DNA from: Nitrospirota bacterium
Lineage (GTDB): Bacteria > Nitrospirota > Thermodesulfovibrionia > Thermodesulfovibrionales > UBA6898
Assembly: GCA_016214855.1 (NCBI GenBank)
Contig: JACRMT010000016.1
Coordinates: 1 to 64,000 of the forward strand
Length of the DNA: 64,000 nucleotides
Reading direction: 5' to 3'
Both the position numbers and the translations under genes were made by a program. The notes beneath the pieces are model-generated. The model was not told where the DNA came from. It worked only from the letters and a program-made list of their open reading frames with translations, and ran no database searches. How positions within the stretch are numbered: the stretch's first letter is position 1; each line of letters opens with the position of its first letter. Of this stretch, positions 1-64,000 are shown one piece after another.

Positions 1-98
1 GCACCTCCGGAACTCTCAGTTCCAAAAGGATTGCCCATTCGTCGATTTGTATTCAAGTCGACACCACCAAAATAGTTGTAAAAAGCATTATCTGTCAT
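1..98 (-). CDS. Hypothetical protein, N-terminal part, runs off the window
   Basis: An open frame of 32 codons starts at an ATG at 96-98 and runs leftward off the window. An in-frame TAA lies two codons upstream, so this ATG or a later codon must be the start. The visible N-terminus (beginning MTDNAFYNYFGGVDLN) is rich in Asn and Gly and has no signal peptide. No family is recognised, and no clear Shine-Dalgarno sequence precedes it. It may belong with the weak 84-codon frame upstream on the same strand. Confidence 0.3.
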   Translation of the reverse strand, partial: MTDNAFYNYFGGVDLNTNRRMGNPFGTESSGG

Positions 99-159
99 AT
101 AGTTTTAAGTATTCAGCTGTCTCTTAACCGGACAGCAGTGAGGGCATTTATAGGGCAAA

Positions 160-414
160 TCAGCTCTCCATCTGTTCATTTTTAAAAAAAACGGAGTAGC
201 CTTCACTGCCGCTGTTGTTATGAAGGACGAAAGAGGCAAGGCATTTATTGCCGAAACGATATCTGCGTAGATTGGCCAAGTGAGACTTTGACCATGCGAT
301 AAGGGTCTCAACCTTTCCCTCATCACTGTCGCAAACAGGCCAGAGTGCAAGATTATCCTGTCCCGATCCGGACAATAAATAATACCGGCCTTCTTGAATT
401 TCCTTATATTCCAA
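160..414 (-). CDS. Hypothetical small protein (weak)
   Basis: A frame of 84 codons begins with a TTG and ends at a TGA at 160-162. The peptide has ordinary composition, with balanced charge and Trp, Tyr and Cys scattered through it, and reads better than the competing frame that starts at the ATG at 455. No Shine-Dalgarno sequence supports either start. In this frame a stop lies eight codons before the TTG, so the N-terminus is uncertain and a frameshift joining it to the ATG at 455 is possible. No family is recognised. Confidence 0.33.
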   Translation of the reverse strand: MEYKEIQEGRYYLLSGSGQDNLALWPVCDSDEGKVETLIAWSKSHLANLRRYRFGNKCLASFVLHNNSGSEGYSVFFKNEQMES

Positions 415-461
415 TAGGTATAGCTCTGGTATTCAACTTGCAAATACTGTTCCATGGTGAC

Positions 462-477
462 TGGAACCGTTACTGCG
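462..477 (+). promoter_or_regulatory. Candidate sigma-54 promoter of the TusA-like/DsrE operon
   Basis: TGGAACCGTTACTGCG has GG (463-464) and GC (475-476) separated by exactly ten bases, as in -24/-12 promoters. It deviates from TGGCACG-N4-TTGC mainly at C4 and at the first T of the -12 element. Transcription would start near 488, about 30 bases before the ATG at 519. It is weaker than the promoter at 3498. Confidence 0.45.
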
Positions 478-518
478 TCGATACGCTGCGGTCGACAGTT
501 TTCAGAAGAGGCAAGCGC

Positions 519-743
519 ATGAAAGCAGACAAGACACTTGATATCAAGGGACTTACTGACCAGAGGCCAAAGGAAGTGACAAGGAACGTTCTGAGCATGA
601 TGGCAAAAGGCCAGATACTCAGGGTCATAGCTGACGATTCAGGGGCAAGACAGGCCCTTATTGCACTATGCGAATATTCTGGTTACCGTCTGCTCTCCCT
701 GGAAGAAGAGAGTGGAGTCATCTATTTTAATATACAGAAATGA
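519..743 (+). CDS. TusA-family protein lacking the catalytic cysteine
   Basis: A 74-residue protein with the TusA/SirA layout: N-terminal beta strand (LDIKGL), a helix-forming stretch, a strand with V-x-A-D-D, and a C-terminal G-Y-R-L-L segment ending in a strand. In true TusA the motif after the first strand is Cys-Pro-x-Pro, and that Cys carries the persulfide. Here the equivalent stretch reads T-D-Q-R-P, so the sulfur-carrying Cys is missing and only the second Pro remains. Another Cys lies later in the chain but outside the motif. The start is the ATG after GAAGAGGCAAGCGC; the frame is open further upstream but that part looks non-coding. It heads a plus-strand run with DsrE- and DsrH-like genes, so a scaffold or regulatory role in sulfur relay is inferred. 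Confidence 0.8.
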   Translation: MKADKTLDIKGLTDQRPKEVTRNVLSMMAKGQILRVIADDSGARQALIALCEYSGYRLLSLEEESGVIYFNIQK

Positions 744-769
744 ATAAGAGAGCAAAGTCTTTCTCCCCG

Positions 770-805
770 CATGCCCGGTATCTGCCTTTGGCAGTGCCGG
801 GCATG
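770..805 (+). promoter_or_regulatory. Intercistronic hairpin
   Basis: A perfect 9-bp stem (CATGCCCGG at 770-778 with CCGGGCATG at 797-805) encloses an inner stem CTGCC/GGCAG (782-794). No U-tract follows, so it is more likely an mRNA processing or stabilising element, or an attenuator, between the TusA-like gene and the next gene than a simple terminator. Confidence 0.45.
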
Positions 806-859
806 ACCCCCTGCGCTGTCAGGAGGATAACGGCAAGACCAGATATCAGGAGGTATCGA

Positions 860-1132
860 GTGAAAAAAAGAATTGCAGTTGTTGCACGCGACAGGCAGGA
901 TGAGGCGCTAAGAATGGCTGTAGGACTTACTCTTATGGATGACACAATCGATGTCTTTGTGCTTGACAGGAAACTGGAGGATTCTGAAAACAACAGGCTG
1001 AATATCGAGACCATGGAGTTGATGGACATGAAGATGTACACAAATTCAGCCGAAAACAGCGGTATGGAATATCTTTCCACCGAACATATGGCCAGGAAAT
1101 TTCCGGGCTATGACACCGTGCTGCCGTATTAA
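860..1132 (+). CDS. DsrE/DsrF-like sulfur relay protein
   Basis: A 90-residue protein starting at a GTG preceded by a strong AGGAGGT at the right spacing. The frame is open further upstream, but that segment overlaps the hairpin and looks non-coding. The sequence begins with a beta strand (KKRIAVVARD), a helix (EALRMAVGLTL) and a second strand (DVFVLD), the alpha/beta pattern of the DsrE/TusD superfamily. It ends in a tyrosine-rich tail. There is no cysteine, so it cannot itself carry a persulfide. It is followed 23 bases later by a DsrH-like gene. Together with the DsrE-like gene at 1340 the three could form a TusBCD/DsrEFH-type complex. Family membership is by fold pattern. Confidence 0.7.
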   Translation: MKKRIAVVARDRQDEALRMAVGLTLMDDTIDVFVLDRKLEDSENNRLNIETMELMDMKMYTNSAENSGMEYLSTEHMARKFPGYDTVLPY

Positions 1133-1155
1133 TCGATGTAACAAGGGAGGAACTG

Positions 1156-1326
1156 ATGAGGATCCTGCATGTGGTCAAAGAAGAGCCTGACACAACAACA
1201 GGCACGATATTTTTGGAGCAGGCAATGATAGATCATGTGACTGTCATTGATCTGAGAGAAAACAGGGATTATGACTATATCGTCAGCCTGATGGAATCAC
1301 ATGACAGGGTAATTTGCTGGCAATAA
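1156..1326 (+). CDS. Short DsrH/TusB-like protein
   Basis: A 56-residue protein with a good Shine-Dalgarno (GGGAGG) seven bases before the ATG. It opens MRILHVVKEEP, like the Leu-His-x-Val start of TusB/DsrH. It closes YDYIVSLMESHDRVICWQ, which closely resembles the conserved C-terminus of that family (tyrosine, hydrophobic helix, E-H-D-R-V, aromatic end). Family members are usually about 95-100 residues, so the central part is strongly shortened. A single Cys sits near the C-terminus, not at the usual DsrH position. It lies 13 bases before the DsrE-like gene. Confidence 0.65.
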   Translation: MRILHVVKEEPDTTTGTIFLEQAMIDHVTVIDLRENRDYDYIVSLMESHDRVICWQ

Positions 1327-1339
1327 GGAGGCGTGAGAC

Positions 1340-1642
1340 ATGAAACTCGGCATACTGGTTAATACGGATAAACATCTTGACCATATTATCGGCATGGTGA
1401 CGGCTGCACTTGGCAGAGGCCATGAGATCACGATATTTGTGATGGACACCGGCACGAGACTGTTGAAAGATCCTGCTTTTGCCGGACTGTCCATCCTTCA
1501 CGGAGTATTGATGAGCTTCTGCGACCTCAGCGCACAGAAGGAAGGAATAAAAAAAGAAGGCTTGCCTGACGAAATCCTGAGCGGCAGTCAGTATAATAAT
1601 GCAGTCATGGTGCATGAATCTGACAGAGTTCTGGTGTTTTAG
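1340..1642 (+). CDS. DsrE-like protein with conserved cysteine
   Basis: A 100-residue cytoplasmic protein of the DsrE/F superfamily. It has a first strand (KLGILVNT), a helix with a paired His-Ile pattern, a second strand (HEITIFVMD), and a central helix containing Cys61 in SFCDLSA. Cys61 is placed where active DsrE-like proteins carry their persulfide cysteine. The C-terminus is a strand (SDRVLVF). GGAGG lies eight bases before the ATG. Of the four small sulfur proteins at this end it is the only one with a plausible catalytic Cys in a recognised motif. Sulfur transfer to TusA is inferred. Confidence 0.8.
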   Translation: MKLGILVNTDKHLDHIIGMVTAALGRGHEITIFVMDTGTRLLKDPAFAGLSILHGVLMSFCDLSAQKEGIKKEGLPDEILSGSQYNNAVMVHESDRVLVF

Positions 1643-1677
1643 CGGTTTCTGTTTCTCCCGCACAGGAGGTGCCTATC

Positions 1678-3351
1678 ATGGATATCAGGAAGACCGAGCA
1701 TGTCCTGCTCGTGTCCTTCTGCACCCTTATCGTCCTGCCCATTCTCTACATCTACCGCTCGGCAGATAACAATACGTTCACCAGCTGGCGATGGGTCTTC
1801 TCTCAGTCAGGTATCCTGCAAGTATTTTTCTTCCTTTTACCGGCATTGCTTTGCGCCTATGCCCTGTCGCGCCTGAGGTTTTCCGGGCGCAATGCATATG
1901 CATTTCTTTTTCTCCTGTCTTTCGTTTCGATCATCCCTCTCTGGCAGGAGTCCGAGTCAATCATTGATGCGTCCAGATATTTTGTCCAGGCCAAATCCCT
2001 GAAAGAGCACGGGATACGGTATTTCCTTGATCATTGGGGCGACAAGATCCATGCCTGGACCGATATGCCGCTGGTGCCCTTTCTCTACGGCCTTGTGTTT
2101 GCCGTTTTTGGAGATTCCAGGCTCTGTATTCAGGTGTTCAACACCACCCTCTTCGCGCTGACAGGCGTAATGACATTCCTTGTCGGGAAAAGGCTTTGGG
2201 ATGAGGAAACAGGGCTGCATGCAGGACTGCTTCTGCTGGGAATGCCCTACCTGCTTACGCAGGTGCCTCTGCTGCTTGTCGATCTGCCGACAATGTTCTT
2301 CCTGACCCTTTCCATCTATACCTTTCTTCATGCGATTGAAAAGGGAGGGCTTCGCTGGACAGTTGCTGCCTCAGTCGCATTATGCTTGGCCATTTTTGCA
2401 AAATATTCGACCTGGCTGATGCTTTCTGTTATTCCGATAATCTCATTTGTTTCCGGAACGGGACAGCCGAAGAAGACATTCAGCAGAACATGTTCTGTTC
2501 TTCTCATTGCAGGTCTTCTTGCAGGGGGTGTCATCTTTGTCCGCTATGATCTTTTCCGGGACCAGATCATGATCCTCAGGACGTACCAGTGGTCAGGCCT
2601 CAGCCGCTGGCAGGAAGGTTTTCTCTCGACGTTCCTGTACCAGACACATCCGTTCGTGACCATCCTCGCACTCTGCGGAATATACCGGGCGATCCAAAAG
2701 AAGGATATACGTTTCCTTATTCCAGCATGGTTCGCTGTTTTGGTACTCATCCTCCAGATAAAGAGAATACGGTATATTATCCCGCTCTTCCCGCTCTTTG
2801 CTCTCATGGCAGCATATGGTCTTCAACTGGTCAAAGACAGGCCCATCAAACAATTCATTTCCCTGTGCATCGCGGCCTCGTCGCTGGTTCTCGTATACAG
2901 CGCATATCTGCCGTTCCTGAACACTACAGGCATGGCAAACCTGAAACATGCCGGGCAGTATCTCAACACCCTGAACTGCGATTCTGTTGAGGTCTATGCC
3001 CTGCCGCAGGAAAGCTCGTCAGGCAGCACATTCGCAGCAATACCGATACTCGACTACCATACGGTCAAAAAAATCGTCTCTCCCCAGGAGTGGCCCGGGC
3101 ATATGCAGGACAGCACAACGCAGAAATCTTCCCTGAGGTTCACCTGGGAGACAACAAAGCCTGATCTGTATTCTCAGCCCGAGACAGACAAAAGCTGTGC
3201 TGTTGTCATCATTTCGAGCAGGGCGCTCGACCCTGCAGCCGGGGCATTCATTGGAAAAGATCCTGGTTCCCTGAAGATGCTGAAAGAGTTCGGACAGACA
3301 TCAGAGGTCTTTAAATACCAGACGTTCGTGACGATCCTCAGGCAGGAATAG
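1678..3351 (+). CDS. GT39-type (PMT/ArnT-like) membrane glycosyltransferase
   Basis: A 557-residue polytopic membrane protein with about a dozen hydrophobic segments and a soluble C-terminal domain from about residue 430. The first large loop holds Asp97 in DASRYFVQAKSL, matching the acidic catalytic residue in loop 1 of dolichyl- or polyprenyl-phosphate-sugar transferases, followed by a P-L-x-P-F-L-Y segment. Such enzymes move a sugar from a lipid carrier to protein or lipid at the outer face of the inner membrane. The ATG at 1678 is chosen because CAGGAGGTGCC precedes it; an in-frame GTG at 1669 overlaps that site. It follows the DsrE-like gene by 35 bases and may be co-transcribed, but a link to sulfur metabolism is not evident. 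Confidence 0.85.
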   Translation: MDIRKTEHVLLVSFCTLIVLPILYIYRSADNNTFTSWRWVFSQSGILQVFFFLLPALLCAYALSRLRFSGRNAYAFLFLLSFVSIIPLWQESESIIDASRYFVQAKSLKEHGIRYFLDHWGDKIHAWTDMPLVPFLYGLVFAVFGDSRLCIQVFNTTLFALTGVMTFLVGKRLWDEETGLHAGLLLLGMPYLLTQVPLLLVDLPTMFFLTLSIYTFLHAIEKGGLRWTVAASVALCLAIFAKYSTWLMLSVIPIISFVSGTGQPKKTFSRTCSVLLIAGLLAGGVIFVRYDLFRDQIMILRTYQWSGLSRWQEGFLSTFLYQTHPFVTILALCGIYRAIQKKDIRFLIPAWFAVLVLILQIKRIRYIIPLFPLFALMAAYGLQLVKDRPIKQFISLCIAASSLVLVYSAYLPFLNTTGMANLKHAGQYLNTLNCDSVEVYALPQESSSGSTFAAIPILDYHTVKKIVSPQEWPGHMQDSTTQKSSLRFTWETTKPDLYSQPETDKSCAVVIISSRALDPAAGAFIGKDPGSLKMLKEFGQTSEVFKYQTFVTILRQE

Positions 3352-3352
3352 C

Positions 3353-3399
3353 TGTTCCTTTTGGGACAACTATTCCCTTTCATTGTTCCTTTCGGAACA
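3353..3399. promoter_or_regulatory. Two tandem dyads, candidate activator sites
   Basis: Two dyads of the form TGTTCC-N4-GG(A/G)ACA lie at 3353-3368 (second arm GGGACA) and 3384-3399 (second arm GGAACA). Their centres are 31 bp apart, about three helical turns, on one DNA face. They sit 100-145 bp upstream of the -24 element at 3498, where sigma-54 activators usually bind. They could also act as a weak terminator for the gene ending at 3351. Confidence 0.5.
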
Positions 3400-3497
3400 G
3401 TTCACAAATCAGCAGGGTGAACGACACTGCAGGCCTCCCGGTATCAAGCCTCTGTATTAACACCATATTTCCCTTTTTCCGGACCGCTCGGACCTGA

Positions 3498-3513
3498 TGG
3501 TATGCCACTTGCA
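3498..3513 (+). promoter_or_regulatory. Candidate sigma-54 promoter of the yedE-tusA operon
   Basis: TGGTATGCCACTTGCA fits TGGCACG-N4-TTGCA with two substitutions in the -24 half and a perfect -12 half. GG (3499-3500) and GC (3511-3512) are ten bases apart. Transcription would start near 3524, downstream of the ATG at 3502, which supports the GTG at 3577 as the true start of the permease. Confidence 0.65.
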
Positions 3514-3576
3514 ACAATCCCCTTGAAAAACAATTCGTTGTTGACAGAGGCAAATTCAATTCGTGGAGGTAGAAAG

Positions 3577-5004
3577 GTGGAAAGTGATGCAAAAAAGAAG
3601 AAGATATGGGCGTTGGTGATCATCGGATTCTTCGCCCTCGTAAGCATAGTGACATACGCTTACAATGATTATTATATTTATCTCTCCGCCTATCTCTGGT
3701 TCGGTCTCATCTACGGCATGTGCCTGCAATACGGCAGGTTCTGTTTTGCCTCAGCCTTCAGGGACCTGTTCGCCGTCGGCGTGCCGAGAATGGTTGTAGG
3801 CATCATGACCGCCACGTTATTTTTCGGACTCGTCTCTTCATTTGTGACAGCTACCGGATTCAGCACGTTCCATGCCTCTCCTTCAGGGATTCACTCCATG
3901 ATCGCAGGTCTTATATTCGGGGTCGGGATGGTCTTTGCAGGCGGCTGCGCCTCTGGCTCACTCTATAAGGCAGGAGAAGGAAACGGGGTGGCTCTGCTCG
4001 TAATATTATCCATCAGCGTAACACAGTCGTCCTTTGCAGATATCGGCGGCTGGCTCAATTACCTCGTCCCGGCTTCCTGGCACGCCTCAGCACTGTCAAA
4101 GAACCTTCCGGCGGTGATAAATGTTGGAGATGGCTGGCTCGACCAATACCTTGCAGGCTATGTCTGGAACCATCCAACCGTCACATTCGCAAAGCTGCTC
4201 GGCCTGAAGAACGAATCAGCGTCAGGCGCATTTGCAGGAAATCTTCTTGTCGGCGTCATCTTACCTGCGCTTCTCATGCTGACCGTGGTCTATTTCATCT
4301 GGGGGAAGAGGGCGTTTGTGCGCGACACGCTGAAAGCAAAGGGAAGTGTCAGCCTCCGTGACCATCTCACCGGTTTCTGGCAGATGATTCTTTCATCAAA
4401 GAGGACCTCGTTAGCAGGCCTCTTTCTCGGCATAGCCTGCGGACTCCAGATGTTCGTCATTGAAGGTCTGCGCATAAAGTTCGGGATCAGAAATGCAGGA
4501 GAGATCCTCACGCGGCTCGGCTCGGATTTCGGCCTGTCGATCAGGGGTACCGTGTTTGACCCAGGCTACTGGTATGTGACCACGCAGGAGGCCCAGTGGG
4601 TAGGCTGGGTCATGCACAAGCTCGGCTGGAACAATATGGACAATATCTTTTTCGGCTATATCAACGGCATACCGAACCCTGCCCTGAATCCTGCTGACTG
4701 GATGTCCCTGGCCCTTATAGGCGGTGCAGCAATCATGGCGCTGATGAACAATGAGTTCAAATTCAAAAAACCGACCATGGAACTTGCGACATGGGCCATT
4801 GTCGGCGGCTTTCTCATGGGAATCGGCTCACGGCTCGGCCTCGGCTGTAATGTGGGCGCATTCTTTGTCCGGGTCTCTAACGGCGATGTCGGCGGATGGC
4901 TCTTCGGGCTCGGCATGATAGGCGGAGCCTTTGTAGGGGTGAAATTCTTCAACTGGTGGACAGAGCGGAAAATGGCCAAAGAACTTGCCGGAATGGAAAT
5001 ATGA
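3577..5004 (+). CDS. yedE: YedE/YeeE-family sulfur-compound permease
   Basis: A 475-residue inner-membrane protein of the YeeE/YedE family; characterised members import thiosulfate and others are tied to selenium or sulfur uptake. It has two homologous halves, each with a buried cysteine motif: GGCASGS at 122-128 and GLGC at 421-424. A further Cys56 lies in YGRFCFASAFRD. These cysteines are thought to relay the substrate through the pore. The start is GTG because GTGGAGGT lies at proper distance and the sigma-54 start site excludes the upstream ATG. TusA follows after 28 bases, the usual partner that takes over sulfur in the cytoplasm. The substrate here (thiosulfate, polysulfide or sulfide) is not known. 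Confidence 0.92.
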   Translation: MESDAKKKKIWALVIIGFFALVSIVTYAYNDYYIYLSAYLWFGLIYGMCLQYGRFCFASAFRDLFAVGVPRMVVGIMTATLFFGLVSSFVTATGFSTFHASPSGIHSMIAGLIFGVGMVFAGGCASGSLYKAGEGNGVALLVILSISVTQSSFADIGGWLNYLVPASWHASALSKNLPAVINVGDGWLDQYLAGYVWNHPTVTFAKLLGLKNESASGAFAGNLLVGVILPALLMLTVVYFIWGKRAFVRDTLKAKGSVSLRDHLTGFWQMILSSKRTSLAGLFLGIACGLQMFVIEGLRIKFGIRNAGEILTRLGSDFGLSIRGTVFDPGYWYVTTQEAQWVGWVMHKLGWNNMDNIFFGYINGIPNPALNPADWMSLALIGGAAIMALMNNEFKFKKPTMELATWAIVGGFLMGIGSRLGLGCNVGAFFVRVSNGDVGGWLFGLGMIGGAFVGVKFFNWWTERKMAKELAGMEI

Positions 5005-5032
5005 TGCAGAGAGAAAAAGGAGGAACACTATC

Positions 5033-5287
5033 ATGGCGGTAAAATTCGAAAAAATATCCGAAGGCTCCTATGCCCTTGACTGCACAGGGTATGTCTGCCC
5101 GCATCCTCAGATTTACACCAAGAAAATGCTCGAAAAGATCAAGGAAGGAGATACCCTGGAAGTCACCTTTGACAATCCTTCTTCAGGTGAATCGATCACG
5201 GCCATGTGTTCATCGCTTGGCAATGAAATAATCGAGCGGACCCAGCAAGGCGGCAAAATTATCTTCAAGATAAGGAAGGCGGCATGA
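5033..5287 (+). CDS. tusA: TusA sulfur-carrier protein
   Basis: An 84-residue TusA/SirA-family protein. The motif Cys22-Pro-His-Pro follows the first strand (YALDCTGYV), and Cys22 is the residue that accepts a persulfide. A second Cys lies four residues earlier and a third in TAMCSSLG. The C-terminal strand IIFKIRK is typical. The ATG at 5033 follows AAGGAGGAACACTATC. The gene lies directly behind the YedE permease, a pairing seen in many genomes and sometimes as a fusion. It likely accepts imported sulfur and passes it to cytoplasmic enzymes. Unlike the TusA-like gene at 519 its active site is intact. Confidence 0.93.
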   Translation: MAVKFEKISEGSYALDCTGYVCPHPQIYTKKMLEKIKEGDTLEVTFDNPSSGESITAMCSSLGNEIIERTQQGGKIIFKIRKAA

Positions 5288-5315
5288 CACCAGCGTCATT
5301 GCCGGAGGTGTAGAC

Positions 5316-5504
5316 ATGGACAGAACATTCATCATCGCAATTCTTGTAGTCACCTTATTTACCGGATTTTTGATCGGGTACAGCGTTCCGCCCTTTATCC
5401 AGGCCGGCGTATTCAGCGGCCGGAAAGAAAAAGGAGTAGAGTCCCAGATAGACAAGGGGATGGAGCAGCACTATAAGGATCTCTTTAAAGATGAAGAAAA
5501 GTAG
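5316..5504 (+). CDS. Small single-pass membrane protein A of the yedE-tusA unit
   Basis: A 62-residue protein with an uncleaved-looking N-terminal membrane helix (about residues 4-23, FIIAILVVTLFTGFLIGY), a Pro-Pro turn and a charged soluble tail ending HYKDLFKDEEK. GGAGGTG precedes the ATG. It resembles the next gene in length, layout and the tail motif (H-x-K-D-L-[FY]-K). No known domain. It sits where reported YTD sulfur-disproportionation clusters carry small hypothetical proteins, so it may be one of those. A role anchoring TusA or a rhodanese to the permease is a guess. Confidence 0.75.
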   Translation: MDRTFIIAILVVTLFTGFLIGYSVPPFIQAGVFSGRKEKGVESQIDKGMEQHYKDLFKDEEK

Positions 5505-5540
5505 TACGGATCTGCATAGGCATTTCAGGGAGGATAACTG

Positions 5541-5750
5541 ATGGAAAAGAAATTTATTGCAGTCATTGTGGTCGTCTTTATGGTCGGGGTGTTGATAGGA
5601 TTTAAGACCTCTTATGGCATCCCGATCCAACCCGGATATTTTGAGAAGCAGGAAGCCCCGGCGTACGGCTCCTCGGAAACCAAGGCCATTGGCTCGGAGT
5701 TCGGCAAGGAATATGAAGAGCATTTCAAGGACCTGTACAAGGCAGAGTGA
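5541..5750 (+). CDS. Small single-pass membrane protein B of the yedE-tusA unit
   Basis: A 69-residue protein, apparently paralogous to the preceding one. It has an N-terminal membrane helix (residues 5-20, FIAVIVVVFMVGVLIG), a G-I-P-I-Q-P turn where the neighbour has V-P-P-F-I-Q, and an acidic tail ending HFKDLYKAE. AGGGAGG precedes the ATG. There is no cysteine, so it is unlikely to carry sulfur itself. The intact shared tail suggests a docking segment for a common soluble partner. Function unknown. Confidence 0.75.
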   Translation: MEKKFIAVIVVVFMVGVLIGFKTSYGIPIQPGYFEKQEAPAYGSSETKAIGSEFGKEYEEHFKDLYKAE

Positions 5751-5820
5751 TGCAGAAACAGCCAGACATCAGAAACAGTTGCAGGCCATACAAAGTCAGA
5801 TTGCTCAGGGAGGCAGACGC

Positions 5821-6282
5821 ATGAAAAAAATACTTATTGCTGTTGATGACAGCAAGGGGTCAGAGGCAGCCGTTCGCACCTTTATCGATCTCTTTCCGTC
5901 AAACCGTCCCGATACCGTAGTGCTTCTCTATATCCAGAAGATCGAAGGCCGCTCCCTTATGGACGAGATGCTCGGGGAGGCAGAGATGTCAACCCTGAAG
6001 GAGATGCTGAAAGGTACAGAGTACCAGGAATTTCTGGACAGGAAGGCCGCAAAGGTCATCTCATTTCACACTGACCTCTTTAAGGAAAAAGGGATTGTCG
6101 GAATAAAAACGCTTGTCAGGGAAGGCCATCCTGCAGACGAAATACTCAACGCTGCAAAGGAAGAAGGTGCAGGCATGATAATCATAGGGTCACGGGGCAG
6201 GAAAATGCACGATCTTCTTATGGGCAGTGTCAGCAGGGAGGTGGCCAACAGGGCTGATATACCTGTGCTTCTTGCCAAGTAA
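5821..6282 (+). CDS. Universal stress protein (first copy)
   Basis: A 153-residue UspA-family protein. It begins KKILIAVDDSKGSEAAV, the first strand and adenine-contacting region. It ends with the ATP-binding signature G-S-R-G-R-K-M-H-D-L-L-M-G-S-V-S followed by the last strand (DIPVLLA), i.e. the G-2x-G-9x-G-S pattern of nucleotide-binding Usps. The ATG at 5821 follows CAGGGAGGCAGACGC; an upstream extension of the frame overlaps the previous gene and is not likely translated. It is one of three Usps in this locus. They probably sense ATP or redox state and adjust transport or partner enzymes. Confidence 0.9.
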   Translation: MKKILIAVDDSKGSEAAVRTFIDLFPSNRPDTVVLLYIQKIEGRSLMDEMLGEAEMSTLKEMLKGTEYQEFLDRKAAKVISFHTDLFKEKGIVGIKTLVREGHPADEILNAAKEEGAGMIIIGSRGRKMHDLLMGSVSREVANRADIPVLLAK

Positions 6283-6370
6283 GATCATGCAGGGAAAATT
6301 GAAGAGGCGGCTTCCGCTGATCCAATTCTTAACTAACAACCGTAACACTGAAAGGGAGGCAAACGAGGCT

Positions 6371-7393
6371 ATGAAAAAAAGAATTATGCATCTGATGGTA
6401 GTAACGATGTTCCTGCTGGTCTCAGCAGGCCTGTCACAAGCTGCAACGTGGGCACATCCTGAATTGCTGCTGACACCGGCAGATGTCGAGAAGAACGCGA
6501 GCAAGGCAGACTGGGTCATTGTGGACTGCAGGGATCTGAAGGATTACGCAAAAGGTCATATCCCGGGCGCCATCAGCTTTGGCAAAGAGTGCAAAAAAGC
6601 TTTGCGGGACAGCACATCAAGGGTATTCAAGGATCCAAAGAAATATGAGACTATTTTCGGCAAGTCCGGCATAGGCAATAACACACACGTTGTCTTTTAT
6701 GGCGAGCACAAGACCACTGACACCTTCAAGGATGTGAGCGTCTCCTTCTGGATAATGGAGTATCTCGGTCATGACAAGGCACATGTACTCAACGGCGGTA
6801 TTGATGCATGGATGAAGGCAGGCAAAAAACTGACGAATGAACCTGCCATGAAAAAAGAGACAAAATTTGCGGCAAAGGTCGTAGCAAACAGGATCGCCAC
6901 TACCGATGAAATACTTCAGATCGCCCAGGGCAAAAAGAAGGGCATCACCCTCATAGATTCCAGAACCGAAAAAGAACATGCGGGCGAGGATATCCGCTCC
7001 CTGCGCGGCGGCTATGTTCCCAACACAACCAAGAACATCTCTCATAAAAACACTATGGATCAGGAAAAAGATCCAAAGACGGGTAAAGACGTTGACAACG
7101 GCTATCTTTCGCCTGACCGGGTTGCCGGGTTCTTCAAAGACTTCGACAAGAGCAAGCGTACGATTGGATACTGCCACACCGGAACGCGTTCAACCCTTAC
7201 GTATCTTGAGATGAGACTGCTTGGCTTTAAGGAGCCTGCAAACTGGGATGATTCCTGGATCGTCTGGGGCAACAATCTCAAATACCCGGTGGCTGACGAA
7301 CAGTGGATCAACTTCGAGAGGCTGAAGAAGGCTGAAGATGATCTCAAGGCCCTCAAGGATGCCATGCCGAAAAAAGAGGGAGCAAAGGAATAG
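6371..7393 (+). CDS. Periplasmic double-rhodanese sulfurtransferase
   Basis: A 340-residue protein with a signal peptide (MKKRIMHLMVVTMFLLVSAG, cleavage near SQA) and two rhodanese domains. The N-terminal domain carries VIVDCRDLKDYAKGHIPGA and looks structural. The C-terminal domain has the active loop Cys268-H-T-G-T-R-S. This is the thiosulfate/mercaptopyruvate sulfurtransferase arrangement, exported to the periplasm. The start is the ATG at 6371, 17 bases after a GGGAGG; the signal peptide begins there. It could cleave thiosulfate or move sulfane sulfur toward YedE. The C-terminus has a Lys/Glu-rich helix. Confidence 0.9.
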   Translation: MKKRIMHLMVVTMFLLVSAGLSQAATWAHPELLLTPADVEKNASKADWVIVDCRDLKDYAKGHIPGAISFGKECKKALRDSTSRVFKDPKKYETIFGKSGIGNNTHVVFYGEHKTTDTFKDVSVSFWIMEYLGHDKAHVLNGGIDAWMKAGKKLTNEPAMKKETKFAAKVVANRIATTDEILQIAQGKKKGITLIDSRTEKEHAGEDIRSLRGGYVPNTTKNISHKNTMDQEKDPKTGKDVDNGYLSPDRVAGFFKDFDKSKRTIGYCHTGTRSTLTYLEMRLLGFKEPANWDDSWIVWGNNLKYPVADEQWINFERLKKAEDDLKALKDAMPKKEGAKE

Positions 7394-7435
7394 TCAGGTT
7401 GCACTTCGACTATGTATGTGCTATTTTTTAGAAGA

Positions 7436-7463
7436 CAGGCCGGCAGTCTTTTCTGCCGGCCTG
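7436..7463 (+). terminator. Strong hairpin after the double rhodanese
   Basis: A perfect 11-bp inverted repeat (CAGGCCGGCAG, six-base loop, CTGCCGGCCTG). The bases after it (attatcatt) are only weakly U-rich. It may end or attenuate transcription, or protect the upstream message, since genes continue on the same strand. Confidence 0.5.
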
Positions 7464-7495
7464 ATTATCATTCCGCAAAAAAGGGGGGATTCTAA

Positions 7496-7912
7496 ATGCG
7501 TATATTAGTTGCTCATGATGGTTCAGAACACGCGGATAAGGCACTCTCAAAGGCTGCAGACATAGCAGCGATGACAAAGTCCGCTATCGTCGTACTCTCT
7601 GTTGTCCCTGACCTCTGCATGATGGAAATAAGCGATGACGACTGCAAAAACATGTATAGCATCATGACCGAGGAATCTGAAAAAAGACTGACTGCATTGA
7701 AGGATGACCTTTCCAAAAAAGGCGTTGAAATGGAGACTGCTGTACTGTTTGGAAACGCTGCAGACATCATAATCAGCACCTGCGCCGACAAGAAGATCGA
7801 TCTGGTTGTGGTCGGCTCCCACGGCAGGCATGGAGCCAGAAAATTCCTGCTTGGCAGCGTCTCCTCCAGGGTCGTTGATCATGCAGCTTGCGATGTCCTG
7901 GTTGTGAAATAA
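7496..7912 (+). CDS. Universal stress protein (second copy)
   Basis: A 138-residue UspA-family protein of typical length. The first strand RILVAHDGSEHADKAL and the ATP loop G-S-H-G-R-H-G-A-R-K-F-L-L-G-S-V-S are both present, so nucleotide binding is expected. Three Cys residues (CMM, DDCKN, TCAD) are more than most Usps carry. GGGGGG lies close before the ATG. It lies between a rhodanese and the YeiH-like transporter gene, 61 bases upstream of the latter. Confidence 0.9.
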   Translation: MRILVAHDGSEHADKALSKAADIAAMTKSAIVVLSVVPDLCMMEISDDDCKNMYSIMTEESEKRLTALKDDLSKKGVEMETAVLFGNAADIIISTCADKKIDLVVVGSHGRHGARKFLLGSVSSRVVDHAACDVLVVK

Positions 7913-7973
7913 AGAAAACAGTATAAAAAGCAGTGCCGTAAATAAAACTAAACGTTCATAAAAGGAGGCAGAT

Positions 7974-9566
7974 ATGGATGGGGAAAAGAGGTCACCCGTA
8001 ACATTAATAGTGGGGCTGATTCTTCTTGCGTATGCCCTTATTCTCAGGAGCCAGAATACGGCTTTAACACCCAGCGGACTCGTCGCTGTCGCGGAGTACC
8101 TTAAAACAGGCGGTACAATCGGCACGCAGATTTCCGTTGGCTTATGGTCAGGGGTTATCATCTGTCTGATCGGCATCTGGAATCTTGCGGTGCCGTCCAT
8201 GACATCAAAGTTTGACAAACTTGTGCGTGCCCCTATGGCCGGCATCGGAACTATAATCACTCTTTGTTATATAACACGTTATTACATGGAGCCCATCTTC
8301 AAGATATGGGGAAAACTGGCGAAACCTGCGCTCGGTTTTGATATGGCAACTATCTTCGGCCTTAACTACATCCTCCTCGGGATCATCCTCGGCATTATCT
8401 GGGTCAATACTATCGGCATTCCTTCCTGGATGCAGGCAGGTGTCAAGACCGCCCGTCTGGCCATGAAGATGGGGGTTATCACGCTGGGAGCAATGTACAG
8501 CATTACCGAGCTCAAGTATCTTGGCGGGTTGAGTATTGTGATGGTCGCTACATTCGTTATGGGAACTTCCCTACTTGTCCTATGGCTCGGCAAGCTTGCT
8601 CAGGCACCCCGTCCATTAATCGGTGTGCTGTCTGCCGGTATGGGCGTCTGCGGCGTATCAGCTGCAGTTGCTGCAGCCCCGGTCGTGAAGGCCAGAGGCG
8701 TTGACATGGCCTACTCGATCGGCATGCTGCTGCTAATAGGTGTTGTAGGCCTTTTTGTTTTCCCACCCGTAGCAAAGATGGTAGGCATGAACGAGCTTCA
8801 GTTCGGGGCCTGGGCAGGCACCGGCATCCTCAACTCAGCCCAGGTTGCGGCAGCTGCCCTGATATTTGACCCCAACACCATAGAGACCCTGAAAGTCGCG
8901 GAAATATTTAATATCACCAGAATCCTGTTCCTCCCCTTCATAGTCATTGTGCTTGCAATATGGTTTGCAAAGGGAGAGGAAGAGTCTGAGAAAGGCAAGG
9001 TCAATCTTGGCAAGGTCCTCATTGACAAGTTTCCGCTCTTTGTCCTCGGTTTTATCATCATGTTTGCTTTCAGTTCAACAGGAGTCTTCACCCCTTCCGG
9101 GCAGGAACTCCACGGCAAGCACTTCTACAGCTTCAAGCCTGCCGAAAGCAAGGAAGTAAGAACCAGGGACTTGAAGAAGATTCAGGCATTTATTGAAACC
9201 GGTTCAGTCACCGACCCAAAGGTCAAGGAAGCGCTTGAAAAACTTGTAGCCGACAGGCAGGTAACCAGTGCTGATCAGACTGACCTTGTCCTGAAAGCTC
9301 AGGATTTTACAACTGACAAAGACATGAAAAAGGTATTTCAGGACGCTGACAAGAAAGTCCAGGCAAAGCCCAAGACCATGGAGATGATGAGGGAATATAT
9401 GATGTGGTTCTTTGCCTTCGGTCTTATCGGCCTTGGGATGCAGATCACCTGGTCGACCATCCGACAAGCAGGAGGAAAGGCAGCGCTAATAGGTGTGGTT
9501 TCCGGAGTTGCAAAGGCAGTACTTTCTTTCTTTGTCTGCTGGCTGTTAATCAAGGGAACCATCTAA
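7974..9566 (+). CDS. YeiH/PSE-family (putative sulfate/sulfite exporter) transporter with an inserted domain
   Basis: A 530-residue polytopic membrane protein of the YeiH/UPF0324 'putative sulfate exporter' family. The conserved core includes GVLSAGMGVCGVSAAVAAAP and AGTGILNSAQVAAAA. Usual members have about 330-360 residues. This one has an extra N-terminal membrane region and a soluble insert of roughly 100 residues (about 380-470, rich in Lys, Asp and Thr) before the last two membrane segments. AAAAGGAGG precedes the ATG. Relatives are implicated in export of sulfite, sulfonate breakdown products or anions, so release of an oxidised sulfur product is plausible but inferred. Confidence 0.85.
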   Translation: MDGEKRSPVTLIVGLILLAYALILRSQNTALTPSGLVAVAEYLKTGGTIGTQISVGLWSGVIICLIGIWNLAVPSMTSKFDKLVRAPMAGIGTIITLCYITRYYMEPIFKIWGKLAKPALGFDMATIFGLNYILLGIILGIIWVNTIGIPSWMQAGVKTARLAMKMGVITLGAMYSITELKYLGGLSIVMVATFVMGTSLLVLWLGKLAQAPRPLIGVLSAGMGVCGVSAAVAAAPVVKARGVDMAYSIGMLLLIGVVGLFVFPPVAKMVGMNELQFGAWAGTGILNSAQVAAAALIFDPNTIETLKVAEIFNITRILFLPFIVIVLAIWFAKGEEESEKGKVNLGKVLIDKFPLFVLGFIIMFAFSSTGVFTPSGQELHGKHFYSFKPAESKEVRTRDLKKIQAFIETGSVTDPKVKEALEKLVADRQVTSADQTDLVLKAQDFTTDKDMKKVFQDADKKVQAKPKTMEMMREYMMWFFAFGLIGLGMQITWSTIRQAGGKAALIGVVSGVAKAVLSFFVCWLLIKGTI

Positions 9567-9580
9567 AGGAGGCATGAAAA

Positions 9581-9727
9581 ATGGCTGAAGAAAAAGCAAC
9601 GACAGAAGAACAAAAAAAGATGGAGGAGCGCGCTCTCAGCGTCTTTGCCTCTGAAAAAAAGGAAGATATTACAGCGCTGATAATTGCCTTTGTCCTTGCG
9701 ATACTGGTGCTTATCGCACTGAAGTGA
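9581..9727 (+). CDS. 48-residue membrane protein behind the YeiH-like gene
   Basis: ATG at 9581 follows AAAGGAGGCATGAAAA, a clear ribosome site. The frame ends at TGA 9725-9727. The product has an acidic/basic N-terminal half (MAEEKATTEEQKKMEERAL) and one hydrophobic segment near the C-terminus (ALIIAFVLAILVLIAL). It starts 14 bases after the transporter stop and ends seven bases before the next Usp start, so it is surely in the operon. It is probably a small accessory subunit of the transporter, by analogy with small partners of anion transporters. Confidence 0.72.
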   Translation: MAEEKATTEEQKKMEERALSVFASEKKEDITALIIAFVLAILVLIALK

Positions 9728-9734
9728 TTTCGCT

Positions 9735-10298
9735 ATGATACGTAAGATACTGGTGGCTACGCACGGCACCGAAAATGCGATTCAGGCAGAGTTACATGCC
9801 ATACAATTGGCTCAGGCATTGGGTGCACGTCTTCATGGTCTCTATGTCATTCATAAGGACTGGGGGTCTCTGGTCGGCATAGAATGGCTCCACTCCTCTG
9901 AAAAGAGAATGGATTTTTACCGCTACGCCGAATCAGAACTGTACCGGATGGCAGATGCGGCACTGGCCGGGCTCGTTCAGCGTGCAGGGGCGCACGGCAT
10001 AACCGTAACGTCTTCTGTCAGGGTGGGTGACCCCGGGACAGTCATTGCCGAAGAGGCCGGCGGGACCAACGCAGACCTCATTGTGATCGGCAGCAATGGC
10101 AGCAAAACATCCGAGGAATACAGGGCAAAGGTTTCCCTTGTCAAACTGATGAAGGCAGCGCCTTGTTCGGTTCTCCGGGTAAAAGCAGATGCCGGCAGAG
10201 GGGGTGAGAAGCTCAGGGAGCAGGGACATGCTCAAGATTTTCAGGAAACCCAATGGAACAAACTCGGGAAAAGTAGGAAATGTGAGACGGGTTTGTAA
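9735..10298 (+). CDS. Universal stress protein (third copy), with altered C-terminus
   Basis: A 187-residue Usp-family protein. It has the opening strand RKILVATHGTENA and a late V-I-G-S-N-G-S segment in place of the canonical ATP loop; the G-S-(S/T) end is replaced by E-E-Y-R-A-K-V, so ATP binding may be lost. The domain ends near VLRVKAD (residue about 153). The last 34 residues are Gly/Lys-rich and unlike a Usp, and the stop codon lies inside the left end of a repeat element (10292-10405). The native end was probably altered by that insertion or earlier sequence drift. Confidence 0.85.
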   Translation: MIRKILVATHGTENAIQAELHAIQLAQALGARLHGLYVIHKDWGSLVGIEWLHSSEKRMDFYRYAESELYRMADAALAGLVQRAGAHGITVTSSVRVGDPGTVIAEEAGGTNADLIVIGSNGSKTSEEYRAKVSLVKLMKAAPCSVLRVKADAGRGGEKLREQGHAQDFQETQWNKLGKSRKCETGL

Positions 10299-10405
10299 AA
10301 AGCTCCGGAGGCAAGGCGCGCAAAAAATGAGGAATGAGGCGTAATTACAGTTACGTCGCAGTGACGGGTTTTGAAGCGCAACGCAGCATACGGACTTTTT
10401 ACAAA
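10292..10405. repeat. 114-bp MITE-like element with terminal inverted repeats
   Basis: The ends TTTGTAAAAAGCTCCG (10292-10307) and CGGACTTTTTACAAA (10391-10405) are inverted copies with one extra base in the left copy. The interior has no gene. I recall closely similar 'TTTGTAAAAAG...CGGACTTTTTACAAA' units in other anaerobic bacteria, but no database check was made. It abuts the Usp stop codon and could also fold as a transcription-ending structure. Confidence 0.65.
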
Positions 10406-10472
10406 GCCGGCAGACGTGGTTAACCATTTTATCAGCCACCTGTCATGAACAGGCGGTAAAGGAGGAAGCATC

Positions 10473-10970
10473 ATGAAACGCACATTGATCGCATTACTGT
10501 TTCTCACCGTGGCCTTGGCAGGGTTTTACACCATGGCAGCTGCAGGACCCTATCCGGATGCTGTCATTAAACAGGCAGAGAGTCTGAAGGCAGACGCTGA
10601 TGCAAAGAAAGACATGCCTGCATCCCTTCAGGGCATCAAGCTTATCGACGGCAAAGAATTAAAAAAGTGGATGGATGAGAAGAAGAAGTTCGTGATCATC
10701 GACAACAGGAACAAGGAACAGTTCACCAAAGAGCACATAACCGGTGCCACTCTTATTACCGTAGATGAACTGATGGGAAACCCAAAGCTGTCTGACGCGC
10801 TGGACAAGAAAGTCCCGCTTGTACTCTATTGCAACGGCGTTAAATGCTGGCGCTCACCGGCAGCTGCCCTTCTTTATCAGAGCCTCGGCTTCAAGGAAGT
10901 CTACTGGTTCAGAAACGGACTGCCCGAATGGGTCAAGCTTGACTACCCGACAGTTGAAGGCGGCAAATAG
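10473..10970 (+). CDS. Periplasmic single-domain rhodanese
   Basis: A 165-residue protein with a signal peptide (cleavage near AAAG, residues 22-25), then a helical spacer and one rhodanese domain (IIDNRNKEQFTKEHITGA). The active-site loop begins at Cys120: C-N-G-V-K-C-W-R-S, with a second Cys five residues on that could form a disulfide. GGAGG precedes the ATG at 10473. It is separated from the upstream Usp by the MITE-like element and followed by a terminator, so it may be its own transcript. Sulfane sulfur transfer in the periplasm is the likely role. Confidence 0.88.
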   Translation: MKRTLIALLFLTVALAGFYTMAAAGPYPDAVIKQAESLKADADAKKDMPASLQGIKLIDGKELKKWMDEKKKFVIIDNRNKEQFTKEHITGATLITVDELMGNPKLSDALDKKVPLVLYCNGVKCWRSPAAALLYQSLGFKEVYWFRNGLPEWVKLDYPTVEGGK

Positions 10971-10992
10971 CCGGATACGGTAACCCATATTA

Positions 10993-11042
10993 ATGCAAAG
11001 GGTTGGGGAATGCGGAGAGCAACCCTGACCCTTTGCATTTTA
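10993..11042 (+). terminator. Rho-independent terminator after the periplasmic rhodanese
   Basis: An 11-bp stem (ATGCAAAGGGT at 10993-11003 with ACCCTTTGCAT at 11028-11038) with extra G-C pairing inside, followed by TTTTAT. It closes the sulfur gene run. Confidence 0.75.
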
Positions 11043-11064
11043 TATGCGTACGTATAAATAGCCA

Positions 11065-11649
11065 ATGCACTCGATATCCTCAAGCATTCTGCTGCCGGTA
11101 TCTCTTGCAGCGGCCTTCCAGGTCATAACTGACCTGAAGACAATTATCAGACTCTCGCCTTTTTTTAGTCTGAAGAGTATTGAACCCTCATCAGGCAGGG
11201 TTGCACAGATAGGTGAACGTCTTATACTGACGATCGAATATTATGCAACTAAAAATATCGAGACTCATGCCATTGAAATAGACAGGCTTGAGACGAACAG
11301 GCTGATCTCCTATGCCATCGGAAGCGGAGTTATTAGAACCATACGCTACGGGCTCGAACCTGTTAGCGGAGGTATTCAGCTTACACAGACATTCGAACTT
11401 GATGCAGAAAATGAGTCCCTCATAAAAGGAACTCAGGATGAACTTGATGTATGGCTTAGAAGCGTCGGGAACTATCTGAAAATTAGCGAGAGAAATTCTC
11501 TCTCAAAGCAGTTTCAGAAATGGTTCATGGATAGCGTCTGGCTCAAGCTCACCATTTCGGAGAGAACTATCGCTCTTATCATGGTCAAGATATCGGTTCT
11601 TGAACTTGTCCTTTTACTCATCCTGGTGCTGATATGGAACACAGGATAG
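11065..11649 (+). CDS. SRPBCC-fold protein with C-terminal membrane anchor
   Basis: A 194-residue protein. The N-terminal 140 residues have the START/polyketide-cyclase pattern (ILLPVSLAAAFQVITDLKTI, later strands and a long last helix). The C-terminus has a hydrophobic segment (about residues 168-190) that would anchor it in the membrane with the domain in the cytoplasm. No Shine-Dalgarno precedes the ATG at 11065; transcription may start close to it. Ligand unknown. It directly precedes the PstS-like gene. Confidence 0.7.
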   Translation: MHSISSSILLPVSLAAAFQVITDLKTIIRLSPFFSLKSIEPSSGRVAQIGERLILTIEYYATKNIETHAIEIDRLETNRLISYAIGSGVIRTIRYGLEPVSGGIQLTQTFELDAENESLIKGTQDELDVWLRSVGNYLKISERNSLSKQFQKWFMDSVWLKLTISERTIALIMVKISVLELVLLLILVLIWNTG

Positions 11650-11738
11650 TTAGCACGGATAGTGCACGTTTTGACGAAGCAGGTCCAATGCGGAAGGTCA
11701 ATAATAATGAAAGGGTGACAATAAAGGAGGTAACGGAA

Positions 11739-12587
11739 ATGAGGAAAATGGCATTCGCAGGTTTAACCTTACTGATTTTTGTTTGCGTAATCGCAGTCGG
11801 AGTCGCCCCTGCTGCTGAACTGAAATGGGTAGGGTGCGATATCCTTGAACTCTCGGTAATGCAGTCCATATCAAAGGAGTATGAAAAAAAGACAGGCGTG
11901 AAGATAAGCCTTCAGGAAGCCGGCGCCACCAGGGGAATCGTTGACGTGGCTGCCGGAAAAGCCGACATCGGTGGCACGTGCAGACATGCAGTTGCGAGGA
12001 ATGAAGAGCGCGGGGTTAAGCTGGTCCCCGTGGCTTGGGACGCCATTATAGTGGTCACTCATAAATCAAACCCTGTGGATAACCTGACCCTTGAACAGAT
12101 ACGGAATATTTTTACCGGCAAGACTTCCAGTTGGAAGAGCGTTGGAGGCCCAGACCGGCCTATCCAGGTCGTTGCTCGGGAAGGCAAACTTTCCGGTGTG
12201 GGCCAGATGGCTCGCAAGCTTGTGTTCAAGAACCCGGACCAGGAATTTACTCCGAAGGCGCTACTTTTCAAATCCACCGGACCGGTTGAAGAGGCCGTGG
12301 AAAAGACCCCGTGGACTATTGCCTTTACAGGGATAAGCAGCGCTACAAAGCGGTCGTTCAAGGTGCTGAAGATCGAAGGGAAAGCCCCATCGTATAACAC
12401 CATTGCACGTGGGGAGTATATGCTGTACCGGCCGCTGTATCTTGTTACCAGACATGATGCAAGTCCGGAGGTTAACAAGTTTATCTCCTTTGTGCTCAGC
12501 GATGAAGGGCAGGGCATAATCAAAAAAGAAAATACTGTAACGCTCAAGGACGGTCAGGCGCTCTGGCAGAAATACGGCAACTATTAA
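11739..12587 (+). CDS. PstS-like periplasmic anion-binding protein
   Basis: A 282-residue protein with a signal peptide (cleavage near APAAE, about residue 26) and a type II periplasmic-binding fold of the PstS/ModA-like group. Visible motifs are a ligand-loop segment (GATRGIVDVAAGKADIGG), the strand VPVAWDAIIVVTHKSNPV, and LTLEQIRNIFTGKTSSW, typical of phosphate-binding homologues. The ATG is chosen for its AAAGGAGGTAACGGA. No ABC permease or ATPase genes follow, so it is an orphan here. It may bind phosphate or another oxyanion such as tungstate or sulfate. Confidence 0.85.
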   Translation: MRKMAFAGLTLLIFVCVIAVGVAPAAELKWVGCDILELSVMQSISKEYEKKTGVKISLQEAGATRGIVDVAAGKADIGGTCRHAVARNEERGVKLVPVAWDAIIVVTHKSNPVDNLTLEQIRNIFTGKTSSWKSVGGPDRPIQVVAREGKLSGVGQMARKLVFKNPDQEFTPKALLFKSTGPVEEAVEKTPWTIAFTGISSATKRSFKVLKIEGKAPSYNTIARGEYMLYRPLYLVTRHDASPEVNKFISFVLSDEGQGIIKKENTVTLKDGQALWQKYGNY

Positions 12588-12856
12588 CCCGCAATCGAAT
12601 TCCTCATCCTGTCCTCGCCTGACTGAAATCGCTCTTTATATTCGAAATGCTAAGCCGTCCGATTGCCGACCAGCGAGGATGCCGGGGTAATATTAAGATA
12701 TGCTGTTTGTCCCATTAAGGGTATGACTGCACTTTGCAGGCCATGGATATCGGGTTGAACAAGCGGCATGGCGATGTTAAATATTATGGTTATACGGGTA
12801 TATAAATGGTAAACTGTTTCTGTCTTAAAGACTAATACTATACTTAGGAGGGTTCA

Positions 12857-13240
12857 ATGGGCGAGACAGATCAGGAGACGGCACAGTTTGATGCACAGGA
12901 TGTGGAGAAGAACAAGGTTCTGGCGATCGTGGGTTACATATTTCCGATTTTATTTTTCATCCCGCTGGTGACTGAGGCAAAAAACAGCATATACGCCAAG
13001 TTTCATTCAAATCAGCAGTTGATTCTCCTCATCTTCGGATTTGCCGGAGGAATCGGCCTGACTATCATAACATTCATCCTGGCCTTCATCCCCCTTCTGG
13101 GACCTCTGATGGCAATGCTTCTTTTGCCGGTGTTCTGGCTGGCTTGCCTGGGCCTTGCCATTATGGGCATTATTAATGCGGCAAACGGCAGCACCAAAAA
13201 ACTTCCCGTTATCGGAGGACTTGCTACGCTTATTAAATAG
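12857..13240 (+). CDS. DUF4870/Tic20-like small membrane protein
   Basis: A 127-residue protein with an acidic N-terminus and three or four hydrophobic segments (about residues 22-38, 54-75, 76-95, 98-112). Its KFHSNQQLILLI segment is typical of DUF4870-type proteins (x-F-H-x-x-Q-A/Q). TTAGGAGGGTTCA precedes the ATG. The 269 bases before it hold no other gene that I can see. Function unknown. Confidence 0.8.
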   Translation: MGETDQETAQFDAQDVEKNKVLAIVGYIFPILFFIPLVTEAKNSIYAKFHSNQQLILLIFGFAGGIGLTIITFILAFIPLLGPLMAMLLLPVFWLACLGLAIMGIINAANGSTKKLPVIGGLATLIK

Positions 13241-13264
13241 ACCGCCCGGCACTACCGTCCCGCG

Positions 13265-13297
13265 AAAAGCCCTGCATTCCTGCAGGGCTTTTTTATT
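13265..13297. terminator. Bidirectional terminator
   Basis: AAAAGCCCTGCA and TGCAGGGCTTTTTT form a 12-bp stem with T-runs on both strands. It sits between the convergent DUF4870-like gene and the MacB-type permease, overlapping the stop of the latter at 13293. Confidence 0.85.
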
Positions 13298-14522
13298 CAT
13301 AGCGCAGAGCTTCTATGGGATCGAGCAGCGATGCCTTGTACGCCGGATAAAAACCGAAGAAGATCCCTACCAGGCCTGAGAAACCGAAGGAAAGAAACAC
13401 AGAAAAAGGCGATACGACAATAGACCAGCCTGCAAGATTAGAAAGCACTTTGGATACCGTAATCCCGCAGATGATGCCGATGATGCCGCCGATCATCGAA
13501 AGCGTCAGGGCCTCAATGATGAACTGAAGTCTGATGTCCCAGGTCTTGGCGCCGACCGCCATCCTGATGCCGATCTCCCGTGTCCTCTCCGTGACCGAGA
13601 CGAGCATGATGTTCATGATGCCGATGCCGCCGACAACAAGCGATACCGAGGCAATTGCGCCTAACAGGATGGTCATCACCTTGGTTGACTGCTCAGCGGT
13701 CTGGAGCATCTGGGTAAGGTTTCTGACCGTGAAGTCATTCTCCTGTTTTGCGCTCAATCTGTGGCGCTGCCGAAGCAGGTCAGTGATCTCCTTTTCGGCC
13801 TTCGGAAGATCTTCTGCTGACCGTGCCTTTACAGACATAAGGCGGATCATTCCGGGAAAGGCAGTGCCGAAAAGTTTCTTCTGTGCTGTCGTAATCGGGA
13901 TGAAGATAGTGTCGTCCTGGTCCTGCCCGTTCGGCGACTGGCCCTTTTCCTCAAGCACACCTACTACGGTAAAGGGGATCTTCTTGATGCGTATCACCTG
14001 TCCCACAGGATCGATGCTGCCGAAAAGATTTTCCACGATGGTCTGGCCGATAAGACAAACTTTTGTGGCGCTCTTCACATCATCGTCAGAAAACGGTCTT
14101 CCCGAGGACAGACTCCATTCGCGAACAATGAGTATGTTCGGCGAAGTTCCGGTCACACCTGTAGACCAGTTCTGATTCCCATACACTACCTGGGCCGTAC
14201 CGCCGAGGATCGGAGCAACAGCCTGCACTGAAGGACATTCCTTCTCGACTGCGTCAGCATCGCCGAGCGAAAGCGTAGGCTGGGTGCCTGCACCCATCCG
14301 AATGCCCCCGGATGTACTCGCCCCTGACAGTACCATGATCAGGTTGCTGCCGATGCTCGCTATCTGCTCAGAAATCTTCTGACGCGCACCGGTGCCGACC
14401 GCAAGCATGGCTATCACCGCGCCGACGCCGATGATCATGCCGAGCATGGTAAGCCCTGAGCGCATCTTGTTCACGCGCAATGCCCTGAGAGAGATCCTGA
14501 ATGTGGAGGGGATATTGATCAT
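13293..14522 (-). CDS. MacB-type ABC exporter permease
   Basis: A 409-residue membrane protein of the MacB/FtsX family: one N-terminal helix, a large periplasmic domain (about 45-280), and three C-terminal helices (about 285-400). The signature RTREIGIRMAVGAKTWDIRLQF links to the ATPase. The ATPase is a separate gene (14644-15330), whereas E. coli MacB is a fusion. It ends in the bidirectional terminator. It should work with the MacA-like adaptor and a TolC-type channel to export peptides, lipids or siderophore-like compounds. Confidence 0.92.
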   Translation of the reverse strand: MINIPSTFRISLRALRVNKMRSGLTMLGMIIGVGAVIAMLAVGTGARQKISEQIASIGSNLIMVLSGASTSGGIRMGAGTQPTLSLGDADAVEKECPSVQAVAPILGGTAQVVYGNQNWSTGVTGTSPNILIVREWSLSSGRPFSDDDVKSATKVCLIGQTIVENLFGSIDPVGQVIRIKKIPFTVVGVLEEKGQSPNGQDQDDTIFIPITTAQKKLFGTAFPGMIRLMSVKARSAEDLPKAEKEITDLLRQRHRLSAKQENDFTVRNLTQMLQTAEQSTKVMTILLGAIASVSLVVGGIGIMNIMLVSVTERTREIGIRMAVGAKTWDIRLQFIIEALTLSMIGGIIGIICGITVSKVLSNLAGWSIVVSPFSVFLSFGFSGLVGIFFGFYPAYKASLLDPIEALRYE

Positions 14523-14589
14523 GTCTGTATGCGCTCAGCAAAGACACAATCCGAACAGCCTATACACTCGTACGCACCTGGGACATTCT

Positions 14590-14643
14590 TTATGCCTTCT
14601 CTGCTGAAAGCTGACCACTGAATGCTGATGGCTGATCTGCAAG
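14590..14643. repeat. Short wordy repeat between the two MacB genes
   Basis: GCTGAAAGCTGACCACTGAA and following bases repeat the word GCTGA(A/T) four times in about 35 bp. The same word family recurs inside ddl (35436-35467). It lies in the 121-bp gap between exporter genes. Confidence 0.45.
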
Positions 14644-15330
14644 TCATTTTCTTACCTCATCGCTCACAATGCAGCCGTCAAGGAAGCGGATAATGCGCTT
14701 GCTGTACGCAGCAATATCAGACTCATGCGTCACCAGCATGACCGTAATATTGGCCTCGGTGTTCAGCTGCACAAAAAGGTCCATGATCTCCGCACTCGTC
14801 TTCGTATCAAGGTTTCCGGTCGGTTCGTCAGCAAAGATGATAGGAGCATTGTTCACCAGGGCCCGTGCAATCGCAACACGCTGCTGCTGGCCGCCTGAAA
14901 GCTGATTGGGGTGGTGGTGCTCCCTGCCCTCAAGCCCGACCTTTCTGAGCGCTGCCATGGCCTTTTGCCTCCGCTCTTCAGCAGAAACGCCCTTATACAG
15001 AAGCGGCAGTTCAACATTTTCTATTGCTGCTGTCCTCGAAAGCAGATTGAACCCCTGAAATACAAACCCGATCTTCCTGTTCCTGATCTCAGCGCGCTCG
15101 TCCCTGCTCAACCCGCCCACATCAACCCCGCTCAGCAGGTAGTTCCCGGTTGTCGGCTTGTCAAGGCAGCCGAGGATATTCATAAGCGTTGACTTGCCTG
15201 ATCCGGACGGCCCCATGACCGCAATGAACTCACCCTCTTCGATAGTCAGGGTCGTGGGACAGAGCGCCCTCACCTGAAGCTCGCCGAAGGTGTATGTTTT
15301 GCTGATGCCCCGAGCGTCGATCAGGCTCAT
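14644..15330 (-). CDS. MacB-type ABC exporter ATPase
   Basis: A 228-residue ATPase. Walker A GPSGSGKST, Q-loop (FVFQGFNLL), signature LSGGQQQR, Walker B IIFADEPTGNLD and switch His (VTHE) are all present, in the LolD/MacB class. The start is the ATG at 15330, one base after the adaptor's stop codon; a longer open frame upstream overlaps the adaptor and is unlikely. It powers the permease encoded 121 bp downstream. Confidence 0.94.
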   Translation of the reverse strand: MSLIDARGISKTYTFGELQVRALCPTTLTIEEGEFIAVMGPSGSGKSTLMNILGCLDKPTTGNYLLSGVDVGGLSRDERAEIRNRKIGFVFQGFNLLSRTAAIENVELPLLYKGVSAEERRQKAMAALRKVGLEGREHHHPNQLSGGQQQRVAIARALVNNAPIIFADEPTGNLDTKTSAEIMDLFVQLNTEANITVMLVTHESDIAAYSKRIIRFLDGCIVSDEVRK

Positions 15331-15331
15331 A

Positions 15332-16513
15332 TCAGAACATTTTCGGGGCAGCGGCAGCCGGCTTTTCATTGGCCTTGCCGAAAGATTCGACGATCACTTC
15401 CTGGCCTTCCTTAAGGTCATCGGACAGAAGTTCGCTGTGCATGCCGTCGCTGATCCCTATGGTGACCCCAATACGCTTTGGCGATTTATTCTCGACCACC
15501 CAGACGCCCGGCCCTCTTTGCTGCTTGCCGGCCTTCGTCTTATCCGGCGTGCCGGGACTGAAGCGCAGCGCTGCCTTTGGCAGCTTCAGCACATTGCCAT
15601 GTGTAGAGGTGATGATCGAAACATTAGCGGTCATCCCGGGCTTGAGCTTGAGATCAGGATTGGACAACTTGATCACAACATCATAGGTAACGACATTCTG
15701 GACAGATATCGGCGCGTTCCGCACCTGAAAGACCTTGCCTTTGAACGTGGTCTCAGGGTATGCATCAACCGTAAAATCAACATCCATGTCTGTCTTGATC
15801 CTGCCTATGTCCGCCTCGTCAACATTCGTGTCGATCTGCATCTTGGTGAGGTCCTGGGCTATGGTAAAGAGCGTGGGTGTCTGGAAACTTGCGGCAACCG
15901 TCTGGCCTACATCCACATTCCGCGAAACAACAGTGCCGTCAACAGGGGAGATGATCCTCGTATACCGCATATTCGTCTCCGCTGTCTTGAGCGTTGCCTC
16001 TGCCTGTGCGACCTGAGCCTTTGAGGCAGTCACCTGCGCCCGGGCAGTGAGAAAGTTCGTCTCTGCAGAATCGAGGTCGCTTCTGGCGATAAGGTTTTTC
16101 AAAAAAAGCTCTTTTGACCTGTTCATGGATCTCTGCGCGTCCGCAAGTGAGGCCTCTGATCTTTCGAGGTTAGCCTTTGCCAGCAACAGCCCTGCCCGTG
16201 CCTGTTCCACCTGGGCCTCGAAGGTTGCAGGGTCTATCTGTGCTATGATCTGGTTTTTCTTTACTGCGGAATTGAAGTCAACAAAGATCTCTTTTACGGT
16301 GCCGGAGACCTGTGTGCCGACCAGCACTGTGGTGACCGCATTGACCGTGCCGGATGCTGTCACCGTGGAGGTTATGTCACCCCTTACAACTTTTTCTGTC
16401 CGGAATTTTACGTCGTTTCCCTTGTTGCTGCGCCAAAAGAATCCGGCAGCTGCCAGCAAAGCGATAACAACAATGACAGCAATACCCCCCGGGGCACAAG
16501 TAATCTTCTTCAT
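15332..16513 (-). CDS. MacA-like membrane-fusion adaptor
   Basis: A 393-residue periplasmic adaptor: N-terminal membrane anchor (about 9-27), lipoyl half-domains (GTVNAVTTVLVGTQVSGTV and ISPVDGTVVSRNVDVGQTV), a long alpha-helical hairpin between them (about 105-190), then beta-barrel and membrane-proximal domains. It is first in a macA-ATPase-permease operon. A TolC-type channel gene at 17989 is the likely outer-membrane partner, though that one stands with an RND pump. Confidence 0.92.
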   Translation of the reverse strand: MKKITCAPGGIAVIVVIALLAAAGFFWRSNKGNDVKFRTEKVVRGDITSTVTASGTVNAVTTVLVGTQVSGTVKEIFVDFNSAVKKNQIIAQIDPATFEAQVEQARAGLLLAKANLERSEASLADAQRSMNRSKELFLKNLIARSDLDSAETNFLTARAQVTASKAQVAQAEATLKTAETNMRYTRIISPVDGTVVSRNVDVGQTVAASFQTPTLFTIAQDLTKMQIDTNVDEADIGRIKTDMDVDFTVDAYPETTFKGKVFQVRNAPISVQNVVTYDVVIKLSNPDLKLKPGMTANVSIITSTHGNVLKLPKAALRFSPGTPDKTKAGKQQRGPGVWVVENKSPKRIGVTIGISDGMHSELLSDDLKEGQEVIVESFGKANEKPAAAAPKMF

Positions 16514-16612
16514 CTTACCTCCGAACAGTCAGAAATCCGCTTTACTACTTAAACAATCGCAACGGCTCAATAGTTACAGCATAAGGAACCGGATACCTCA
16601 TGCAGTCGCCGG

Positions 16613-17716
16613 TCAGTGGACATTCACGCTCAGTTCAAAATCAGCAGGGCTGGTTGCAGCAGCCTTTGCTGCCTCAAAGGTGATGACACCCTGATTGTAC
16701 AGATCCATCAGATGCTGATCAAAGGTCTGCATGCCGTATTGGTCCTTGCCGGTTGAGATATAATCGCGTATATTCCCCATCTTGTCCTGATTCTCGATGC
16801 AGTCAGCAATACTGAGCGTGTTGCGCATCACTTCAATGACCGCGACACGGCCGGCATTGTCCTTTTTCCTGATAAGCCGCTGGGAGACGATGGCGGTCAA
16901 GGCTTCAGAGAGGCGTTTTCTGATGGTGAGCTGTTCGGAAAGATCAAACACGCTGATGATCCTCTGTATCGTCTTCGGCGCGTCCACCGTATGAAGCGTG
17001 GACATGACCAGATGTCCGGTCTCCGCAGCCTTTAAGGCAATGTCGATGGTGGTCCTGTCCCTCATCTCTCCAACCATGATGATGTCAGGGTCCTGGCGCA
17101 GGGCCGCGCGCAGGGCCTTGGAAAAGCTCTCCGTGTCGGACCCGATCTCGCGCTGGATAACAGAGGATTTGATCTCATTATGCAGGTATTCGATCGGGTC
17201 TTCGATCGTCACGATCTTGCAGGGCTTCGAATTGTTGATGAGGTTGATCATGGATGCCATGGTCGTTGACTTGCCGCTCCCGGTGATCCCGGTGACAAGG
17301 ATAAGTCCCCGCTCTTCCATGGCCAGGTCCTTGATTACCTGCGGCAGACCGAGGGCCTCAACAGACGGGATGTCGTAGGGCACGATCCTGAGAACAATGG
17401 CAAAGGAGCCCCTCTGACGGCAGATATTCACCCGGAACCTGCAGATGCCGGCAAGGGAGTAAGAACAGTCGAAGTCCTGCAGTGTCTGCATGAATTTTTC
17501 GATCTCCTCAGGCAGGACCGTGCGCGTCTGCTCGATGATATGCCGGACAATTGCATCTGCCTCCGCCACCTTCAGGGGTTCGAGCGATTTCACAGCCGCA
17601 ACGTGGCCGTGCTGCCTGAACTTCCATGGCGACCCTACACTCAGATGAACGTCCGAGACGTTCATCTCCTTTGCCTTATGAAGAACTTTCTGAAAAAGAG
17701 CGATAAGATTATTCAC
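16613..17716 (-). CDS. pilT: PilT-family twitching-motility ATPase
   Basis: A 367-residue secretion/pilus ATPase. Walker A GITGSGKST, Asp box (IVTIEDPIEYLH), Walker B (DIIMVGEMRD) and the His box (GHLVMSTLHT) are seen. It lacks the GspE N-terminal domain, so it is a PilT/PilU type that drives pilus retraction. The GTG at 17714-17716 is chosen because AGGAAGG lies six bases before it; the frame is open further up. No other pilus genes are in the window. It lies 100 bp upstream of the MacA-like gene on the same strand. Confidence 0.9.
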   Translation of the reverse strand: MNNLIALFQKVLHKAKEMNVSDVHLSVGSPWKFRQHGHVAAVKSLEPLKVAEADAIVRHIIEQTRTVLPEEIEKFMQTLQDFDCSYSLAGICRFRVNICRQRGSFAIVLRIVPYDIPSVEALGLPQVIKDLAMEERGLILVTGITGSGKSTTMASMINLINNSKPCKIVTIEDPIEYLHNEIKSSVIQREIGSDTESFSKALRAALRQDPDIIMVGEMRDRTTIDIALKAAETGHLVMSTLHTVDAPKTIQRIISVFDLSEQLTIRKRLSEALTAIVSQRLIRKKDNAGRVAVIEVMRNTLSIADCIENQDKMGNIRDYISTGKDQYGMQTFDQHLMDLYNQGVITFEAAKAAATSPADFELSVNVH

Positions 17717-17851
17717 AATGACCTTCCTGAATAAATAATTTATAGTCTGAATGTACTTCAGGGCATAGTTTACCATTTGGCCGTCTAAAACTGCCCCTGT
17801 TTACGCCTTCTTTTGATCTGTTTCGATCTGTTTTTTTGAAGATGGAGTCAG

Positions 17852-17887
17852 GGAAAAAATGTGGTAGCCGGTGGGGGACCGGCTACC
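17852..17887 (-). terminator. Terminator behind the TolC-type gene
   Basis: On the minus strand a 10-bp stem GGTAGCCGGT / ACCGGCTACC (17863-17887) is followed by ACATTTTTT. Two further weak stems lie just before it (CCTTAG/CTAAGG and AAGGG/CCCTT within 17886-17920). It closes the sulfatase-efflux operon and insulates pilT. Confidence 0.68.
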
Positions 17888-17988
17888 TTAGGAGGGGTTT
17901 TGCTAAGGGTTTTTGCCCTTGAAAATATCATACAGCTAAATAATGAAGCTTATATGAATTAATTATTAAATATATTTAAGAATTTTAA

Positions 17989-19296
17989 TTATCTGGTGCC
18001 CATGGCCTTTTCAAGACTTGCAGCCCCCACCTTATAGTCATAGAGAGCCTGAATATGCGCTGCCTTTGCATTGCTCAGCGCAACCTCTGCGTCCGTAACC
18101 TCAATGGGGTTGCCCACCCCTGCTGCATACCTGCCGGTGGCGATCTCATGATTTTCTTTGGCCTGGCGGACCGCCAGATCTGCAGTTACGATCCGCTCTT
18201 CTGCCTCATTAAGGCTCAGATAGTTCTGCTGCACCTCAAGAAGTACGTTCTGTCGCAGGGCCTCCTCATTTGCCGCAAGGATGCTCAGGTTTGCCTTTGC
18301 CTCTAACACCTGGTTCCTGGTAAGAAATCCGCTGAAGATAGGGATTGAAAGCGCAACACCCGCGTTCCAGCCGCCATCACGGGTATCCGGCCTTTCCCCT
18401 GACCACGACCATGAAGCGCTGCCGGTAAGCATCGGAAAATAGCCTGTCTTCGCACCGTAGACTGCCTTTTCCGCAGCTATACGCCGGGCAGTGAGCGCCT
18501 TCAGTTCAGGCCTGTTCTCATAGGCCTTTTTTACTGCGTCCTCAAGACCAACCACGTATTTTGTAAAAGATAGGTTGTCCTCAATGGTGTAATCAGGCGC
18601 TTCAGGCACTCCCATGGCATTATTGAGCGATACCATGGTGAGTCGAACGGCATTCTCTGCAACGATAAGGTTCAGTCTTGCATTGCTCAGGTCAACCTCT
18701 GCCTTTGTCACATCAAATTTTGGTTTCGTGCCGACCTCGTAAAAGGCCTTTGCCTGTTCAAGATGCTGACGGAACTGATTGACCGTCTCGTCGGCAACAG
18801 CCCTGTTCCTTTTCGCCCGAAGGTGGTTGTAATACGCCTGCTTTACGTTCAGAATTATCTGCTCTTCCGTATTTTCAAGATCAGACTTTGATGCCTCTAT
18901 GTTCTGTTTCTGTATGTCCACATTGGTTCCCGTCCTGCCAAAATCGAAAATGGTCTGTTTCGCTGCAGCGCCGGCAGAATACTGCTCAAACGAGTGAGAA
19001 GAGGAGAACCCCGAACTGAGCAAAGAGCTGACAGACGAACCGGAAGCAGACTTGACCCTGCCGTACCCCGCCGTCGCATCGAGTGTCGGCCAGTACCCGG
19101 CCTGTGCCTGTCCCTTCTTCGCCTCGCTGACAGCAACCGAACCCTGTCCCGCAAGCACATTGGGGTGTCTCTTCAGACCGATCTGGACCGCCCGCTCAAG
19201 GGTAACCAGTTCACCTCTGCCTATGATCTCCTCGGCATGCGCAGCAGGGACAAAAGAAAACGTCATGATCAGCAGCAGGAAAATTGTTCTTTTCAT
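17989..19296 (-). CDS. TolC-family outer-membrane efflux channel
   Basis: A 435-residue protein with a signal peptide (KRTIFLLLIMTFSFVPAAHA) and two OEP repeats of long helices. The inner turn motifs are G-x-G-N-P-I-E-V-T-D-A-E and G-T-K-P-K-F-D-V-T-K-A-E, one in each half. The start ATG at 19296 follows CGGAGGAACACTATA; a longer frame upstream is not favoured. It lies 54 bases after the RND pump and forms the outer conduit of that pump, perhaps also of the MacAB pair. Confidence 0.92.
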   Translation of the reverse strand: MKRTIFLLLIMTFSFVPAAHAEEIIGRGELVTLERAVQIGLKRHPNVLAGQGSVAVSEAKKGQAQAGYWPTLDATAGYGRVKSASGSSVSSLLSSGFSSSHSFEQYSAGAAAKQTIFDFGRTGTNVDIQKQNIEASKSDLENTEEQIILNVKQAYYNHLRAKRNRAVADETVNQFRQHLEQAKAFYEVGTKPKFDVTKAEVDLSNARLNLIVAENAVRLTMVSLNNAMGVPEAPDYTIEDNLSFTKYVVGLEDAVKKAYENRPELKALTARRIAAEKAVYGAKTGYFPMLTGSASWSWSGERPDTRDGGWNAGVALSIPIFSGFLTRNQVLEAKANLSILAANEEALRQNVLLEVQQNYLSLNEAEERIVTADLAVRQAKENHEIATGRYAAGVGNPIEVTDAEVALSNAKAAHIQALYDYKVGAASLEKAMGTR

Positions 19297-19350
19297 TATA
19301 GTGTTCCTCCGATTATAAACATTCATGGTGCATCTATTATACACCTTCGA

Positions 19351-22300
19351 TCAGGCCTGTACATTGCCCTGCTTCTGCCTCTTCAGATTTACCCTGAGGC
19401 GTACTTTTACCCATTCCTGCATCCTGTCCATATAGTAATAGACAACCGGCGTTATATACAGGGTCAGGAGCTGTGAAACCAACAGACCGCCCACAACAGC
19501 GAGACCTAAGGAGCGGCGGGAAGCTGCGCCTGCGCCGAAGCCGATCGCAATGGGGAGCGTGCCCATAAGTGCTGCCATGGTGGTCATCATGATAGGACGG
19601 AAACGCACGATAGCCCCCTGGTAGATCGCATCAAGAGGTGCAAGGCCTTCGCGGCGCTGCGCGTCGAGCGCAAAATCGATCATCATGATCGCATTTTTCT
19701 TCACGATGCCGACCAGCATGATGATGCCGACAAAGGCATACAGGTTCAGGTCCTTGCCGAAGATCATCAGGGTGATGAGCGCACCGAACCCGGCAGACGG
19801 CAGCCCGGAAAGAATGGTGAGCGGGTGGATATAACTTTCATAAAGAATGCCGAGCACGATATAGATAACAATAATAGCTATGATCAGCAGAAGCGCAAGC
19901 CCCCTGGTCGAGGCCTGATAGACCTGGGCTGTCCCCTGGAAACCGGTCGTGATGGTCGAAGGCAGGGCCCTGGCCTCTTTCCCGATGGCGGCCACCGCAT
20001 CGCCGAGCGGCACATCCGGTTTCAGGTTGAAAGAGATGGTCACTGAGGTGATCTGGCCGAGATGGTTGACCGACAGCGGTCCCAGATCATTTTTCAGTGT
20101 GCCGAGGGATGAGAGCGGGACCAGTTGATCCGCTGAAGAACGAACATAGAGCATGCCCAGGGCCGAAGGGTCGGACTGATATTGGGGTTCCAGCTCCATC
20201 ACCACCTTGTACTGATTCGTGGGCGAATAGATCGTGGTGGCCTGGCGTGAGCCGTAAGCCGAGTACAGCGTATCCTCGATCTGCTGGGCAGAAATGCCGA
20301 GGGCCGCGGCCCTGTTGCGGTCAATGTCGAGATTGACCTGCGGGTTCTTCATCTGCAGGTCAGAGGTGACGTCCTGCAGAAGCGGCATAGTGCGCAGCTT
20401 CATCTCGAAGGCCGATGCCTGGCGATAGAGTTCGTCCGTATCCGGACTCTGCAGCACGAACTGGTACTGGGCCTTGGACTGGGTCGCCTCAAGCCTTATG
20501 GGAGGCGGGTTCTGCATGAACAGCAGAATGCCCGGGACTGTTGCGACCCTGGGACGAAGTTTCTGGATGATCTGATCTGCATTCAGCGTGCGCTCATGGC
20601 GCGGTTTGAGTTTGATGAACATGCCGCCGCTGTTGCCTCCAACCCGGCTCCCGGTTGCTCCCACAGACGACATGAAGGCCTCAACGTTCGGTTCCTGCAG
20701 CACGATCTCGGCAAGCTGCTGCTGCTTGCGCTTGAGCTCGTCGAAGGATATGCCCTGGGCGCCTTCAGTGGTCGCGCTGATAGCGCCGATGTCATCAGGA
20801 GGAAGCAGTCCCATCGGCATGAGCGTGAAGAGCCAGACCGTAGCCACGGTCATGACCAGGGTCAGCACAATTGTCGTACGCCGAAAACAGAGCACCCTGG
20901 AAAGAGAGCGCTCATACAAACGAAGCATGCCATTGAAAAACCGTTCCATGAAGTTATACAGCATGCCGTGTCTCTCCTCCCCCGGCGGTTTCAAAAAACG
21001 GCTCGCGAGCATGGGGGTCAGGGTCAGGGACACGACCCCGGAGATGAGGATGGCAAACGTGATGGTAACGGCAAACTCATGCAGCATTCGCCCGAGCATC
21101 CCGGCCATGAACAGCACCGGTATGAAGACCGCAACCAGCGAGATGGTCATCGAGATGATCGTGAAACCGATCTCTCTCGAACCCTTCAGGGCTGCCTCCA
21201 TCGGCGCCTCTCCGTGCTCCATATGACGGACAATGTTCTCGAGCATCACAATTGCGTCATCCACCACAAAGCCGACCGACAGGGTCAGCGCCATCAGCGT
21301 GATGTTGTTGACCGAGAAGCCGAGGGCATACATGACCGCAAAGGTGCCGATGATCGAGAGCGGCAGCGCCAGACTCGGGATGATCGTGGCCGACAGGTTG
21401 CGCAGGAAGAGAAAGATCACCATGATGACCAGTCCGATAGTCAGCAGCAGCGTGAATTTGACGTCAGCCACTGATTCGCGGATCGTGTCGGTCCGGTCGA
21501 AGAGCACATTCAGCTCGACCGCCCCGGGCAGCTGCCTGCGAAAACTTGGGATCTGCATTTTAATGCTGTCGACCACCTCGATCGTGTTGGTGCCGGGCTG
21601 GCGCTGAATGGCCATGACAATGGCCCGGGTTGATTTCCCTTTGGTATTGAACCAGGCAGCCACCTTGTCGTTCTCAACGCTGTCGATCACGGTAGCGACA
21701 TCCTGCAGCCTGACCGGAGCCCCGCCGCGCCAGGCAATGATCAGCGGTTTGAACGCCTCGGCGTTGTACAGCTGTCCGGTTGCCAGAATAGTAAAGGCCT
21801 GCTTGTCTCCCTGCAGTCCGCCGGTGGGCAGATTGACATTGCCGGTGCTCAGCGCTGCTGCCACCTCGTCCAGACCGATCTTGCGGCTGGTCAAAGCCTT
21901 TGGATCGAGCTGCACCCGAACAGCATATTTCTGGGAGCCAAACACCAATACCTGGGCCACGCCGTTGATCATGGATATACGCGGGGCAATAATGGTATCG
22001 GCAAATTCATTGACCTCTGACAGCGGCAGGGTTGGAGAACTGAGCGCCAGGTAGAGTACGGGCTGGTCCGCCGGGTTTACCTTCTGATAGGAAGGCGGGG
22101 TCGGCATGTCTGCCGGCAGCTGGCGGGCCGCTTTGGAGATGGCTGCCTGCACGTCCTGGGCTGCAGCATCGATATTCTTCTCGATCGCAAACTTAAGGAC
22201 AATGACCGAGATGCCCTGCCCATTCGTCGAGCTCATCGAGTCAAGGCCCGCAATGGTCGAAAATTGCCTTTCCAGCGGAGTGGCAACGGCAGAGGCCATG

Positions 22301-22473
22301 GTTTCCGGATTGGCGCCCGGCAGATCGGCCCGCACCTGGATGGTCGGAAAATCGACCTTTGGCAGATCGTTCACCGGAAGGGCCCTGTACGCAAAAAGGC
22401 CGACCAGCATCACCGCCAGCATCACCAGGCTGGTCATGATCGGCCGTTTTATGAACAGCTCGGAAAGATTCAT
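19351..22473 (-). CDS. HAE1/MdtBC-type RND multidrug efflux pump
   Basis: A 1040-residue inner-membrane RND transporter with 12 membrane helices and two periplasmic porter domains. The start MNLSELFIKRPIMTSL, the proton-relay Asp pair in GFVVDDAIVMLENI (about residues 402-405) and the second-half relay Lys region (GIVKKNAIMMIDFA) are intact. The MdtB/MdtC-like N-terminus suggests drug or bile-salt-type substrates. It overlaps the adaptor by ATGA, so the two are translated together. Long open frames on its other strand are codon-bias shadows. Confidence 0.95.
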   Translation of the reverse strand: MNLSELFIKRPIMTSLVMLAVMLVGLFAYRALPVNDLPKVDFPTIQVRADLPGANPETMASAVATPLERQFSTIAGLDSMSSTNGQGISVIVLKFAIEKNIDAAAQDVQAAISKAARQLPADMPTPPSYQKVNPADQPVLYLALSSPTLPLSEVNEFADTIIAPRISMINGVAQVLVFGSQKYAVRVQLDPKALTSRKIGLDEVAAALSTGNVNLPTGGLQGDKQAFTILATGQLYNAEAFKPLIIAWRGGAPVRLQDVATVIDSVENDKVAAWFNTKGKSTRAIVMAIQRQPGTNTIEVVDSIKMQIPSFRRQLPGAVELNVLFDRTDTIRESVADVKFTLLLTIGLVIMVIFLFLRNLSATIIPSLALPLSIIGTFAVMYALGFSVNNITLMALTLSVGFVVDDAIVMLENIVRHMEHGEAPMEAALKGSREIGFTIISMTISLVAVFIPVLFMAGMLGRMLHEFAVTITFAILISGVVSLTLTPMLASRFLKPPGEERHGMLYNFMERFFNGMLRLYERSLSRVLCFRRTTIVLTLVMTVATVWLFTLMPMGLLPPDDIGAISATTEGAQGISFDELKRKQQQLAEIVLQEPNVEAFMSSVGATGSRVGGNSGGMFIKLKPRHERTLNADQIIQKLRPRVATVPGILLFMQNPPPIRLEATQSKAQYQFVLQSPDTDELYRQASAFEMKLRTMPLLQDVTSDLQMKNPQVNLDIDRNRAAALGISAQQIEDTLYSAYGSRQATTIYSPTNQYKVVMELEPQYQSDPSALGMLYVRSSADQLVPLSSLGTLKNDLGPLSVNHLGQITSVTISFNLKPDVPLGDAVAAIGKEARALPSTITTGFQGTAQVYQASTRGLALLLIIAIIVIYIVLGILYESYIHPLTILSGLPSAGFGALITLMIFGKDLNLYAFVGIIMLVGIVKKNAIMMIDFALDAQRREGLAPLDAIYQGAIVRFRPIMMTTMAALMGTLPIAIGFGAGAASRRSLGLAVVGGLLVSQLLTLYITPVVYYYMDRMQEWVKVRLRVNLKRQKQGNVQA

Positions 22474-23876
22474 TTCGCTTTTCCCCCTGACCTCTTCTCC
22501 TCTTTCTGCCCCTGTTCCTTTACCTTATCCTTATTCTCTGCCTTATCTTTTCCTTTCTGCTCTCTGCTGTCCTTGACCTTATCCTCAGCCTTAACCTGAT
22601 CTTTATCCTCAGCTTCTGTCTTATCCTTAGCCTTGCTCTTAACCTCCACCTTTGCCCCAGGTGAAAGTCTGAGTTGTCCGTCAGTAACCACTTTCTCACC
22701 GGGCTTAAGACCGCTCTCAATAACTGACTCATCTCCAAATGTCCTGCTCACCACAATTGATCGTGCTTCAGCGGTTGCGTCTTCCTTCACGACAAAGACA
22801 AACGGCCCCTTCTGTCCGGTCTGCACCGCCTGGGTTGGTACAACAACTGCGTTGCTCTGGGTCATAAGGGTCAGCAGCAGGTTCACGAACTGGCCGGGCC
22901 AGAGCTTTCTGTCGTTATTGGCAAAGCTCCCCTTCAGTCTTATCATCCCTGTTGCCGTGTCAACCGCATTGTCGATAAAGGTAAGGCTTCCCTGCAGAGG
23001 GGTCCTGTCGTCCTTTGAGAGCAATACTTCGACCTTAAGCGCACCGCCTGTCATGTATTTCTTGATTTCAGGAAGAGTCTTCTCCGGAACAGCAAAGCTC
23101 ACATTCACCGGTTGTATCTGGTTGATCGTGACCATGGGAGAGTCAGCGCTCGCCTTGATGAGATTGCCTTCGTACACTGATAGACTGCCGGTCCTCCCTG
23201 AAAAAGGCGACCGGATCGTACAATAAGCAAGCTGCAGATGCGCATTTTCGACCTGGGCCTTTGAAGACTGGACAACAGCCTCGAGCGCCACCGCATTTGT
23301 GCGTACCTGTTCATACTGGGTCTCTGAAACGTATCCCTTCTTCACCAGCTCCGCATACCGCCGCTCTTCTGCACGGGCATTCTCAAACTGCGCACGGTCT
23401 CTGGCAAAGATCGCTTCAGCCTGCTTCAGTGCTGCCTCATAAGGCCGCGGATCAATGGTAAAGAGCAGTTCCCCCTTTTTCACATCCTGGCCTTCTGTGA
23501 AGTGGACTTTTATCAGGGTCCCTCCCACCTGTGCCTTGACCGCAACCGTTGACGATGCCTCCACATTGCCGATCGCGTTGATCTGCAGGGGCACTGCCTT
23601 CTGCGCTGCAATGCCGATCATGACCGGAACCGCCGGTTTTGCCGTCTGCTGCTCCTTCTGTTTGCAGGCAACAGCGGCAACCATGAGCGTAATGACCGCA
23701 GCCACAAGGACTATAGAATTTACATTAAAAAAATCTCCCCTCGCCCCTCTTTGCCAAAGAGGGGTCACTAATGCCTCCCTTTGACAAAGGCTTGTCCCCG
23801 GATGAGGAGAGGTTAGGAGGGATTTACTGAACAGATGCAGTTTCAATTTTGAAACTCTAAATAAACCATTATCCAT
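22470..23876 (-). CDS. RND adaptor lipoprotein (MdtA-like) with repeat-derived ends
   Basis: A 468-residue membrane-fusion protein. The lipobox V-A-A-V-A-Cys (about residue 71) marks a lipoprotein. Lipoyl, helical hairpin and barrel domains follow (GNVEASSTVAVKAQVGGTL; TIRSPFSGRTGSLSVYEGNL). Two parts look foreign. Residues 17-49, before the hydrophobic signal core, are coded by a repeat element (TPLWQRGARGDFF). The last 55 or so residues are a charged Lys/Glu/Asp/Ala tail built of repeated words. The ATG overlaps the TetR stop codon (ATGGATAA). The unusual N-terminus puts the signal core about 45 residues in; a later start cannot be excluded. Confidence 0.9.
   Translation of the reverse strand: MDNGLFRVSKLKLHLFSKSLLTSPHPGTSLCQREALVTPLWQRGARGDFFNVNSIVLVAAVITLMVAAVACKQKEQQTAKPAVPVMIGIAAQKAVPLQINAIGNVEASSTVAVKAQVGGTLIKVHFTEGQDVKKGELLFTIDPRPYEAALKQAEAIFARDRAQFENARAEERRYAELVKKGYVSETQYEQVRTNAVALEAVVQSSKAQVENAHLQLAYCTIRSPFSGRTGSLSVYEGNLIKASADSPMVTINQIQPVNVSFAVPEKTLPEIKKYMTGGALKVEVLLSKDDRTPLQGSLTFIDNAVDTATGMIRLKGSFANNDRKLWPGQFVNLLLTLMTQSNAVVVPTQAVQTGQKGPFVFVVKEDATAEARSIVVSRTFGDESVIESGLKPGEKVVTDGQLRLSPGAKVEVKSKAKDKTEAEDKDQVKAEDKVKDSREQKGKDKAENKDKVKEQGQKEEKRSGGKAK
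23731..23825. repeat. Repeat element inserted in the adaptor gene
   Basis: CCCCTCTTTGCCAAAGAGGGG (23744-23764) is a perfect dyad apart from its centre, with a second weaker dyad (CCTTTGACAAAGG) 30 bp on. Translated on the minus strand it reads TPLWQRGARGDF, a peptide I recall as a common by-product of a dispersed repeat in such genomes. The insertion keeps the reading frame. Confidence 0.6.
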
Positions 23877-24477
23877 TCTGGTTACTCCTTATCCCGTTGA
23901 GAAAAAATTCGTAGAGTGATCGGCCATATGCCTTCGGCCTTTTTATATCGCCGGTCAGGTATCCGAGGATCGCACCCCTGAGCGTCACCAGGATCATCAG
24001 GGCAGTTCCCGGGCAGTCCATGGAGCGCCATGTTCCGCCCTGCATCCCCTTCTTCAGGATATCGGTAATTATGCTATGCTGAGCCTTGAAAAAGGAATCC
24101 CTGATAGGCCGTTTGAACTCCAGATCGTATTCCTTGACGCCTGTAGACAGCATCTTCGTCTTCGTGACCGCAAGCTCCATATACAGATCAATAAGCTTTC
24201 GGAGCGCTGCCTCAGGCCCTTCTGCGCAGAGCGCCCCGATGCGGTCGAGAAATTCATCCATTTGGCTTTTCATGAGACCCGTATAGAGCTGCTGTTTGTT
24301 GGGAAAATAGAGGTAGATGCCGCCGATACTTATATGCGCCCGCTTCGCCACCTCCCGGATCGAAGCCTTTTCATAACCGCGCTCTGCGAACACATCGCAG
24401 GCAGCCCTGAGGATGTTCTGCTTCGACTCATCTCCGGTCCGCCGTTTCACGATACGCTTCCTGACCTCAACGGACAT
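23869..24477 (-). CDS. TetR-family repressor of the efflux operon
   Basis: A 202-residue regulator. The N-terminal helix-turn-helix is clear (IREVAKRAHISIGGIYLYFPNKQQLY, residues about 36-61), followed by a helical ligand-binding domain. The ATG at 24477 follows GGAGGCCGCAGGGC; an in-frame TTG seven codons earlier is less likely. It overlaps the sulfatase gene by 11 bases and the adaptor by 8, so it is co-transcribed and probably autoregulated through the palindrome at 26519. Confidence 0.92.
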   Translation of the reverse strand: MSVEVRKRIVKRRTGDESKQNILRAACDVFAERGYEKASIREVAKRAHISIGGIYLYFPNKQQLYTGLMKSQMDEFLDRIGALCAEGPEAALRKLIDLYMELAVTKTKMLSTGVKEYDLEFKRPIRDSFFKAQHSIITDILKKGMQGGTWRSMDCPGTALMILVTLRGAILGYLTGDIKRPKAYGRSLYEFFLNGIRSNQNG

Positions 24478-26467
24478 GCCCTGCGGCCTCCGCTTCAAAC
24501 CGGTTCAGGCGATGCTCTGACAGATAGCTCGCTCCCTGATAATAACTGATCGCCTCGTCCAGAAGGCCAGGGTCAGCAGCCCCCTCCTTCTGCTTCTTTG
24601 TGTTCGCATCATACTCGTAATAACGATTATCTTTTTTTACATTCAGGACAACAAGCCGGCCATTCTTTTCATATCCAAGCCGTTCATAGGTCCCGATAAA
24701 AGCCCTTTCCTGGTCCGGAGACATCCTGAGAATATCCTTGCCAAAGAACCGGGAATTATAGCTGATGTTAAGCATACCCATGACCGTCGGCGCAATGTCG
24801 ATCTGGCTTGAGAGCCTTTCAATGGTTCTTGGCGCCAAATGCCCAGGAGAATAGACGAACAGCGGGATCTCATACTTCCTGACCGGAAGCGCAATCCTTC
24901 CCGCAGAGCTTGCACAGTGGTCTGCCACAAATACAAAGATCGTGTCGCGGAACCAGGGTTCTTTCGAAGCTGCCTGCAGAAAGGTTCCGATGGCATGATC
25001 GGCATACTTTATCGCGCCGTCCCGCCCGGTATGGGACGGTATATCGATCCTTCCTTCAGGATACGTATAGGGCCTGTGGTTGGACGTTGTCATGATCAGG
25101 CCGAAAAACGGCTTGCGGCTTTCATGTGACTTGCCAAACACCTCTATGGACTTGCGAAAAAGGTCCTCATCGCTCACGCCCCAGGCATTCTCAAAGATGA
25201 CCTCTGACTTTGAGAAGTCTGCCCTGTCGATAATATGGTCAATGCCGTTATGGCCGAAGAAATAGTTCATATTATCAAAGTATCCGTATCCGCCATACAG
25301 TAACTTCGTGTCATAACCAAGGCTTTTCATAAGCGAGCCCCAGGAAAAGAGGTTCTCATTGCCTTTGCGCTTCAGCGTCGAGCGGCCGGGCGTTGGCGGC
25401 AGAGAAAGACTTATCGCTTCAAGCCCCCTGTCAGTCCTGGTCCCTGTTGCGTGCATGTGCGTGAAAAAGACGCTTTCCTTTGCCAGCCGGTCAAGGTTCG
25501 GGGTGAGACCCTTTTTATTGCCGAATACCCCCAAGTATTCAGCGCTCAGGCTTTCCTCCACAATCACCACGACATTCAGCCTTTTTTCAGGGCCGGTATT
25601 GCTGATCTTCCTGGTAATGTCATAGATGTCTTCGTTTAGGAAAGCAGCATTTTTTTCAGAGAGCAGTGTCCTCAAATTCCTGAAAGCATCGTTGCTGTCC
25701 AGAGAGGTATAGAAATCCTCATAATTTATCGTATTGTTCCTGAAGGCCGCAAAGAGCGCGTAAATACCGTTGGCCGCAAGTTCATTCGCATATACGTTTG
25801 CGGATATGTGAGCCAGCGGCAGACTCACAAACACGGTAGCAGCAACAGGTATGATAAAAAAGACCGCTCCCCTTCTCATCCGCTGACCCAGGCTGCTCTT
25901 CTGAACACCTGAGAAATGGAGTTTTCTCCGCATAACAAACACGGCGAGAGCCGAGATGAGAGCGATCGTCAGGAGTATGGGGATGACCGGATATGACTCC
26001 ATGATATTCTTCACAACCTCATGGGTATAGATAAGATAATCGACCGCAATGAAATTGAACCTCACACCGAACTCTTCAAAGAAAAAGAATTCGGACCCAC
26101 TGCTGAAAAGGAAAAGATAGGCCGTCAAAAAGACTGCCATGGACATGGCGATCCGGTGCGGCCTGCTGTTATAGATCCGGTCAGGCAGAATGACAAGATA
26201 AAGGACAAAAGGCAGGGCAACATAGCCGGCTGTTGCCAGGTCGAACAGAAACCCCATGCCGTAAACCTTCAAAAGCAGCAGCGGCTTCGCATCGAGTGCG
26301 CGCAGATTCATTACCGTCAGGACGATCCTGGTCATAAAGGAAAGGCCGAGAAAGGCGGCGAAGAAGACGCCGAGGATCAAAAAACGACCCGGCTCTTTCC
26401 TGCTGGAACTGCCTGAGGCGTTATTGTCCGCTGAGATACGTTGAGGGGTTATTTGGTTGTCCTGCAT
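24467..26467 (-). CDS. LTA-synthase-like membrane sulfatase / phosphoglycerol transferase
   Basis: A 666-residue protein with five N-terminal membrane helices (to about residue 205) and a periplasmic sulfatase-fold domain. The metal site elements are visible: VVIVEESLS, the catalytic Thr in ATGTRTDRG, DEDLF, and VFVADHC. This is the LtaS/OpgB/EptA-like group, which moves phosphoglycerol or phosphoethanolamine onto envelope glycans. CAAGGAGCAA precedes the ATG. First in an operon with TetR and an RND system, so it may remodel the envelope in response to the same inducer. Confidence 0.88.
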   Translation of the reverse strand: MQDNQITPQRISADNNASGSSSRKEPGRFLILGVFFAAFLGLSFMTRIVLTVMNLRALDAKPLLLLKVYGMGFLFDLATAGYVALPFVLYLVILPDRIYNSRPHRIAMSMAVFLTAYLFLFSSGSEFFFFEEFGVRFNFIAVDYLIYTHEVVKNIMESYPVIPILLTIALISALAVFVMRRKLHFSGVQKSSLGQRMRRGAVFFIIPVAATVFVSLPLAHISANVYANELAANGIYALFAAFRNNTINYEDFYTSLDSNDAFRNLRTLLSEKNAAFLNEDIYDITRKISNTGPEKRLNVVVIVEESLSAEYLGVFGNKKGLTPNLDRLAKESVFFTHMHATGTRTDRGLEAISLSLPPTPGRSTLKRKGNENLFSWGSLMKSLGYDTKLLYGGYGYFDNMNYFFGHNGIDHIIDRADFSKSEVIFENAWGVSDEDLFRKSIEVFGKSHESRKPFFGLIMTTSNHRPYTYPEGRIDIPSHTGRDGAIKYADHAIGTFLQAASKEPWFRDTIFVFVADHCASSAGRIALPVRKYEIPLFVYSPGHLAPRTIERLSSQIDIAPTVMGMLNISYNSRFFGKDILRMSPDQERAFIGTYERLGYEKNGRLVVLNVKKDNRYYEYDANTKKQKEGAADPGLLDEAISYYQGASYLSEHRLNRFEAEAAGHVR

Positions 26468-26503
26468 TTGCTCCTTGTGATCGTTTTGATCTGTGTAGAC
26501 GTT

Positions 26504-26537
26504 ACGGAGATGAACATCTGTTCACGTGAACATCCGT
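26504..26537. promoter_or_regulatory. Candidate TetR operator
   Basis: A perfect 14-bp palindrome TGTTCACGTGAACA (26519-26532) lies 52 bases before the sulfatase start. It is flanked by inverted ACGGA (26504-26508) and TCCGT, and by an additional TGAACA half-site at 26511. Size and placement fit a TetR-family site covering the promoter of the operon that encodes the regulator. Confidence 0.5.
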
Positions 26538-26671
26538 TAATTATCCCTTCAGCCTGCTACTGAAGTCAAGGAAGCATTGTTGACCGGGGATAAGTGACTT
26601 GAGCTGACAGGCATTAATTGCTATGGGTTACGATCCAGCCTGATTCTGCGTTGAGGCCGAGACCCGCAATT

Positions 26672-26959
26672 TCAGGGCAAGATGGCTGAGAAAGTTCTTG
26701 AATGCTGAATCGCCTCATCTGCCTGTCTCGGCTGCCATTCGAGCGTTTTGGGATCAGAGCGCAGCCCGTCAAGGAATTCGAGGACACCGGCCTCGTTATA
26801 CACTTCAGAGGATAACTCCTTTTTCCGGGCAAAGTGCAGATATCTGCTGACCCAATAGGCAAAATAGGGGATGTTCTTTTCGGGAACAAGCTTTCTCTTC
26901 AGGAGGTACGCCTGAAACTCAGGCAGCGCGTTATTTTTGTTATTTGCCAAATTTCCCAT
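26672..26959 (-). pseudogene. Truncated tyrosine recombinase (integron-integrase type), N-terminal domain only
   Basis: A 95-codon frame codes for a SAM-like core-binding domain: PEFQAYLLKRKLVPEKNIPY, then YWVSRYLHFARKK, FLDGL and E-W-Q-P-R-Q-A-D-E-A-I-Q. The last motif, with its Trp-Gln and Arg-Gln-Ala-(D/S)-E-A, is characteristic of integron-type integrases. After it the frame turns into unrelated residues and stops. A short continuation in another frame (26614 onward) carries no catalytic domain. The Arg-His-Arg-Tyr catalytic half is absent, so the enzyme is dead. It is divergent from the genes that follow on the plus strand. Confidence 0.65.
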
Positions 26960-27115
26960 ATTATACGAACGTCGCTTTTAGTCCATATTACCACATTATA
27001 CGAAAAGCACAAATAGTAAACATGCTGTGTTTAAAGACTATTTCCATTGACAGATTTATTCCGTGTGATATTATTTATCTCATGAGCGAGATAAATCGGA
27101 CGTTCGTATAGTAAT
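26960..27115. repeat. Inverted and repeated ATTATACGAA motifs in the recombinase promoter region
   Basis: TATACGAACGTC (26962-26973) and GACGTTCGTATA (27099-27110) are a perfect 12-bp inverted pair 125 bp apart. ATTATACGAA occurs at 26960 and 26995, and nearly so (one base different) in inverted form at 27103-27112. These could be recombinase core sites (an attI-like region) or operators of a regulator. Confidence 0.45.
27047..27074 (+). promoter_or_regulatory. Strong sigma-70 promoter with overlapping dyad
   Basis: TTGACA (27047-27052), 16 bases, TATTAT (27069-27074). A 24-bp palindrome (ATTTATCTC, six bases, GAGATAAAT; 27072-27095) overlaps the -10 and start point, as an operator would. 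It drives the plus-strand accessory genes and occupies the position of an integron cassette promoter. Confidence 0.62.
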
Positions 27116-27127
27116 TGTTAAAGCAAT

Positions 27128-27685
27128 ATGAAATCAAAAAAGACAATAAAATTTGACGCCGGTTACGAGATGTTTTTTGAGACAACCATTCGCGTTTTTC
27201 TCGGTGACAAGGCCTATCACATTGCTGGCCAAGTACATACCGATAAATACAGACTGGATTGGTATAAAAAGGCATTGAAGAAAATTGTTAAGAGACTCCA
27301 TGAATTAGAGACAACAACAAAGCACAAGGAGCAGTTGACATATTGGGCTGAACGAGCGCTAAAGGCATCAAATACAAAAGACTTTGACGAAACCTCTTTT
27401 TCTTTATGTCTCTTTCGGCTGGTTGGTGCTCTTTTGGGCTTTGTTACTGTTCGAGGCATGATCCTTTACAACCCGATTTATCATCAAGAGCGTTCGCAAC
27501 ACAATGCTGAAAGGATGCTCCAGACTGGTGATCCGCTGCAGCCATATCTAGACGGAAAAAGTACGATTGGAATCAGGAAGAAAATTATTCAACAACTGAA
27601 AAGTGAGGGTCTGACCGATTATGATATTTCCCTTGTGCTTAATACTACTGAATACGAAATTAAGAAATTAAGAATGGAGCTTTAA
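27128..27685 (+). CDS. Hypothetical protein with possible C-terminal helix-turn-helix
   Basis: A 185-residue protein, AT-rich in codon use compared with the core genes. The N-terminal part is basic and helical; one moderately hydrophobic stretch lies at about residues 99-113 (LVGALLGFVTVRGMI). The end (QQLKSEGLTDYDISLVLNTT) reads like a helix-turn-helix. No strong ribosome site precedes the ATG, but the promoter at 27047 does. Its stop lies inside the left arm of an attC-like palindrome, as for a gene cassette. Not recognised. Confidence 0.7.
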   Translation: MKSKKTIKFDAGYEMFFETTIRVFLGDKAYHIAGQVHTDKYRLDWYKKALKKIVKRLHELETTTKHKEQLTYWAERALKASNTKDFDETSFSLCLFRLVGALLGFVTVRGMILYNPIYHQERSQHNAERMLQTGDPLQPYLDGKSTIGIRKKIIQQLKSEGLTDYDISLVLNTTEYEIKKLRMEL

Positions 27686-27774
27686 CACTTTGCTCCAGGC
27701 GACGCGGGATTAGCCGCTTTTCTTTTTTCAGTTTTCTCGTGGTTGCCCCGCGCTCCTGAGCACGGTCGTTCTGC
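27679..27774. other. attC-like imperfect palindrome
   Basis: The left arm (TGCTCCAGGCGACGCGGG, from 27691) pairs with the right arm (CCCCGCGCTCCTGAGCA, 27746-27762) with bulges. An outer AAC (27684-27686) and GTT (27768-27770) sit where attC core sites carry AAC/GTT. The gene's TAA lies in the outer left arm. The core sites CTTTAAC and GTTCTGC depart from RYYYAAC/GTTRRRY, so it is degenerate or coincidental. Confidence 0.4.
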
Positions 27775-27785
27775 GGAGAATATAA

Positions 27786-28133
27786 ATGGAACCAAATGAA
27801 TTAAAAAAAGGCCACGTATATTTTTCCTGTGGTTGGTCTACTGCTAAATATCCTGTTCCGGATATTAGAACATTTGTATATATCGGGGAAAATATAGAGG
27901 AAGACCTGGATAAAACACAAAATGAATACACATTTGAAATTCCTAAGAAATATTTTGAGAAAGAAATATTGAACGGATTATCCGAGGAAGAAAGAACAGA
28001 ATATGAAGGCCCGGAAGAGCCTAACAGAACCATCGTACCAGAAGATTGCTTAGCCGTAATAAAAGACATTGATGGTCTCATTGATTTTTTGACACGGAGC
28101 AAGAAAGAGCCAAATGCCGAAGACATATTTTAA
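27786..28133 (+). CDS. Hypothetical acidic protein
   Basis: A 115-residue acidic soluble protein (many Glu and Asp in the second half) with a K-G-H-V-Y-F-S-C-G start and a D-C-L-A-V-I-K-D-I-D-G strand-turn near the end. GCGGAG precedes the ATG by eight bases. No membrane segment or known motif. It follows the attC-like palindrome by 12 bases and is followed by another unknown gene after 42 bases. AT-rich codon use suggests transfer. Confidence 0.65.
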   Translation: MEPNELKKGHVYFSCGWSTAKYPVPDIRTFVYIGENIEEDLDKTQNEYTFEIPKKYFEKEILNGLSEEERTEYEGPEEPNRTIVPEDCLAVIKDIDGLIDFLTRSKKEPNAEDIF

Positions 28134-28175
28134 AAACCAAGAGAGACGCAGAACACCAGCCTGAAGTGAAACAAA

Positions 28176-28781
28176 ATGACTACTAAAGCTGATCTAAAAG
28201 ATTTTCAAATTGTGACTAGCGGCTTTCAATGCAAAGGAGTCCTTCACCTGTTTGCCGATATAGCGCATCTCAGGTTTGTCAGAACGAAGACTAACATCCA
28301 TATGGGCCTGCCGATAGAAATGACAAAGATCGGCTCTGACGAAAGTGTTGGGTTGATGATTTCCCTCAAATCGGGTGAAGAGATTAAACTAACCGAAAAG
28401 CCAGGTTGGATTTTTTCAAGCACAGTGGAAAACATTCAAGGCATAATCAATATTTACACTGAACTTGCAAAGGTCACATTTAACTCAAGACTAACGTCAT
28501 ATGTTAAGGGCGCTGAAATACGAGGTTATTTTGTCTACAGCGGGCATCGTTTTTTCCTCTCCCGCCAGGTTATCGCATCCGAAGATCAAGAGTTCACGAG
28601 TGAGAACACAGATTTTCTTCGGTCATACGGTTATATTGAATTTCGACCAAAAAACTCTAGCATCGCGCAAAAAATGAAGCGGAACATAGGGGCTTCCAAA
28701 CGCAAGGCTATGGATACTCTCACAGACACTGATGTTATCTACGCTATCCTTGCCAATTTCTATGGTCTCCGTTGGAACTGA
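28176..28781 (+). CDS. Hypothetical protein
   Basis: A 201-residue soluble protein with alternating strand-like segments (VLHLFADIAHLRFV, VGLMISLKSGEEIKL, GYFVYSGHRFFLS), perhaps a beta-barrel or PH-like fold, and a basic helix near the C-terminus (QKMKRNIGASKRKAMD). No family is recognised. Ribosome site is weak. Together with the preceding gene it may form one two-gene cassette, since no palindrome separates them. Confidence 0.7.
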   Translation: MTTKADLKDFQIVTSGFQCKGVLHLFADIAHLRFVRTKTNIHMGLPIEMTKIGSDESVGLMISLKSGEEIKLTEKPGWIFSSTVENIQGIINIYTELAKVTFNSRLTSYVKGAEIRGYFVYSGHRFFLSRQVIASEDQEFTSENTDFLRSYGYIEFRPKNSSIAQKMKRNIGASKRKAMDTLTDTDVIYAILANFYGLRWN

Positions 28782-28808
28782 GGTCAAATGACTGATAATA
28801 GTAAACTC

Positions 28809-28938
28809 GCACCGCACGGCGCTTCGCTTGCGCGGTGCTCGACTTCGCGGTGGTGGCTTTGGACCACCACCTTGCCCAAAGGGCTGCTTAGCGCCCCTTT
28901 GGAAACCCAGCATAAGGTTCCCCCACTTCAAGTGGGGG
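28809..28938. repeat. Cluster of four hairpins
   Basis: Four consecutive inverted repeats: GCACCGC/GCGGTGC (28809-28838), GGTGGTGG/CCACCACC (28849-28871), CCAAAGGG/CCCTTTGG (28876-28902) and CCCCCACT/AGTGGGGG (28920-28938). Each has a short loop. GTGG-plus-hairpin units resemble REP sequences recognised by RAYT transposases, and RAYT fragments lie 340 bp downstream. The last hairpin also resembles an IS200/IS605 end. Confidence 0.5.
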
Positions 28939-28944
28939 TTTACA

Positions 28945-29259
28945 ATGAATAAACATATTTCCACTCTCGCGGAAACGGCAGTTGCATATGCCTTATGCGC
29001 TGACCGTATTTACGGCAATGCCCCCTCGTTCTTAAATGCCAACCGCTCGACTATACCGATATTCGTTAGCCATTTATTCCAGTCATTGGAGATAGCCATC
29101 AAGCATGCAGGTTTTGAATCAGAGCTATTTACAATGCAGGAAGCCCGAGCGAGAGAGAGACGATCCGGGCATGGGATAAAAGAGCTTGCAACGCTCGCGG
29201 TAGAAAAACTAGGGTGCAGCCTATGGGGTCAGACTTGTTTATTGACATTCCATAGATGA
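28945..29259 (+). pseudogene. Hypothetical protein, 3' end replaced by mobile-element sequence
   Basis: The ATG at 28945 follows a G-run at the end of the hairpin cluster. The first 91 residues look like a real all-helical protein (ISTLAETAVAYALCADRIYG; IFVSHLFQSLEIAIKHAGFE), perhaps HEPN-like. From about 29212 the frame runs into the 384-bp duplicated unit and ends within twelve unrelated residues. The original C-terminus is therefore lost. The frame is open upstream through the hairpin cluster, but that part is not believable. Confidence 0.5.
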
Positions 29260-29276
29260 CTTGATAGTGTGACTGC

Positions 29277-29378
29277 ATGGCACGGAAACCGAGGATAGTA
29301 TTTGAAGGGGCATTCTATCACGTTATAACACGGGGCAATCAAAGACAGCAGATATTCAAAGACACCCCCAAGTGTTGA
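29277..29378 (+). pseudogene. REP-associated (RAYT/Y1) transposase, N-terminal fragment, copy 1
   Basis: Thirty-three codons begin MARKPRIVFEGAFYHVITRG and continue NQRQQIFKD, the conserved start of TnpA-REP transposases including the His-x-x-x-R-G-N element. The frame then stops at a TGA. The HUH and tyrosine motifs are missing, so it is a dead remnant. Confidence 0.75.
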
Positions 29379-29401
29379 TCAGAAGGAGAAATGAAACTTC
29401 C

Positions 29402-29629
29402 ATGAACCCTGCGATCGTAATCAGAAACGAGACTGACGCCGACGTCAGCACCATAACCGAGGTGACCGTCGCTGCGTTCAAAACTCTGGAGATCAGCAAC
29501 CACACGGAGCAATTCATCATTGAGGCACTGCGTGCCGCGAAAGCTCTGACCCTATCGCTGGTCGCAGAAGTTGATGGCCGTGTGGTCGGACATATGGGTG
29601 CAGCCTATGGGGTCAGACTTGTTTATTGA
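29402..29629 (+). pseudogene. GNAT acetyltransferase fragment created by duplication
   Basis: Identical in plan to the first 64 codons of the GNAT gene at 29786, with three amino-acid changes at most. At the duplication junction it runs into MGAAYGVRLVY and stops. It lacks the acetyl-CoA site (Q-K-G-I-G-K-A-L) and cannot be active. Confidence 0.85.
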
Positions 29630-29660
29630 CATTCCATAGATGACTTGATAGGGTGACTGC

Positions 29661-29762
29661 ATGGCACGGAAACCGAGAATAGAATTTGAAGGGGCATTCC
29701 ATCACGTTATAATGCGGGTCAATCAAAGGCAGCAGATATTCAAAGACACCCCCAAGTGTTGA
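29661..29762 (+). pseudogene. REP-associated (RAYT/Y1) transposase, N-terminal fragment, copy 2
   Basis: The second copy of the 33-codon fragment (MARKPRIEFEGAFHHVIMRV). It differs from copy 1 at four residues and has lost the Gly of the R-G-N element. It ends at the same TGA. Independent substitutions show that the duplication is not brand new. Confidence 0.75.
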
Positions 29763-29785
29763 TCAGAAGGAGAAATGAAACTTCC

Positions 29786-30322
29786 ATGAACCCTGCGATC
29801 GTAATCAGAAACGAGACTGACGCCGACGCCAGCACCATAACCGAGGTGACCGTCGCGGCGTTCAAAACTCTGGAGATCAGCAACCATACGGAGCAATTCA
29901 TCGTTGAGGCGCTGCGTGCCGCGAAAGCTCTTACCCTATCGCTGGTCGCAGAAGTTGATGGCCGTGTGGTCGGGCATATTGCATTCTCCCCGATGACCAT
30001 CGCGGACGGCGCCATGCACTGGTACGGACTCGGCCCCGTTTCAGTGTTACCGGAGTATGAGCAGAAGGGTATTGGCAAAGCCCTGATACAGGAAGGGCTG
30101 TCACGGTTAAAAAAACTGGGCGCCAAGGGCTGTTGTCTGGTGGGACATCCGCAATACTACAGGAAATTCGGATTTGAGAACGTTACCGGACTTGTGCTGG
30201 AGGGCGTTCCGCAAGAGGTATTCTTCGCTCTTTCCTTTGACGGGCACTTTCCGCACGGTAATGTCATGTTCCATGAAGGATTCAAGGCAAATGGCCGGCA
30301 AGGAATTGCAACGGACAACTGA
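29786..30322 (+). CDS. GNAT-family N-acetyltransferase
   Basis: A 178-residue acetyltransferase. GNAT motifs are visible in order: VVGHIAFSPMTI (strand beta4), LGPVSVLPEYEQKGIGKALI (beta4-alpha3 with the acetyl-CoA loop Q-K-G-I-G), and LVGHPQYYRKFGFENV near the end. The YRKFGFE pattern is common in GNATs annotated as 'N-acetyltransferase' with small-molecule substrates. The ATG at 29786 is 14 bases after an AGAAGGAGA ribosome site. Acetyltransferases are frequent integron passengers. Substrate unknown. Confidence 0.9.
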   Translation: MNPAIVIRNETDADASTITEVTVAAFKTLEISNHTEQFIVEALRAAKALTLSLVAEVDGRVVGHIAFSPMTIADGAMHWYGLGPVSVLPEYEQKGIGKALIQEGLSRLKKLGAKGCCLVGHPQYYRKFGFENVTGLVLEGVPQEVFFALSFDGHFPHGNVMFHEGFKANGRQGIATDN

Positions 30323-30361
30323 CCGCCTTCGCTGAGCTTTGGCATTTAATACGCATTCACT

Positions 30362-30871
30362 TCAGCGCCCGATCGCATTCTTTGTCTTCCTGAGCTTGCC
30401 TTTTGTCTCCGGGACGATCACAAGATCAAACGTTGCACCCTGGCTGCCTTTTTGAGGATAGTGCTGCGCTATCAAACCTTCAAACCCTTTTGCATCTACC
30501 AGGATATGGATATGCGGCGGCCGCCGCGCGTAGGGAGGAGGGAAACTGGTTTCCAGACGGTACTGCCCGTTTTGATCTGAATAGAGGGTAGCCCTGTGGT
30601 TATCATCATACGCTCCGTCCGGTCCGGCCTGCCAGACCTCGATCCGCATATTCGGAAGGGGACGGCAGTCATCAGATGAGCGAACGGTCCCGCTCAGGAC
30701 ATACCCCTTGCCGATGCTGTTTCGCACAGGAGCGTTCTGCCGGTAAAAAGGCCCGATTTCATCCCAGGGCGTCGGTGTGCAGGTGGCTGCTGTCGCAGTT
30801 TCTCTGCCTGCAGCCAACAGCACAATCAGACAGACGACTAAAAGGTGCGGCCAGTTTCCCGTTTTACTCAT
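30362..30871 (-). CDS. Secreted intradiol-dioxygenase-like protein
   Basis: A 169-residue exported protein (signal peptide through about residue 29, LLVVCLIVLLAAGRETATAA) of the protocatechuate 3,4-dioxygenase-like fold. The core has GPFYRQNAPVRN, YVLSGTVRSSDDCRPLPNMRIEVWQ, GQYRLETSFPPPY and RPPHIHILV. The His-x-His supplies iron ligands and the tyrosines (in ADGAYDD-like and QYRLET positions) are plausible partners. The second of two adjacent ATGs (30871) has the better distance from GGAGGGT. Such exported proteins are widespread and their substrates are not known. Confidence 0.85.
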   Translation of the reverse strand: MSKTGNWPHLLVVCLIVLLAAGRETATAATCTPTPWDEIGPFYRQNAPVRNSIGKGYVLSGTVRSSDDCRPLPNMRIEVWQAGPDGAYDDNHRATLYSDQNGQYRLETSFPPPYARRPPHIHILVDAKGFEGLIAQHYPQKGSQGATFDLVIVPETKGKLRKTKNAIGR

Positions 30872-30942
30872 CATACCCTCCACCTATTAGACATTACTAC
30901 GCATTACAGCGGGTGCTTTCCCATGATTGACCTTAACGAATT

Positions 30943-30979
30943 AAAAAAAGGGCCGGTCATTTCTGACCAGCCCTTTTTT
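30943..30979 (-). terminator. Terminator behind the Lys/Ala-rich protein gene
   Basis: On the minus strand GGGCTGGTCA and TGACCGGCCC pair fully if one G-U is allowed, followed by seven T. The plus strand also ends in T-rich sequence, so it may stop transcription both ways. Confidence 0.82.
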
Positions 30980-30995
30980 GTCTGTTAAGAAGTAA

Positions 30996-31310
30996 TTACT
31001 TCTTTGCAGGAGCTGCTGCCTTAGGAGCGTCAGCCTTCTTCTCCTCAACCTTAGGAGCGTCAGCCTTCTTCTCGTCAGCCTTTGCTGCCTTCTTGGACTT
31101 CTTGGCCTTCTTAGCTGCCTTCTTATCTGCCTTGTCGTCCATCTTTGCGTCAGCCTTAACGTCAGCCTTCTTCTCCTCCATCTTTGCAGGAGCCTTTGTG
31201 TCAGCTGCCTTTGCTGCAGGAGCTGCTGCCTTCGGTGCATCAGCTGCAAAAGCTGCTGTCACTGCGAATGCGAACATGAGTGCGATGATCAATGCTAATA
31301 CTTTCTTCAT
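30996..31310 (-). CDS. Exported Lys/Ala-rich low-complexity protein
   Basis: A 104-residue protein. A signal peptide (MKKVLALIIALMFAFAVTAA, cleavage after FAA) is followed by 80 residues made almost only of Lys, Ala, Asp, Glu, Pro and Met in repeating words (EEKKADAPK, KADVKADAK, KKAAKKAKKSKK). It is probably disordered in the periplasm, or helical and polycation-like. GAGGTGACTACT precedes the ATG at 31310; an in-frame start six codons earlier overlaps the ribosome site. It has its own sigma-54 promoter and terminator, so it is monocistronic and strongly controlled. Function unknown. Confidence 0.82.
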   Translation of the reverse strand: MKKVLALIIALMFAFAVTAAFAADAPKAAAPAAKAADTKAPAKMEEKKADVKADAKMDDKADKKAAKKAKKSKKAAKADEKKADAPKVEEKKADAPKAAAPAKK

Positions 31311-31374
31311 AGTAGTCACCTCCTTCATTTTTTAGTATTGAACTTATATTTCAAAGTTACCGGACATCAATGTA

Positions 31375-31390
31375 AGCAAACCTCATGCCA
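31375..31390 (-). promoter_or_regulatory. Sigma-54 promoter of the Lys/Ala-rich protein
   Basis: On the minus strand TGGCATGAGGTTTGCT matches TGGCACG-N4-TTGCT with a single change, with GG and GC ten bases apart. Transcription would start near 31364, 54 bases before the ATG. A palindrome GAGCATGATGCTC (31460-31472), 70-85 bp upstream, could be the activator site. The rest of the 308-base gap to ftsZ holds AT-rich sequence and a stem GAGGAGCT/AGCTCCTC near 31572-31601; I see no gene in it. Confidence 0.7.
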
Positions 31391-31618
31391 ATTTTGAGAC
31401 AACGCTCCATGAAACAATAAAATGACATAATATCAATTAGTTATAGTATATGATTTCAGGAGCATGATGCTCAGCAAATTTAGTTGCCTCTATCATTATC
31501 ATCTTTTTTGGGAAATTTATCCTCTTTTCAGGAAAAAGTTGCTTTGCATCAATAATTGCTCAAGAGGGGGGGGAGGAGCTCCCAGGGGGGTGGAAGCTCC
31601 TCTTTGTTGAGGAAGCCC

Positions 31619-32827
31619 TTATAATCCTTTTTGCTGTATCTGCTGGCCTGGCCTTCTGAGAAATGCCGGCAGGTCCATCTCTTCCTCATAGGCAAAGATG
31701 TCGCGCGGCATGGCAGGCTCAAGACTGTAATTCAGGCTTTTCGCCAGGACCCGATCAGATGCCTTCAGGGAAACGGGTTCACAGACAGCCCTGCTTACGA
31801 TCGGTTTGATCTCCTTTACTTCTTCCCTTGGAGCCCATTTTTGGATCTCCGGCAGTTCCACCTTCTGCTTTCTTTCATCAAAACCGGTTGCGATGACCGT
31901 TACCCGGACCTCGTCGTTCATATCAGGATCGATGACCGCACCCAGGATCACTACGGCATCTTCGTGTGCATTGTCATATATGAATGATGCGGCCGCCTGG
32001 ATGCCGTCGTGCGAAAGTTCAAGTCCGCCGGTAATATTGATCAGAATGCCTTTTGCGCCCTCGATGGACGAATGCTCCAGGAGCGGATTGGAGATGGCCT
32101 TCTTGGCAGCCTCAAAAGCTCCGCCCTCGCCTTTAGCAGTGCCTGAGCCCATGACAGCGCGGCCCATGCTCTCCATGACGGTCTTTACATCGGCAAAGTC
32201 CACATTGATCAGGCCGGGCACGAGGATGATGTCCGAGATGCCCTGCACTGCATGCCTCAGCACGTCATTGGCAATGGAAAATGCCTTGAGCATGGGGGTG
32301 CCCTTTTCCACGACAAGGCTTATCTTGTCGTTGGGGATCACGATCATGGTGTCCACGCAGTTTGCAAGGTCCCTGATGCCTTCTTCAGCATTCTCTTTTC
32401 TTCTCTTGCCTTCATAAAAAAACGGTTTGGTCAGGATGGCGACGGTCAGGGCGCCGATCTCCTTTGCGATGCTTGCAATGACCGGGGCAGCCCCGGTGCC
32501 GGTGCCTCCGCCCATGCCTGCGGTGATGAAGACCATGTCGCAGCCGTCAAGCATCTCCATGATGGCAGCCCGGTCCTCGATCGCTGCCTGCCTGCCGATC
32601 TCCGGATTCGAACCTGCACCCAGGCCCTTGGTTGACTGCTTGCCGATCTGCACCTTGACCGACGCAAGGGATGATTCAAGAACCTGCAGGTCAGTGTTGA
32701 CCGCAATGAACTCGACACCGTGCATATGCGATGCGATCATGTTATTGATGGCATTGCCGCCGGCGCCTCCCACACCCACCACCTTGATCTTGGCGTTCTG
32801 GCCTCTTACCTCTTCGATCTCAAACAT
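31619..32827 (-). CDS. ftsZ: Cell-division tubulin FtsZ
   Basis: A 402-residue GTPase that forms the cytokinetic ring. The signature GMGGGTGTGAAPVIA, the N-terminal VVGVGGAGGNAINNM, the T7 loop region (NVDFADVKTVM) and the C-terminal binding peptide (DLPAFLRR) are present. The ATG at 32827 is preceded by AAGGGGGTATCGT and overlaps the ftsA stop by eight bases; an upstream extension of the frame lies inside ftsA. It is the last gene of the dcw operon. Confidence 0.97.
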   Translation of the reverse strand: MFEIEEVRGQNAKIKVVGVGGAGGNAINNMIASHMHGVEFIAVNTDLQVLESSLASVKVQIGKQSTKGLGAGSNPEIGRQAAIEDRAAIMEMLDGCDMVFITAGMGGGTGTGAAPVIASIAKEIGALTVAILTKPFFYEGKRRKENAEEGIRDLANCVDTMIVIPNDKISLVVEKGTPMLKAFSIANDVLRHAVQGISDIILVPGLINVDFADVKTVMESMGRAVMGSGTAKGEGGAFEAAKKAISNPLLEHSSIEGAKGILINITGGLELSHDGIQAAASFIYDNAHEDAVVILGAVIDPDMNDEVRVTVIATGFDERKQKVELPEIQKWAPREEVKEIKPIVSRAVCEPVSLKASDRVLAKSLNYSLEPAMPRDIFAYEEEMDLPAFLRRPGQQIQQKGL

Positions 32828-34082
32828 ACGATACCCCCTTTTTCTTCTTTTGAAATATTTCAAGGAAATCCTTGTATCCGCTACTGTTCTTCATCTTCTC
32901 CGCGACCCGTGTCATCACGCCGGCTACCCTGTTGATATGCGGTGCGGCCTCTTCTTCTTTCCGGGCCGCATACGCCACAAGGCCGGCAACCGCGGCATAT
33001 GACGGGGTCCTCATACTGTTCTTCATGCCAACGACTCCCTGGGGAAGCCCGACGCGTGCCGGCATGGCAAGGACAGATGCTGCAAGGTCTGTGATGCTGC
33101 CGAGAAGCGCTGTTCCGCCGATCAGGACTGCGGTGCAGACAGCGTCCCCTGCGCCGAACATTACGAGTTCTTCCCTGACCTTCTCGAACAGTTCTTCGCA
33201 TCTGGGCTGAATAATAGCAGCAAGCATTTCTCTGCTTATCTTCTGCACCTGCCCGTCCTGCCCGGTTATTTCTATGGCCTCTTCTGCAGCAAGCGCACGG
33301 ACAGAGGCAAGACCCGCTGCCTTCTTGACCCTCTCAGCTTCTGCCACGCTCACCTGCAGGCCAACGGCAAGATCGTTCGTAATATGCAGCCCCCCGATGC
33401 CGAGGACCGAAGCATGCACCATTGCCCCATCCCTGAAAAAAGCAATGTCTGTTGTGCCGCCGCCGATGTCGATAAGGAGAACTCCCTGTTCGATTTCGTC
33501 ATGCGTGAGCACTGCCCCTGCTGCTGCGGTTGGCCCGAACACCATATCGAGGACCTGAACTCCTGCCTGTTCGCAGGCCTTTTTGAGATTCTGCACTGCA
33601 GGCGAATAGGCGGTTATGATATGCACGGTTGACTCAAGCCTCACGCCTGACATGCCGACAGGATCAGTGATGTTGCGCTGCCCGTCGAGCATGAACTCTG
33701 CAGGGATCGCATGAAGCACCTCGCGGTCAAGCGGCATATACACGGTCTTTGCAGATTCTATGGCAAGCAGCCTGTCAGCAGCGGTGACCTCCCTGCCGTG
33801 AAGACCGATGAGCCCGGTGCTCAGGAACCCCTGGATATGCTGCCCGGTAATGCCGACGACTGCAGATGCTATCTTTCTGCCTGTTGCAGATTCTGCCTCG
33901 CGCATGGCATTGCGGATGGACTGCACAGCCTCCTCGATGTTCACCACAACACCTTTTCTGAGCCCGCGGGAAGCTGTTGTGCACGAGCCGAGCACCCTCG
34001 CCCTTTTTTCCGTTGCTTCTGCTGCAAGCACCGATATGCTGGTCGTTCCTATGTCGATCGCAGCGAAGACCTTGCCGCTCAT
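32820..34082 (-). CDS. ftsA: Cell-division actin-like protein FtsA
   Basis: A 420-residue actin-fold ATPase that anchors FtsZ to the membrane. ATP motifs AAIDIGTTSISVL, LLIDIGGGTTDIAFF and VLIGGTALL are in place. The 1C domain follows the first strand set. The C-terminal amphipathic helix (LEIFQKKKKGVSYV) is the expected membrane-targeting segment. It overlaps ftsQ (ATGA) and ftsZ. Confidence 0.96.
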   Translation of the reverse strand: MSGKVFAAIDIGTTSISVLAAEATEKRARVLGSCTTASRGLRKGVVVNIEEAVQSIRNAMREAESATGRKIASAVVGITGQHIQGFLSTGLIGLHGREVTAADRLLAIESAKTVYMPLDREVLHAIPAEFMLDGQRNITDPVGMSGVRLESTVHIITAYSPAVQNLKKACEQAGVQVLDMVFGPTAAAGAVLTHDEIEQGVLLIDIGGGTTDIAFFRDGAMVHASVLGIGGLHITNDLAVGLQVSVAEAERVKKAAGLASVRALAAEEAIEITGQDGQVQKISREMLAAIIQPRCEELFEKVREELVMFGAGDAVCTAVLIGGTALLGSITDLAASVLAMPARVGLPQGVVGMKNSMRTPSYAAVAGLVAYAARKEEEAAPHINRVAGVMTRVAEKMKNSSGYKDFLEIFQKKKKGVSYV

Positions 34083-34885
34083 CTGATCACCTCGTTCACC
34101 GGTTTCACGATCGCTTTTTTCGCGAACCTGAGATCAATGTACGCAACCGGGATATGCCGTTTGCTGATCTCTGCCTCTATCTCGCTGAGCCGCGTCAACT
34201 TGTCCTCATGCTCGCCTGCCCCGACCTTCACATGAACACCGTCAAGGTTCGCCGCCACCTCATTGGGCTGATGGGCGATGATCTCGATACGCTGCTTCTT
34301 ATGCAGCACACCCATGTTCTTGATCACCTTGGCCAGATTGACCGCCTCTCTGAATGCCTCTTTCTCGTTGTAAGGATCGCTCATGATCACCGGAAGAAAC
34401 GGTATAGAGTTGTCCTTCAATTCTTCGAGCATCCTCCCCCTGTCATCCACAATGAACATCTTGCCCTTCATGTCCAGCAGCGCAAAGGGCTCGGTCTCCC
34501 TGATCCTGATCAGGAGCTTTGACGGATATTCCTTGCGCACGGATGCTGTCTGTATCCAGGGCGACTCCTTCAATTTTTCATATACCTTCCGGCTGGACAT
34601 GGTCAGGAGGCTCTCGTCTCCCCTGAGCCCGCCGATGCTCTTCAGCTCATCGTCAGTCAGGTGCTCATTGCCGGCCAGTTCCACGGCCTTCATTTTGAAG
34701 GCAGAAGGCACTGCATGACCGAGAAGATATATGACGCCGACCACTGCAATAAGGGGAATGCCGACCAGAAGGACCATTTTCAGCTTAGCAAATACCGAGA
34801 CAGACCGCCTGAGCCTGTTCGGAGAGCTCTTCCTTGCGGATGCATTGACCCTGCTGTTGTTGCTCTTGCTGCTTCCGGCCTTCAT
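34079..34885 (-). CDS. ftsQ: Cell-division protein FtsQ
   Basis: A 268-residue bitopic protein: basic cytoplasmic N-terminus, one membrane helix (about residues 37-56), a POTRA domain (FKMKAVELAGNEHLTDDEL, ESPWIQTASVRKEYPSKL, IRIRETEPFALL) and a beta domain. It connects FtsL/FtsB to the ring. Position between ddl and ftsA is the standard order. The ATG shares its first base with the ddl stop (TGATG). Confidence 0.93.
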   Translation of the reverse strand: MKAGSSKSNNSRVNASARKSSPNRLRRSVSVFAKLKMVLLVGIPLIAVVGVIYLLGHAVPSAFKMKAVELAGNEHLTDDELKSIGGLRGDESLLTMSSRKVYEKLKESPWIQTASVRKEYPSKLLIRIRETEPFALLDMKGKMFIVDDRGRMLEELKDNSIPFLPVIMSDPYNEKEAFREAVNLAKVIKNMGVLHKKQRIEIIAHQPNEVAANLDGVHVKVGAGEHEDKLTRLSEIEAEISKRHIPVAYIDLRFAKKAIVKPVNEVIR

Positions 34886-35838
34886 CAGTCTCCCAATATC
34901 CGACGGATCAGTTCCGGGAACTCAAGCCCTGCGTTCTTCGCGATCTTCGGCAGCAGGCTTGTCTCGGTCATGCCCGGGATCGTATTCACTTCAAGCACAT
35001 AAGGGTTACGGTGTTTATCAATGATCAGGTCCACCCTCGTTGCTCCGGAACAGCCGAGCGCCTGATGAGCAGCCAGGGCAGCCTTCTCAGCCTTTTTGTA
35101 TGTCGTTCTGTCAAGCTCGGGCGGGAAGATATACTGCGTCAGACCTGCCGTATACTTTGCCTTATAACTGTAAAACTCATCTGAGGGCCTCACCTCTACG
35201 CCGCCAAGGACCTTGTTATCAAGGATCGCGATCTGCACTTCCTGGCCTCTGATATACTTTTCGATCAGCACGGTATCACCGTATGCAAAGGCCTTTTTCA
35301 GCGCCTTCTGATAGGACTTTGCATCCTTCACGATCTCTACCCCGACGCTCGATCCTTCTGTGGCCGGCTTTACAACAATCGGCAAGCCAAGCTTGCCGCG
35401 TAATCCGTGATTCGTGATTCGTGAGGCGTTCTTTGCTGAGCGCTGATCGCTGAGAGCTGATCGCTCTATGATCGAAAACGCGGGGACCGGTATATGGTGA
35501 TAGAGAAAGATCTTCTTTGAAGCAACCTTGTCCATGGCAAGGGATGATGCCAGCACGCCTGAACCCGTATAGGGAATATTCATGATCTCGAGCATGCCCT
35601 GGACTGCACCGTTCTCGCCGTGTCCGCCATGCAGTGCAATGAAGACCTGTTCGATCTTCTGCTTCTTCAGTTTTGCATAAAAGTCGCCTTTTGCATCTAT
35701 GGCAACTGCGTTAAAACCGATAGACTTCAGTGCCCTGAACACGGCCTTTCCACTCCTGAGCGAAACTTCCCGCTCAGCTGACAGGCCTCCAAGGAGAACA
35801 CCGATCTTTCTTTTTTTCATCTCTTTTTCTTTCATCAT
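34885..35838 (-). CDS. ddl: D-alanine-D-alanine ligase, with a repeat-coded internal insert
   Basis: A 317-residue ATP-grasp enzyme that makes the D-Ala-D-Ala dipeptide for peptidoglycan. Seen are [51 protein letters not shown] and [13 protein letters not shown]. About 22 residues (125-146, with [20 protein letters not shown]) sit between the phospho-substrate lid and the ATP-binding strand and are coded by wordy repeat DNA; normal enzymes lack them. The first of three possible ATGs is taken, overlapping the murB stop. The catalytic residues are all present, so it is likely active. Confidence 0.94.
35400..35467. repeat. Wordy repeat inside ddl
   Basis: TCCGTGATTCGTGATTCGTG (35404-35423) is three steps of an 8-9 base word, and GCTGAGCGCTGATCGCTGAG with following bases (35434-35467) is four steps of GCTGA(G/T)CGC/AGCT. 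The insert is in frame within ddl. The second word family recurs at 14590-14640. Confidence 0.6.
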
Positions 35839-36761
35839 CCCTTCCCCATCACCCGTATTTCAGGCTCCAGCGTGACATGGAACCTATCCGTCACCTTCGC
35901 AGAAACCTCATCCATAAGCCTCAGGTAGTCATCTGCCCTGCCTTCGCCGCGGTTCACAAAGAAGTTCGCATGCATGCTGCTCACTTCGATGTCGCCGCTG
36001 CGCATGCCTTTACAGCCTGCCTCATCGATCATCCGTCCGGCTGACATGCCTTCAGGGTTCCTGAACACACAGCCTGCAGACCGTTCCCCTATCGGCTGGG
36101 ATGTCTTCTTCTGCAGGAAAAATCCATCGGTCCGCGCTGCAACAGCGGCTGCATCGTCCTTATTGACCTTCAGGTTTGCGCTCAGCACGATGTCGTCAGC
36201 ACTGATGTTCGACGTGCGGTACCCGAAGCCGAGGTCCTCAGGCCTGAACCGCTCAAGTCTGCCGTCAGCGCGCAGGACCACAACAGAAAGCAGCAGGTCT
36301 CTGATCTCGCAGCCATACGATCCGGCATTGCCGCAGACCGCGCCGCCCACCATCCCGGGTATGCCGATAAGCCCTTCCATGCCTGCATAGCCCTTTTCCC
36401 TGCAGAAGTTCACCAGTCTCTGCAGAGGCACACCTGCCTCGACAAAGAGTTCTGCATGGTCATCTGTTTCATGGATGATCTCTATCCGGTTAAAGGCCTT
36501 GAACTTGATCACAACGCCGTCAATGCCTGCATCTCTCACCAGGATATTCGTGCCGCCTCCCAGGGGGAGAAAAGGCACCTTCTGTCTGCCGAGGAGCACC
36601 ACAATATTTTTCATCGATACCGGATCAGCCGGGCTGACGATCACATCAGCCGGTCCGCCGATAGCAAGGCTCGTATGCTCTTTCATGGACGCGCCAAACG
36701 CAACGTCTCCCTGAAAGTAGCCGTTGAAGTTCTTTTCCCACTCTGCCTGGCTAATCACCAT
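35835..36761 (-). CDS. murB: UDP-N-acetylenolpyruvoylglucosamine reductase MurB
   Basis: A 308-residue FAD-linked reductase of the type I class. Motifs: [52 protein letters not shown], and the catalytic Ser in [12 protein letters not shown]. The ATG at 36761 is preferred for GGAGAGGCTTC before it; it overlaps murC by 11 bases. It makes UDP-MurNAc from the enolpyruvyl intermediate. Confidence 0.95.
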
Positions 36762-38139
36762 GAAGCCTCTCCACCATTGATTCACCGAGCTTAAAGACAT
36801 CACCTGCGCCGAGCGTCAGCAGCACATCGCCTGCCTTCAGCTGCGATGCCAGGTGTTTCATCGCTTCTTCCCTGTCGCTGAAACACGCTATGTTCTTCTG
36901 TCCCTTCTGCTTCATCTTTTCTGCGAGCAGTTCCGAGGTTATCCCGGGGATCGGCTTTTCGCTTGCCGGGTAGATGTCGAGCAGGACAAGGGCATCAATG
37001 CCGAGGAAGGAACCGGCGAACTCATCCATCAGGTCTGCTGTCCGTGTATACCGATGCGGCTGGAACACCACGAAAAGTCTTCCTGCATTGCTCAGATGTT
37101 TCATGTTCTCTTTGGCTGCAGCTAGGGTGGCCCGGACCTCAGTGGGATGATGGCCATAATCATCATAGACCTTCACGCCGCGTGCCTCGCCCTTGAACTC
37201 AAACCTTCTCTGGATGCCGCTGAATGAGCTGAGCGCCTCTTTGATCGCTGCAGGGTGCATCTTCAGCTCCAGGGCAACGCCGATGCATGCCAGGCTGTTC
37301 AGCACATTATGTTGGCCCGGTATCGGCAGCGTGAACGTGCCGACGTCAGTATGATCAACGGTCACGTCAAAGGTCGTTGACATGAACCCCTGCCTGATAT
37401 TCGATGCGCGGATGTCGGACGTTTCGGACATGCCATAGGTGAGGAACCTCCGGTGAATCGAAGGAATAAGCTCTCTGACATATTCATTCTCATCGCAGAC
37501 AAAGGCTGCTCCGTAAAAAGGTATCTTGTTGATAAAGGCAAGAAAGGCCTCTTTCAGGCACTTCATGTCCTTGAAAAAATCCATATGTTCCCTGTCTATG
37601 TTCGTCACAACAGCGATCGTGGGCGAGAGCTTGAGGAACGAGCCGTCGCTCTCGTCAGCCTCTGCAATGAGGAACTCGCCCCTGCCGAGGCGTGCGTTCG
37701 AGCCGATGCCTTTGAGCTTGCCGCCGATGATGATCGTGGGGTCAAACCCGCCGTGGCCCAGCACGGTCGAGATGAGCGAGGTGGTCGTTGTCTTGCCGTG
37801 CGCACCGGCAATAAGCACGCTGTATTTCAGACGCGCAAGCTCTGCCAGCATCTCTGCGCGCGGGATCACGGATATGGTGCCGGCCTTTGCAGCCAGCACT
37901 TCAGGGTTGTCAGAAGAGACTGCCGAAGATACGACAACCACATGGGCATTGCCGATATTCTCGGCGCGGTGACCGATGGAGATCCTGATACCCATTGCCT
38001 GGAGCCGTTTTGTTGTCTCTGATTCCTTTACGTCCGAGCCGGTTACCTCATACCCGAGATTCGCAAGCACCTCGGCAATGCCTGACATCCCGATGCCGCC
38101 TATGCCGACAAAATGTATGGTCTGGTATCTCTCGAACAT
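36751..38139 (-). CDS. murC: UDP-N-acetylmuramate-alanine ligase MurC
   Basis: A 462-residue Mur ligase that adds L-Ala. Rossmann start IHFVGIGGIGMSGIAEVL, ATP loop GAHGKTTTTS, DESDGSFL, and DDYGHHPTEV are characteristic of MurC. The ATG at 38139 follows the murG stop by one base; the frame continues upstream inside murG but is not credible there. Confidence 0.96.
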   Translation of the reverse strand: MFERYQTIHFVGIGGIGMSGIAEVLANLGYEVTGSDVKESETTKRLQAMGIRISIGHRAENIGNAHVVVVSSAVSSDNPEVLAAKAGTISVIPRAEMLAELARLKYSVLIAGAHGKTTTTSLISTVLGHGGFDPTIIIGGKLKGIGSNARLGRGEFLIAEADESDGSFLKLSPTIAVVTNIDREHMDFFKDMKCLKEAFLAFINKIPFYGAAFVCDENEYVRELIPSIHRRFLTYGMSETSDIRASNIRQGFMSTTFDVTVDHTDVGTFTLPIPGQHNVLNSLACIGVALELKMHPAAIKEALSSFSGIQRRFEFKGEARGVKVYDDYGHHPTEVRATLAAAKENMKHLSNAGRLFVVFQPHRYTRTADLMDEFAGSFLGIDALVLLDIYPASEKPIPGITSELLAEKMKQKGQKNIACFSDREEAMKHLASQLKAGDVLLTLGAGDVFKLGESMVERLHGD

Positions 38140-38140
38140 G

Positions 38141-39259
38141 TCAGCTGCCTTTCTTCCTGGGCGCATGGTTTTTGAGCAGGCCCATGGCCAGATCAACGAT
38201 CTTGCTGCAGGCGTCAGGTCTTCCGAGTCCCCTGCTTGCCCGCTGCATCTCTTTAAGCCCTTCGGCGTTCCCAAACATTTCCCTGATAACCTCTGCAAGC
38301 ATCGGACCGTTCATCTCCTGTTCGAACAGGACCTTTGCTGCACCCATCTCCTTCAGTTTCATGGCATTGAACTCCTGATGCCTTCCTGCAGCGTGAGGAT
38401 AAGGAATAAGGATCGCAGGCTTTCCGAGTCCGGTCAGTTCAGCGAGCGTTGTTGCTCCTGCACGGGAGATGACGATGTCTGATGCAGCATATGCCTCTGC
38501 CATCTGAAAGATGAACGGCGCGACCGTTCCCTTTGCGCCGGTCTTGCGGTATGCGTCGCGGATACGCTCATAATCCCTGTCACCGGTCTGGTGCAGGAAC
38601 TGTATCTTTTCTTTCAGCTCGCCGAGGTGGTTCAGGGCGTCGACCATGGTCCTGTTGATCGAGGATGCGCCGGAGCTCCCGCCGAATATGAAGACCGTGA
38701 ACATCCCGCTGTCAAGCGAGAAGAGCCTGCATGCAGATTCACGTTCGCCTTTCATGATCTTCATGCGGACCGGGTTGCCGGCAAGAAAGGTCTTTCCGAT
38801 CGGAAAGACCGACATGCTCTCCTGGTACGTAACGCATATCCTGTCCACAAATCTGCCGAGGATCCTGTTCGTTGTGCCGGGCACAGAGTTCTGCTCATGG
38901 ATCAGGGTCGGGATCGATCTCAGGCTCGCTGTCAGCACCACCGCACCGGAAGCATAGCCGCCGACGCCGATCACGATGTCAGGTGACACGGCAGTGAGGA
39001 TCCTCCGCGCATCGAGGAACGAGAGCGCCATCTTTGCCGTGCCGGTCATTCTTTTTATGAACGACTTGCCTACTATGCCCTCTGCCCTCAAAAAATGCAG
39101 AGGATATCCTTCCCGGGGAATGATCTTTGCCTCTATGCCGTGCTCTGTTCCGACAAAGGCCACTTCTGTATTCGCATCCCTCTTTTTGAACTCTTCCGCC
39201 AGAGCAAGTCCGGGGAAAAGGTGGCCTCCGGTGCCGCCGCCTGCTATCATGATCTTCAT
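38141..39259 (-). CDS. murG: Lipid II synthase MurG (UDP-GlcNAc transferase)
   Basis: A 372-residue GT28 enzyme on the cytoplasmic membrane face that adds GlcNAc to lipid I. Motifs GGGTGGHLFPGLALAEEF, HEQNSVPGTTNRIL, FGGSSGASSIN and SRAGATTLAELT are intact. It overlaps ftsW by ATGA. The position ftsW-murG-murC is the common order. Confidence 0.96.
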   Translation of the reverse strand: MKIMIAGGGTGGHLFPGLALAEEFKKRDANTEVAFVGTEHGIEAKIIPREGYPLHFLRAEGIVGKSFIKRMTGTAKMALSFLDARRILTAVSPDIVIGVGGYASGAVVLTASLRSIPTLIHEQNSVPGTTNRILGRFVDRICVTYQESMSVFPIGKTFLAGNPVRMKIMKGERESACRLFSLDSGMFTVFIFGGSSGASSINRTMVDALNHLGELKEKIQFLHQTGDRDYERIRDAYRKTGAKGTVAPFIFQMAEAYAASDIVISRAGATTLAELTGLGKPAILIPYPHAAGRHQEFNAMKLKEMGAAKVLFEQEMNGPMLAEVIREMFGNAEGLKEMQRASRGLGRPDACSKIVDLAMGLLKNHAPRKKGS

Positions 39260-40467
39260 CTGACCGTCCCCTGACTGCTGTAGATACTTCTCCTGGCAGC
39301 CTTTCGGGCAATGATATTCTTATCACCGATCAGCCCTGGCCGCGGATCATCGCCTCGCGAGATACGCAGCAGCAGTCCGATAACGACCATGTTCACCAGA
39401 AGGGCTGAACCGCCATAGCTCATGAACGGCAAGGGAAGACCTTTTGTCGGCACCATGCCGGTAACAACCGCAAAATTGACCAGTGCCTGCACGGCGATCA
39501 TGATGGTCAGGCCGTACGCAAGGAAGAAATGAAACCTGTCCTTTGTCCGGTTCGCGATCGTAATACCGCGCACAAAGAGAAACACAAAAAGAGCTATCAC
39601 CGCGGTTGCTCCAAGCAGGCCCAATTCCTCTCCCACCAGGCAGAAAATAAAATCCGTATGCTTCGCAGGCAGATACGCGAGCTTCTGCTTTGACTCGCCA
39701 AGACCGAGACCTGTCAGGCCGCCGCTGCCGAGGGAGATGAATGACTGGATAAGCTGGAAACCGCTGCCCTGCGGGTCCTTTGTCGGATCGAGAAAGGTGG
39801 TGATCCTCTTCAGCCGGTACGGCTCCATGGCGAGCTTGATCACGACCGGGATTGCCAGCAGCAGCAGGGATGCAATATACCGCAGCCTCGTTCCGGAGAT
39901 GAAAAGCATTGCCATCGTCAGGATAAAGAGACTCATGGTCGCGCCAAAGTCAGGCTGTTTCAGGAATACTGCCTGAAAGAGCGCCATAATGCCGAGCGGC
40001 TTTATAAAGCTCCTGAAATTGTTGGCGTCGTAATCGGGGCCGGAGAGGTATTTGGCCAGAAAGATGACCATCGCAAGTTTCACCAGTTCCGAAGGCTGAA
40101 AGGTCATGATCCCGAGCCTGAGCCAACGCCGCGCTCCTCCTGCCTTAAGGCTGATACCAGGGACAAAGACCAGAACAAGCAGGATGCCGGAGAAGATGAG
40201 CAGCGGGACCGCTATCTTCTCAAGGTGTGCCGCGTTGAACCGGTACGCCACAAGAAGCGCTATGGTACCCATTATCATGGTGATCACATGGCGCTTCACA
40301 TAATAGAACTCTGTTATGCTCTTCTTTTCCGCAGCAGGTACCACAACGCCGGTTGAGCTGTAGATCATAATGCTGCCGAAGATGATCAGGGCAAGCATCG
40401 CAAAGAAGATCATTTTGTCGTAAGACCTGACGACCGGGGTCTGTATGGATGATGCGCGGCTATGCAT
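39256..40467 (-). CDS. ftsW: Septal peptidoglycan polymerase FtsW (SEDS)
   Basis: A 403-residue SEDS glycosyltransferase with about ten membrane helices. SEDS motifs: GGARRWLRLG, FQPSELVKLA, RLKRITTFLDP and TKGLPLPFMSYGGSAL. The ATG at 40467 overlaps the murD stop by eight bases; the upstream extension of the frame would run far into murD. It pairs with FtsI to build septal wall. Confidence 0.95.
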   Translation of the reverse strand: MHSRASSIQTPVVRSYDKMIFFAMLALIIFGSIMIYSSTGVVVPAAEKKSITEFYYVKRHVITMIMGTIALLVAYRFNAAHLEKIAVPLLIFSGILLVLVFVPGISLKAGGARRWLRLGIMTFQPSELVKLAMVIFLAKYLSGPDYDANNFRSFIKPLGIMALFQAVFLKQPDFGATMSLFILTMAMLFISGTRLRYIASLLLLAIPVVIKLAMEPYRLKRITTFLDPTKDPQGSGFQLIQSFISLGSGGLTGLGLGESKQKLAYLPAKHTDFIFCLVGEELGLLGATAVIALFVFLFVRGITIANRTKDRFHFFLAYGLTIMIAVQALVNFAVVTGMVPTKGLPLPFMSYGGSALLVNMVVIGLLLRISRGDDPRPGLIGDKNIIARKAARRSIYSSQGTVR

Positions 40468-41884
40468 GGATCGCCTCAAGCTCCTTGACGATCGTCTTGA
40501 ACTGAGCACCCCTGTCCTCAAAGTCCCGGAACATGTCAAAGCTTGCGCAGGCAGGGGACAGAAGCACCACATCGCCTTCATCTGCATGCGTTCGGGAGAT
40601 CTGCACCGCTTCTTTCAGATCCCGTGCCATGAACGTTCTGGTGACGCTATTCAATGCGTCGGCTATCTTTCCGGCAGACTCTCCGATCAGTACGACTGCC
40701 TTGATCTTTTCGGCAGCAAGGTCCCTGAGCGCTGCAAAGTCGCCTGCCTTGTCCCTGCCGCCGGCGATCAGGATAAGAGGTTCGGAAAAGCTTTCGATCG
40801 ATTTAATCACTGCGCCGACATTGGTGCCTTTTGAGTCGTTGATATATTTCACGCCGTCAAGCTCTCTGACCAGTTCGAGCCGGTGTTCAAGACCGGGGAA
40901 CGCCCTGAGAGACTCCCTGACCGCCTCGACCGGACAGCCTGCAAGGAGAGCCATGGCCGAAGCAGCCATGGCATTCTCCAGGTTATGAACTCCTTTGATG
41001 CGGATCTCCTGCGCTTTGATGAGCTCCAGATTCACCGCTCCCTGCTCGTGGTGAGGCAGATTTACGACCACCATGCCGCTTTTTTCATAAAGCCCCTCAA
41101 CTTCACGCGTCCTGCTGAAGAAATACACGTGGGGGCCCCTGACGCGCTCCCTGAGGTTTGCCTCATAGAGTTTCATGGTCTCAGGATCGTCAGCATTGAG
41201 GATCAGGATATCAGGCTCATGCTGGTTTCGAAATATGGCCGCCTTTGCATCACAATATTCTTTCATGGAACGGTACCGGTCAAGATGGTCAGGCGTGATA
41301 TTCAGGATCGCTGCTATATGCGGCCTGAACGTCTCTATGGCCTCAAGCTGAAAGCTTGATATCTCGGCCACCACTGCGTCAGGCTCTGCATGCTCTCTGT
41401 CCATTTTCATGATCTCTTCCGTAAGTGCATTGCCGATGTTGCCGCCGAACAGGGTCCTGAAGCCGGCTGTTTTCATCATATGGTTCAGCAGGGATGTTGT
41501 TGTCGATTTCCCGTTGCTGCCGGTGATCGCAAGGAACGGCATCGCCTTTTCATATGCCGTCCGGCCCTCGATGATCTGGTATGCCAGCTCAAGCTCTCCG
41601 ATGATCCTCTTCCCTTTTTTCCTTGCATCTGCAAGAGGCTTGATCGTGAGCGGCACGCCCGGGCTCACCACGATCAGATCTGCATCTGAGAATATCTCCT
41701 CCGGATGGCTGCCGAGACAGAGCCGGACAGAGGCCGAAAGGGTGCTGACGATATCGGCAAGCTCCCCGGCTGTCCTATTATCGGTTACCGTCACGACTGC
41801 GCCCATGTCGGCAAGCAGCCGCGCAGCGCCTGCTCCGGACCTGGCCAGCCCTACCACGGTGATCTGTCTACCCGTTAATTCCAT
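40460..41884 (-). CDS. murD: UDP-MurNAc-L-Ala-D-glutamate ligase MurD
   Basis: A 474-residue Mur ligase adding D-Glu. VVGLARSGAGAARLLADMGA, the ATP loop ITGSNGKSTTTSLL, ILNITPDHLDRY, and NDSKGTNVGAV are the MurD signatures. It overlaps the preceding carboxypeptidase gene by 17 bases, so the two are closely coupled. Confidence 0.95.
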   Translation of the reverse strand: MELTGRQITVVGLARSGAGAARLLADMGAVVTVTDNRTAGELADIVSTLSASVRLCLGSHPEEIFSDADLIVVSPGVPLTIKPLADARKKGKRIIGELELAYQIIEGRTAYEKAMPFLAITGSNGKSTTTSLLNHMMKTAGFRTLFGGNIGNALTEEIMKMDREHAEPDAVVAEISSFQLEAIETFRPHIAAILNITPDHLDRYRSMKEYCDAKAAIFRNQHEPDILILNADDPETMKLYEANLRERVRGPHVYFFSRTREVEGLYEKSGMVVVNLPHHEQGAVNLELIKAQEIRIKGVHNLENAMAASAMALLAGCPVEAVRESLRAFPGLEHRLELVRELDGVKYINDSKGTNVGAVIKSIESFSEPLILIAGGRDKAGDFAALRDLAAEKIKAVVLIGESAGKIADALNSVTRTFMARDLKEAVQISRTHADEGDVVLLSPACASFDMFRDFEDRGAQFKTIVKELEAIHA

Positions 41885-43034
41885 CCAGTCCTTTTTTTGC
41901 CATATTCGTCTTCTTTGCCTTCTTTGCTTTCACCATCATCTTCGTATTCTTCCTGGCCTTGGACTTGGCCTTGAGCTTGGCCTTAGCCGTGACCTTGCTC
42001 TTTCCCTCAGCCTTGACCTTGTATTTTGCCTTGACCATTTTGCTCTTACCCGGTGAAGCTGCCTTTGCCGCGATGACGCGCTTGCCCTTCACCATCCTTG
42101 CCTTTCCGCCAACCTTTCTTGTGTACGCTGCCTTCGTCAGCATCGCATCGTCATAGTCAGACCGGGTAAGGTACACGACAGGTTCTTCCTGATTTTTCAT
42201 CACCTTTGAGCCGAAGGCCATGAGGTCCTCGGTCTCCTTCCAGAGCTCGGTCCTGCTCGGCGCGCCGAGGAGCGCTACGATCAGCGTATTGTTCTCGCGC
42301 TCACCGGCGCAGACAAAACAATGCCGGGCAGCGTTGGTAAAACCGGTCTTGCCGCCCAGGAGCTCGTCATCTGACCAGAGGAGCTTATTGGTATTCTTTA
42401 CGAAAACGGTCTTGCCTGCCTCGGTAGAGAGCTCGGCTGCACGGGTTCCGAGGATCTCCTTCAGCACCGGGTGTTTGATCGCCTGGCGCATGATCTTGGA
42501 CAGATCATAGGCAGTTGTGTACTGTCCGTGGCCCGGCAGGCCGTTGGGATTGATGAACTTCGTATCAGTAGCGCCGAGGGCGATCGCCTTTCTGTTCATT
42601 AGCTGCACGAACTGCTCCTCTGTACCGCCTGCTGCCTCGGCAAGGGCCACGGCAGCATCGTTCGCCGATTTCATGAGCGCTGCATACAGGAGCGTCTCAA
42701 CCGTCACCTTGTCGCCCTCTTTGAACCCTGATTTTGTCGGAGCCACATTGACCGCATTGCGGCTGATGGTCACCACATCCTTAAGGTTCACCTTTTCAAC
42801 CGCGATCAGCGCTGTCATCAGCTTGGTCGTGCTTGCAGGCATCAGCCTCAGCTCCGGGTTCTTGGCATAAAGCACCCTTCCGGTAGATGCTTCCATCACC
42901 ACTGCCGCCCGCGCCTGGATATCCTCGCCAAAGGCCGTAATCAGTGATGTGTGAATAGTAATGAGTGAAAGGACCAGGGCAATCATCAAGGTCTTCACTG
43001 ATAACTGATTACTGATTACTGATAACTGTTTCAT
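41868..43034 (-). CDS. D-Ala-D-Ala carboxypeptidase (DacA/PBP5-like) inside the dcw operon
   Basis: A 388-residue serine peptidase of the S11 family. The three active-site motifs are present: S-T-T-K (PASTTKLMTA), S-A-N (KSANDAAVALAE) and K-T-G (GGKTGFTNAA). It would trim the terminal D-Ala of peptidoglycan in the periplasm. The signal region (MKQLSVISNQLSVKTLMIAL) is partly coded by a dispersed repeat. The C-terminal 85 residues are a Lys/Ala-rich tail instead of the usual PBP5 domain and amphipathic anchor. The gene stands between mraY and murD, three bases from the former and overlapping the latter, an unusual member of dcw. Confidence 0.93.
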   Translation of the reverse strand: MKQLSVISNQLSVKTLMIALVLSLITIHTSLITAFGEDIQARAAVVMEASTGRVLYAKNPELRLMPASTTKLMTALIAVEKVNLKDVVTISRNAVNVAPTKSGFKEGDKVTVETLLYAALMKSANDAAVALAEAAGGTEEQFVQLMNRKAIALGATDTKFINPNGLPGHGQYTTAYDLSKIMRQAIKHPVLKEILGTRAAELSTEAGKTVFVKNTNKLLWSDDELLGGKTGFTNAARHCFVCAGERENNTLIVALLGAPSRTELWKETEDLMAFGSKVMKNQEEPVVYLTRSDYDDAMLTKAAYTRKVGGKARMVKGKRVIAAKAASPGKSKMVKAKYKVKAEGKSKVTAKAKLKAKSKARKNTKMMVKAKKAKKTNMAKKGLDGING

Positions 43035-43036
43035 AT

Positions 43037-44119
43037 TCACCTCAATTTCAGCGTTGCAAGACTGAGCAGCGCCAGCATTATTCCGACGATCCAGAACCGG
43101 ACGATCACCTTGGATTCCGGCCATCCCATCAGCTCAAAATGGTGATGGATCGGCGCCATTTTGAATATCCTCTTGCCGGTCAGTTTGAACGAAGCAACCT
43201 GTGCTATGACAGAAAAGGTCTCGATCACAAAGATCCCGCCGACGACCGCAAGAGCAATCTCATGCTTTGTTATGACCGCAAGCGTGCCGAGGGCTCCCCC
43301 CAGGCTCAATGACCCTACATCGCCCATGAAGACATCGGCAGGGTACGCATTGAACCAGAGAAAGCCGAGCGCTGCGCCTAACATGGCCCCGCAGAACACG
43401 GTCAGCTCTCCTGTGCCGGTCAGGAAGTAAACACCGAGATACTGGGAAAACTTCGCGTTTCCGGAGATATAGACCAGGAGCATGTTTGCAAGGGCCGCAA
43501 TGCCCACCAGGCCGATCGCAAGACCATCAATACCGTCCGTAAGATTCACGGCATTCGACGATCCCACGATCACCAGCACGGAAAAGGGGATATAGAACCA
43601 GCCGATATCAAAGAACCATTTCTTGAAGAACGGCACGATCAGCTCTGAGCGGTACGGGTCATCAGGATTGGAATAGAGCACCAGGCCGATAACGAGCGCT
43701 ATGCCGATCTGCGCACCGAACTTGTACCATGCGCGCAGGCCTTTCGGGTTCTTCCTGATCACCTTGAGGTAATCATCGAGCAGGCCGATCGATCCGTATC
43801 CGATCAACGAGATGATCATGATCCACATGTATTTATTGGACAGGTCTCCCCAGCAAAAGAGCGTAATGAGCATCGCAATAATAATGATGATTCCGCCCAT
43901 GGTGGGTGTGCCGGATTTCTTGAGATGCGTCTGGGGACCGTCATCGCGGATCTGCTGGGTTATGCTGATCCTCTTGAGCCAGCGTATAATGCACGGGCCA
44001 ATGAGCAGCGAAACAAGCATGGCAGTGAGGACCGCAAGCGCAGTCCTGAACGTTATGTACCGGAATACGTTCAGGGGGGAGAAATACGGCTGCAGCGCCA
44101 GGAGGAGCTTATAGAGCAT
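43037..44119 (-). CDS. mraY: Phospho-MurNAc-pentapeptide transferase MraY
   Basis: A 360-residue membrane enzyme with ten helices that makes lipid I. Motifs [52 protein letters not shown] and [10 protein letters not shown] are all present. The ATG is preceded by GGAGGTGAGCA within the end of murF (11-base overlap). Confidence 0.97.
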
Positions 44120-45476
44120 TGCTCACCTCCGCTGCAGGCTTCCCTTCGCCGGCAAGCACCTTTTCCATGCGCAGGCCGCGGGACCCCTTGATCAGTATAG
44201 TGTCGCCCTCGTTCACCATGCCAAGAAGCAGGGACCGCGCTTCATCAGAGCTTGCTGCCTGATGACAGACGCCGGAAAATATTGCTGAAACCTTCTGCAT
44301 CTCAGGCCCGACCGCGATCAGCAGGTCAACATGAAGTTCATTCAACTTCTGCATAAGACCTCTATGGGCATCTTCAGAGAAGGCGCCGAGTTCCAGCATG
44401 TCGCCAAGGACAGCAATGGTCCTGCCCTTTCTTAATCGTACCAGTTCCTTCAGTGCCTCTTCCATGGATGCAGGGTTCGCATTATACACATCATTGATCA
44501 CCAGCGCTCCTGAATATCTCCTGATCTCAAGCCGCATCGGAACCCCGGTGAATGCCTCAAGCCCCTGTCTGATCTCCTCAGGACCGATACCAAGCTCACA
44601 GGCTATGGATGCAGCTGCCAGGGCATTCAGCACATTGAATCTGCCTGATATCTTCAGGCTGACTTTGAACGCTCCGCTGTTGGGCGTATGGAGCGTGAAG
44701 GTCGAACCCTGCTGAGCCAGGGCAATATCTGTTGCAGAAAAATCAGCGGCATGGTCTATGCCATACGTGACGGCCTTGCCCGTGAAACCGGTCATTCCCT
44801 GCATCAGGAAGCGGTCATCGCAATTCACCGCTACGGTCCCGACATGGTCAAGGACCTCGAGGTCAGTGTCACGCACAGCCTCGATGCTGCCGAATCCTTC
44901 GAGATGAGCCTGTCCCACGTTCGTGACAACCGCAAGGTCAGGCTGTACGATCCCGCAGAGCTCCCGAATATCACCGCGCGCATTCGAGCCCATCTCAAGA
45001 ACTGCGAACGCCTCGTCTCCCTGCATGTTCGACACGCAGAGCGGAAGGCCGATATGATTGTTGAAATTACCGGTGGTCTTGAGAACCTTGTGCTTTTGGG
45101 AGAGGATGGATGCGATAAGCTCCTTGGTCGTTGTCTTGCCGTTCGTTCCGGTGACGCTTACGACCGGAATGTTCCTTTTCAGCCTCCGGAAGCGGGCAAT
45201 GTCCTGCAGCGCCTTCTGGGTATTTTTCACGTAAATGATCGTCTTATCCCTGCCCGGCTCAACAGGCGGGATGCTCACCAGGGCTCCGCTGCCGTTCTGC
45301 AGCGCATCGCGGATAAAATCATGACCGTCGAACCGTTCACCGCGCAGGGCAATGAAAAGCTCTCCGCTGCCAATATTGCGCGAATCAATGGAAAGACCGC
45401 TGAATGCCTCCTGCTTGCCGCAGAGCACTTTCCCCCCTGTTGCCTGAACTATTTCGTCGGTTGTCACGATTGTCAT
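44109..45476 (-). CDS. murF: UDP-MurNAc-tripeptide-D-Ala-D-Ala ligase MurF
   Basis: A 455-residue Mur ligase that adds the D-Ala-D-Ala dipeptide. [51 protein letters not shown] and [15 protein letters not shown] are typical. It follows murE after a 54-base gap that contains a small hairpin (GTGGT...ACCAC) but no gene. Confidence 0.95.
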
Positions 45477-45530
45477 GAATTATTTTGTGGTCCGCACCCC
45501 CGTACCACGAATACCGTTTAGCCGTATTCT

Positions 45531-47006
45531 TTATCTGTTATTGATCAGGTGCCTGACAGACTCTTCGATTACCTCCCTGTCATTGAATGGAAATCTCGTT
45601 CCCCCGATCTCCTGGCAGATTTCATGGCCCTTGCCTGCGACCAGCAGAACATCATTCGCTTCTGCCATCAGAACTGCCCGCTTTATCGCCTCTTTCCGGT
45701 CAGCCTCGACCAGATAATTCCTTCGTGCTGCGCCGGCCTCTATCTCTCTGATGATATCCTCCGGCTTCTCAGACCTCGGATTGTCAGACGTGATGATCAC
45801 AAAATCGCTCAGCCGCGTTGCAATGGCCCCCATCCGCGGCCTCTTGCCCCGGTCGCGGTCGCCGCCGCAGCCGAAGACCGTGATGATCTTTCCCTTGGTC
45901 AGGCTTCGCGCCGTGTAGATGAGACGCTCAAGCGCATCTTCGGTATGTGCGTAATCAACGATCGCAAGGAACTTCTGACCAACATCGACCTTCTCGAACC
46001 GTCCCCTGATCGCCGGCGATTTCCTTATCCCTTCGAGGATCACCTCCCAGGGCACACCGACCGATGCTGCAGCCCCTGCTGCAGAAAGGATGTTGTACAC
46101 ATTCGGCAGACCAACCAGCGGAGAGACAATGTCATAGGCCCTTCCGCGGAAGGTTAATCTGAACCGCAGTCCGTCAAAGGAATTGTTCATATCTGATGCC
46201 GTCAGGTCTGCCCCGGCCTCAAGACCAAAGGTATAGGTACCGGTGAGAGGACTTTCTGCAAGTCTTCTTCCCCACGAATCATCATGGTTGATGATCGACA
46301 TTGCGTTCCTGTCGAGCAGGTCAGTAAAGAACCGCTTCTTTGAGAGGAAATAGTCGTCCATGGTGCCGTGGAAATCGAGATGATCCCTGGTAAGGTTCGT
46401 GAATACGCCTGCTTTGAAAATGGTATTGTCTATCCTCTTCTGGGTCAGCGCATGAGATGAAACCTCTGTCACAACGTGGCTGCAGCCTGCCGCAAGCATG
46501 TCATGAAGCAGGGCCTGAAATTCAAGGGACTCCGGCGTTGTATGGGTTGCCTGATACACGGCATCGCCGATCATGTATTGGATCGTGCCGATAAGGCCGA
46601 CCTTTTTCCCCCATGCCTCGAGGATCGACTTCAGGATATAGGTCGTGGTCGTCTTGCCGTTCGTCCCGGTAATACCGATGACGGTCATGCCACGCGATGG
46701 CTCCCGATAGTAAGCATTAGCGGCAAAAGCCAGAGATTTTCTGCTGTCCTTCACCCTTATGAACGATGCGAGAGGCGACGGCGTCCCGCTGTCTGAAATA
46801 TCTCTGTCATGGATAACCGCGATCGCGCCTTTTTTCAGAGCGCTTTCAATAAAATCATGACCATCCGCCTTTTCTCCTTGCATTGCAACGAAGAGATGCC
46901 CGTATTCCACTTTCCGGGAATCATAGGAAATGCCGCTCACCGGCAGCTCATCGCTGCCGATGATGCTCACGATCTCACTACTGTCTATCAGTTCTTTTAT
47001 CTTCAT
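45531..47006 (-). CDS. murE: UDP-MurNAc-dipeptide-meso-DAP ligase MurE
   Basis: A 491-residue Mur ligase. [53 protein letters not shown] and TSDNPRSEKPEDII are seen. The D-N-P-R box is the one that binds meso-diaminopimelate, so the wall has the Gram-negative DAP type. The ribosome site is only A/G-rich. Confidence 0.96.
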   Translation of the reverse strand: MKIKELIDSSEIVSIIGSDELPVSGISYDSRKVEYGHLFVAMQGEKADGHDFIESALKKGAIAVIHDRDISDSGTPSPLASFIRVKDSRKSLAFAANAYYREPSRGMTVIGITGTNGKTTTTYILKSILEAWGKKVGLIGTIQYMIGDAVYQATHTTPESLEFQALLHDMLAAGCSHVVTEVSSHALTQKRIDNTIFKAGVFTNLTRDHLDFHGTMDDYFLSKKRFFTDLLDRNAMSIINHDDSWGRRLAESPLTGTYTFGLEAGADLTASDMNNSFDGLRFRLTFRGRAYDIVSPLVGLPNVYNILSAAGAAASVGVPWEVILEGIRKSPAIRGRFEKVDVGQKFLAIVDYAHTEDALERLIYTARSLTKGKIITVFGCGGDRDRGKRPRMGAIATRLSDFVIITSDNPRSEKPEDIIREIEAGAARRNYLVEADRKEAIKRAVLMAEANDVLLVAGKGHEICQEIGGTRFPFNDREVIEESVRHLINNR

Positions 47007-47036
47007 TTCTTATTTCTTCTTCTGCCTCATTCTGCC

Positions 47037-47077
47037 TTTATCTCAGCCTTGACCTTAACCTCAGCCTGTCCTTATCC
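47037..47077. repeat. AAGG-word repeat between murE and ftsI
   Basis: On the minus strand GGCTGAGGTTAAGGTCAAGG and neighbours step in six-base words (AAGGTC, AAGGCT). The same words make up the charged tails of the RND adaptor (22480-22640) and of the D,D-carboxypeptidase (41895-42060). Confidence 0.55.
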
Positions 47078-48808
47078 CTACCGCGACACCAGAAGCAGAT
47101 TTTTGCCGGGGCCGTCATCGCGCGGCACATTCATATAGGAAAGCGCCTGGTCAGCAACGGTCTTGAATACCGGGGCTGCGACAACACCGCCGTATATCGC
47201 TCCTTTTGGCTCGTGCACCACGACGATCATGGCGATCTTCGGACTATCCGCAGGCACAAACCCCACGAACGAGCTGATAAAACGGTCCTTTGAATAGCGC
47301 TTTGTCCTCTGGTCCACGAGCTGGGCAGTGCCGGTCTTGCCTGCCACCTTGTTGCCCTCGATCGCAGCGCCGGTCGCAGTGCCGCCTTCTTCAACAACGG
47401 TTTTCAGAATATCCCGCATTGCTGCTGCGGTCCTCTCTGATATGATCCTCTTCTTCTGGTCCGGACTGAAAGAAAAGACCGGCTGACCTTCAGGTGTCAG
47501 GATCTGAGACACGAGATGAGGCTGCACAAGATATCCGCCGTTCGCAATAGCAGAATACGCCCTCAGGATCTGGAGGGGCGTTACCGCTACCTCCTGACCG
47601 ATCGGGATGGCGCCGAGCGATGTGGCTGACCATTTCTCAGGCTTGCGTATCCAGCCGGAAACCTCTCCGGGCAGGTCAATGTTCGTTCTGTCGCCAAAGC
47701 CGAAGCGCTTTGCATACTCATAGAGCCTATCCTTGCCGAGTTTCATGCCGATCATGATGGTCCCGACGTTGGAAGATTTCTGTATCACCTCTTCAAAAGA
47801 GAGCACGCCGTGCTTATGCGCGTCCTTGATATTCTTGCCGCCGACCTCGATGCTTCCACGGCTGCAGTCAAAGGTCTGACCTGCAGAAAAAAGCTTCTCT
47901 TCAATTGCGGCAGTTCCGGCAACGATCTTGAACGTTGAGCCAGGCTCATAGATATCAGTAATGGCCCTGTTCCGTACATCATTCTTGACAGCGCTCATGA
48001 TCTCATTCAGATCAAAAGCAGGTCTGCTTGCGAGGGCAAGGATCTCGCCCGTAAATGGGTCCATCATGATCGCTGTCGCTGCAACAGACCGCCATTTCAG
48101 CATTGCCCTGTCGAGCTCTTTTTCCGCAATATACTGGAGCCCCTCATCGATCGTAAGGATGATGTCGTTGCCCTTGGTCTCCATGACCATGCCGGTGGAA
48201 AGGACCCTGCCGCTCGCATCCCGGGCAACTTGTACCTTGCCGGCCGAGGTCCGCAGGTATTTGTCATATTTCAGTTCAATGCCCTCAAGAGGCTGGTTCT
48301 CTTTGCCCACGGCACCCACAATGTGTGATGCAAGGCTGCCCCTGGGATAGAACCTCTTGGCCTCTGTCATAAAGCCGAAACCCTTCATTTTCAGTTTTTT
48401 CACCCTGTCAGCAGTCTCAAGACTCAGCTTCCTGTCAACCCAGACAAATCTCTTCTGCTGTGTCAGCTTTGCCTGTATTGCCCTGGGCTCAACACTCAGA
48501 ATAGAGGAGAGCTGCCTGACGCTCTCAGGATTTGTGCCTGCCTCTCCCGGGTCGCAGTAAAGCGACTCCATCTCCAGGTTTATGGCGATCTCGCGGCCCT
48601 TGCGGTCATAGATGTTGCCGCGGCGGGCCTGAATGTCCTCTGTCTTGACCTGCTGGGACTTTGCCTTTTCCGTGTAGAACTTGTTCTTCAGCACCATGAT
48701 GTCAGCAAGCCTGAAAAATACCATCACAAAGCTGAAGATGATGACAGTATTGAGGATCACCGTTCTCTTCCTGCTGGCTTCGCCGTTATTCAGCCAGTTC
48801 TGCTTCAA
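47078..48808 (-). CDS. ftsI: Septal transpeptidase FtsI (PBP3)
   Basis: A 576-residue class B PBP with one N-terminal membrane helix (about 16-39), a pedestal domain (ARRGNIYDRKGREIAINL) and a transpeptidase domain with S-T-F-K (PGSTFKIVAG), S-S-N (QKSSNVGTIMIG) and K-T-G-T (AGKTGTAQLV). The start is a TTG overlapping the ftsL stop (TTGA), with GGAGAAG at good distance. No PASTA domain. Confidence 0.95.
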   Translation of the reverse strand: MKQNWLNNGEASRKRTVILNTVIIFSFVMVFFRLADIMVLKNKFYTEKAKSQQVKTEDIQARRGNIYDRKGREIAINLEMESLYCDPGEAGTNPESVRQLSSILSVEPRAIQAKLTQQKRFVWVDRKLSLETADRVKKLKMKGFGFMTEAKRFYPRGSLASHIVGAVGKENQPLEGIELKYDKYLRTSAGKVQVARDASGRVLSTGMVMETKGNDIILTIDEGLQYIAEKELDRAMLKWRSVAATAIMMDPFTGEILALASRPAFDLNEIMSAVKNDVRNRAITDIYEPGSTFKIVAGTAAIEEKLFSAGQTFDCSRGSIEVGGKNIKDAHKHGVLSFEEVIQKSSNVGTIMIGMKLGKDRLYEYAKRFGFGDRTNIDLPGEVSGWIRKPEKWSATSLGAIPIGQEVAVTPLQILRAYSAIANGGYLVQPHLVSQILTPEGQPVFSFSPDQKKRIISERTAAAMRDILKTVVEEGGTATGAAIEGNKVAGKTGTAQLVDQRTKRYSKDRFISSFVGFVPADSPKIAMIVVVHEPKGAIYGGVVAAPVFKTVADQALSYMNVPRDDGPGKNLLLVSR

Positions 48809-49161
48809 TCTTTCTTCTCCGCCTTATGCGATGCTTTGTACGCCTCAGTCTCCTTAGTCCGTGTCACATGGATCACTTTCACCCGGTCAGGAAATACATA
48901 CCCTCCGCTCACCAGTTTTTTCTCGCCCTGGCTCGGGAGGTCAATGCTCGAGATCGCCATAAGCTTTGAACGTTCTGCCATGAGCATCTTCATCTCCTTG
49001 AACGCAACAGTGCGCCTGTCTTCAAGCTCACGTATGCTGTATGCCGCTGATGTGACGCTCGACCGCAGCCATACAAGGCCGAACAGACAGAAAAGGACGA
49101 TCACAAAACAGAGCGGTTTGTACGCCCATGAGAACATGCTGTTTTTTTTCGACCTTCTCAT
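48805..49161 (-). CDS. ftsL: Cell-division protein FtsL
   Basis: A 118-residue bitopic protein: basic cytoplasmic start, one membrane helix (about residues 16-32), then a coiled-coil (RELEDRRTVAFKEMKMLMAE) in the periplasm and a charged tail. Sequence conservation of FtsL is poor; the call rests on topology and the position between rsmH and ftsI. It overlaps both neighbours by four bases. Confidence 0.88.
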   Translation of the reverse strand: MRRSKKNSMFSWAYKPLCFVIVLFCLFGLVWLRSSVTSAAYSIRELEDRRTVAFKEMKMLMAERSKLMAISSIDLPSQGEKKLVSGGYVFPDRVKVIHVTRTKETEAYKASHKAEKKD

Positions 49162-50033
49162 AGTTTTTCAGCTCCTCTCAGCTTTGCGCTCCGCGAAGAT
49201 GGGTTCTGCCGCATCTCCTCTCTCGAAGGAACAAGCGGCTTTTTGGTGAGCTGGTTCACCATTCCAGCCTTTGCGCTGTCGCGTATGAAGTTCTTCACGA
49301 TCCTGTCCTCCAGAGAGTGATAGGAAATAACGCAGAGCCTTCCGCCCTTGTTCAGCATTCTGAGCGATGCTTCAAGCCCAAGCCTCAGTTCCTCAAGTTC
49401 ACTGTTCAACGCAATTCTCAGGGCCTGGAATGTCCGCGTCGCAGGATGGGTCCTGCCGCTTCTGCCTAATGCCCGGAATACGACATCTGCCAGCTCGGCA
49501 CAGGTGTCGATCGTCTTCTTTGCCCGTGCGCTCAGGATCGCCCTCACCACTCTCGCTGCCCGGTATTCCTCGCCATATTCCCTGAGGATCCGGACCAGTT
49601 CCTGCTCGTCATAGGTATTCACCATGTCCCAGGCACTCAGAAGTTGTGCGTTGTCCATTCTCATGTCGAGCCTTTCATTCGAAAGAAAGCTGAAACCCCT
49701 TATTGGGTCCTTGATCTGCATCATCGAAACCCCCAGATCAAGGAGGATACCGTCAGCCTCGTGAATCCCTTCTGCGTTAAGCACCTGTTCCATCTGCGAG
49801 AACGTGCCCTTTTTCAGTAAAACCCTGCTGTCGTTCAGACGCTGAGCAGCTCTCTGTAATGCCTGCTCATCCCTGTCCAGCCCGACAACCTTTACATCCT
49901 GACCGACCTGTGAAAGAATCATTTCAGAATGTCCCCCGAGTCCTACTGTTGCATCTACATATATCCCGCCCCGGTGAGGAGCGAGAATTTCGATCACCTC
50001 CCCTGACATCACAGGGAGATGGATGATCGTCAT
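49158..50033 (-). CDS. rsmH: 16S rRNA C1402 N4-methyltransferase RsmH (MraW)
   Basis: A 291-residue methyltransferase. The SAM loop YVDATVGLGGHSEMIL, GILLDLGVSMMQIKDPIRGF and the end motif VISYHSLEDRIVKNF are diagnostic. The ATG is immediately after the mraZ stop. It is the second gene of dcw, as usual. Confidence 0.96.
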   Translation of the reverse strand: MTIIHLPVMSGEVIEILAPHRGGIYVDATVGLGGHSEMILSQVGQDVKVVGLDRDEQALQRAAQRLNDSRVLLKKGTFSQMEQVLNAEGIHEADGILLDLGVSMMQIKDPIRGFSFLSNERLDMRMDNAQLLSAWDMVNTYDEQELVRILREYGEEYRAARVVRAILSARAKKTIDTCAELADVVFRALGRSGRTHPATRTFQALRIALNSELEELRLGLEASLRMLNKGGRLCVISYHSLEDRIVKNFIRDSAKAGMVNQLTKKPLVPSREEMRQNPSSRSAKLRGAEKL

Positions 50034-50486
50034 TTAAATACCGTATGACGTAAGTTTCGCCGCAACTGCCTTCTTGTCTTCCGTGGTAAGATCAAGAACG
50101 GCATCCCACTCTTTTCTGTCCCAGACCTCTATCTTGTCTGTTGTGCCTGCGATCACGATGTCGCTGTTCAGACCGGCATCTTCCCGGTGCGCTGCAGGAA
50201 TAAGGATCCTCCCCTGCTTGTCCAGTTCGACTTCCTGGGCAGAGGCTATGACCTTTCTCTTGAAATACTGGACAGACTCGTCCATGCTCGGCAGCAGCCT
50301 GACCTTTTCTTCAAGCTTGAGCCATTCTTCCTGGGGATAGATGAGGAGACACTTGTCAATGAGCGCATTGACAACGTAGAGTTTGGGATTATAATTAGTG
50401 GAAATGATTTCGCGGAAAGGAGAAGGAACCATGATCCGGCCCTTGGGGTCCACACTGTAATAGTATTTTCCAGAGAAACCTGGCAT
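50034..50486 (-). CDS. mraZ: Transcriptional regulator MraZ
   Basis: A 150-residue double-AbrB/SpoVT-like regulator. Each half carries the D-x-K/Q-G-R-I motif (SVDPKGRIMVPSPFRE and ELDKQGRILIPAAHRE). GTGGAGGAGTA precedes the ATG at 50486; an upstream in-frame start is within the operator. MraZ represses its own dcw operon in studied bacteria by binding repeats upstream of its gene, and such repeats are visible here. Confidence 0.96.
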   Translation of the reverse strand: MPGFSGKYYYSVDPKGRIMVPSPFREIISTNYNPKLYVVNALIDKCLLIYPQEEWLKLEEKVRLLPSMDESVQYFKRKVIASAQEVELDKQGRILIPAAHREDAGLNSDIVIAGTTDKIEVWDRKEWDAVLDLTTEDKKAVAAKLTSYGI

Positions 50487-50493
50487 TACTCCT

Positions 50494-50518
50494 CCACTTT
50501 CTACCACTATTTACCACT
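50494..50518 (-). promoter_or_regulatory. MraZ operator, three direct repeats
   Basis: On the minus strand AGTGG occurs three times (50514-50518, 50504-50508, 50494-50498), exactly 10 bp apart, so on one helix face. The copy nearest the gene overlaps the ribosome site GTGGAGG. Three short direct repeats at helical spacing are the known form of MraZ sites. Confidence 0.78.
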
Positions 50519-50521
50519 AAA

Positions 50522-50548
50522 TTTATAGGAGGATGGAATCTTTGTCAA
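50522..50548 (-). promoter_or_regulatory. Sigma-70 promoter of the dcw operon
   Basis: On the minus strand a perfect -35 TTGACA (50543-50548) and a -10 TATAAA (50522-50527) are 15 bases apart. TAAATT at 17 bases is the alternative. The MraZ repeats lie just downstream of the -10, so bound MraZ would block the start. Confidence 0.65.
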
Positions 50549-50773
50549 GAAGAAATTAAACTTTTTTTATTTTTCCCATATCTTGTGCTAATAATGAGAA
50601 GACACCCAATATGTAGAGTGCAAGAAAGTGGGAGGTCCATAACTGACAGCTCCCATGAAATGTGATAACCTGAAGGAGAATCCAGAAATGCTCAAAGGCC
50701 TTCTTACCGGCTGCCCTGAGCAGACAGCGTGTTCAGGAACAGACGCCAGTCAGAGATAACACTGGAGATAAGC

Positions 50774-50818
50774 ATGGAACAGATCGTTGACTTCGTGAGC
50801 CCGGCAGATCTTCAATGA
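50774..50818 (+). CDS. 14-codon leader ORF coupled to the epimerase gene
   Basis: ATG at 50774 has a GGAG ribosome site, encodes MEQIVDFVSPADLQ and ends in a TGA that overlaps the epimerase ATG (ATGA). The main gene lacks its own clear ribosome site, so translation may be coupled to this leader. It could also be the relic of a longer upstream gene. The 225 bases before it hold no other gene. Confidence 0.4.
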   Translation: MEQIVDFVSPADLQ

Positions 50819-51780
50819 AAGCCCTTGTCACCGGCGGCACAGGATTTATCGGCAGCCAGGTTGTTCAGGCACTTCTTTCCTGCGGTCATGCTGTCAGACT
50901 CCTGTCGCGTAGACCTGAAATGCCTGAGAGTCTGAAGGAGAAAAATATTGAGATCGTCCAGGGCGATCTTGAAGACCCCGGCTCGGTCGTCGATGCCATG
51001 GACAGCATTGAGCTCTTCTATCACATCGGCGAGATAAAAAATCTCACCAAGGCCCAGGCAGACAAGAACATCACGCTCATCGAAAAGATCATTGATAATC
51101 TTGATGCAAAAGGTGTTAAACGCTTTGTCTTCGTCAGTTCCATAACTGTGGCAGGCATTCCCTCAGAACAGCCCGCAGGAGAAGAGACAACGTCACAGGT
51201 CACATTCAACGACCATTACACAGCTTACAAGAGGAGCTGCGAAGGGATCATCAGGAAAAAAACCGAGGGATGCGAATATGCCATTGTCAGGCCTGCACCT
51301 GTGTACGGGCCGGGGTCGCGATACCTGGGCAGGATGGTAAGCGTGATCGAAACGCTCGGTCCGATCGGCCTGCCCTTCATAGGCGATGCGAAGAACATTA
51401 CGCCTTTCGTCCAGGTGAAGGACCTTGCAGAGGCAATTGTTCTCGCTGGTACGCGGCCTGAGGCAGCGGGGCAGATCTTCAATCTCACTGACGGGCTGAG
51501 CCACACCTGGCTCGACTTCTTCACTGCCATTGCAGATGCGCTTCATAAGAAGGTCAGGATCATCCCGATCCCTGCCCTGCTTCTGAAACTCCCGGCCATT
51601 CCGCTCGAACTTTTCTCAGGCTTCTTCAACGTCAACTTCGACCCGATCAAATACATAGATTATCTTTCAAACGATCTGCTGTTCGACAATGCAAAAGCAA
51701 AGAGCCTCCTGAATTGGCAGCCTGCCTATTCCCTGTCTGAAGGAGTGAAAGAGATGGTCGAGGACTACAAGAAAGTTTGA
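50815..51780 (+). CDS. NAD-dependent epimerase/dehydratase (extended SDR)
   Basis: A 321-residue extended short-chain dehydrogenase. NAD loop TGGTGFIGSQVVQALL at the N-terminus, catalytic Ser region (FVFVSSITVAG), and Tyr-x-x-x-Lys in YTAYKRSCE. The substrate domain follows (VRPAPVYGPGSRYLGRM). It resembles nucleotide-sugar epimerases and the HpnA-like or 3-beta-HSD-like group; the substrate cannot be told. The next gene on the strand encodes an SRPBCC protein 58 bases away. Confidence 0.9.
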   Translation: MKALVTGGTGFIGSQVVQALLSCGHAVRLLSRRPEMPESLKEKNIEIVQGDLEDPGSVVDAMDSIELFYHIGEIKNLTKAQADKNITLIEKIIDNLDAKGVKRFVFVSSITVAGIPSEQPAGEETTSQVTFNDHYTAYKRSCEGIIRKKTEGCEYAIVRPAPVYGPGSRYLGRMVSVIETLGPIGLPFIGDAKNITPFVQVKDLAEAIVLAGTRPEAAGQIFNLTDGLSHTWLDFFTAIADALHKKVRIIPIPALLLKLPAIPLELFSGFFNVNFDPIKYIDYLSNDLLFDNAKAKSLLNWQPAYSLSEGVKEMVEDYKKV

Positions 51781-51838
51781 GAGGGACTGCAGGATATCCG
51801 GGATGGGAACAAAACAAGGCGGCTAAGAAGGGACCATC

Positions 51839-52294
51839 ATGAAACTTATAGATAGCATCTTCATCAACCGTCCTGCCGGGACTGTCTGGGCTTTTCTTGA
51901 GAACCCTGCAAATATGCCGCTCTGGAACCCGAAGGTGAAACGCGTATCCCCCTCGTCCTTTACAGCCATACAACAGGGCTATCGCTACGCCATAACGTAC
52001 CAGATGAATGAACGAGCCAGGGCATCTGAGTTTCTGGCAGAATTCGTCCATTTCGACCCCCCATCAAAGCTGGTCATACGCCATACAGGAGGGCCAGATT
52101 CTCAATACAGGGTCATCGAGGAGATCTATGAATTATCGGAACGCGATGGAGGGACATCCCTGATCCAAACAATACATATCGGCAATGCAGGCATCCATAT
52201 TTTTATCAGGTTTCTGGTCTGGATGGTCCAGCGATGGGGCAAACCCACCGGCAAGCGCTATCTCGAAACCCTGCGGGACATCATAGAGGCGTAG
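51839..52294 (+). CDS. SRPBCC-fold (polyketide cyclase/START-like) protein
   Basis: A 151-residue soluble protein with the START-like layout: KLIDSIFINRPAGTVWAFLE, NMPLWNPKVKRV, and a long C-terminal helix (IRFLVWMVQRWGKPTGKRYL). GAAGGGACCATC precedes the ATG. Such proteins bind lipids, sterols or small hydrophobic ligands. Beside a sugar or steroid-type epimerase it may act in lipid modification; this is a guess. Confidence 0.8.
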   Translation: MKLIDSIFINRPAGTVWAFLENPANMPLWNPKVKRVSPSSFTAIQQGYRYAITYQMNERARASEFLAEFVHFDPPSKLVIRHTGGPDSQYRVIEEIYELSERDGGTSLIQTIHIGNAGIHIFIRFLVWMVQRWGKPTGKRYLETLRDIIEA

Positions 52295-52410
52295 TTGTTC
52301 CTTTGCGGCCAATTTTTTTCTGGTATTCCTCTTCACTTTATTGATCCGTAGAGAAGGATGACGTTTCTTTTCCGGACTGAGAGGCGCGGTCACGTATTTC
52401 AGAAGCAATT

Positions 52411-52419
52411 TGGTATAAT
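52411..52419 (+). promoter_or_regulatory. Extended -10 promoter of the TPR-lptFG operon
   Basis: TGGTATAAT is a perfect extended -10 element (TGnTATAAT). No good -35 lies upstream, as is common with this class. Transcription would start near 52426. Confidence 0.5.
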
Positions 52420-52441
52420 AGGCTCTCCGGGAGGGTTTGAT

Positions 52442-52537
52442 ATGATGTTTCATCCTGTTACGGTAGTACGCGTTGCCTGGTTATGGGCAATAGACCACGA
52501 AACCACCAGAGTTCATGCCAAAAACCTGGAAATATGA
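52442..52537 (+). CDS. 31-codon leader ORF overlapping the TPR gene start
   Basis: ATG at 52442 is preceded by GGGAGGGTTTGAT, a much better ribosome site than that of the TPR gene. The frame encodes MMFHPVTVVRVAWLWAIDHE and ends at 52537, 23 bases inside the TPR gene in another frame. It may couple or limit TPR translation. It may also indicate that the TPR start is wrong. Confidence 0.35.
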   Translation: MMFHPVTVVRVAWLWAIDHETTRVHAKNLEI

Positions 52538-53078
52538 TTTTGATATCGCCCGGTACACCCGGGAGATTGAACATAATCCAAAAGATTTCAGGGCTTTCAA
52601 GGAACGGGGCAATGTCTACTTCAGAAAAAGAGAATTCGACCATGCTATCACTGATTATAACAAAGCCATTGAACTGAACCCGGATTTCTTCCTCGCTTAC
52701 AACAACAGGGGCAATGTTTATATGCAGACCGAGCAGTACGATCTGGCCATAGCAGACTACGACAAGGCGATCACCCTGAAACCTGATAATGGCATGCCGT
52801 ATAACAACAGGGGCTTTGCCTTACTGCTGATGGGGAACCTTGATGCTGCCGAGGAAGATATACGGACATCACTGAGACTGAATCCCGACAATATCTATGC
52901 CCTCAACAGCATGGCGGAGATCTATGCTGCACGGAACAATGCTGAGGAGTCCTGCAAATGGCTTCATAAGGCGATCGAAAAGGGCTATAACAACTGGAAC
53001 TATATCAGGACATCAAAGACCTATAGCAATGTTCATAATGCCCCGTGCTTCAGAAGCATTATGGAAAAACACGCGTGA
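52515..53078 (+). CDS. TPR-repeat protein
   Basis: A 187-residue soluble protein of four or five tetratricopeptide units (ERGNVYFRKREFDHAITDYNKAIELNPD, NNRGNVYMQTEQYDLAIADY, NNRGFALLLMGNLDAAEEDI), with no signal peptide. The start ATG has no ribosome site of its own. It overlaps lptF by four bases (GTGA), so it may assist lipopolysaccharide export assembly or simply share expression. Confidence 0.85.
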   Translation: MPKTWKYDFDIARYTREIEHNPKDFRAFKERGNVYFRKREFDHAITDYNKAIELNPDFFLAYNNRGNVYMQTEQYDLAIADYDKAITLKPDNGMPYNNRGFALLLMGNLDAAEEDIRTSLRLNPDNIYALNSMAEIYAARNNAEESCKWLHKAIEKGYNNWNYIRTSKTYSNVHNAPCFRSIMEKHA

Positions 53079-54145
53079 AGCTCATCCAGAGATCGACCTT
53101 CAGGGACCTGCTGCTAACCTTCAGTCTGTCCCTTGCCTTTCTGAACTCGATCCTGATGATGGAAAAACTGATCCGCCTGAGCCGCCTTCTTTCGGGTGTC
53201 GGAGCCTCGATTTTTGATATGGGAAGGATCATCCTGTACATCCAGCCGCAGCTTCTTATGCTTACGATCCCGATGTCGCTCCTGCTTTCGGTCCTGCTGG
53301 TGTACGGCAGAATGAACCTTGACAGCGAGATCGTCGTGCTTAAGTCATCAGGCATGGATTTTATGAACATTTCCCGTCCGGTCCTGTTACTGGGAGCATT
53401 CTGTTTTCTTGCCACGCTTGCGGTCAGTTTCTATATCGGGCCGCGAAGCAGCGTGACACTCAGGGAAACCATCGCAGAGATCATTGCGGCGCGGTCAGCA
53501 ATGGCGCTCGAAGAAGGCACCTTCAATTCATCATTCAAAGATATCGTTATTGTGGTCAAAGGCAAGAAATCGGCAGACATGATCGAGGATATCTTCATTT
53601 ATGACAATCGAAAAAAGGATGAGCCGAAGGTGCTGATGGCAAAGCATGGCAAGTTTTTTTCTCAGGACAACGGCGGTGTCGGACTTTACCTTACTGATGG
53701 GTACATCAACATCATGCACGGAACAATAACCACCGAGTTCTTCTTTGAAAAATACAATATGATCCTGAACCTTGATTCTGAGTCAGCCGCTCCGAAAAAA
53801 ATGGAGTTCACCCCTTCCCAGCTTCTGGAACAGTCAAGGACCGCAGACTCTGACAAGAGAAAGGTGGCGTTCTATCTTGAGCTCCACCGCAGGTTCTCTC
53901 TGCCTGCAGTATGCCTGATCCTCGCCTTCCTTGGCCCGCCTCTTGCCCTCGCATCGGGCAAGTCCGGAAAGCTGGGCGGTCTTGCCCTCGGGCTTTTTGT
54001 CTTTACGCTGTATTACACCCTGCTCATCTACGGCGAGAACCTGGTCACTGCCGGAAAAATGCCGCACTACCTCGGTGCATGGCTGGCTACGGCCCTTATG
54101 GGGATCTTCTCAGGGGTCATGTTTCGGAAGGAGAGCCTGCGGTGA
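53075..54145 (+). CDS. lptF: LPS export permease LptF
   Basis: A 356-residue YjgP/YjgQ-family permease with three N-terminal membrane helices, a periplasmic beta-jellyroll domain (about 125-255) and three C-terminal helices. The GTG at 53075 overlaps the TPR stop; a GTG ten codons earlier is an alternative. With LptG it moves lipopolysaccharide out of the inner membrane. The ATPase LptB and LptC are not in the window. Confidence 0.88.
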   Translation: MKLIQRSTFRDLLLTFSLSLAFLNSILMMEKLIRLSRLLSGVGASIFDMGRIILYIQPQLLMLTIPMSLLLSVLLVYGRMNLDSEIVVLKSSGMDFMNISRPVLLLGAFCFLATLAVSFYIGPRSSVTLRETIAEIIAARSAMALEEGTFNSSFKDIVIVVKGKKSADMIEDIFIYDNRKKDEPKVLMAKHGKFFSQDNGGVGLYLTDGYINIMHGTITTEFFFEKYNMILNLDSESAAPKKMEFTPSQLLEQSRTADSDKRKVAFYLELHRRFSLPAVCLILAFLGPPLALASGKSGKLGGLALGLFVFTLYYTLLIYGENLVTAGKMPHYLGAWLATALMGIFSGVMFRKESLR

Positions 54146-55212
54146 GGATGGTCCAGCGGCTGTACCTCTCTGATTTCTTCAGACTGCTGCTTCTGATCTC
54201 TCTTGGCCTCTCACTCGTATTCAGCCTTATTGACCTGATCGGCAGGATCGATGACTTTCTGCCGAACAAACCCTCTGTTGGATCTCTGATCATGTATGCA
54301 GTCTATACCATCCCCAAATTCTTTCTGTATCTGCTTCCGATGTCAGTGCTGATCTGCAGCCTCTTCACGTTCAGCCAGGCAGCGCGGAGAAAGGAAATAA
54401 CTGCGATACGCGCAGCCGGCGGAAAGATGCGTGATCTGTTCTATCCCTTTGTCATTGTGGGCGCCGCGCTGAGCGTCGTCGCCTTCTGCATCAGCGAGTT
54501 TGTGATTCCGGATTTCTCCCAGCGCTCAGCAGCATTGAAGACAAAGATGGAAGGAAAAGAAAAGAAGACAGCTGTTTCCGGCGGCGCCACCTGGATCAAG
54601 GATACGAATGGCAATCCCGTAAAATTAGAGCTGTACATCCCGGAAAAGCAGATCGCCCGGAATGTGAGCATTTTTATCCATGGCAAGGACTTTCTGAAAA
54701 GCGTGATCACGGCAAAACGCGCAGTCTGGCAGGCGGATCAGCGGCAGTGGCTCTTCGAGGAAGCATCACTGTATGACAGTGAAACCGGAAAGACCAGGAA
54801 CATCGGCCGCATGAATTACCCTGACCTTGATTCACCGGACATCTTTTCAAAGGAGATGAGATCATCTGAGGAGATGGGTATCGCTGAACTCTATCGGTAC
54901 ATCCAGAGGCTTAAGACCGCCGGCTTCAGCAACGTGAAACTGTTTGTTGATCTGAACTCAAAGGTCTCTTTTCCCCTGATCAATGCCTTTATGATGCTTC
55001 TGGGAATGTCACTGTCAGGAAGGGCGCATAGGGGAGGCGGGCTCTTCACTGCCGGCCTCGGACTTGGCGTAAGCCTTCTCTACTGGTTCGGCTATACGTT
55101 TACCCTGTCTATCGGATACGCCGGCATGCTTCCGCCTTTTATCGCTTCGTGGCTGGTACCGGTTCTTTTCGGTTCCACCGCTGTTTATCTGTATGTAAAG
55201 ACACCGGAGTAA
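54142..55212 (+). CDS. lptG: LPS export permease LptG
   Basis: A 356-residue partner of LptF with the same fold: start LSDFFRLLLLISLGLSLVFS, AAGGKMRDLFYPF, jellyroll domain, and three last helices. The GTG at 54142 overlaps the lptF stop with AGGAG eight bases before it; an ATG two codons later is possible. The long frame upstream lies within lptF and is not real. Confidence 0.88.
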   Translation: MRMVQRLYLSDFFRLLLLISLGLSLVFSLIDLIGRIDDFLPNKPSVGSLIMYAVYTIPKFFLYLLPMSVLICSLFTFSQAARRKEITAIRAAGGKMRDLFYPFVIVGAALSVVAFCISEFVIPDFSQRSAALKTKMEGKEKKTAVSGGATWIKDTNGNPVKLELYIPEKQIARNVSIFIHGKDFLKSVITAKRAVWQADQRQWLFEEASLYDSETGKTRNIGRMNYPDLDSPDIFSKEMRSSEEMGIAELYRYIQRLKTAGFSNVKLFVDLNSKVSFPLINAFMMLLGMSLSGRAHRGGGLFTAGLGLGVSLLYWFGYTFTLSIGYAGMLPPFIASWLVPVLFGSTAVYLYVKTPE

Positions 55213-55380
55213 GAGGGGCCGTAAAGCGTAGATGCGTGATGGGTAATGCGTAGAAGCGCAGATGCGTGGAAGCGTTAAAGCGTGCAATGGGAAACGGGAA
55301 GAGCTGGCAGTTTTTTACTTAATATCTTTTATTCATCGCCAATTACCAATTACGCCTCACGCATTTACGGCTTTTCTGAC
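55213..55380. repeat. Wordy repeat region behind lptG
   Basis: GTAGATGCGTGATGGGTAAT, GTAGAAGCGCAGATGCGTGG and similar words, then AATTACCAATTACGCCTCAC, make up most of this 168-bp stretch. Related words (GCGTAACGCG) occur at 60397-60422. The right end supplies the last codons and stop of the aminotransferase gene. Confidence 0.6.
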
Positions 55381-56208
55381 TCTCTCCCTGTACAGCCGCC
55401 GCAGTCGTTTCGCCACCTCTCCCACCGGGTATATTACATCTTCGACCCGTGATACGGGCATGATCTCGCTCGTGGTATTCGTAAAAAAGACCTCTGTTGC
55501 GCTGAAGAGGTCCTCAGGCAGATAATTCCCTTCTGTGACCTGCATGCCTGTTTCCCTGGCAAGGTCGATTACAAGCTCCCGCGTAATGCCGTCCAGCACT
55601 CCCGAATCAACAGAAGGCGTACAGAGGATATCGTCTTTGACAAAGAAGATATTGCAGACCGTGCCCTCGGCGATGAAGCCTTCGGCGTTCAGCATGACAG
55701 ACTCATAAGCGCCCCGCTCTTTTGCCTCGATCTTGGCAAGGATGTTATTCAGAAAATTCAGGGACTTTATCCTGGGATCAAGCGCTTCTCTCAGGTTTCT
55801 GCGGGTCTTCGCTATGATGAATTTTACGCCCTCGTTATAATACTTCTCGGGATATTCCCTGAACTCCTCAGCGATCACCACAAGGGTGGGGTTGGGACAG
55901 AGTGCAGGATCAAGCCCTATGGGACCTTTGCCGCGAGATACGGTCACCCGGACATAAGCGCTCTTCAGGCCATTCGCCCGGACAGTCTCATGAACTGCAC
56001 TACGAATGCTGTCAGGAGAAGGGACAATCAGCTGTATGAGGGATGCCGAGCGGTTAAGCCTCCCGATATGTCTGTCCAGCATGAAGACAATGCCGTCATA
56101 GGCACGCATGGTCTCGTAGATGCCGTCTCCGTAAAGAAATCCATGATCAAATACAGAGACCACAGCCTCATGCTCAGGCACGATCCTGTCATTCAGAAAT
56201 ATCTGCAT
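55357..56208 (-). CDS. Class IV aminotransferase (BCAT / D-amino acid / ADC-lyase group)
   Basis: A 283-residue PLP enzyme of fold type IV. FLNDRIVPEHEAVVSVFDHGFLYGDGIYETM at the start, the catalytic Lys in RIKSLNFLNNILAKIEA, GFIAEGTVCNIFFV and VFFTNTTSEIMPV are typical. Within the group, IlvE, Dat and PabC are hard to separate; length and the F-x-T-N-T-T-S-E-I motif slightly favour branched-chain or D-amino acid aminotransferase. The last codons (GTAAATGCGTGA) come from the adjacent repeat. Confidence 0.88.
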   Translation of the reverse strand: MQIFLNDRIVPEHEAVVSVFDHGFLYGDGIYETMRAYDGIVFMLDRHIGRLNRSASLIQLIVPSPDSIRSAVHETVRANGLKSAYVRVTVSRGKGPIGLDPALCPNPTLVVIAEEFREYPEKYYNEGVKFIIAKTRRNLREALDPRIKSLNFLNNILAKIEAKERGAYESVMLNAEGFIAEGTVCNIFFVKDDILCTPSVDSGVLDGITRELVIDLARETGMQVTEGNYLPEDLFSATEVFFTNTTSEIMPVSRVEDVIYPVGEVAKRLRRLYRERVRKAVNA

Positions 56209-56316
56209 GTCTGCTCTCCCTGTTTATAAATGTATTCGTAACTTCTCAGGTTGTTTAGACTCTAGTCTGTGCTTAAAGCACCTGCTGTTGTCAGGTATAG
56301 GCTATAAACTAAACAG

Positions 56317-56334
56317 CTATAGACTATTCACCTG
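56317..56334. repeat. 18-bp repeat, left copy flanking the GH57 gene
   Basis: CTATAGACTATTCACCTG, inside a wordy stretch (56250-56335) of TATAG and TAAAC words. It is the inverse of the copy at 58007-58024 with one difference. The 180-base gap before the GH57 gene holds no other feature that I see. Confidence 0.7.
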
Positions 56335-56388
56335 CGCAGTCACTGTCAAGCTTGCCTGAACAGCGGGTATCTTGTATTATTTCTTACT

Positions 56389-58017
56389 GTGACCATCGCC
56401 GACCGATCCAGGACCCAGGGATATCTGCTGCTTCTCCTCCATGCGCATCTCCCCTACATTCGGTATCCCGAACATGAGCAGCATCTTGAGGAGGTCTGGC
56501 TTCATGAAGCCATCATAGAATCCTACATTCCCCTGCTTGCTGTCTTTGATGACCTCCTGAACGACAGGACCGACTTCAGGATAACGCTCTCTCTTACGCC
56601 GTCGCTTCTGGAGATGCTGAGTGACGAGCTGCTTATGACACGCTTTGAGCGGTATCTGGAGAGCCGCATAGAGCTCGCGGAAAGGGAGCTCTCGAGAACA
56701 CGGACCGAGCCGGGGCTTAAAAGGGTTGCAGAGATGTATCATGAAAGATTTCTTAAGACGAGACGGCTCTTTGAGGATACATACCGGAAAGATCTCATCT
56801 CTGCGTTTCGCTCGATTTCCCGATCCGGCAAGGTCGAACTGATCACCAGCGCGGCAACCCACGCCTATCTGCCCCTGCATATGTCCGGGTTGAACAGCAT
56901 GCGGACACAGCTCGCACTCGGGGTCAGCACATTCAGGAAGCATTTTAATGCGAATCCCGCCGGCATCTGGCTGCCTGAATGCGGCTATGCACCAGGTCTG
57001 GATGAACACGTATCAGAGGCAGGCATAAACTATTTTTTCCTCGAAAGCCACGGCCTGCTCAACGCCTCGCCCAGACCGAAGAAAAGCATATACCGCCCGG
57101 TCAGGACCCCTTCCGGTCCGATCGCCTTTGGTCGCGACACGGAATCGGCAAAACAGGTATGGAGCTCACAATATGGATATCCGGGGGATGTTGATTACCG
57201 TGACTTTTATCGAGACATAGGCTTTGATCTGGACCATGAATATCTGAAGCCTTTTCTGCCGGGAGGCATCAGGTCCTTCACCGGCATGAAATATTTCCGT
57301 ATAACAGGAAAGACCGAAAACAAGATGCTCTATGACCCCGGACAGGGGCTGAGAAAAGCAGCGCTCCATGCAGAGCACTTTATGCGGGAGCGGGAAAAAC
57401 AGGTCCTTTTTCTCAGGGAAAAGTTGAGGACCAGACCGGTTATCACTGCTGCGTATGATGCCGAGCTTTTCGGCCACTGGTGGTATGAAGGCACTGAATG
57501 GCTGCGTTTCGTGCTGAGGAATCTCTCGCTGCAGAAGAGACCGTTCAGGTTCATAACACCATCCGAATTCTGCGCGGAGAACAGGGTGAAGGAGACCGTC
57601 ACGCCGTCACCCTCAAGCTGGGGGAAAAGCGGGTACAGCACTGTCTGGCTTGATCCCGCTAACAGCTGGATGTACCGTCATCTGAAGAAGGCGTCAGAAA
57701 AGATGACGGAACTTTCAGCGCAGCACCGGAACGCAGAGGGACTGATGGAACGTGCGCTGAATCAGGCTCTGAGAGAACTGCTGATAGCACAGGCAAGCGA
57801 CTGGCCCTTCATGATAACGATGGGCTCTGCTGCCACGTTCGCTGAAGCAAAGTTCAGGGAGCATATCGGCAATTTTTTTATGCTCTGCAGGGATATCCAT
57901 AGGGGGAAGATACGGGAACATGCAGTGGAATCCCTCGAAAAAAAAACCTGCATCTTCAGGGATATTGACTTCAGGATCTATGCAGCCAAAGGAACAAGGA
58001 GTTATACAGGTGAATAG
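56389..58017 (+). CDS. Glycoside hydrolase family 57 protein (glucan branching enzyme-like)
   Basis: A 542-residue GH57 enzyme with a C-terminal DUF1957 region. GH57 regions are visible: HAHLPYIRYPE, the ATHAYLPL turn, WLPEC with nucleophile Glu197, and YDAELFGHWWYEG with acid Asp357. This arrangement is that of 1,4-alpha-glucan branching enzymes rather than alpha-amylases. The only nearby start is a GTG with no ribosome site. The stop TAG lies in an 18-bp repeat, so the last residues (KGTRSYTGE) may be repeat-derived. It would act in glycogen storage. Confidence 0.9.
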   Translation: MTIADRSRTQGYLLLLLHAHLPYIRYPEHEQHLEEVWLHEAIIESYIPLLAVFDDLLNDRTDFRITLSLTPSLLEMLSDELLMTRFERYLESRIELAERELSRTRTEPGLKRVAEMYHERFLKTRRLFEDTYRKDLISAFRSISRSGKVELITSAATHAYLPLHMSGLNSMRTQLALGVSTFRKHFNANPAGIWLPECGYAPGLDEHVSEAGINYFFLESHGLLNASPRPKKSIYRPVRTPSGPIAFGRDTESAKQVWSSQYGYPGDVDYRDFYRDIGFDLDHEYLKPFLPGGIRSFTGMKYFRITGKTENKMLYDPGQGLRKAALHAEHFMREREKQVLFLREKLRTRPVITAAYDAELFGHWWYEGTEWLRFVLRNLSLQKRPFRFITPSEFCAENRVKETVTPSPSSWGKSGYSTVWLDPANSWMYRHLKKASEKMTELSAQHRNAEGLMERALNQALRELLIAQASDWPFMITMGSAATFAEAKFREHIGNFFMLCRDIHRGKIREHAVESLEKKTCIFRDIDFRIYAAKGTRSYTGE

Positions 58018-58024
58018 TCTGTAG
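58007..58024. repeat. 18-bp repeat, right copy flanking the GH57 gene
   Basis: CAGGTGAATAGTCTGTAG is the inverted copy of 56317-56334 (17 of 18 bases). It contains the GH57 stop codon. Wordy TCTGTAG/GACAG sequence continues to the LysR stop at 58078. Confidence 0.7.
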
Positions 58025-58077
58025 CGGTTGAGTCTGTAGTCTCTGCCTGACAGACTACAGGCTAAAAACCTGAGCAG

Positions 58078-58986
58078 CTAAGACAACAGTTTTTCAAACG
58101 GGTAAGATTTCAGATAGGTGAGGAACTCATCGGCCGCATGGTTCAGAACAGCGCCTTTATTGGCGATCAGTGAGAACTCCCTCATCATTTTTTGTTCCTT
58201 GATCTTCAGTAAATTCAAGATGCCGTATTTATATTCCTTGCGTGCTGCCCAGCGGGAGATGATCGAAACGCCCAGACCGTTTGCAACAGCCTCCTTGATC
58301 GCCTCTGTGCTGCCAAGGACCATGGATATCTTCATTGCCTGCGGAGCAATCCCATGCATGGCAAGAAACTTCTCGATCATCTGGCGTGTGCCCGAGCCGC
58401 CTTCCCTGAAGATGACCGGCTCCTTGGTCAGTTCGCTGATGGATATTTCCTTCTTCTTTGCCCAGGGATGATGTGCAGGCACAATAAGCATAAGCTCATC
58501 TGCAAGGATCTTTTCGACGATCATCTTCTGGCGTGTCACTTCCCCTTCGACAAAACCCAGATCGATGTTGCCGGAATTGAGCATCTCCACTACACGCTTC
58601 GTATTGCCTACCAGCAGATGGATCTTGATCTTCGGATGGGTCTTCTTGAAATCGGTTATCACGCCGGGAAGGACATAATTGCCGATCGTTGAACTTGCGC
58701 CGATGCTGATGCTTCCTTTGACGAGACCGGTCAGTTCACCGATCATCTTCTGTGCATTCGCATAAAGGCTCAGGATCTCCTTGGCGTATTTATAGAGCAC
58801 TTCACCTGCCGGCGTCAGGGTCACGGTGCTGCTTGACCGGTCGAACAGCTTGGTTTCATAGACCTCTTCAAGCGCCTGGATCTGGAGGCTGACAGCGGGC
58901 TGCGTGAGATGAATGATCTCCGATGTTTTAGAAAAGCTTTTGGTCTCAGCCACCGTGCAGAAAACCTTGAGTTTGTGGTCGTCCAT
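58078..58986 (-). CDS. LysR-family transcriptional regulator (CysB/CysL-like)
   Basis: A 302-residue LysR regulator. The winged helix-turn-helix is at about residues 16-48 (SFSKTSEIIHLTQPAVSLQI), followed by a linker helix and a two-lobed effector domain. GAGEVLYKYAKEIL and GLGVSIISRW are typical. The effector domain resembles the CysL/CbbR-like group that senses sulfur, selenium or carbon metabolites. GCAAAGGAGTGCC precedes the ATG. No divergent target gene is adjacent, so the regulon is unknown. Confidence 0.9.
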   Translation of the reverse strand: MDDHKLKVFCTVAETKSFSKTSEIIHLTQPAVSLQIQALEEVYETKLFDRSSSTVTLTPAGEVLYKYAKEILSLYANAQKMIGELTGLVKGSISIGASSTIGNYVLPGVITDFKKTHPKIKIHLLVGNTKRVVEMLNSGNIDLGFVEGEVTRQKMIVEKILADELMLIVPAHHPWAKKKEISISELTKEPVIFREGGSGTRQMIEKFLAMHGIAPQAMKISMVLGSTEAIKEAVANGLGVSIISRWAARKEYKYGILNLLKIKEQKMMREFSLIANKGAVLNHAADEFLTYLKSYPFEKLLS

Positions 58987-59013
58987 GGCACTCCTTTGCC
59001 TCTTGAAAGAATT

Positions 59014-59449
59014 AGCTGCCGAAGCAGTTCATAAGCCGAGTTCTGTATTCCCGAAAGCCGCCAACAGCAGGTGCCTTAAGCACCACCGGGCGGCCCCGGG
59101 ACTGCAGCCATTCATCTGAGCCCTGACATTACGGTCAGGGTCATGCGGCCTAACCCGTTCTGTCTCCCCTTGCAGGGATTCGAGGGGGCACCTCTCAAAA
59201 CAGAACCTATTTGGCCTTGCTCCAGGCGGGGTTTACCAAGCTGCCCGGTCACCCGGAACACTGGTGAGCTCTTACCTCACCTTTTCACCCTTTCCCCTGT
59301 TACAGGGTGGTTTCCCTTTCTGTGGCACTTTCCTTCCCCCGGGTTACCGGAAGACTCCGCATTACGAAGCGCCTTGCCCTGTGGAGCTCGGACTTTCCTC
59401 TGCAAAGGCTGTAACCTTTACAGCGGCTGCGTGTACTGCTTCGGCAGTC
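59014..59449 (-). ncRNA. rnpB: RNase P RNA (bacterial class A)
   Basis: On the minus strand the conserved 5' box GAGGAAAGTCCGAGCTCC (59383-59400) and the 3' box ACAGAACTCGGCTTAT (59031-59046) are both present. The terminal P1 helix is a 13-bp perfect pair: CTGCCGAAGCAGT (59435-59447) with ACTGCTTCGGCAG (59016-59028). The length of about 436 nt exceeds the 377 nt of E. coli and suggests longer peripheral helices. Open frames on either strand here are accidental. It cleaves tRNA leaders. Confidence 0.97.
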
Positions 59450-59466
59450 TATAATAAATATTAATC

Positions 59467-59472
59467 ATTATA
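59467..59472 (-). promoter_or_regulatory. -10 element of the RNase P RNA gene
   Basis: On the minus strand a perfect TATAAT in very AT-rich DNA, about 18 bases before the P1 helix. The -35 is not clear. Confidence 0.4.
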
Positions 59473-59585
59473 TAATATTTTCTTTCGGATTTGAAAGTCT
59501 TTTTCTGACAGCCGGAAACCGTATTTTAAACGCCAGAAGCAGGTGAGCCCAAAGCTCCTGACTGTTGGCCATGGGCCGAAGGGAC

Positions 59586-60293
59586 CTAATTTTCTTCGCA
59601 GTACAGGATCCGATAGCACTGGGGGCACTGGACCAATTCTGAACCTTTTCGTATCTCCAGAGAAAGCTGGGGCGGAATGTTCATATCGCACCCAAGACAT
59701 ATATTGTCCTCAGCCCTAGCAACTGCAACTCCCTTGCCGTCTCTCAGCAGCTTGAGATACCTGTTATACGTATCAGCATCAACCAGAGCGACCAGTCCGG
59801 CCCGTTCTTCCTTCATCCGGCCGAGTTCCTGTGTGAGGCGCTCAACGTCTGCTTCAAGCTCTTTTTTAAAGCCCTGGATCTTTTCCTCTTCTCTCTTTAC
59901 GTTTTGGCCAAATTCAAGCTCTTCCTTCTGCGTAGTATCAATCTCTGTCATGATCTGAAGGATCTGCTCCTCGATCGCTGCTATCTCCTTCTCGGATGAC
60001 TCAATCTCTTTCAGGTGGGCCTGATATTCCTTGTTATTCTTGATATCTGATGTTCTGGCCCTCATCTTCCTGATCTTTTCCTGGGCATCCTCAAGGGCCT
60101 TCTCTTTGTCCTTCCTCTTCTTTGCGGCTGCTTCGGCCTTCAGCTTCATCTTCTCCCACTCCGCCTTGGCTTTTTTGAACGGCTCGTCAACTTCGCTTAT
60201 GCGCAGGGGAACCTTATCAATAAACCTCCGCTTTTCAAGCATGCGGGTATCTGTCTGTTGCAGCTGTACGAGAAGCTTTATGCGATCTTCCAC
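59586..60293 (-). CDS. Coiled-coil protein with C-terminal C4 zinc ribbon (CT398-like)
   Basis: A 235-residue protein: a long antiparallel coiled coil (about residues 10-180, rich in Lys and Glu) and a zinc ribbon C-x-x-C...C-x-x-C (ICLGCDMNIPP and VQCPQCYRILYC). This is the CT398/YbgI-unrelated 'zf-RING_7' group found beside RNase P RNA and division genes in many bacteria. It probably bridges RNA or protein partners; its role is unsettled. The GTG at 60293 has AGGAGG at good distance; a TTG one codon earlier is too close. The tRNA ends 17 bases upstream. Confidence 0.88.
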   Translation of the reverse strand: MEDRIKLLVQLQQTDTRMLEKRRFIDKVPLRISEVDEPFKKAKAEWEKMKLKAEAAAKKRKDKEKALEDAQEKIRKMRARTSDIKNNKEYQAHLKEIESSEKEIAAIEEQILQIMTEIDTTQKEELEFGQNVKREEEKIQGFKKELEADVERLTQELGRMKEERAGLVALVDADTYNRYLKLLRDGKGVAVARAEDNICLGCDMNIPPQLSLEIRKGSELVQCPQCYRILYCEEN

Positions 60294-60309
60294 CAATCCT
60301 CCTGAGGTA

Positions 60310-60386
60310 TGGTGGGCCCACCAGGACTCGAACCTGGGACCAACCGGTTATGAGCCGGTAGCTCTAACCAACTGAGCTATGGGCCC
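60310..60386 (-). tRNA. tRNA with CAU anticodon, probably tRNA-Ile2
   Basis: A 77-nt tRNA including encoded CCA. The acceptor stem GGGCCCA/TGGGCCC, D arm (AGCTCAGTTGGTTAGAGC), anticodon loop CTCATAA, and T loop GGTTCGAGTCC are regular. CAU can be initiator Met, elongator Met or Ile2 (lysidine). The stem ACCGG/CCGGT around CTCATAA and G1-C72 pairing resemble Ile2 and exclude the initiator type. It is read with the zinc-ribbon gene 17 bases downstream. Confidence 0.93.
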
Positions 60387-60467
60387 TTCATGAAACCGTA
60401 ACGCGAAATGCGTAACGCGTGACAAGAATGGCAAACCATTTCACTGCCGATCAAACGTTAGTTTAAT

Positions 60468-60497
60468 ACTATATATCCCGCCAGAACCATTGGTCAA
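60468..60497 (-). promoter_or_regulatory. Sigma-70 promoter of the tRNA
   Basis: On the minus strand TTGACC (60492-60497), 18 bases, TATAGT (60468-60473). Transcription would start near 60461, giving a leader of about 75 nt that contains a GCGTAACGCG repeat. Confidence 0.6.
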
Positions 60498-60558
60498 GCG
60501 GCTTGCAGCGTTTCCCTGAAGGGCCGATCACGCAATATCTGCCTCGGCGCGCCTAAGG

Positions 60559-60585
60559 CCCCTGCTGCCGGGACCGGCAGGGGCT
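60559..60585 (-). terminator. Hairpin behind rpoD
   Basis: GCCCCTGC...GCAGGGGC with an inner CCGG pairing makes a stem of 12-13 bp with one bulge, six bases after the rpoD stop on the minus strand. No U-run follows, so termination strength is uncertain. Confidence 0.5.
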
Positions 60586-60591
60586 GACACA

Positions 60592-62187
60592 TCACGACGT
60601 TTCGATAAAGGTCCTGAGCCACCTGCTCCTTGACGGATGACGCAGCTTCCGTATCGCCTTCACCTCGATCTGCCTTATCCGCTCGCGGGTCACCTCGTAT
60701 TCCATGCCGACATCCTCAAGCGTATGGGGCACCTCATCGCCGATGCCGAACCGCTTCTTGATGATCTCGCGCTCCTTGGGAGAGAGCAATGCAAGTGCCG
60801 CATCAATGTTCTTTCTCATATCCTTCTGTATCGCCTCATCAAGCGGGGAGAGGGTCCCTTTATCCTCAATAAAGTCGCTCAGATGACTGTCATCTTCTTC
60901 ACCCACAGGAGTTTCAAGTGAGATCGGCTCCTTCGAGATCTTGAGCATGCTCCTGACCTTCTCAATCGGAATATTCAGCCTCTGCGCTATCTCTTCGGCC
61001 GAAGGCTCCCTGCCTTTCTCCTGAACGAGCTCCCGGACCGCCTTGGTCATTCTGTTTATTGCCTCGACCATATGCACCGGTATCCTTATGGTCCTGGACT
61101 GGTCTGCAAGAGCACGGGTTATGGACTGTCGTATCCACCAGGTGGCGTACGTGCTGAACTTATATCCTCGCTGATACTCAAATTTCTCGACCGCCCTCAT
61201 GAGCCCGATGTTCCCTTCCTGAATAAGATCGGAAAAACCAAGCCCCTTGCCTATGTATCTCTTGGCAATGCTGATGACCAGCCGGAGGTTAGCTTCGGTA
61301 AGCTTTCCCTTTGCATCGTCTATGGTCATCTCCTCTGCGATTATGATCTTGAGCGCATTGCGCATCTCTTCATATGATGCGCCGAACCGGCCCTCGATCT
61401 CCCTGATGGCATTTCTGACCGCATCGCTCTCCCGGACGATCAGGGCGATCTCTTCCCTGATCGTTTTATTCTTCAGGTTCTTCGGCAGAGATATCTTCCC
61501 TGCCTTTGTCAGACTCGCGCCCCGATAAACCGCCTTTTCACCGGCAAACTGCAGTCGTGTATACAGCTCATAAAGGTCCATGATTGTCCTTTTCAATTCC
61601 TCTGAAAAGTCGTGCAGCACGTCGTCTTTCAGTTTGAGACCGATCACCTCATGAAGCATTTTATCCCTGCTGTCTGTCAGCGACTTGATCATCTTTTGGT
61701 CAGGTTTCCTGCCGGAGTCCTTGATCTTTTCCAAAAATTCTTTACGCTTCTGAAAAAGGGTCTTGATCTTGCGCGTTGCCGAATAGAACCGCTTCCGTTC
61801 ATACGCAAGATCCTCTTCCATCTCCTCATCCCCGTTCTGGACGATATGCCACAGGGGAGCTTCACCGGCCTCAACCATACTTCCCAGGACGACAAGTCTG
61901 TCGATTGCAAAGGGAAGAGAAAAGATGACGCGGGCAAGCCGCTCCTTGCCCTTCTCGATCTTTACCGCAAGGTCGATCTCGCTCTCCTTGGTAAGCAGAG
62001 GCACGCCGCCCATCTCCTTGAGATAGACCTTGATCGGGTCATATTCGGCTTCGAGCAGAGCGCTGCCCTTTTCCTCTTCCTCTTCGGCAATCTCTTCGTC
62101 CCCGGCATCTTCCTTTGACTCAAAGGTGCGTTCACTGTCAAAGTCAAACTCTTCAAAATACTCGTTAAAGTCCTTATCGTGTTTCAT
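60592..62187 (-). CDS. rpoD: Primary sigma factor RpoD (sigma-70)
   Basis: A 531-residue housekeeping sigma factor. An acidic N-terminus and region 1.2 ([12 protein letters not shown]) come first. Then a non-conserved stretch, region 2 ([54 protein letters not shown]), region 3, and region 4 ([19 protein letters not shown]) follow. It overlaps dnaG by 14 bases, the usual dnaG-rpoD operon. Its presence with sigma-54-type promoters implies a separate rpoN elsewhere. Confidence 0.97.
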
Positions 62188-63868
62188 GATCCCTTTCCTT
62201 TATCATTTTTTTCTTTTCAAGCAAGAGGGCATTGATCAATTGTATATCACCTGAGGCCCTGGCATGTTGGAGCCGCGACTCAAATTTCCTTTTCTCTATC
62301 TTCATGAAACAGTCTTCGATGTTCCGGTCGACAAAATCCGGGTCAAAGCCCGGCGCAACAGAAAGCCTGGTAAAAAGCAGCCGGTCTTCCTCGCTCGCGT
62401 GATCAAGGACTCCGGCTATATTGGTCCTGTCGGGCAGCGCCGCGATCTTGCGAAACAGTGAGGCAACAGCAGCATCTTCCATCTCATCAGGGTTGAGCCG
62501 CGAAAGCACGGCATCAGCCTTGTCAGAAAATGCAATGACCGCGCTGAGAAGAAGTTCCTCTTCAGCACGGTTTCTGGGTGCGGTCCTTGTCCGGACCGGC
62601 GCTATCGGCACCCCTGTTTTCTTTGCCCGCAGCTTCCGGTATTCCTCTCTCAGCGTCGCCTCGCTGATCCTTGTCTTGCCCGCAAGTTCGATGAGCATAT
62701 GTTCAGCCTCGATCGCATCCTGCCTCTCGGCAATGACCGCAAGCGCCTCCCGCACAGCCTCGCTCTTCTGCCCCTTTGAAGCGCCCAGAATGAAATCGGT
62801 AACGGATTCAGCCTTTTCGATAAGAATGCTGAAGGCTTCGCTGCCGTGTTTTCCCAGATAGCTGTCCGGGTCCTCGCTATCCGGCAGGATCAGTACCTTC
62901 GCATGAAAATCATTCTGCGCCAGAAGCGGCAGCGCCCTCTTTGCTGCGGCAATACCGGCGGCATCTCCGTCAAAGATAACGACCACCTCTTTCGTCAGCT
63001 TCCGCAGTTTCAGAAGATGCCCTGATGTCAGTGATGTACCAAGCGGCGCGACCGCATTCTTAAACCCGTATTGGTGGCAGATGAGCACATCCATGTACCC
63101 TTCCACGATCAGCGCATGGTCCTTCTGCCGGATCGCCTCTTTTGCCGTGTACAGGCCGTAGAGCGTTTCGGATTTCCTGAAGACCGGGGTTTCCGGAGAA
63201 TTGATATACTTCGGCAGACTGTCATCCATTGCCCTTCCGCCAAAGGCGATCACATTGCCGTTCGTTCCCATGATCGGGAAGATGATCCTTTCACGGAACA
63301 TGTCGTACAGGCCTTTGTCGCCGGCAACAGCAAGCCCGGCCTCCCTGATCACAACATCGTTGTACCCTGCCTGCCTGAGATGCTTCAGGAGATTGCTCCA
63401 TCCTGCCGGCGCATATCCTATTTTGAACAATGCTATGGATTCGTCTGCTATACCGCGTTTTTTGATATAGGCAGAGGCGCTCTTTGATTCGCGCAGTCTG
63501 AGACCATAGAATTCCGCTGCATGGGCGAGCGCATTCCTGATCTGCTGCCCTTTTTCGGTCGCTTTTTTGTCCTGCCCGAATACGGGCAGCTTTACACCTG
63601 CTTTCTCCGCAAGCACCTGCAGGGCCTCTGGAAAAGACATGCGCTCATAGTTTACCAGAAAGCCGATAACATCACCGCCAGCCCCGCACCCAAAGCAGTG
63701 GTAAATCTGCTTGGCCTGACTTACCATAAAGGAGGGGGTCTTTTCGTTATGGAACGGGCAGTTGCCTTTCCAGTTCTGGCCTGACTTTCTGAGCTGAACA
63801 TAGCCGGAGATGAAATCTACAATATCTATTCTTTCTTTTATCTCTTCAAGAACTCTGTCAGATCTCAT
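62174..63868 (-). CDS. dnaG: DNA primase DnaG
   Basis: A 564-residue primase. A CHC2 zinc finger ([11 protein letters not shown] and HCFGCGAGG), the RNAP-basic motif ([20 protein letters not shown]), the Toprim site ([22 protein letters not shown]) and a weakly conserved C-terminal helicase-binding domain are visible. The ATG overlaps the stop of the partial upstream gene (ATGA). It makes RNA primers for replication. Confidence 0.96.
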
Positions 63869-64000
63869 ATGGCCCCAGTGAGGAAATAGTCAGGCCGTAT
63901 TTTACCATGCAGGAAATTTTTCTGCCCGGCCGGGCTGATCAGGAGAGCCTGCCTGTCCTTTTGTACCCGGAGCATTCGAGAATCTGTATATCTGTCCCCT
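63865..64000 (-). CDS. Unknown protein, C-terminal end only
   Basis: An open frame of 44 codons enters from the right edge and ends at a TGA overlapping the dnaG start (ATATGA, a typical coupled junction). The visible end has SPAGQKNFLHGKIRPDYFLT. There is no stop in the frame up to the edge, and the overlap supports a real gene. No family is recognised from this much. Confidence 0.45.
   Translation of the reverse strand, partial: GDRYTDSRMLRVQKDRQALLISPAGQKNFLHGKIRPDYFLTGAI

Follow-up and report, generated by a model that had tools for sequence, protein, structure and literature searches.

The locus lies at the start of the window, the 64,000-nucleotide stretch of Nitrospirota DNA analysed here, which begins at the first base of its contig, so genes upstream of TusX are not visible; relatives have genes for a histidine kinase and an NtrC-type regulator there. 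The first-pass annotation had named yedE, a canonical tusA, a DsrE-like gene with Cys61, two small single-TM paralogs, two periplasmic rhodaneses, three universal stress proteins and a YeiH-type transporter with a small partner; Pfam matches and the sequence bear out all of these, each on the forward strand. The gene order is TusX-F-H-E-PMT-YedE-TusA, and the locus is predicted to comprise two operons, TusX-DsrF-DsrH-DsrE-PMT and one starting with YedE, each headed by a sigma-54 promoter. We compared it with 80 related loci from Nitrospirota, Pseudomonadota, Desulfobacterota and Rokubacteria. Of the 41 related loci with a complete five-gene core, 36 keep the five genes on a single strand and in an unchanged order, which places the locus far from chance.

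TusX (519 to 743; PF01206, the Pfam TusA family, 38 bits) is a TusA-fold protein that had been called a cysteine-less TusA; its CPxP cysteine is indeed missing, but Cys51 remains, and CPxP is retained in some TusX orthologs. In the tree, the TusX clade is separate from both the YedE-adjacent TusA and the YTD TusA. Three separate genes follow TusX. DsrF (860 to 1132; 90 aa, GTG start at 860) and DsrH (1156 to 1326; 56 aa) are, by alignment with the YTD proteins of Desulfobulbia, the counterparts of the two YTD CHPs. The AlphaFold model of DsrF (pLDDT 93.9) matches Allochromatium vinosum DsrF (2HY5_B) with a DALI-scale Z of 9.6 and an rmsd of 2.2 over 85 aligned residues; the DsrH model (pLDDT 91.6) matches 2HY5_C with a Z of 4.6 over 53 aligned residues at 24% identity, a score tied with unrelated Rossmann-like folds, so that the fold search is not discriminating. 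In DsrE (1340 to 1642; PF02635), Cys61 is invariant in 27 sequences, YTD-type ones included, and in 40 of 40 relatives, and the best PDB match of the DsrE profile is A. vinosum DsrE (2HY5_A), with the conserved cysteine aligned. As in DsrEFH type II, the three genes lie side by side and are syntenic with tusA and yedE, the DsrE cysteine is conserved and the DsrF fold is like that of A. vinosum; DsrE, with its Cys61, DsrF and DsrH are thus predicted to form a DsrEFH type II relay. The operon ends with PMT (1678 to 3351; PF13231, E=1e-12), a 557-aa GT-C glycosyltransferase (PMT_2) with many invariant residues that the first-pass annotation had missed; it is present in 55 of the 63 related loci with enough flank.

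The second operon opens with YedE500 (3577 to 5004; PF04143, 120 bits), an importer of the YeeE/YedE family. Its start is most likely GTG 3577, because the ATG upstream of it, at 3502, lies within the sigma-54 promoter. The transport cysteines C56, C124 and C424, all three present in 78 of 78 relatives, fall in conserved motifs that align with the structure 6LEO (S. thermophila YeeE). Against the NCBIfam TsuA equivalog, YedE500 scores 89 bits where the cut-off is 400; this distance from characterized TsuA makes any assignment of the transported substrate presumptive. The TusA that follows (5033 to 5287; PF01206, 77 bits) carries CPHP and adjoins YedE in 77 of 78 loci, and the YedE500-adjacent TusA proteins form a clade of their own (support 97); it is predicted to be the dedicated partner of YedE500. 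Next come two paralogous small single-TM proteins, Smp1 (5316 to 5504), found in 68 of 78 loci and without a family match in Pfam or NCBIfam, and Smp2 (5541 to 5750), which bears a tail motif, [AG]YG (PAYG here), that occurs in 67 of 73 loci and in up to 15 tandem copies in relatives. Usp1 (5821 to 6282; PF00582) is found in 45 of 73 loci, and Rhd1 (6371 to 7393; two PF00581 domains), a periplasmic double rhodanese with an evident signal peptide, in 39 of 47. Only the second domain of Rhd1 has the catalytic cysteine (GYCHTGTRST), which is kept in 42 of 42 sequences.

Beyond Rhd1 come Smp3 and four peripheral genes: Usp2 (7496 to 7912; PF00582), a 530-aa YeiH-type transporter (7974 to 9566), the 48-aa single-TM protein Smp3 (9581 to 9727), Usp3 (9735 to 10298; PF00582) and Rhd2 (10473 to 10970; PF00581), a single-domain periplasmic rhodanese with CNGVKCW and an evident signal peptide. 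The transporter matches PF03601 (162 bits) and reaches 77 bits against TIGR00698, the YeiH putative sulfate exporter, where the cut-off is 233. Smp3 also stands beside YeiH in loci L038, L056 and L078. Near YedE, YeiH occurs in 10 of 47 loci, Usp3 in 3 and Rhd2 in 2, so the YeiH-Usp3-Rhd2 tail is not a conserved part of the locus, and the single path ending in export that had been proposed for the locus is not supported.

The sigma-54 (-24/-12) promoter TGGTATTCAACTTGCA (427 to 442, forward strand) is predicted to serve the first operon, and motifs of this type also lie upstream of TusX/DsrF in several related loci. A second, TGGTATGCCACTTGCA (3498 to 3513, forward strand), is predicted to serve the YedE operon, and about 15 related loci have a sigma-54 motif close to the YedE start. 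The window holds three sigma-54 sites where 0.18 would be expected. About 100 bp upstream of the YedE-operon promoter, the palindrome TTGTTCCTTTCGGAACAG (3383 to 3400, no strand assigned) is a possible activator site; it has a single match in the 64 kb and one similar site upstream of TusX in locus L042, which is weak evidence. Our scan for sigma-70 promoters gave hits at chance level, and the terminator scan returned one stem-loop of note, a strong one after Rhd1 (7436 to 7463, forward strand; 11 pairs, 9 of them G-C, with no good T tract) that is possibly a terminator or attenuator.

Across the 80 related loci, the recurring set is DsrF-DsrH-DsrE-PMT-YedE-TusA-Smp-Usp-FAD oxidase-B12 radical SAM-SPASM radical SAM-GT2-rhodanese. 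The FAD oxidase is present in 53 of 65 loci, the B12 radical SAM protein in 52 of 59, the SPASM radical SAM protein in 41 of 54 and GT2 in 37 of 49. In this genome, these four are encoded elsewhere, and together with PMT they are all kept though scattered. We found no sigma-54 sites upstream of the genome's FAD oxidase/B12 radical SAM genes, GT2/radical SAM genes, second PMT-DsrH-DsrE set or lone DsrF, so co-regulation of these dispersed parts with the locus is not supported. The lone DsrF, at C4:318 kb, has no DsrE or DsrH beside it and does not belong to a DsrEFH set. GT2 scores 97 bits against TIGR04283 and 85 bits against MftF, both below cut-off. The larger cluster of relatives, which joins relay, sugar-transfer and radical enzymes with Gly-Tyr-Gly-tailed (GYG-tailed) membrane proteins, is apparently undescribed so far; our search of the literature available to us for YedE/YeeE and TusA with radical SAM or glycosyltransferase genes returned no relevant account. 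The same PMT/FAD oxidase/radical SAM/GT2/GYG module flanks the YTD genes of the cultured Desulfurivibrio alkaliphilus.

The locus had been read as a YTD cluster. The published cluster is yedE-tusA-dsrE-chp2-chp1, and both of its CHPs are DsrF/DsrH-like soluble proteins (PMC13293266, PMC13047784). Both systems have a YeeE/YedE-family transporter, a CPxP TusA, a DsrE with a conserved cysteine and small DsrF- and DsrH-type proteins. However, the five genes are not contiguous in YTD order here: F-H-E precedes YedE-TusA with a glycosyltransferase between, and the locus adds the cysteine-lost TusX, small membrane proteins, Usp, rhodaneses and two sigma-54 promoters. YTD YedE proteins form one clade (support 97) apart from YedE500, the window copy included, and score 57 to 96 bits against the YedE500 profile, whereas YedE500 members score about 750 to 870. 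The window's CPHP TusA likewise falls in the YedE500-adjacent clade and YTD TusA in another. Smp1 and Smp2 are ruled out as the CHPs, since the alignments assign that place to DsrF and DsrH. Nor did our queries of this genome find a separate canonical YTD cluster: the one other YedE found (362 aa, C4:537 kb) has no TusA called beside it, and the lone DsrF was the one further DsrF. The DsrEFH type II genes of cable bacteria (PMC13293266) are also three adjacent genes with the DsrE cysteine and synteny with tusA and yedE, but the order here is F-H-E. The window DsrE is 24 to 34% identical to the Desulfobulbia YTD form and 39 to 62% identical to Nitrospirota, Pseudomonadota and Rokubacteria forms, values consistent with subtype 1 of that study. 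TsuA/TsuB (YeeE/YeeD) and SoxT share with YedE500 the YeeE fold family, the three conserved cysteines and an adjacent TusA-like partner; YedE500, however, is very divergent, is 475 to 500 aa long rather than about 330 to 350, and is linked by occurrence to Dsr genes and not to sox. DsrEFH type I of A. vinosum has the same folds and the catalytic DsrE cysteine but sits in an rdsr operon, and some Pseudomonadota hosts have type I DsrE as well as this cluster.

The genome encodes dsrAB, sat/aprBA and qmo-like genes, for which the first-pass annotation had proposed a search, and a dsrMKJOP-like set; the DsrD adjoining dsrB is a Pfam match too weak (E=0.026) to assign the dsr type. YedE500 occurs in 43 Nitrospirota genomes, of which 42 also encode DsrF type II and 39 dsrA (Fisher p=4e-12, uncorrected for phylogeny). 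The four without dsrA are 70 to 85% complete, and all that are at least 90% complete have it. Outside Nitrospirota, dsrA is found in 33 of 40 hosts (30 over cut-off), a count likewise uncorrected for phylogeny. Several of these dsrA-bearing hosts have oxidative-type dsr operons: in four of the six that we inspected, a type I DsrE comes after dsrAB, and a fifth shows this arrangement on the other strand. In our sample, the 2 Mb group f6 carries dsrA while lacking both DsrF and YedE500, which shows that dsrAB can be present without the set. Since the presence of the cluster tracks dsrAB, also in hosts with oxidative-type dsr, it is very probably a Dsr-linked sulfur import and relay system rather than the mark of disproportionation that it had been taken for.

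The reading that we prefer, with confidence slightly better than even, is that a sigma-54-switched two-operon system imports periplasmic sulfur and relays it to a Dsr pathway running oxidatively. It builds on gene identities, conserved cysteines, synteny, the sigma-54 sites and co-occurrence with dsrA, and from these we infer the substrate, the direction of flow, the order of partners and the roles of Smp, the PMT/radical-SAM module and YeiH. Periplasmic Rhd1 and membrane-anchored Smp1/Smp2 would present sulfane sulfur (from thiosulfate, polysulfide or S0) to YedE500, and the sulfur would pass through its three-cysteine channel to the CPHP cysteine of the dedicated TusA. TusA would hand it to Cys61 of DsrE in the DsrEFH type II complex and thence to DsrC/DsrAB, which would yield sulfite that AprBA/Sat would turn into sulfate. 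The import and cytoplasmic relay first proposed, consisting of a membrane sulfur importer, TusA and a cysteine-bearing DsrE, are supported. In vitro, sulfur transfer from DsrEFH type II to DsrC is unidirectional (PMC13293266), and the YeeE-like SoxT imports sulfur for oxidation (PMC11582611). What counts against this explanation is that a pure sulfur relay leaves the conserved PMT, FAD oxidase, radical SAM and GT2 genes unexplained; most likely PMT, the FAD oxidase, the B12 and SPASM radical SAM proteins and GT2 would build or decorate a component of the cell envelope that acts where sulfur is imported.

Those same genes, as conserved as the relay genes and all kept here despite being scattered, are also the ground for a rather unlikely alternative, which the module beside the D. 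alkaliphilus YTD genes favors as well: YedE-TusA-DsrEFH may give persulfide to the radical SAM enzymes, with PMT, GT2 and the FAD oxidase finishing a sulfur-containing glycolipid, glycan or cofactor. Yet the near-perfect tracking of dsrA is more in keeping with energy metabolism, sulfur donors of other kinds are encoded in the genome, such as further TusA/DsrE sets, and the radical SAM proteins all stay below the cut-offs of sulfur-inserting NCBIfam families. We give still less credence to a YTD-type disproportionation module with YeiH exporting an oxidized product. In its favor, the YTD complex is DsrEFH type II, levels of YTD proteins go up in Desulfolithobacter during thiosulfate disproportionation (PMC9751629), and YTD has been put forward as a candidate marker for Nitrospirota and Desulfobacterota (PMC12998232); against this stand the clades of YedE and TusA, the frequency of the cluster in dsrA-bearing Pseudomonadota, the rarity of the YeiH tail near YedE and the finding of DsrEFH type II in just 25 of 63 known disproportionators (PMC13293266). 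A YedE/YedF-like role in assimilation, tRNA thiolation or selenium handling is highly improbable, for although the NCBIfam selenium YedE/FdhT and YedF models are the best sub-threshold matches to YedE and TusA, all fall far below cut-off, and neither a three-gene DsrEFH nor linkage to dsrA is expected of selenium metabolism.

The GYG-tailed proteins may resemble the sulfur globule proteins (Sgp) of purple sulfur bacteria, which are Gly/Tyr-rich, exported and found in dsr-bearing sulfur oxidizers, but they are short, have a single TM helix as anchor and are encoded next to an importer, and they have no Sgp match in Pfam or NCBIfam. Nor do they match a named Gly-rich radical SAM substrate family or any other NCBIfam family; a sub-threshold Prion_octapep match looks compositional. 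Mycofactocin-type systems similarly combine a SPASM radical SAM protein, an MftF-like GT2 and a small Tyr/Gly-containing protein; here, however, we found no MftA-like precursor, the small proteins are membrane-anchored, and there are an additional GT-C, FAD oxidase and B12 radical SAM protein. It is conceivable, though we think it quite doubtful, that enzymes of the cluster itself act on the GYG-tailed proteins, modifying their GYG motifs by radical SAM chemistry and/or glycosylation by GT2 and PMT to give a membrane-anchored component that binds or carries sulfur and feeds YedE.

The locus and its relatives touch on two questions: by what route sulfane sulfur gets through the inner membrane to Dsr enzymes, and whether YTD/DsrEFH type II is a sign of disproportionation or of oxidation, on which published views differ (PMC12998232 versus PMC13293266). 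On the latter, the occurrence of DsrEFH type II with another, distinct YedE/TusA clade in dsrA-bearing Pseudomonadota, some of them with oxidative-type dsr, argues against a disproportionation-only role. PMT, the FAD oxidase, two radical SAM enzymes, GT2 and GYG-tailed proteins are linked to the relay and are missing from the YTD descriptions that we found. This link between a sulfur relay, glycosyl and radical-SAM enzymes and GYG-tailed proteins is the most interesting point, and it is testable in cultured D. alkaliphilus, which has the same module beside its YTD genes. If they are indeed modified, the GYG proteins would be modified proteins of a new type, and candidates for the sought carrier that brings periplasmic sulfane sulfur into the cytoplasm during sulfur oxidation through Dsr.

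The window carries a real and conserved gene cluster, predicted to be co-regulated, that very probably serves sulfur import and relay. The cluster opens a 182-kb contig (the window is C16:1-64000) from a 3.3-Mb, 100% complete genome, which its relatives place in the Nitrospirota. All of its genes are on the forward strand: the TusA-fold protein TusX (519-743), DsrF (860-1132), DsrH (1156-1326), DsrE (1340-1642), the PMT_2 glycosyltransferase PMT (1678-3351), the importer YedE (3577-5004), TusA (5033-5287), the small proteins Smp1 (5316-5504) and Smp2 (5541-5750), Usp1 (5821-6282), the rhodanese Rhd1 (6371-7393), Usp2 (7496-7912), a YeiH-type protein (7974-9566), Smp3 (9581-9727), Usp3 (9735-10298) and the rhodanese Rhd2 (10473-10970). 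The genes named in the first-pass annotation were correct, but PMT had been left out. An imperfect inverted repeat between Usp3 and Rhd2 (GGTTTGTAAAAAGCTCC...GGACTTTTTACAAAGCC, 10283-10412) resembles a small mobile or dispersed repeat. A PBP_like_2 binding protein lies 3' of the locus (11727-12587); its close paralog (L249:12566-13420) adjoins a radical SAM-GT2 pair on contig C18, and a further PBP fragment occurs near the cluster in L084.

A YedE scan of 84,980 genomes recovered 80 loci, from Nitrospirota, Gamma-, Beta- and Alphaproteobacteria, Rokubacteria and Desulfobacterota. Counting for each gene only loci with enough flank, hence the varying denominators, we found TusA in 77/78, DsrE in 50/61, DsrH in 49/60, DsrF in 44/60, PMT in 55/63, Smp1 in 68/78, Usp in 45/73 and Rhd1 in 39/47. 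Tail genes were scarce (YeiH, 10/47; Usp3, 3/47; Rhd2, 2/47). The order DsrF-DsrE-PMT-YedE-TusA on a single strand is kept in 36 of the 41 loci holding all five core genes. YeiH-Smp3-Usp3 forms an independent block 5' of the DsrF gene in Burkholderiales (L038, L078), which suggests a mobile transporter module. Two Betaproteobacteria (L063, L066) carry two tandem genes of the window-type YedE clade, YedE500, separated by TusA and a rhodanese.

The relay residues are conserved as well. When YedE is aligned with YeeE of S. thermophila (structure 6LEO), C56, C124 and C424 fall in conserved cysteine motifs, and they are kept in 78/78 relatives. The closest solved structure to the DsrE profile is A. 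vinosum DsrE, with the conserved cysteine aligned; the DsrF model matches 2HY5_B of the A. vinosum DsrEFH structure (Z 9.6), and the DsrH comparison (Z 4.6) is no more than compatible with a DsrH fold. In Rhd1, the second domain alone holds the active-site cysteine.

From the promoter motifs, the TusX-headed and YedE-headed operons are predicted to be under one sigma-54 switch. The -24/-12 motif occurs at three sites in the 64 kb (both strands), against 0.18 expected from first-order shuffles, and two of the three sit directly 5' of operon heads, at 427-442 (TusX) and 3498-3513 (YedE). Among the 80 related loci, about 15 also have the motif near the start of YedE, several have it 5' of TusX or DsrF, and it precedes Rhd1 where that gene stands separate; several relatives have a divergent NtrC-type regulator and histidine kinase upstream of TusX, a stretch that here falls beyond the contig end. 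Within the window, the group Usp2-YeiH-Smp3-Usp3-Rhd2 has no such motif at its 5' side, and a strong stem-loop lies between it and Rhd1.

The first-pass annotation had called the locus YTD-like and a mark of disproportionation. The YTD cluster comprises yedE, tusA, dsrE and two CHPs, and DsrEFH type II consists of DsrE with the DsrF- and DsrH-like CHPs of YTD (PMC13293266, PMC13047784). The small membrane proteins were ruled out as CHP counterparts; the counterparts are 860-1132 and 1156-1326, because DsrF and DsrH align with those of the Desulfobulbia YTD loci that we recovered, where TusA-DsrE-DsrF-DsrH adjoins a YedE of ~420 aa. DsrE Cys61 is invariant across window-type and YTD-type DsrE. 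The window's YedE and TusA cluster in clades other than those of YTD. TusX is separate from both other TusA clades; its CPxP cysteine is lost here and in several relatives and retained in some orthologs. We regard the locus as a novel form within the YTD/DsrEFH type II group and not as a YTD cluster proper.

Nor does it give evidence of disproportionation. The whole-genome check for sat, aprBA, dsrAB and qmo found dsrAB, sat, aprBA and qmo-like genes all present. Among 246 Nitrospirota genomes, with phylogeny ignored, type II DsrF tracks dsrA (both, 72; DsrF only, 6; dsrA only, 37; neither, 131; p=5e-27), as does YedE500 (39, 4, 70 and 133, respectively; p=4e-12). DsrF is present in 42 of the 43 YedE500-bearing Nitrospirota genomes, and the four without dsrA are 70-85% complete. 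Of 40 hosts outside the phylum, nearly all Pseudomonadota plus one Rokubacterium, 33 have dsrA (30 above the cut-off, 3 partial or weaker); dsrAB is followed by type I DsrE in four of six inspected and likewise, on the other strand, in a fifth, the sixth being unresolved by gene calls. This distribution favors a Dsr-linked role over a mark of disproportionation, and the simplest reading is import and relay linked to Dsr and independent of disproportionation. On contig C7 of the window's genome, two DsrE-family genes and a CPYP TusA come after a dsrMKJOP-like set (L019:3451-10326), an arrangement that may form a second sulfur relay. Contig C2 of that genome groups HdrBC-like, MMPL-type, DsrE/DsrF/DrsH-like and pyridine-nucleotide-disulphide oxidoreductase genes (L017:2843-8378), possibly a sulfide:quinone oxidoreductase locus.

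Related loci also carry a B12-binding radical SAM protein (52/59), a SPASM radical SAM protein (41/54), an FAD amine-oxidase-like protein (53/65) and a GT2 glycosyltransferase (37/49) nearest to MftF-like families, below cut-off. In the window's genome these lie outside the locus: the FAD oxidase and B12 radical SAM genes pair up at C4:90.8-93.9 kb, and the radical SAM-GT2 pair is found at C18:112.5-114.6 kb. The genome also holds, at C4:367.8-370 kb, a second PMT-DsrH-DsrE set, its DsrE 54% identical and with the Cys retained, next to two heptosyltransferase-like genes (L021:6811-11606, C4:367.8-372.6 kb), a pairing also seen in L090, L095 and L250, and a lone DsrF adjoins an ABC exporter. 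A module of a ~380-aa exported protein, an FtsX-type permease and an ABC ATPase recurs beside the lone DsrF or the GT2/radical SAM genes (L205:6379-10038, L207:8885-11947, L239:9427-12580, L124:11410-14830). On the putative Desulfurivibrio alkaliphilus AHT2 chromosome, TusA-DsrE-DsrF-DsrH adjoins SPASM radical SAM, B12 radical SAM, YedE, a GGYG protein, PMT and FAD oxidase genes; on this identification, the extra module also accompanies YTD genes in a cultured organism.

Smp1 and Smp2 belong to a family of single-TM proteins in which the N-terminus is basic and the tail exposed, and a Pfam/NCBIfam search of the Smp proteins gave no family above cut-off. The Smp-type protein after TusA has at least one [AG]YG at 67/73 loci, the rest having SYG or none found, and 3 to 15 copies at 13/73, e.g., GGYGEMGGYGEM... 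In 2.84 Mb of DNA searched, 26 TM proteins had at least three [AG]YG-type motifs, nearly all adjoining YedE, including a multi-motif GYG protein beside YedE of the putative D. alkaliphilus. These proteins may resemble sulfur globule proteins or radical SAM substrates. The surprising part is this linkage of a sulfur relay with glycosyl and radical SAM enzymes and GYG-tailed proteins.
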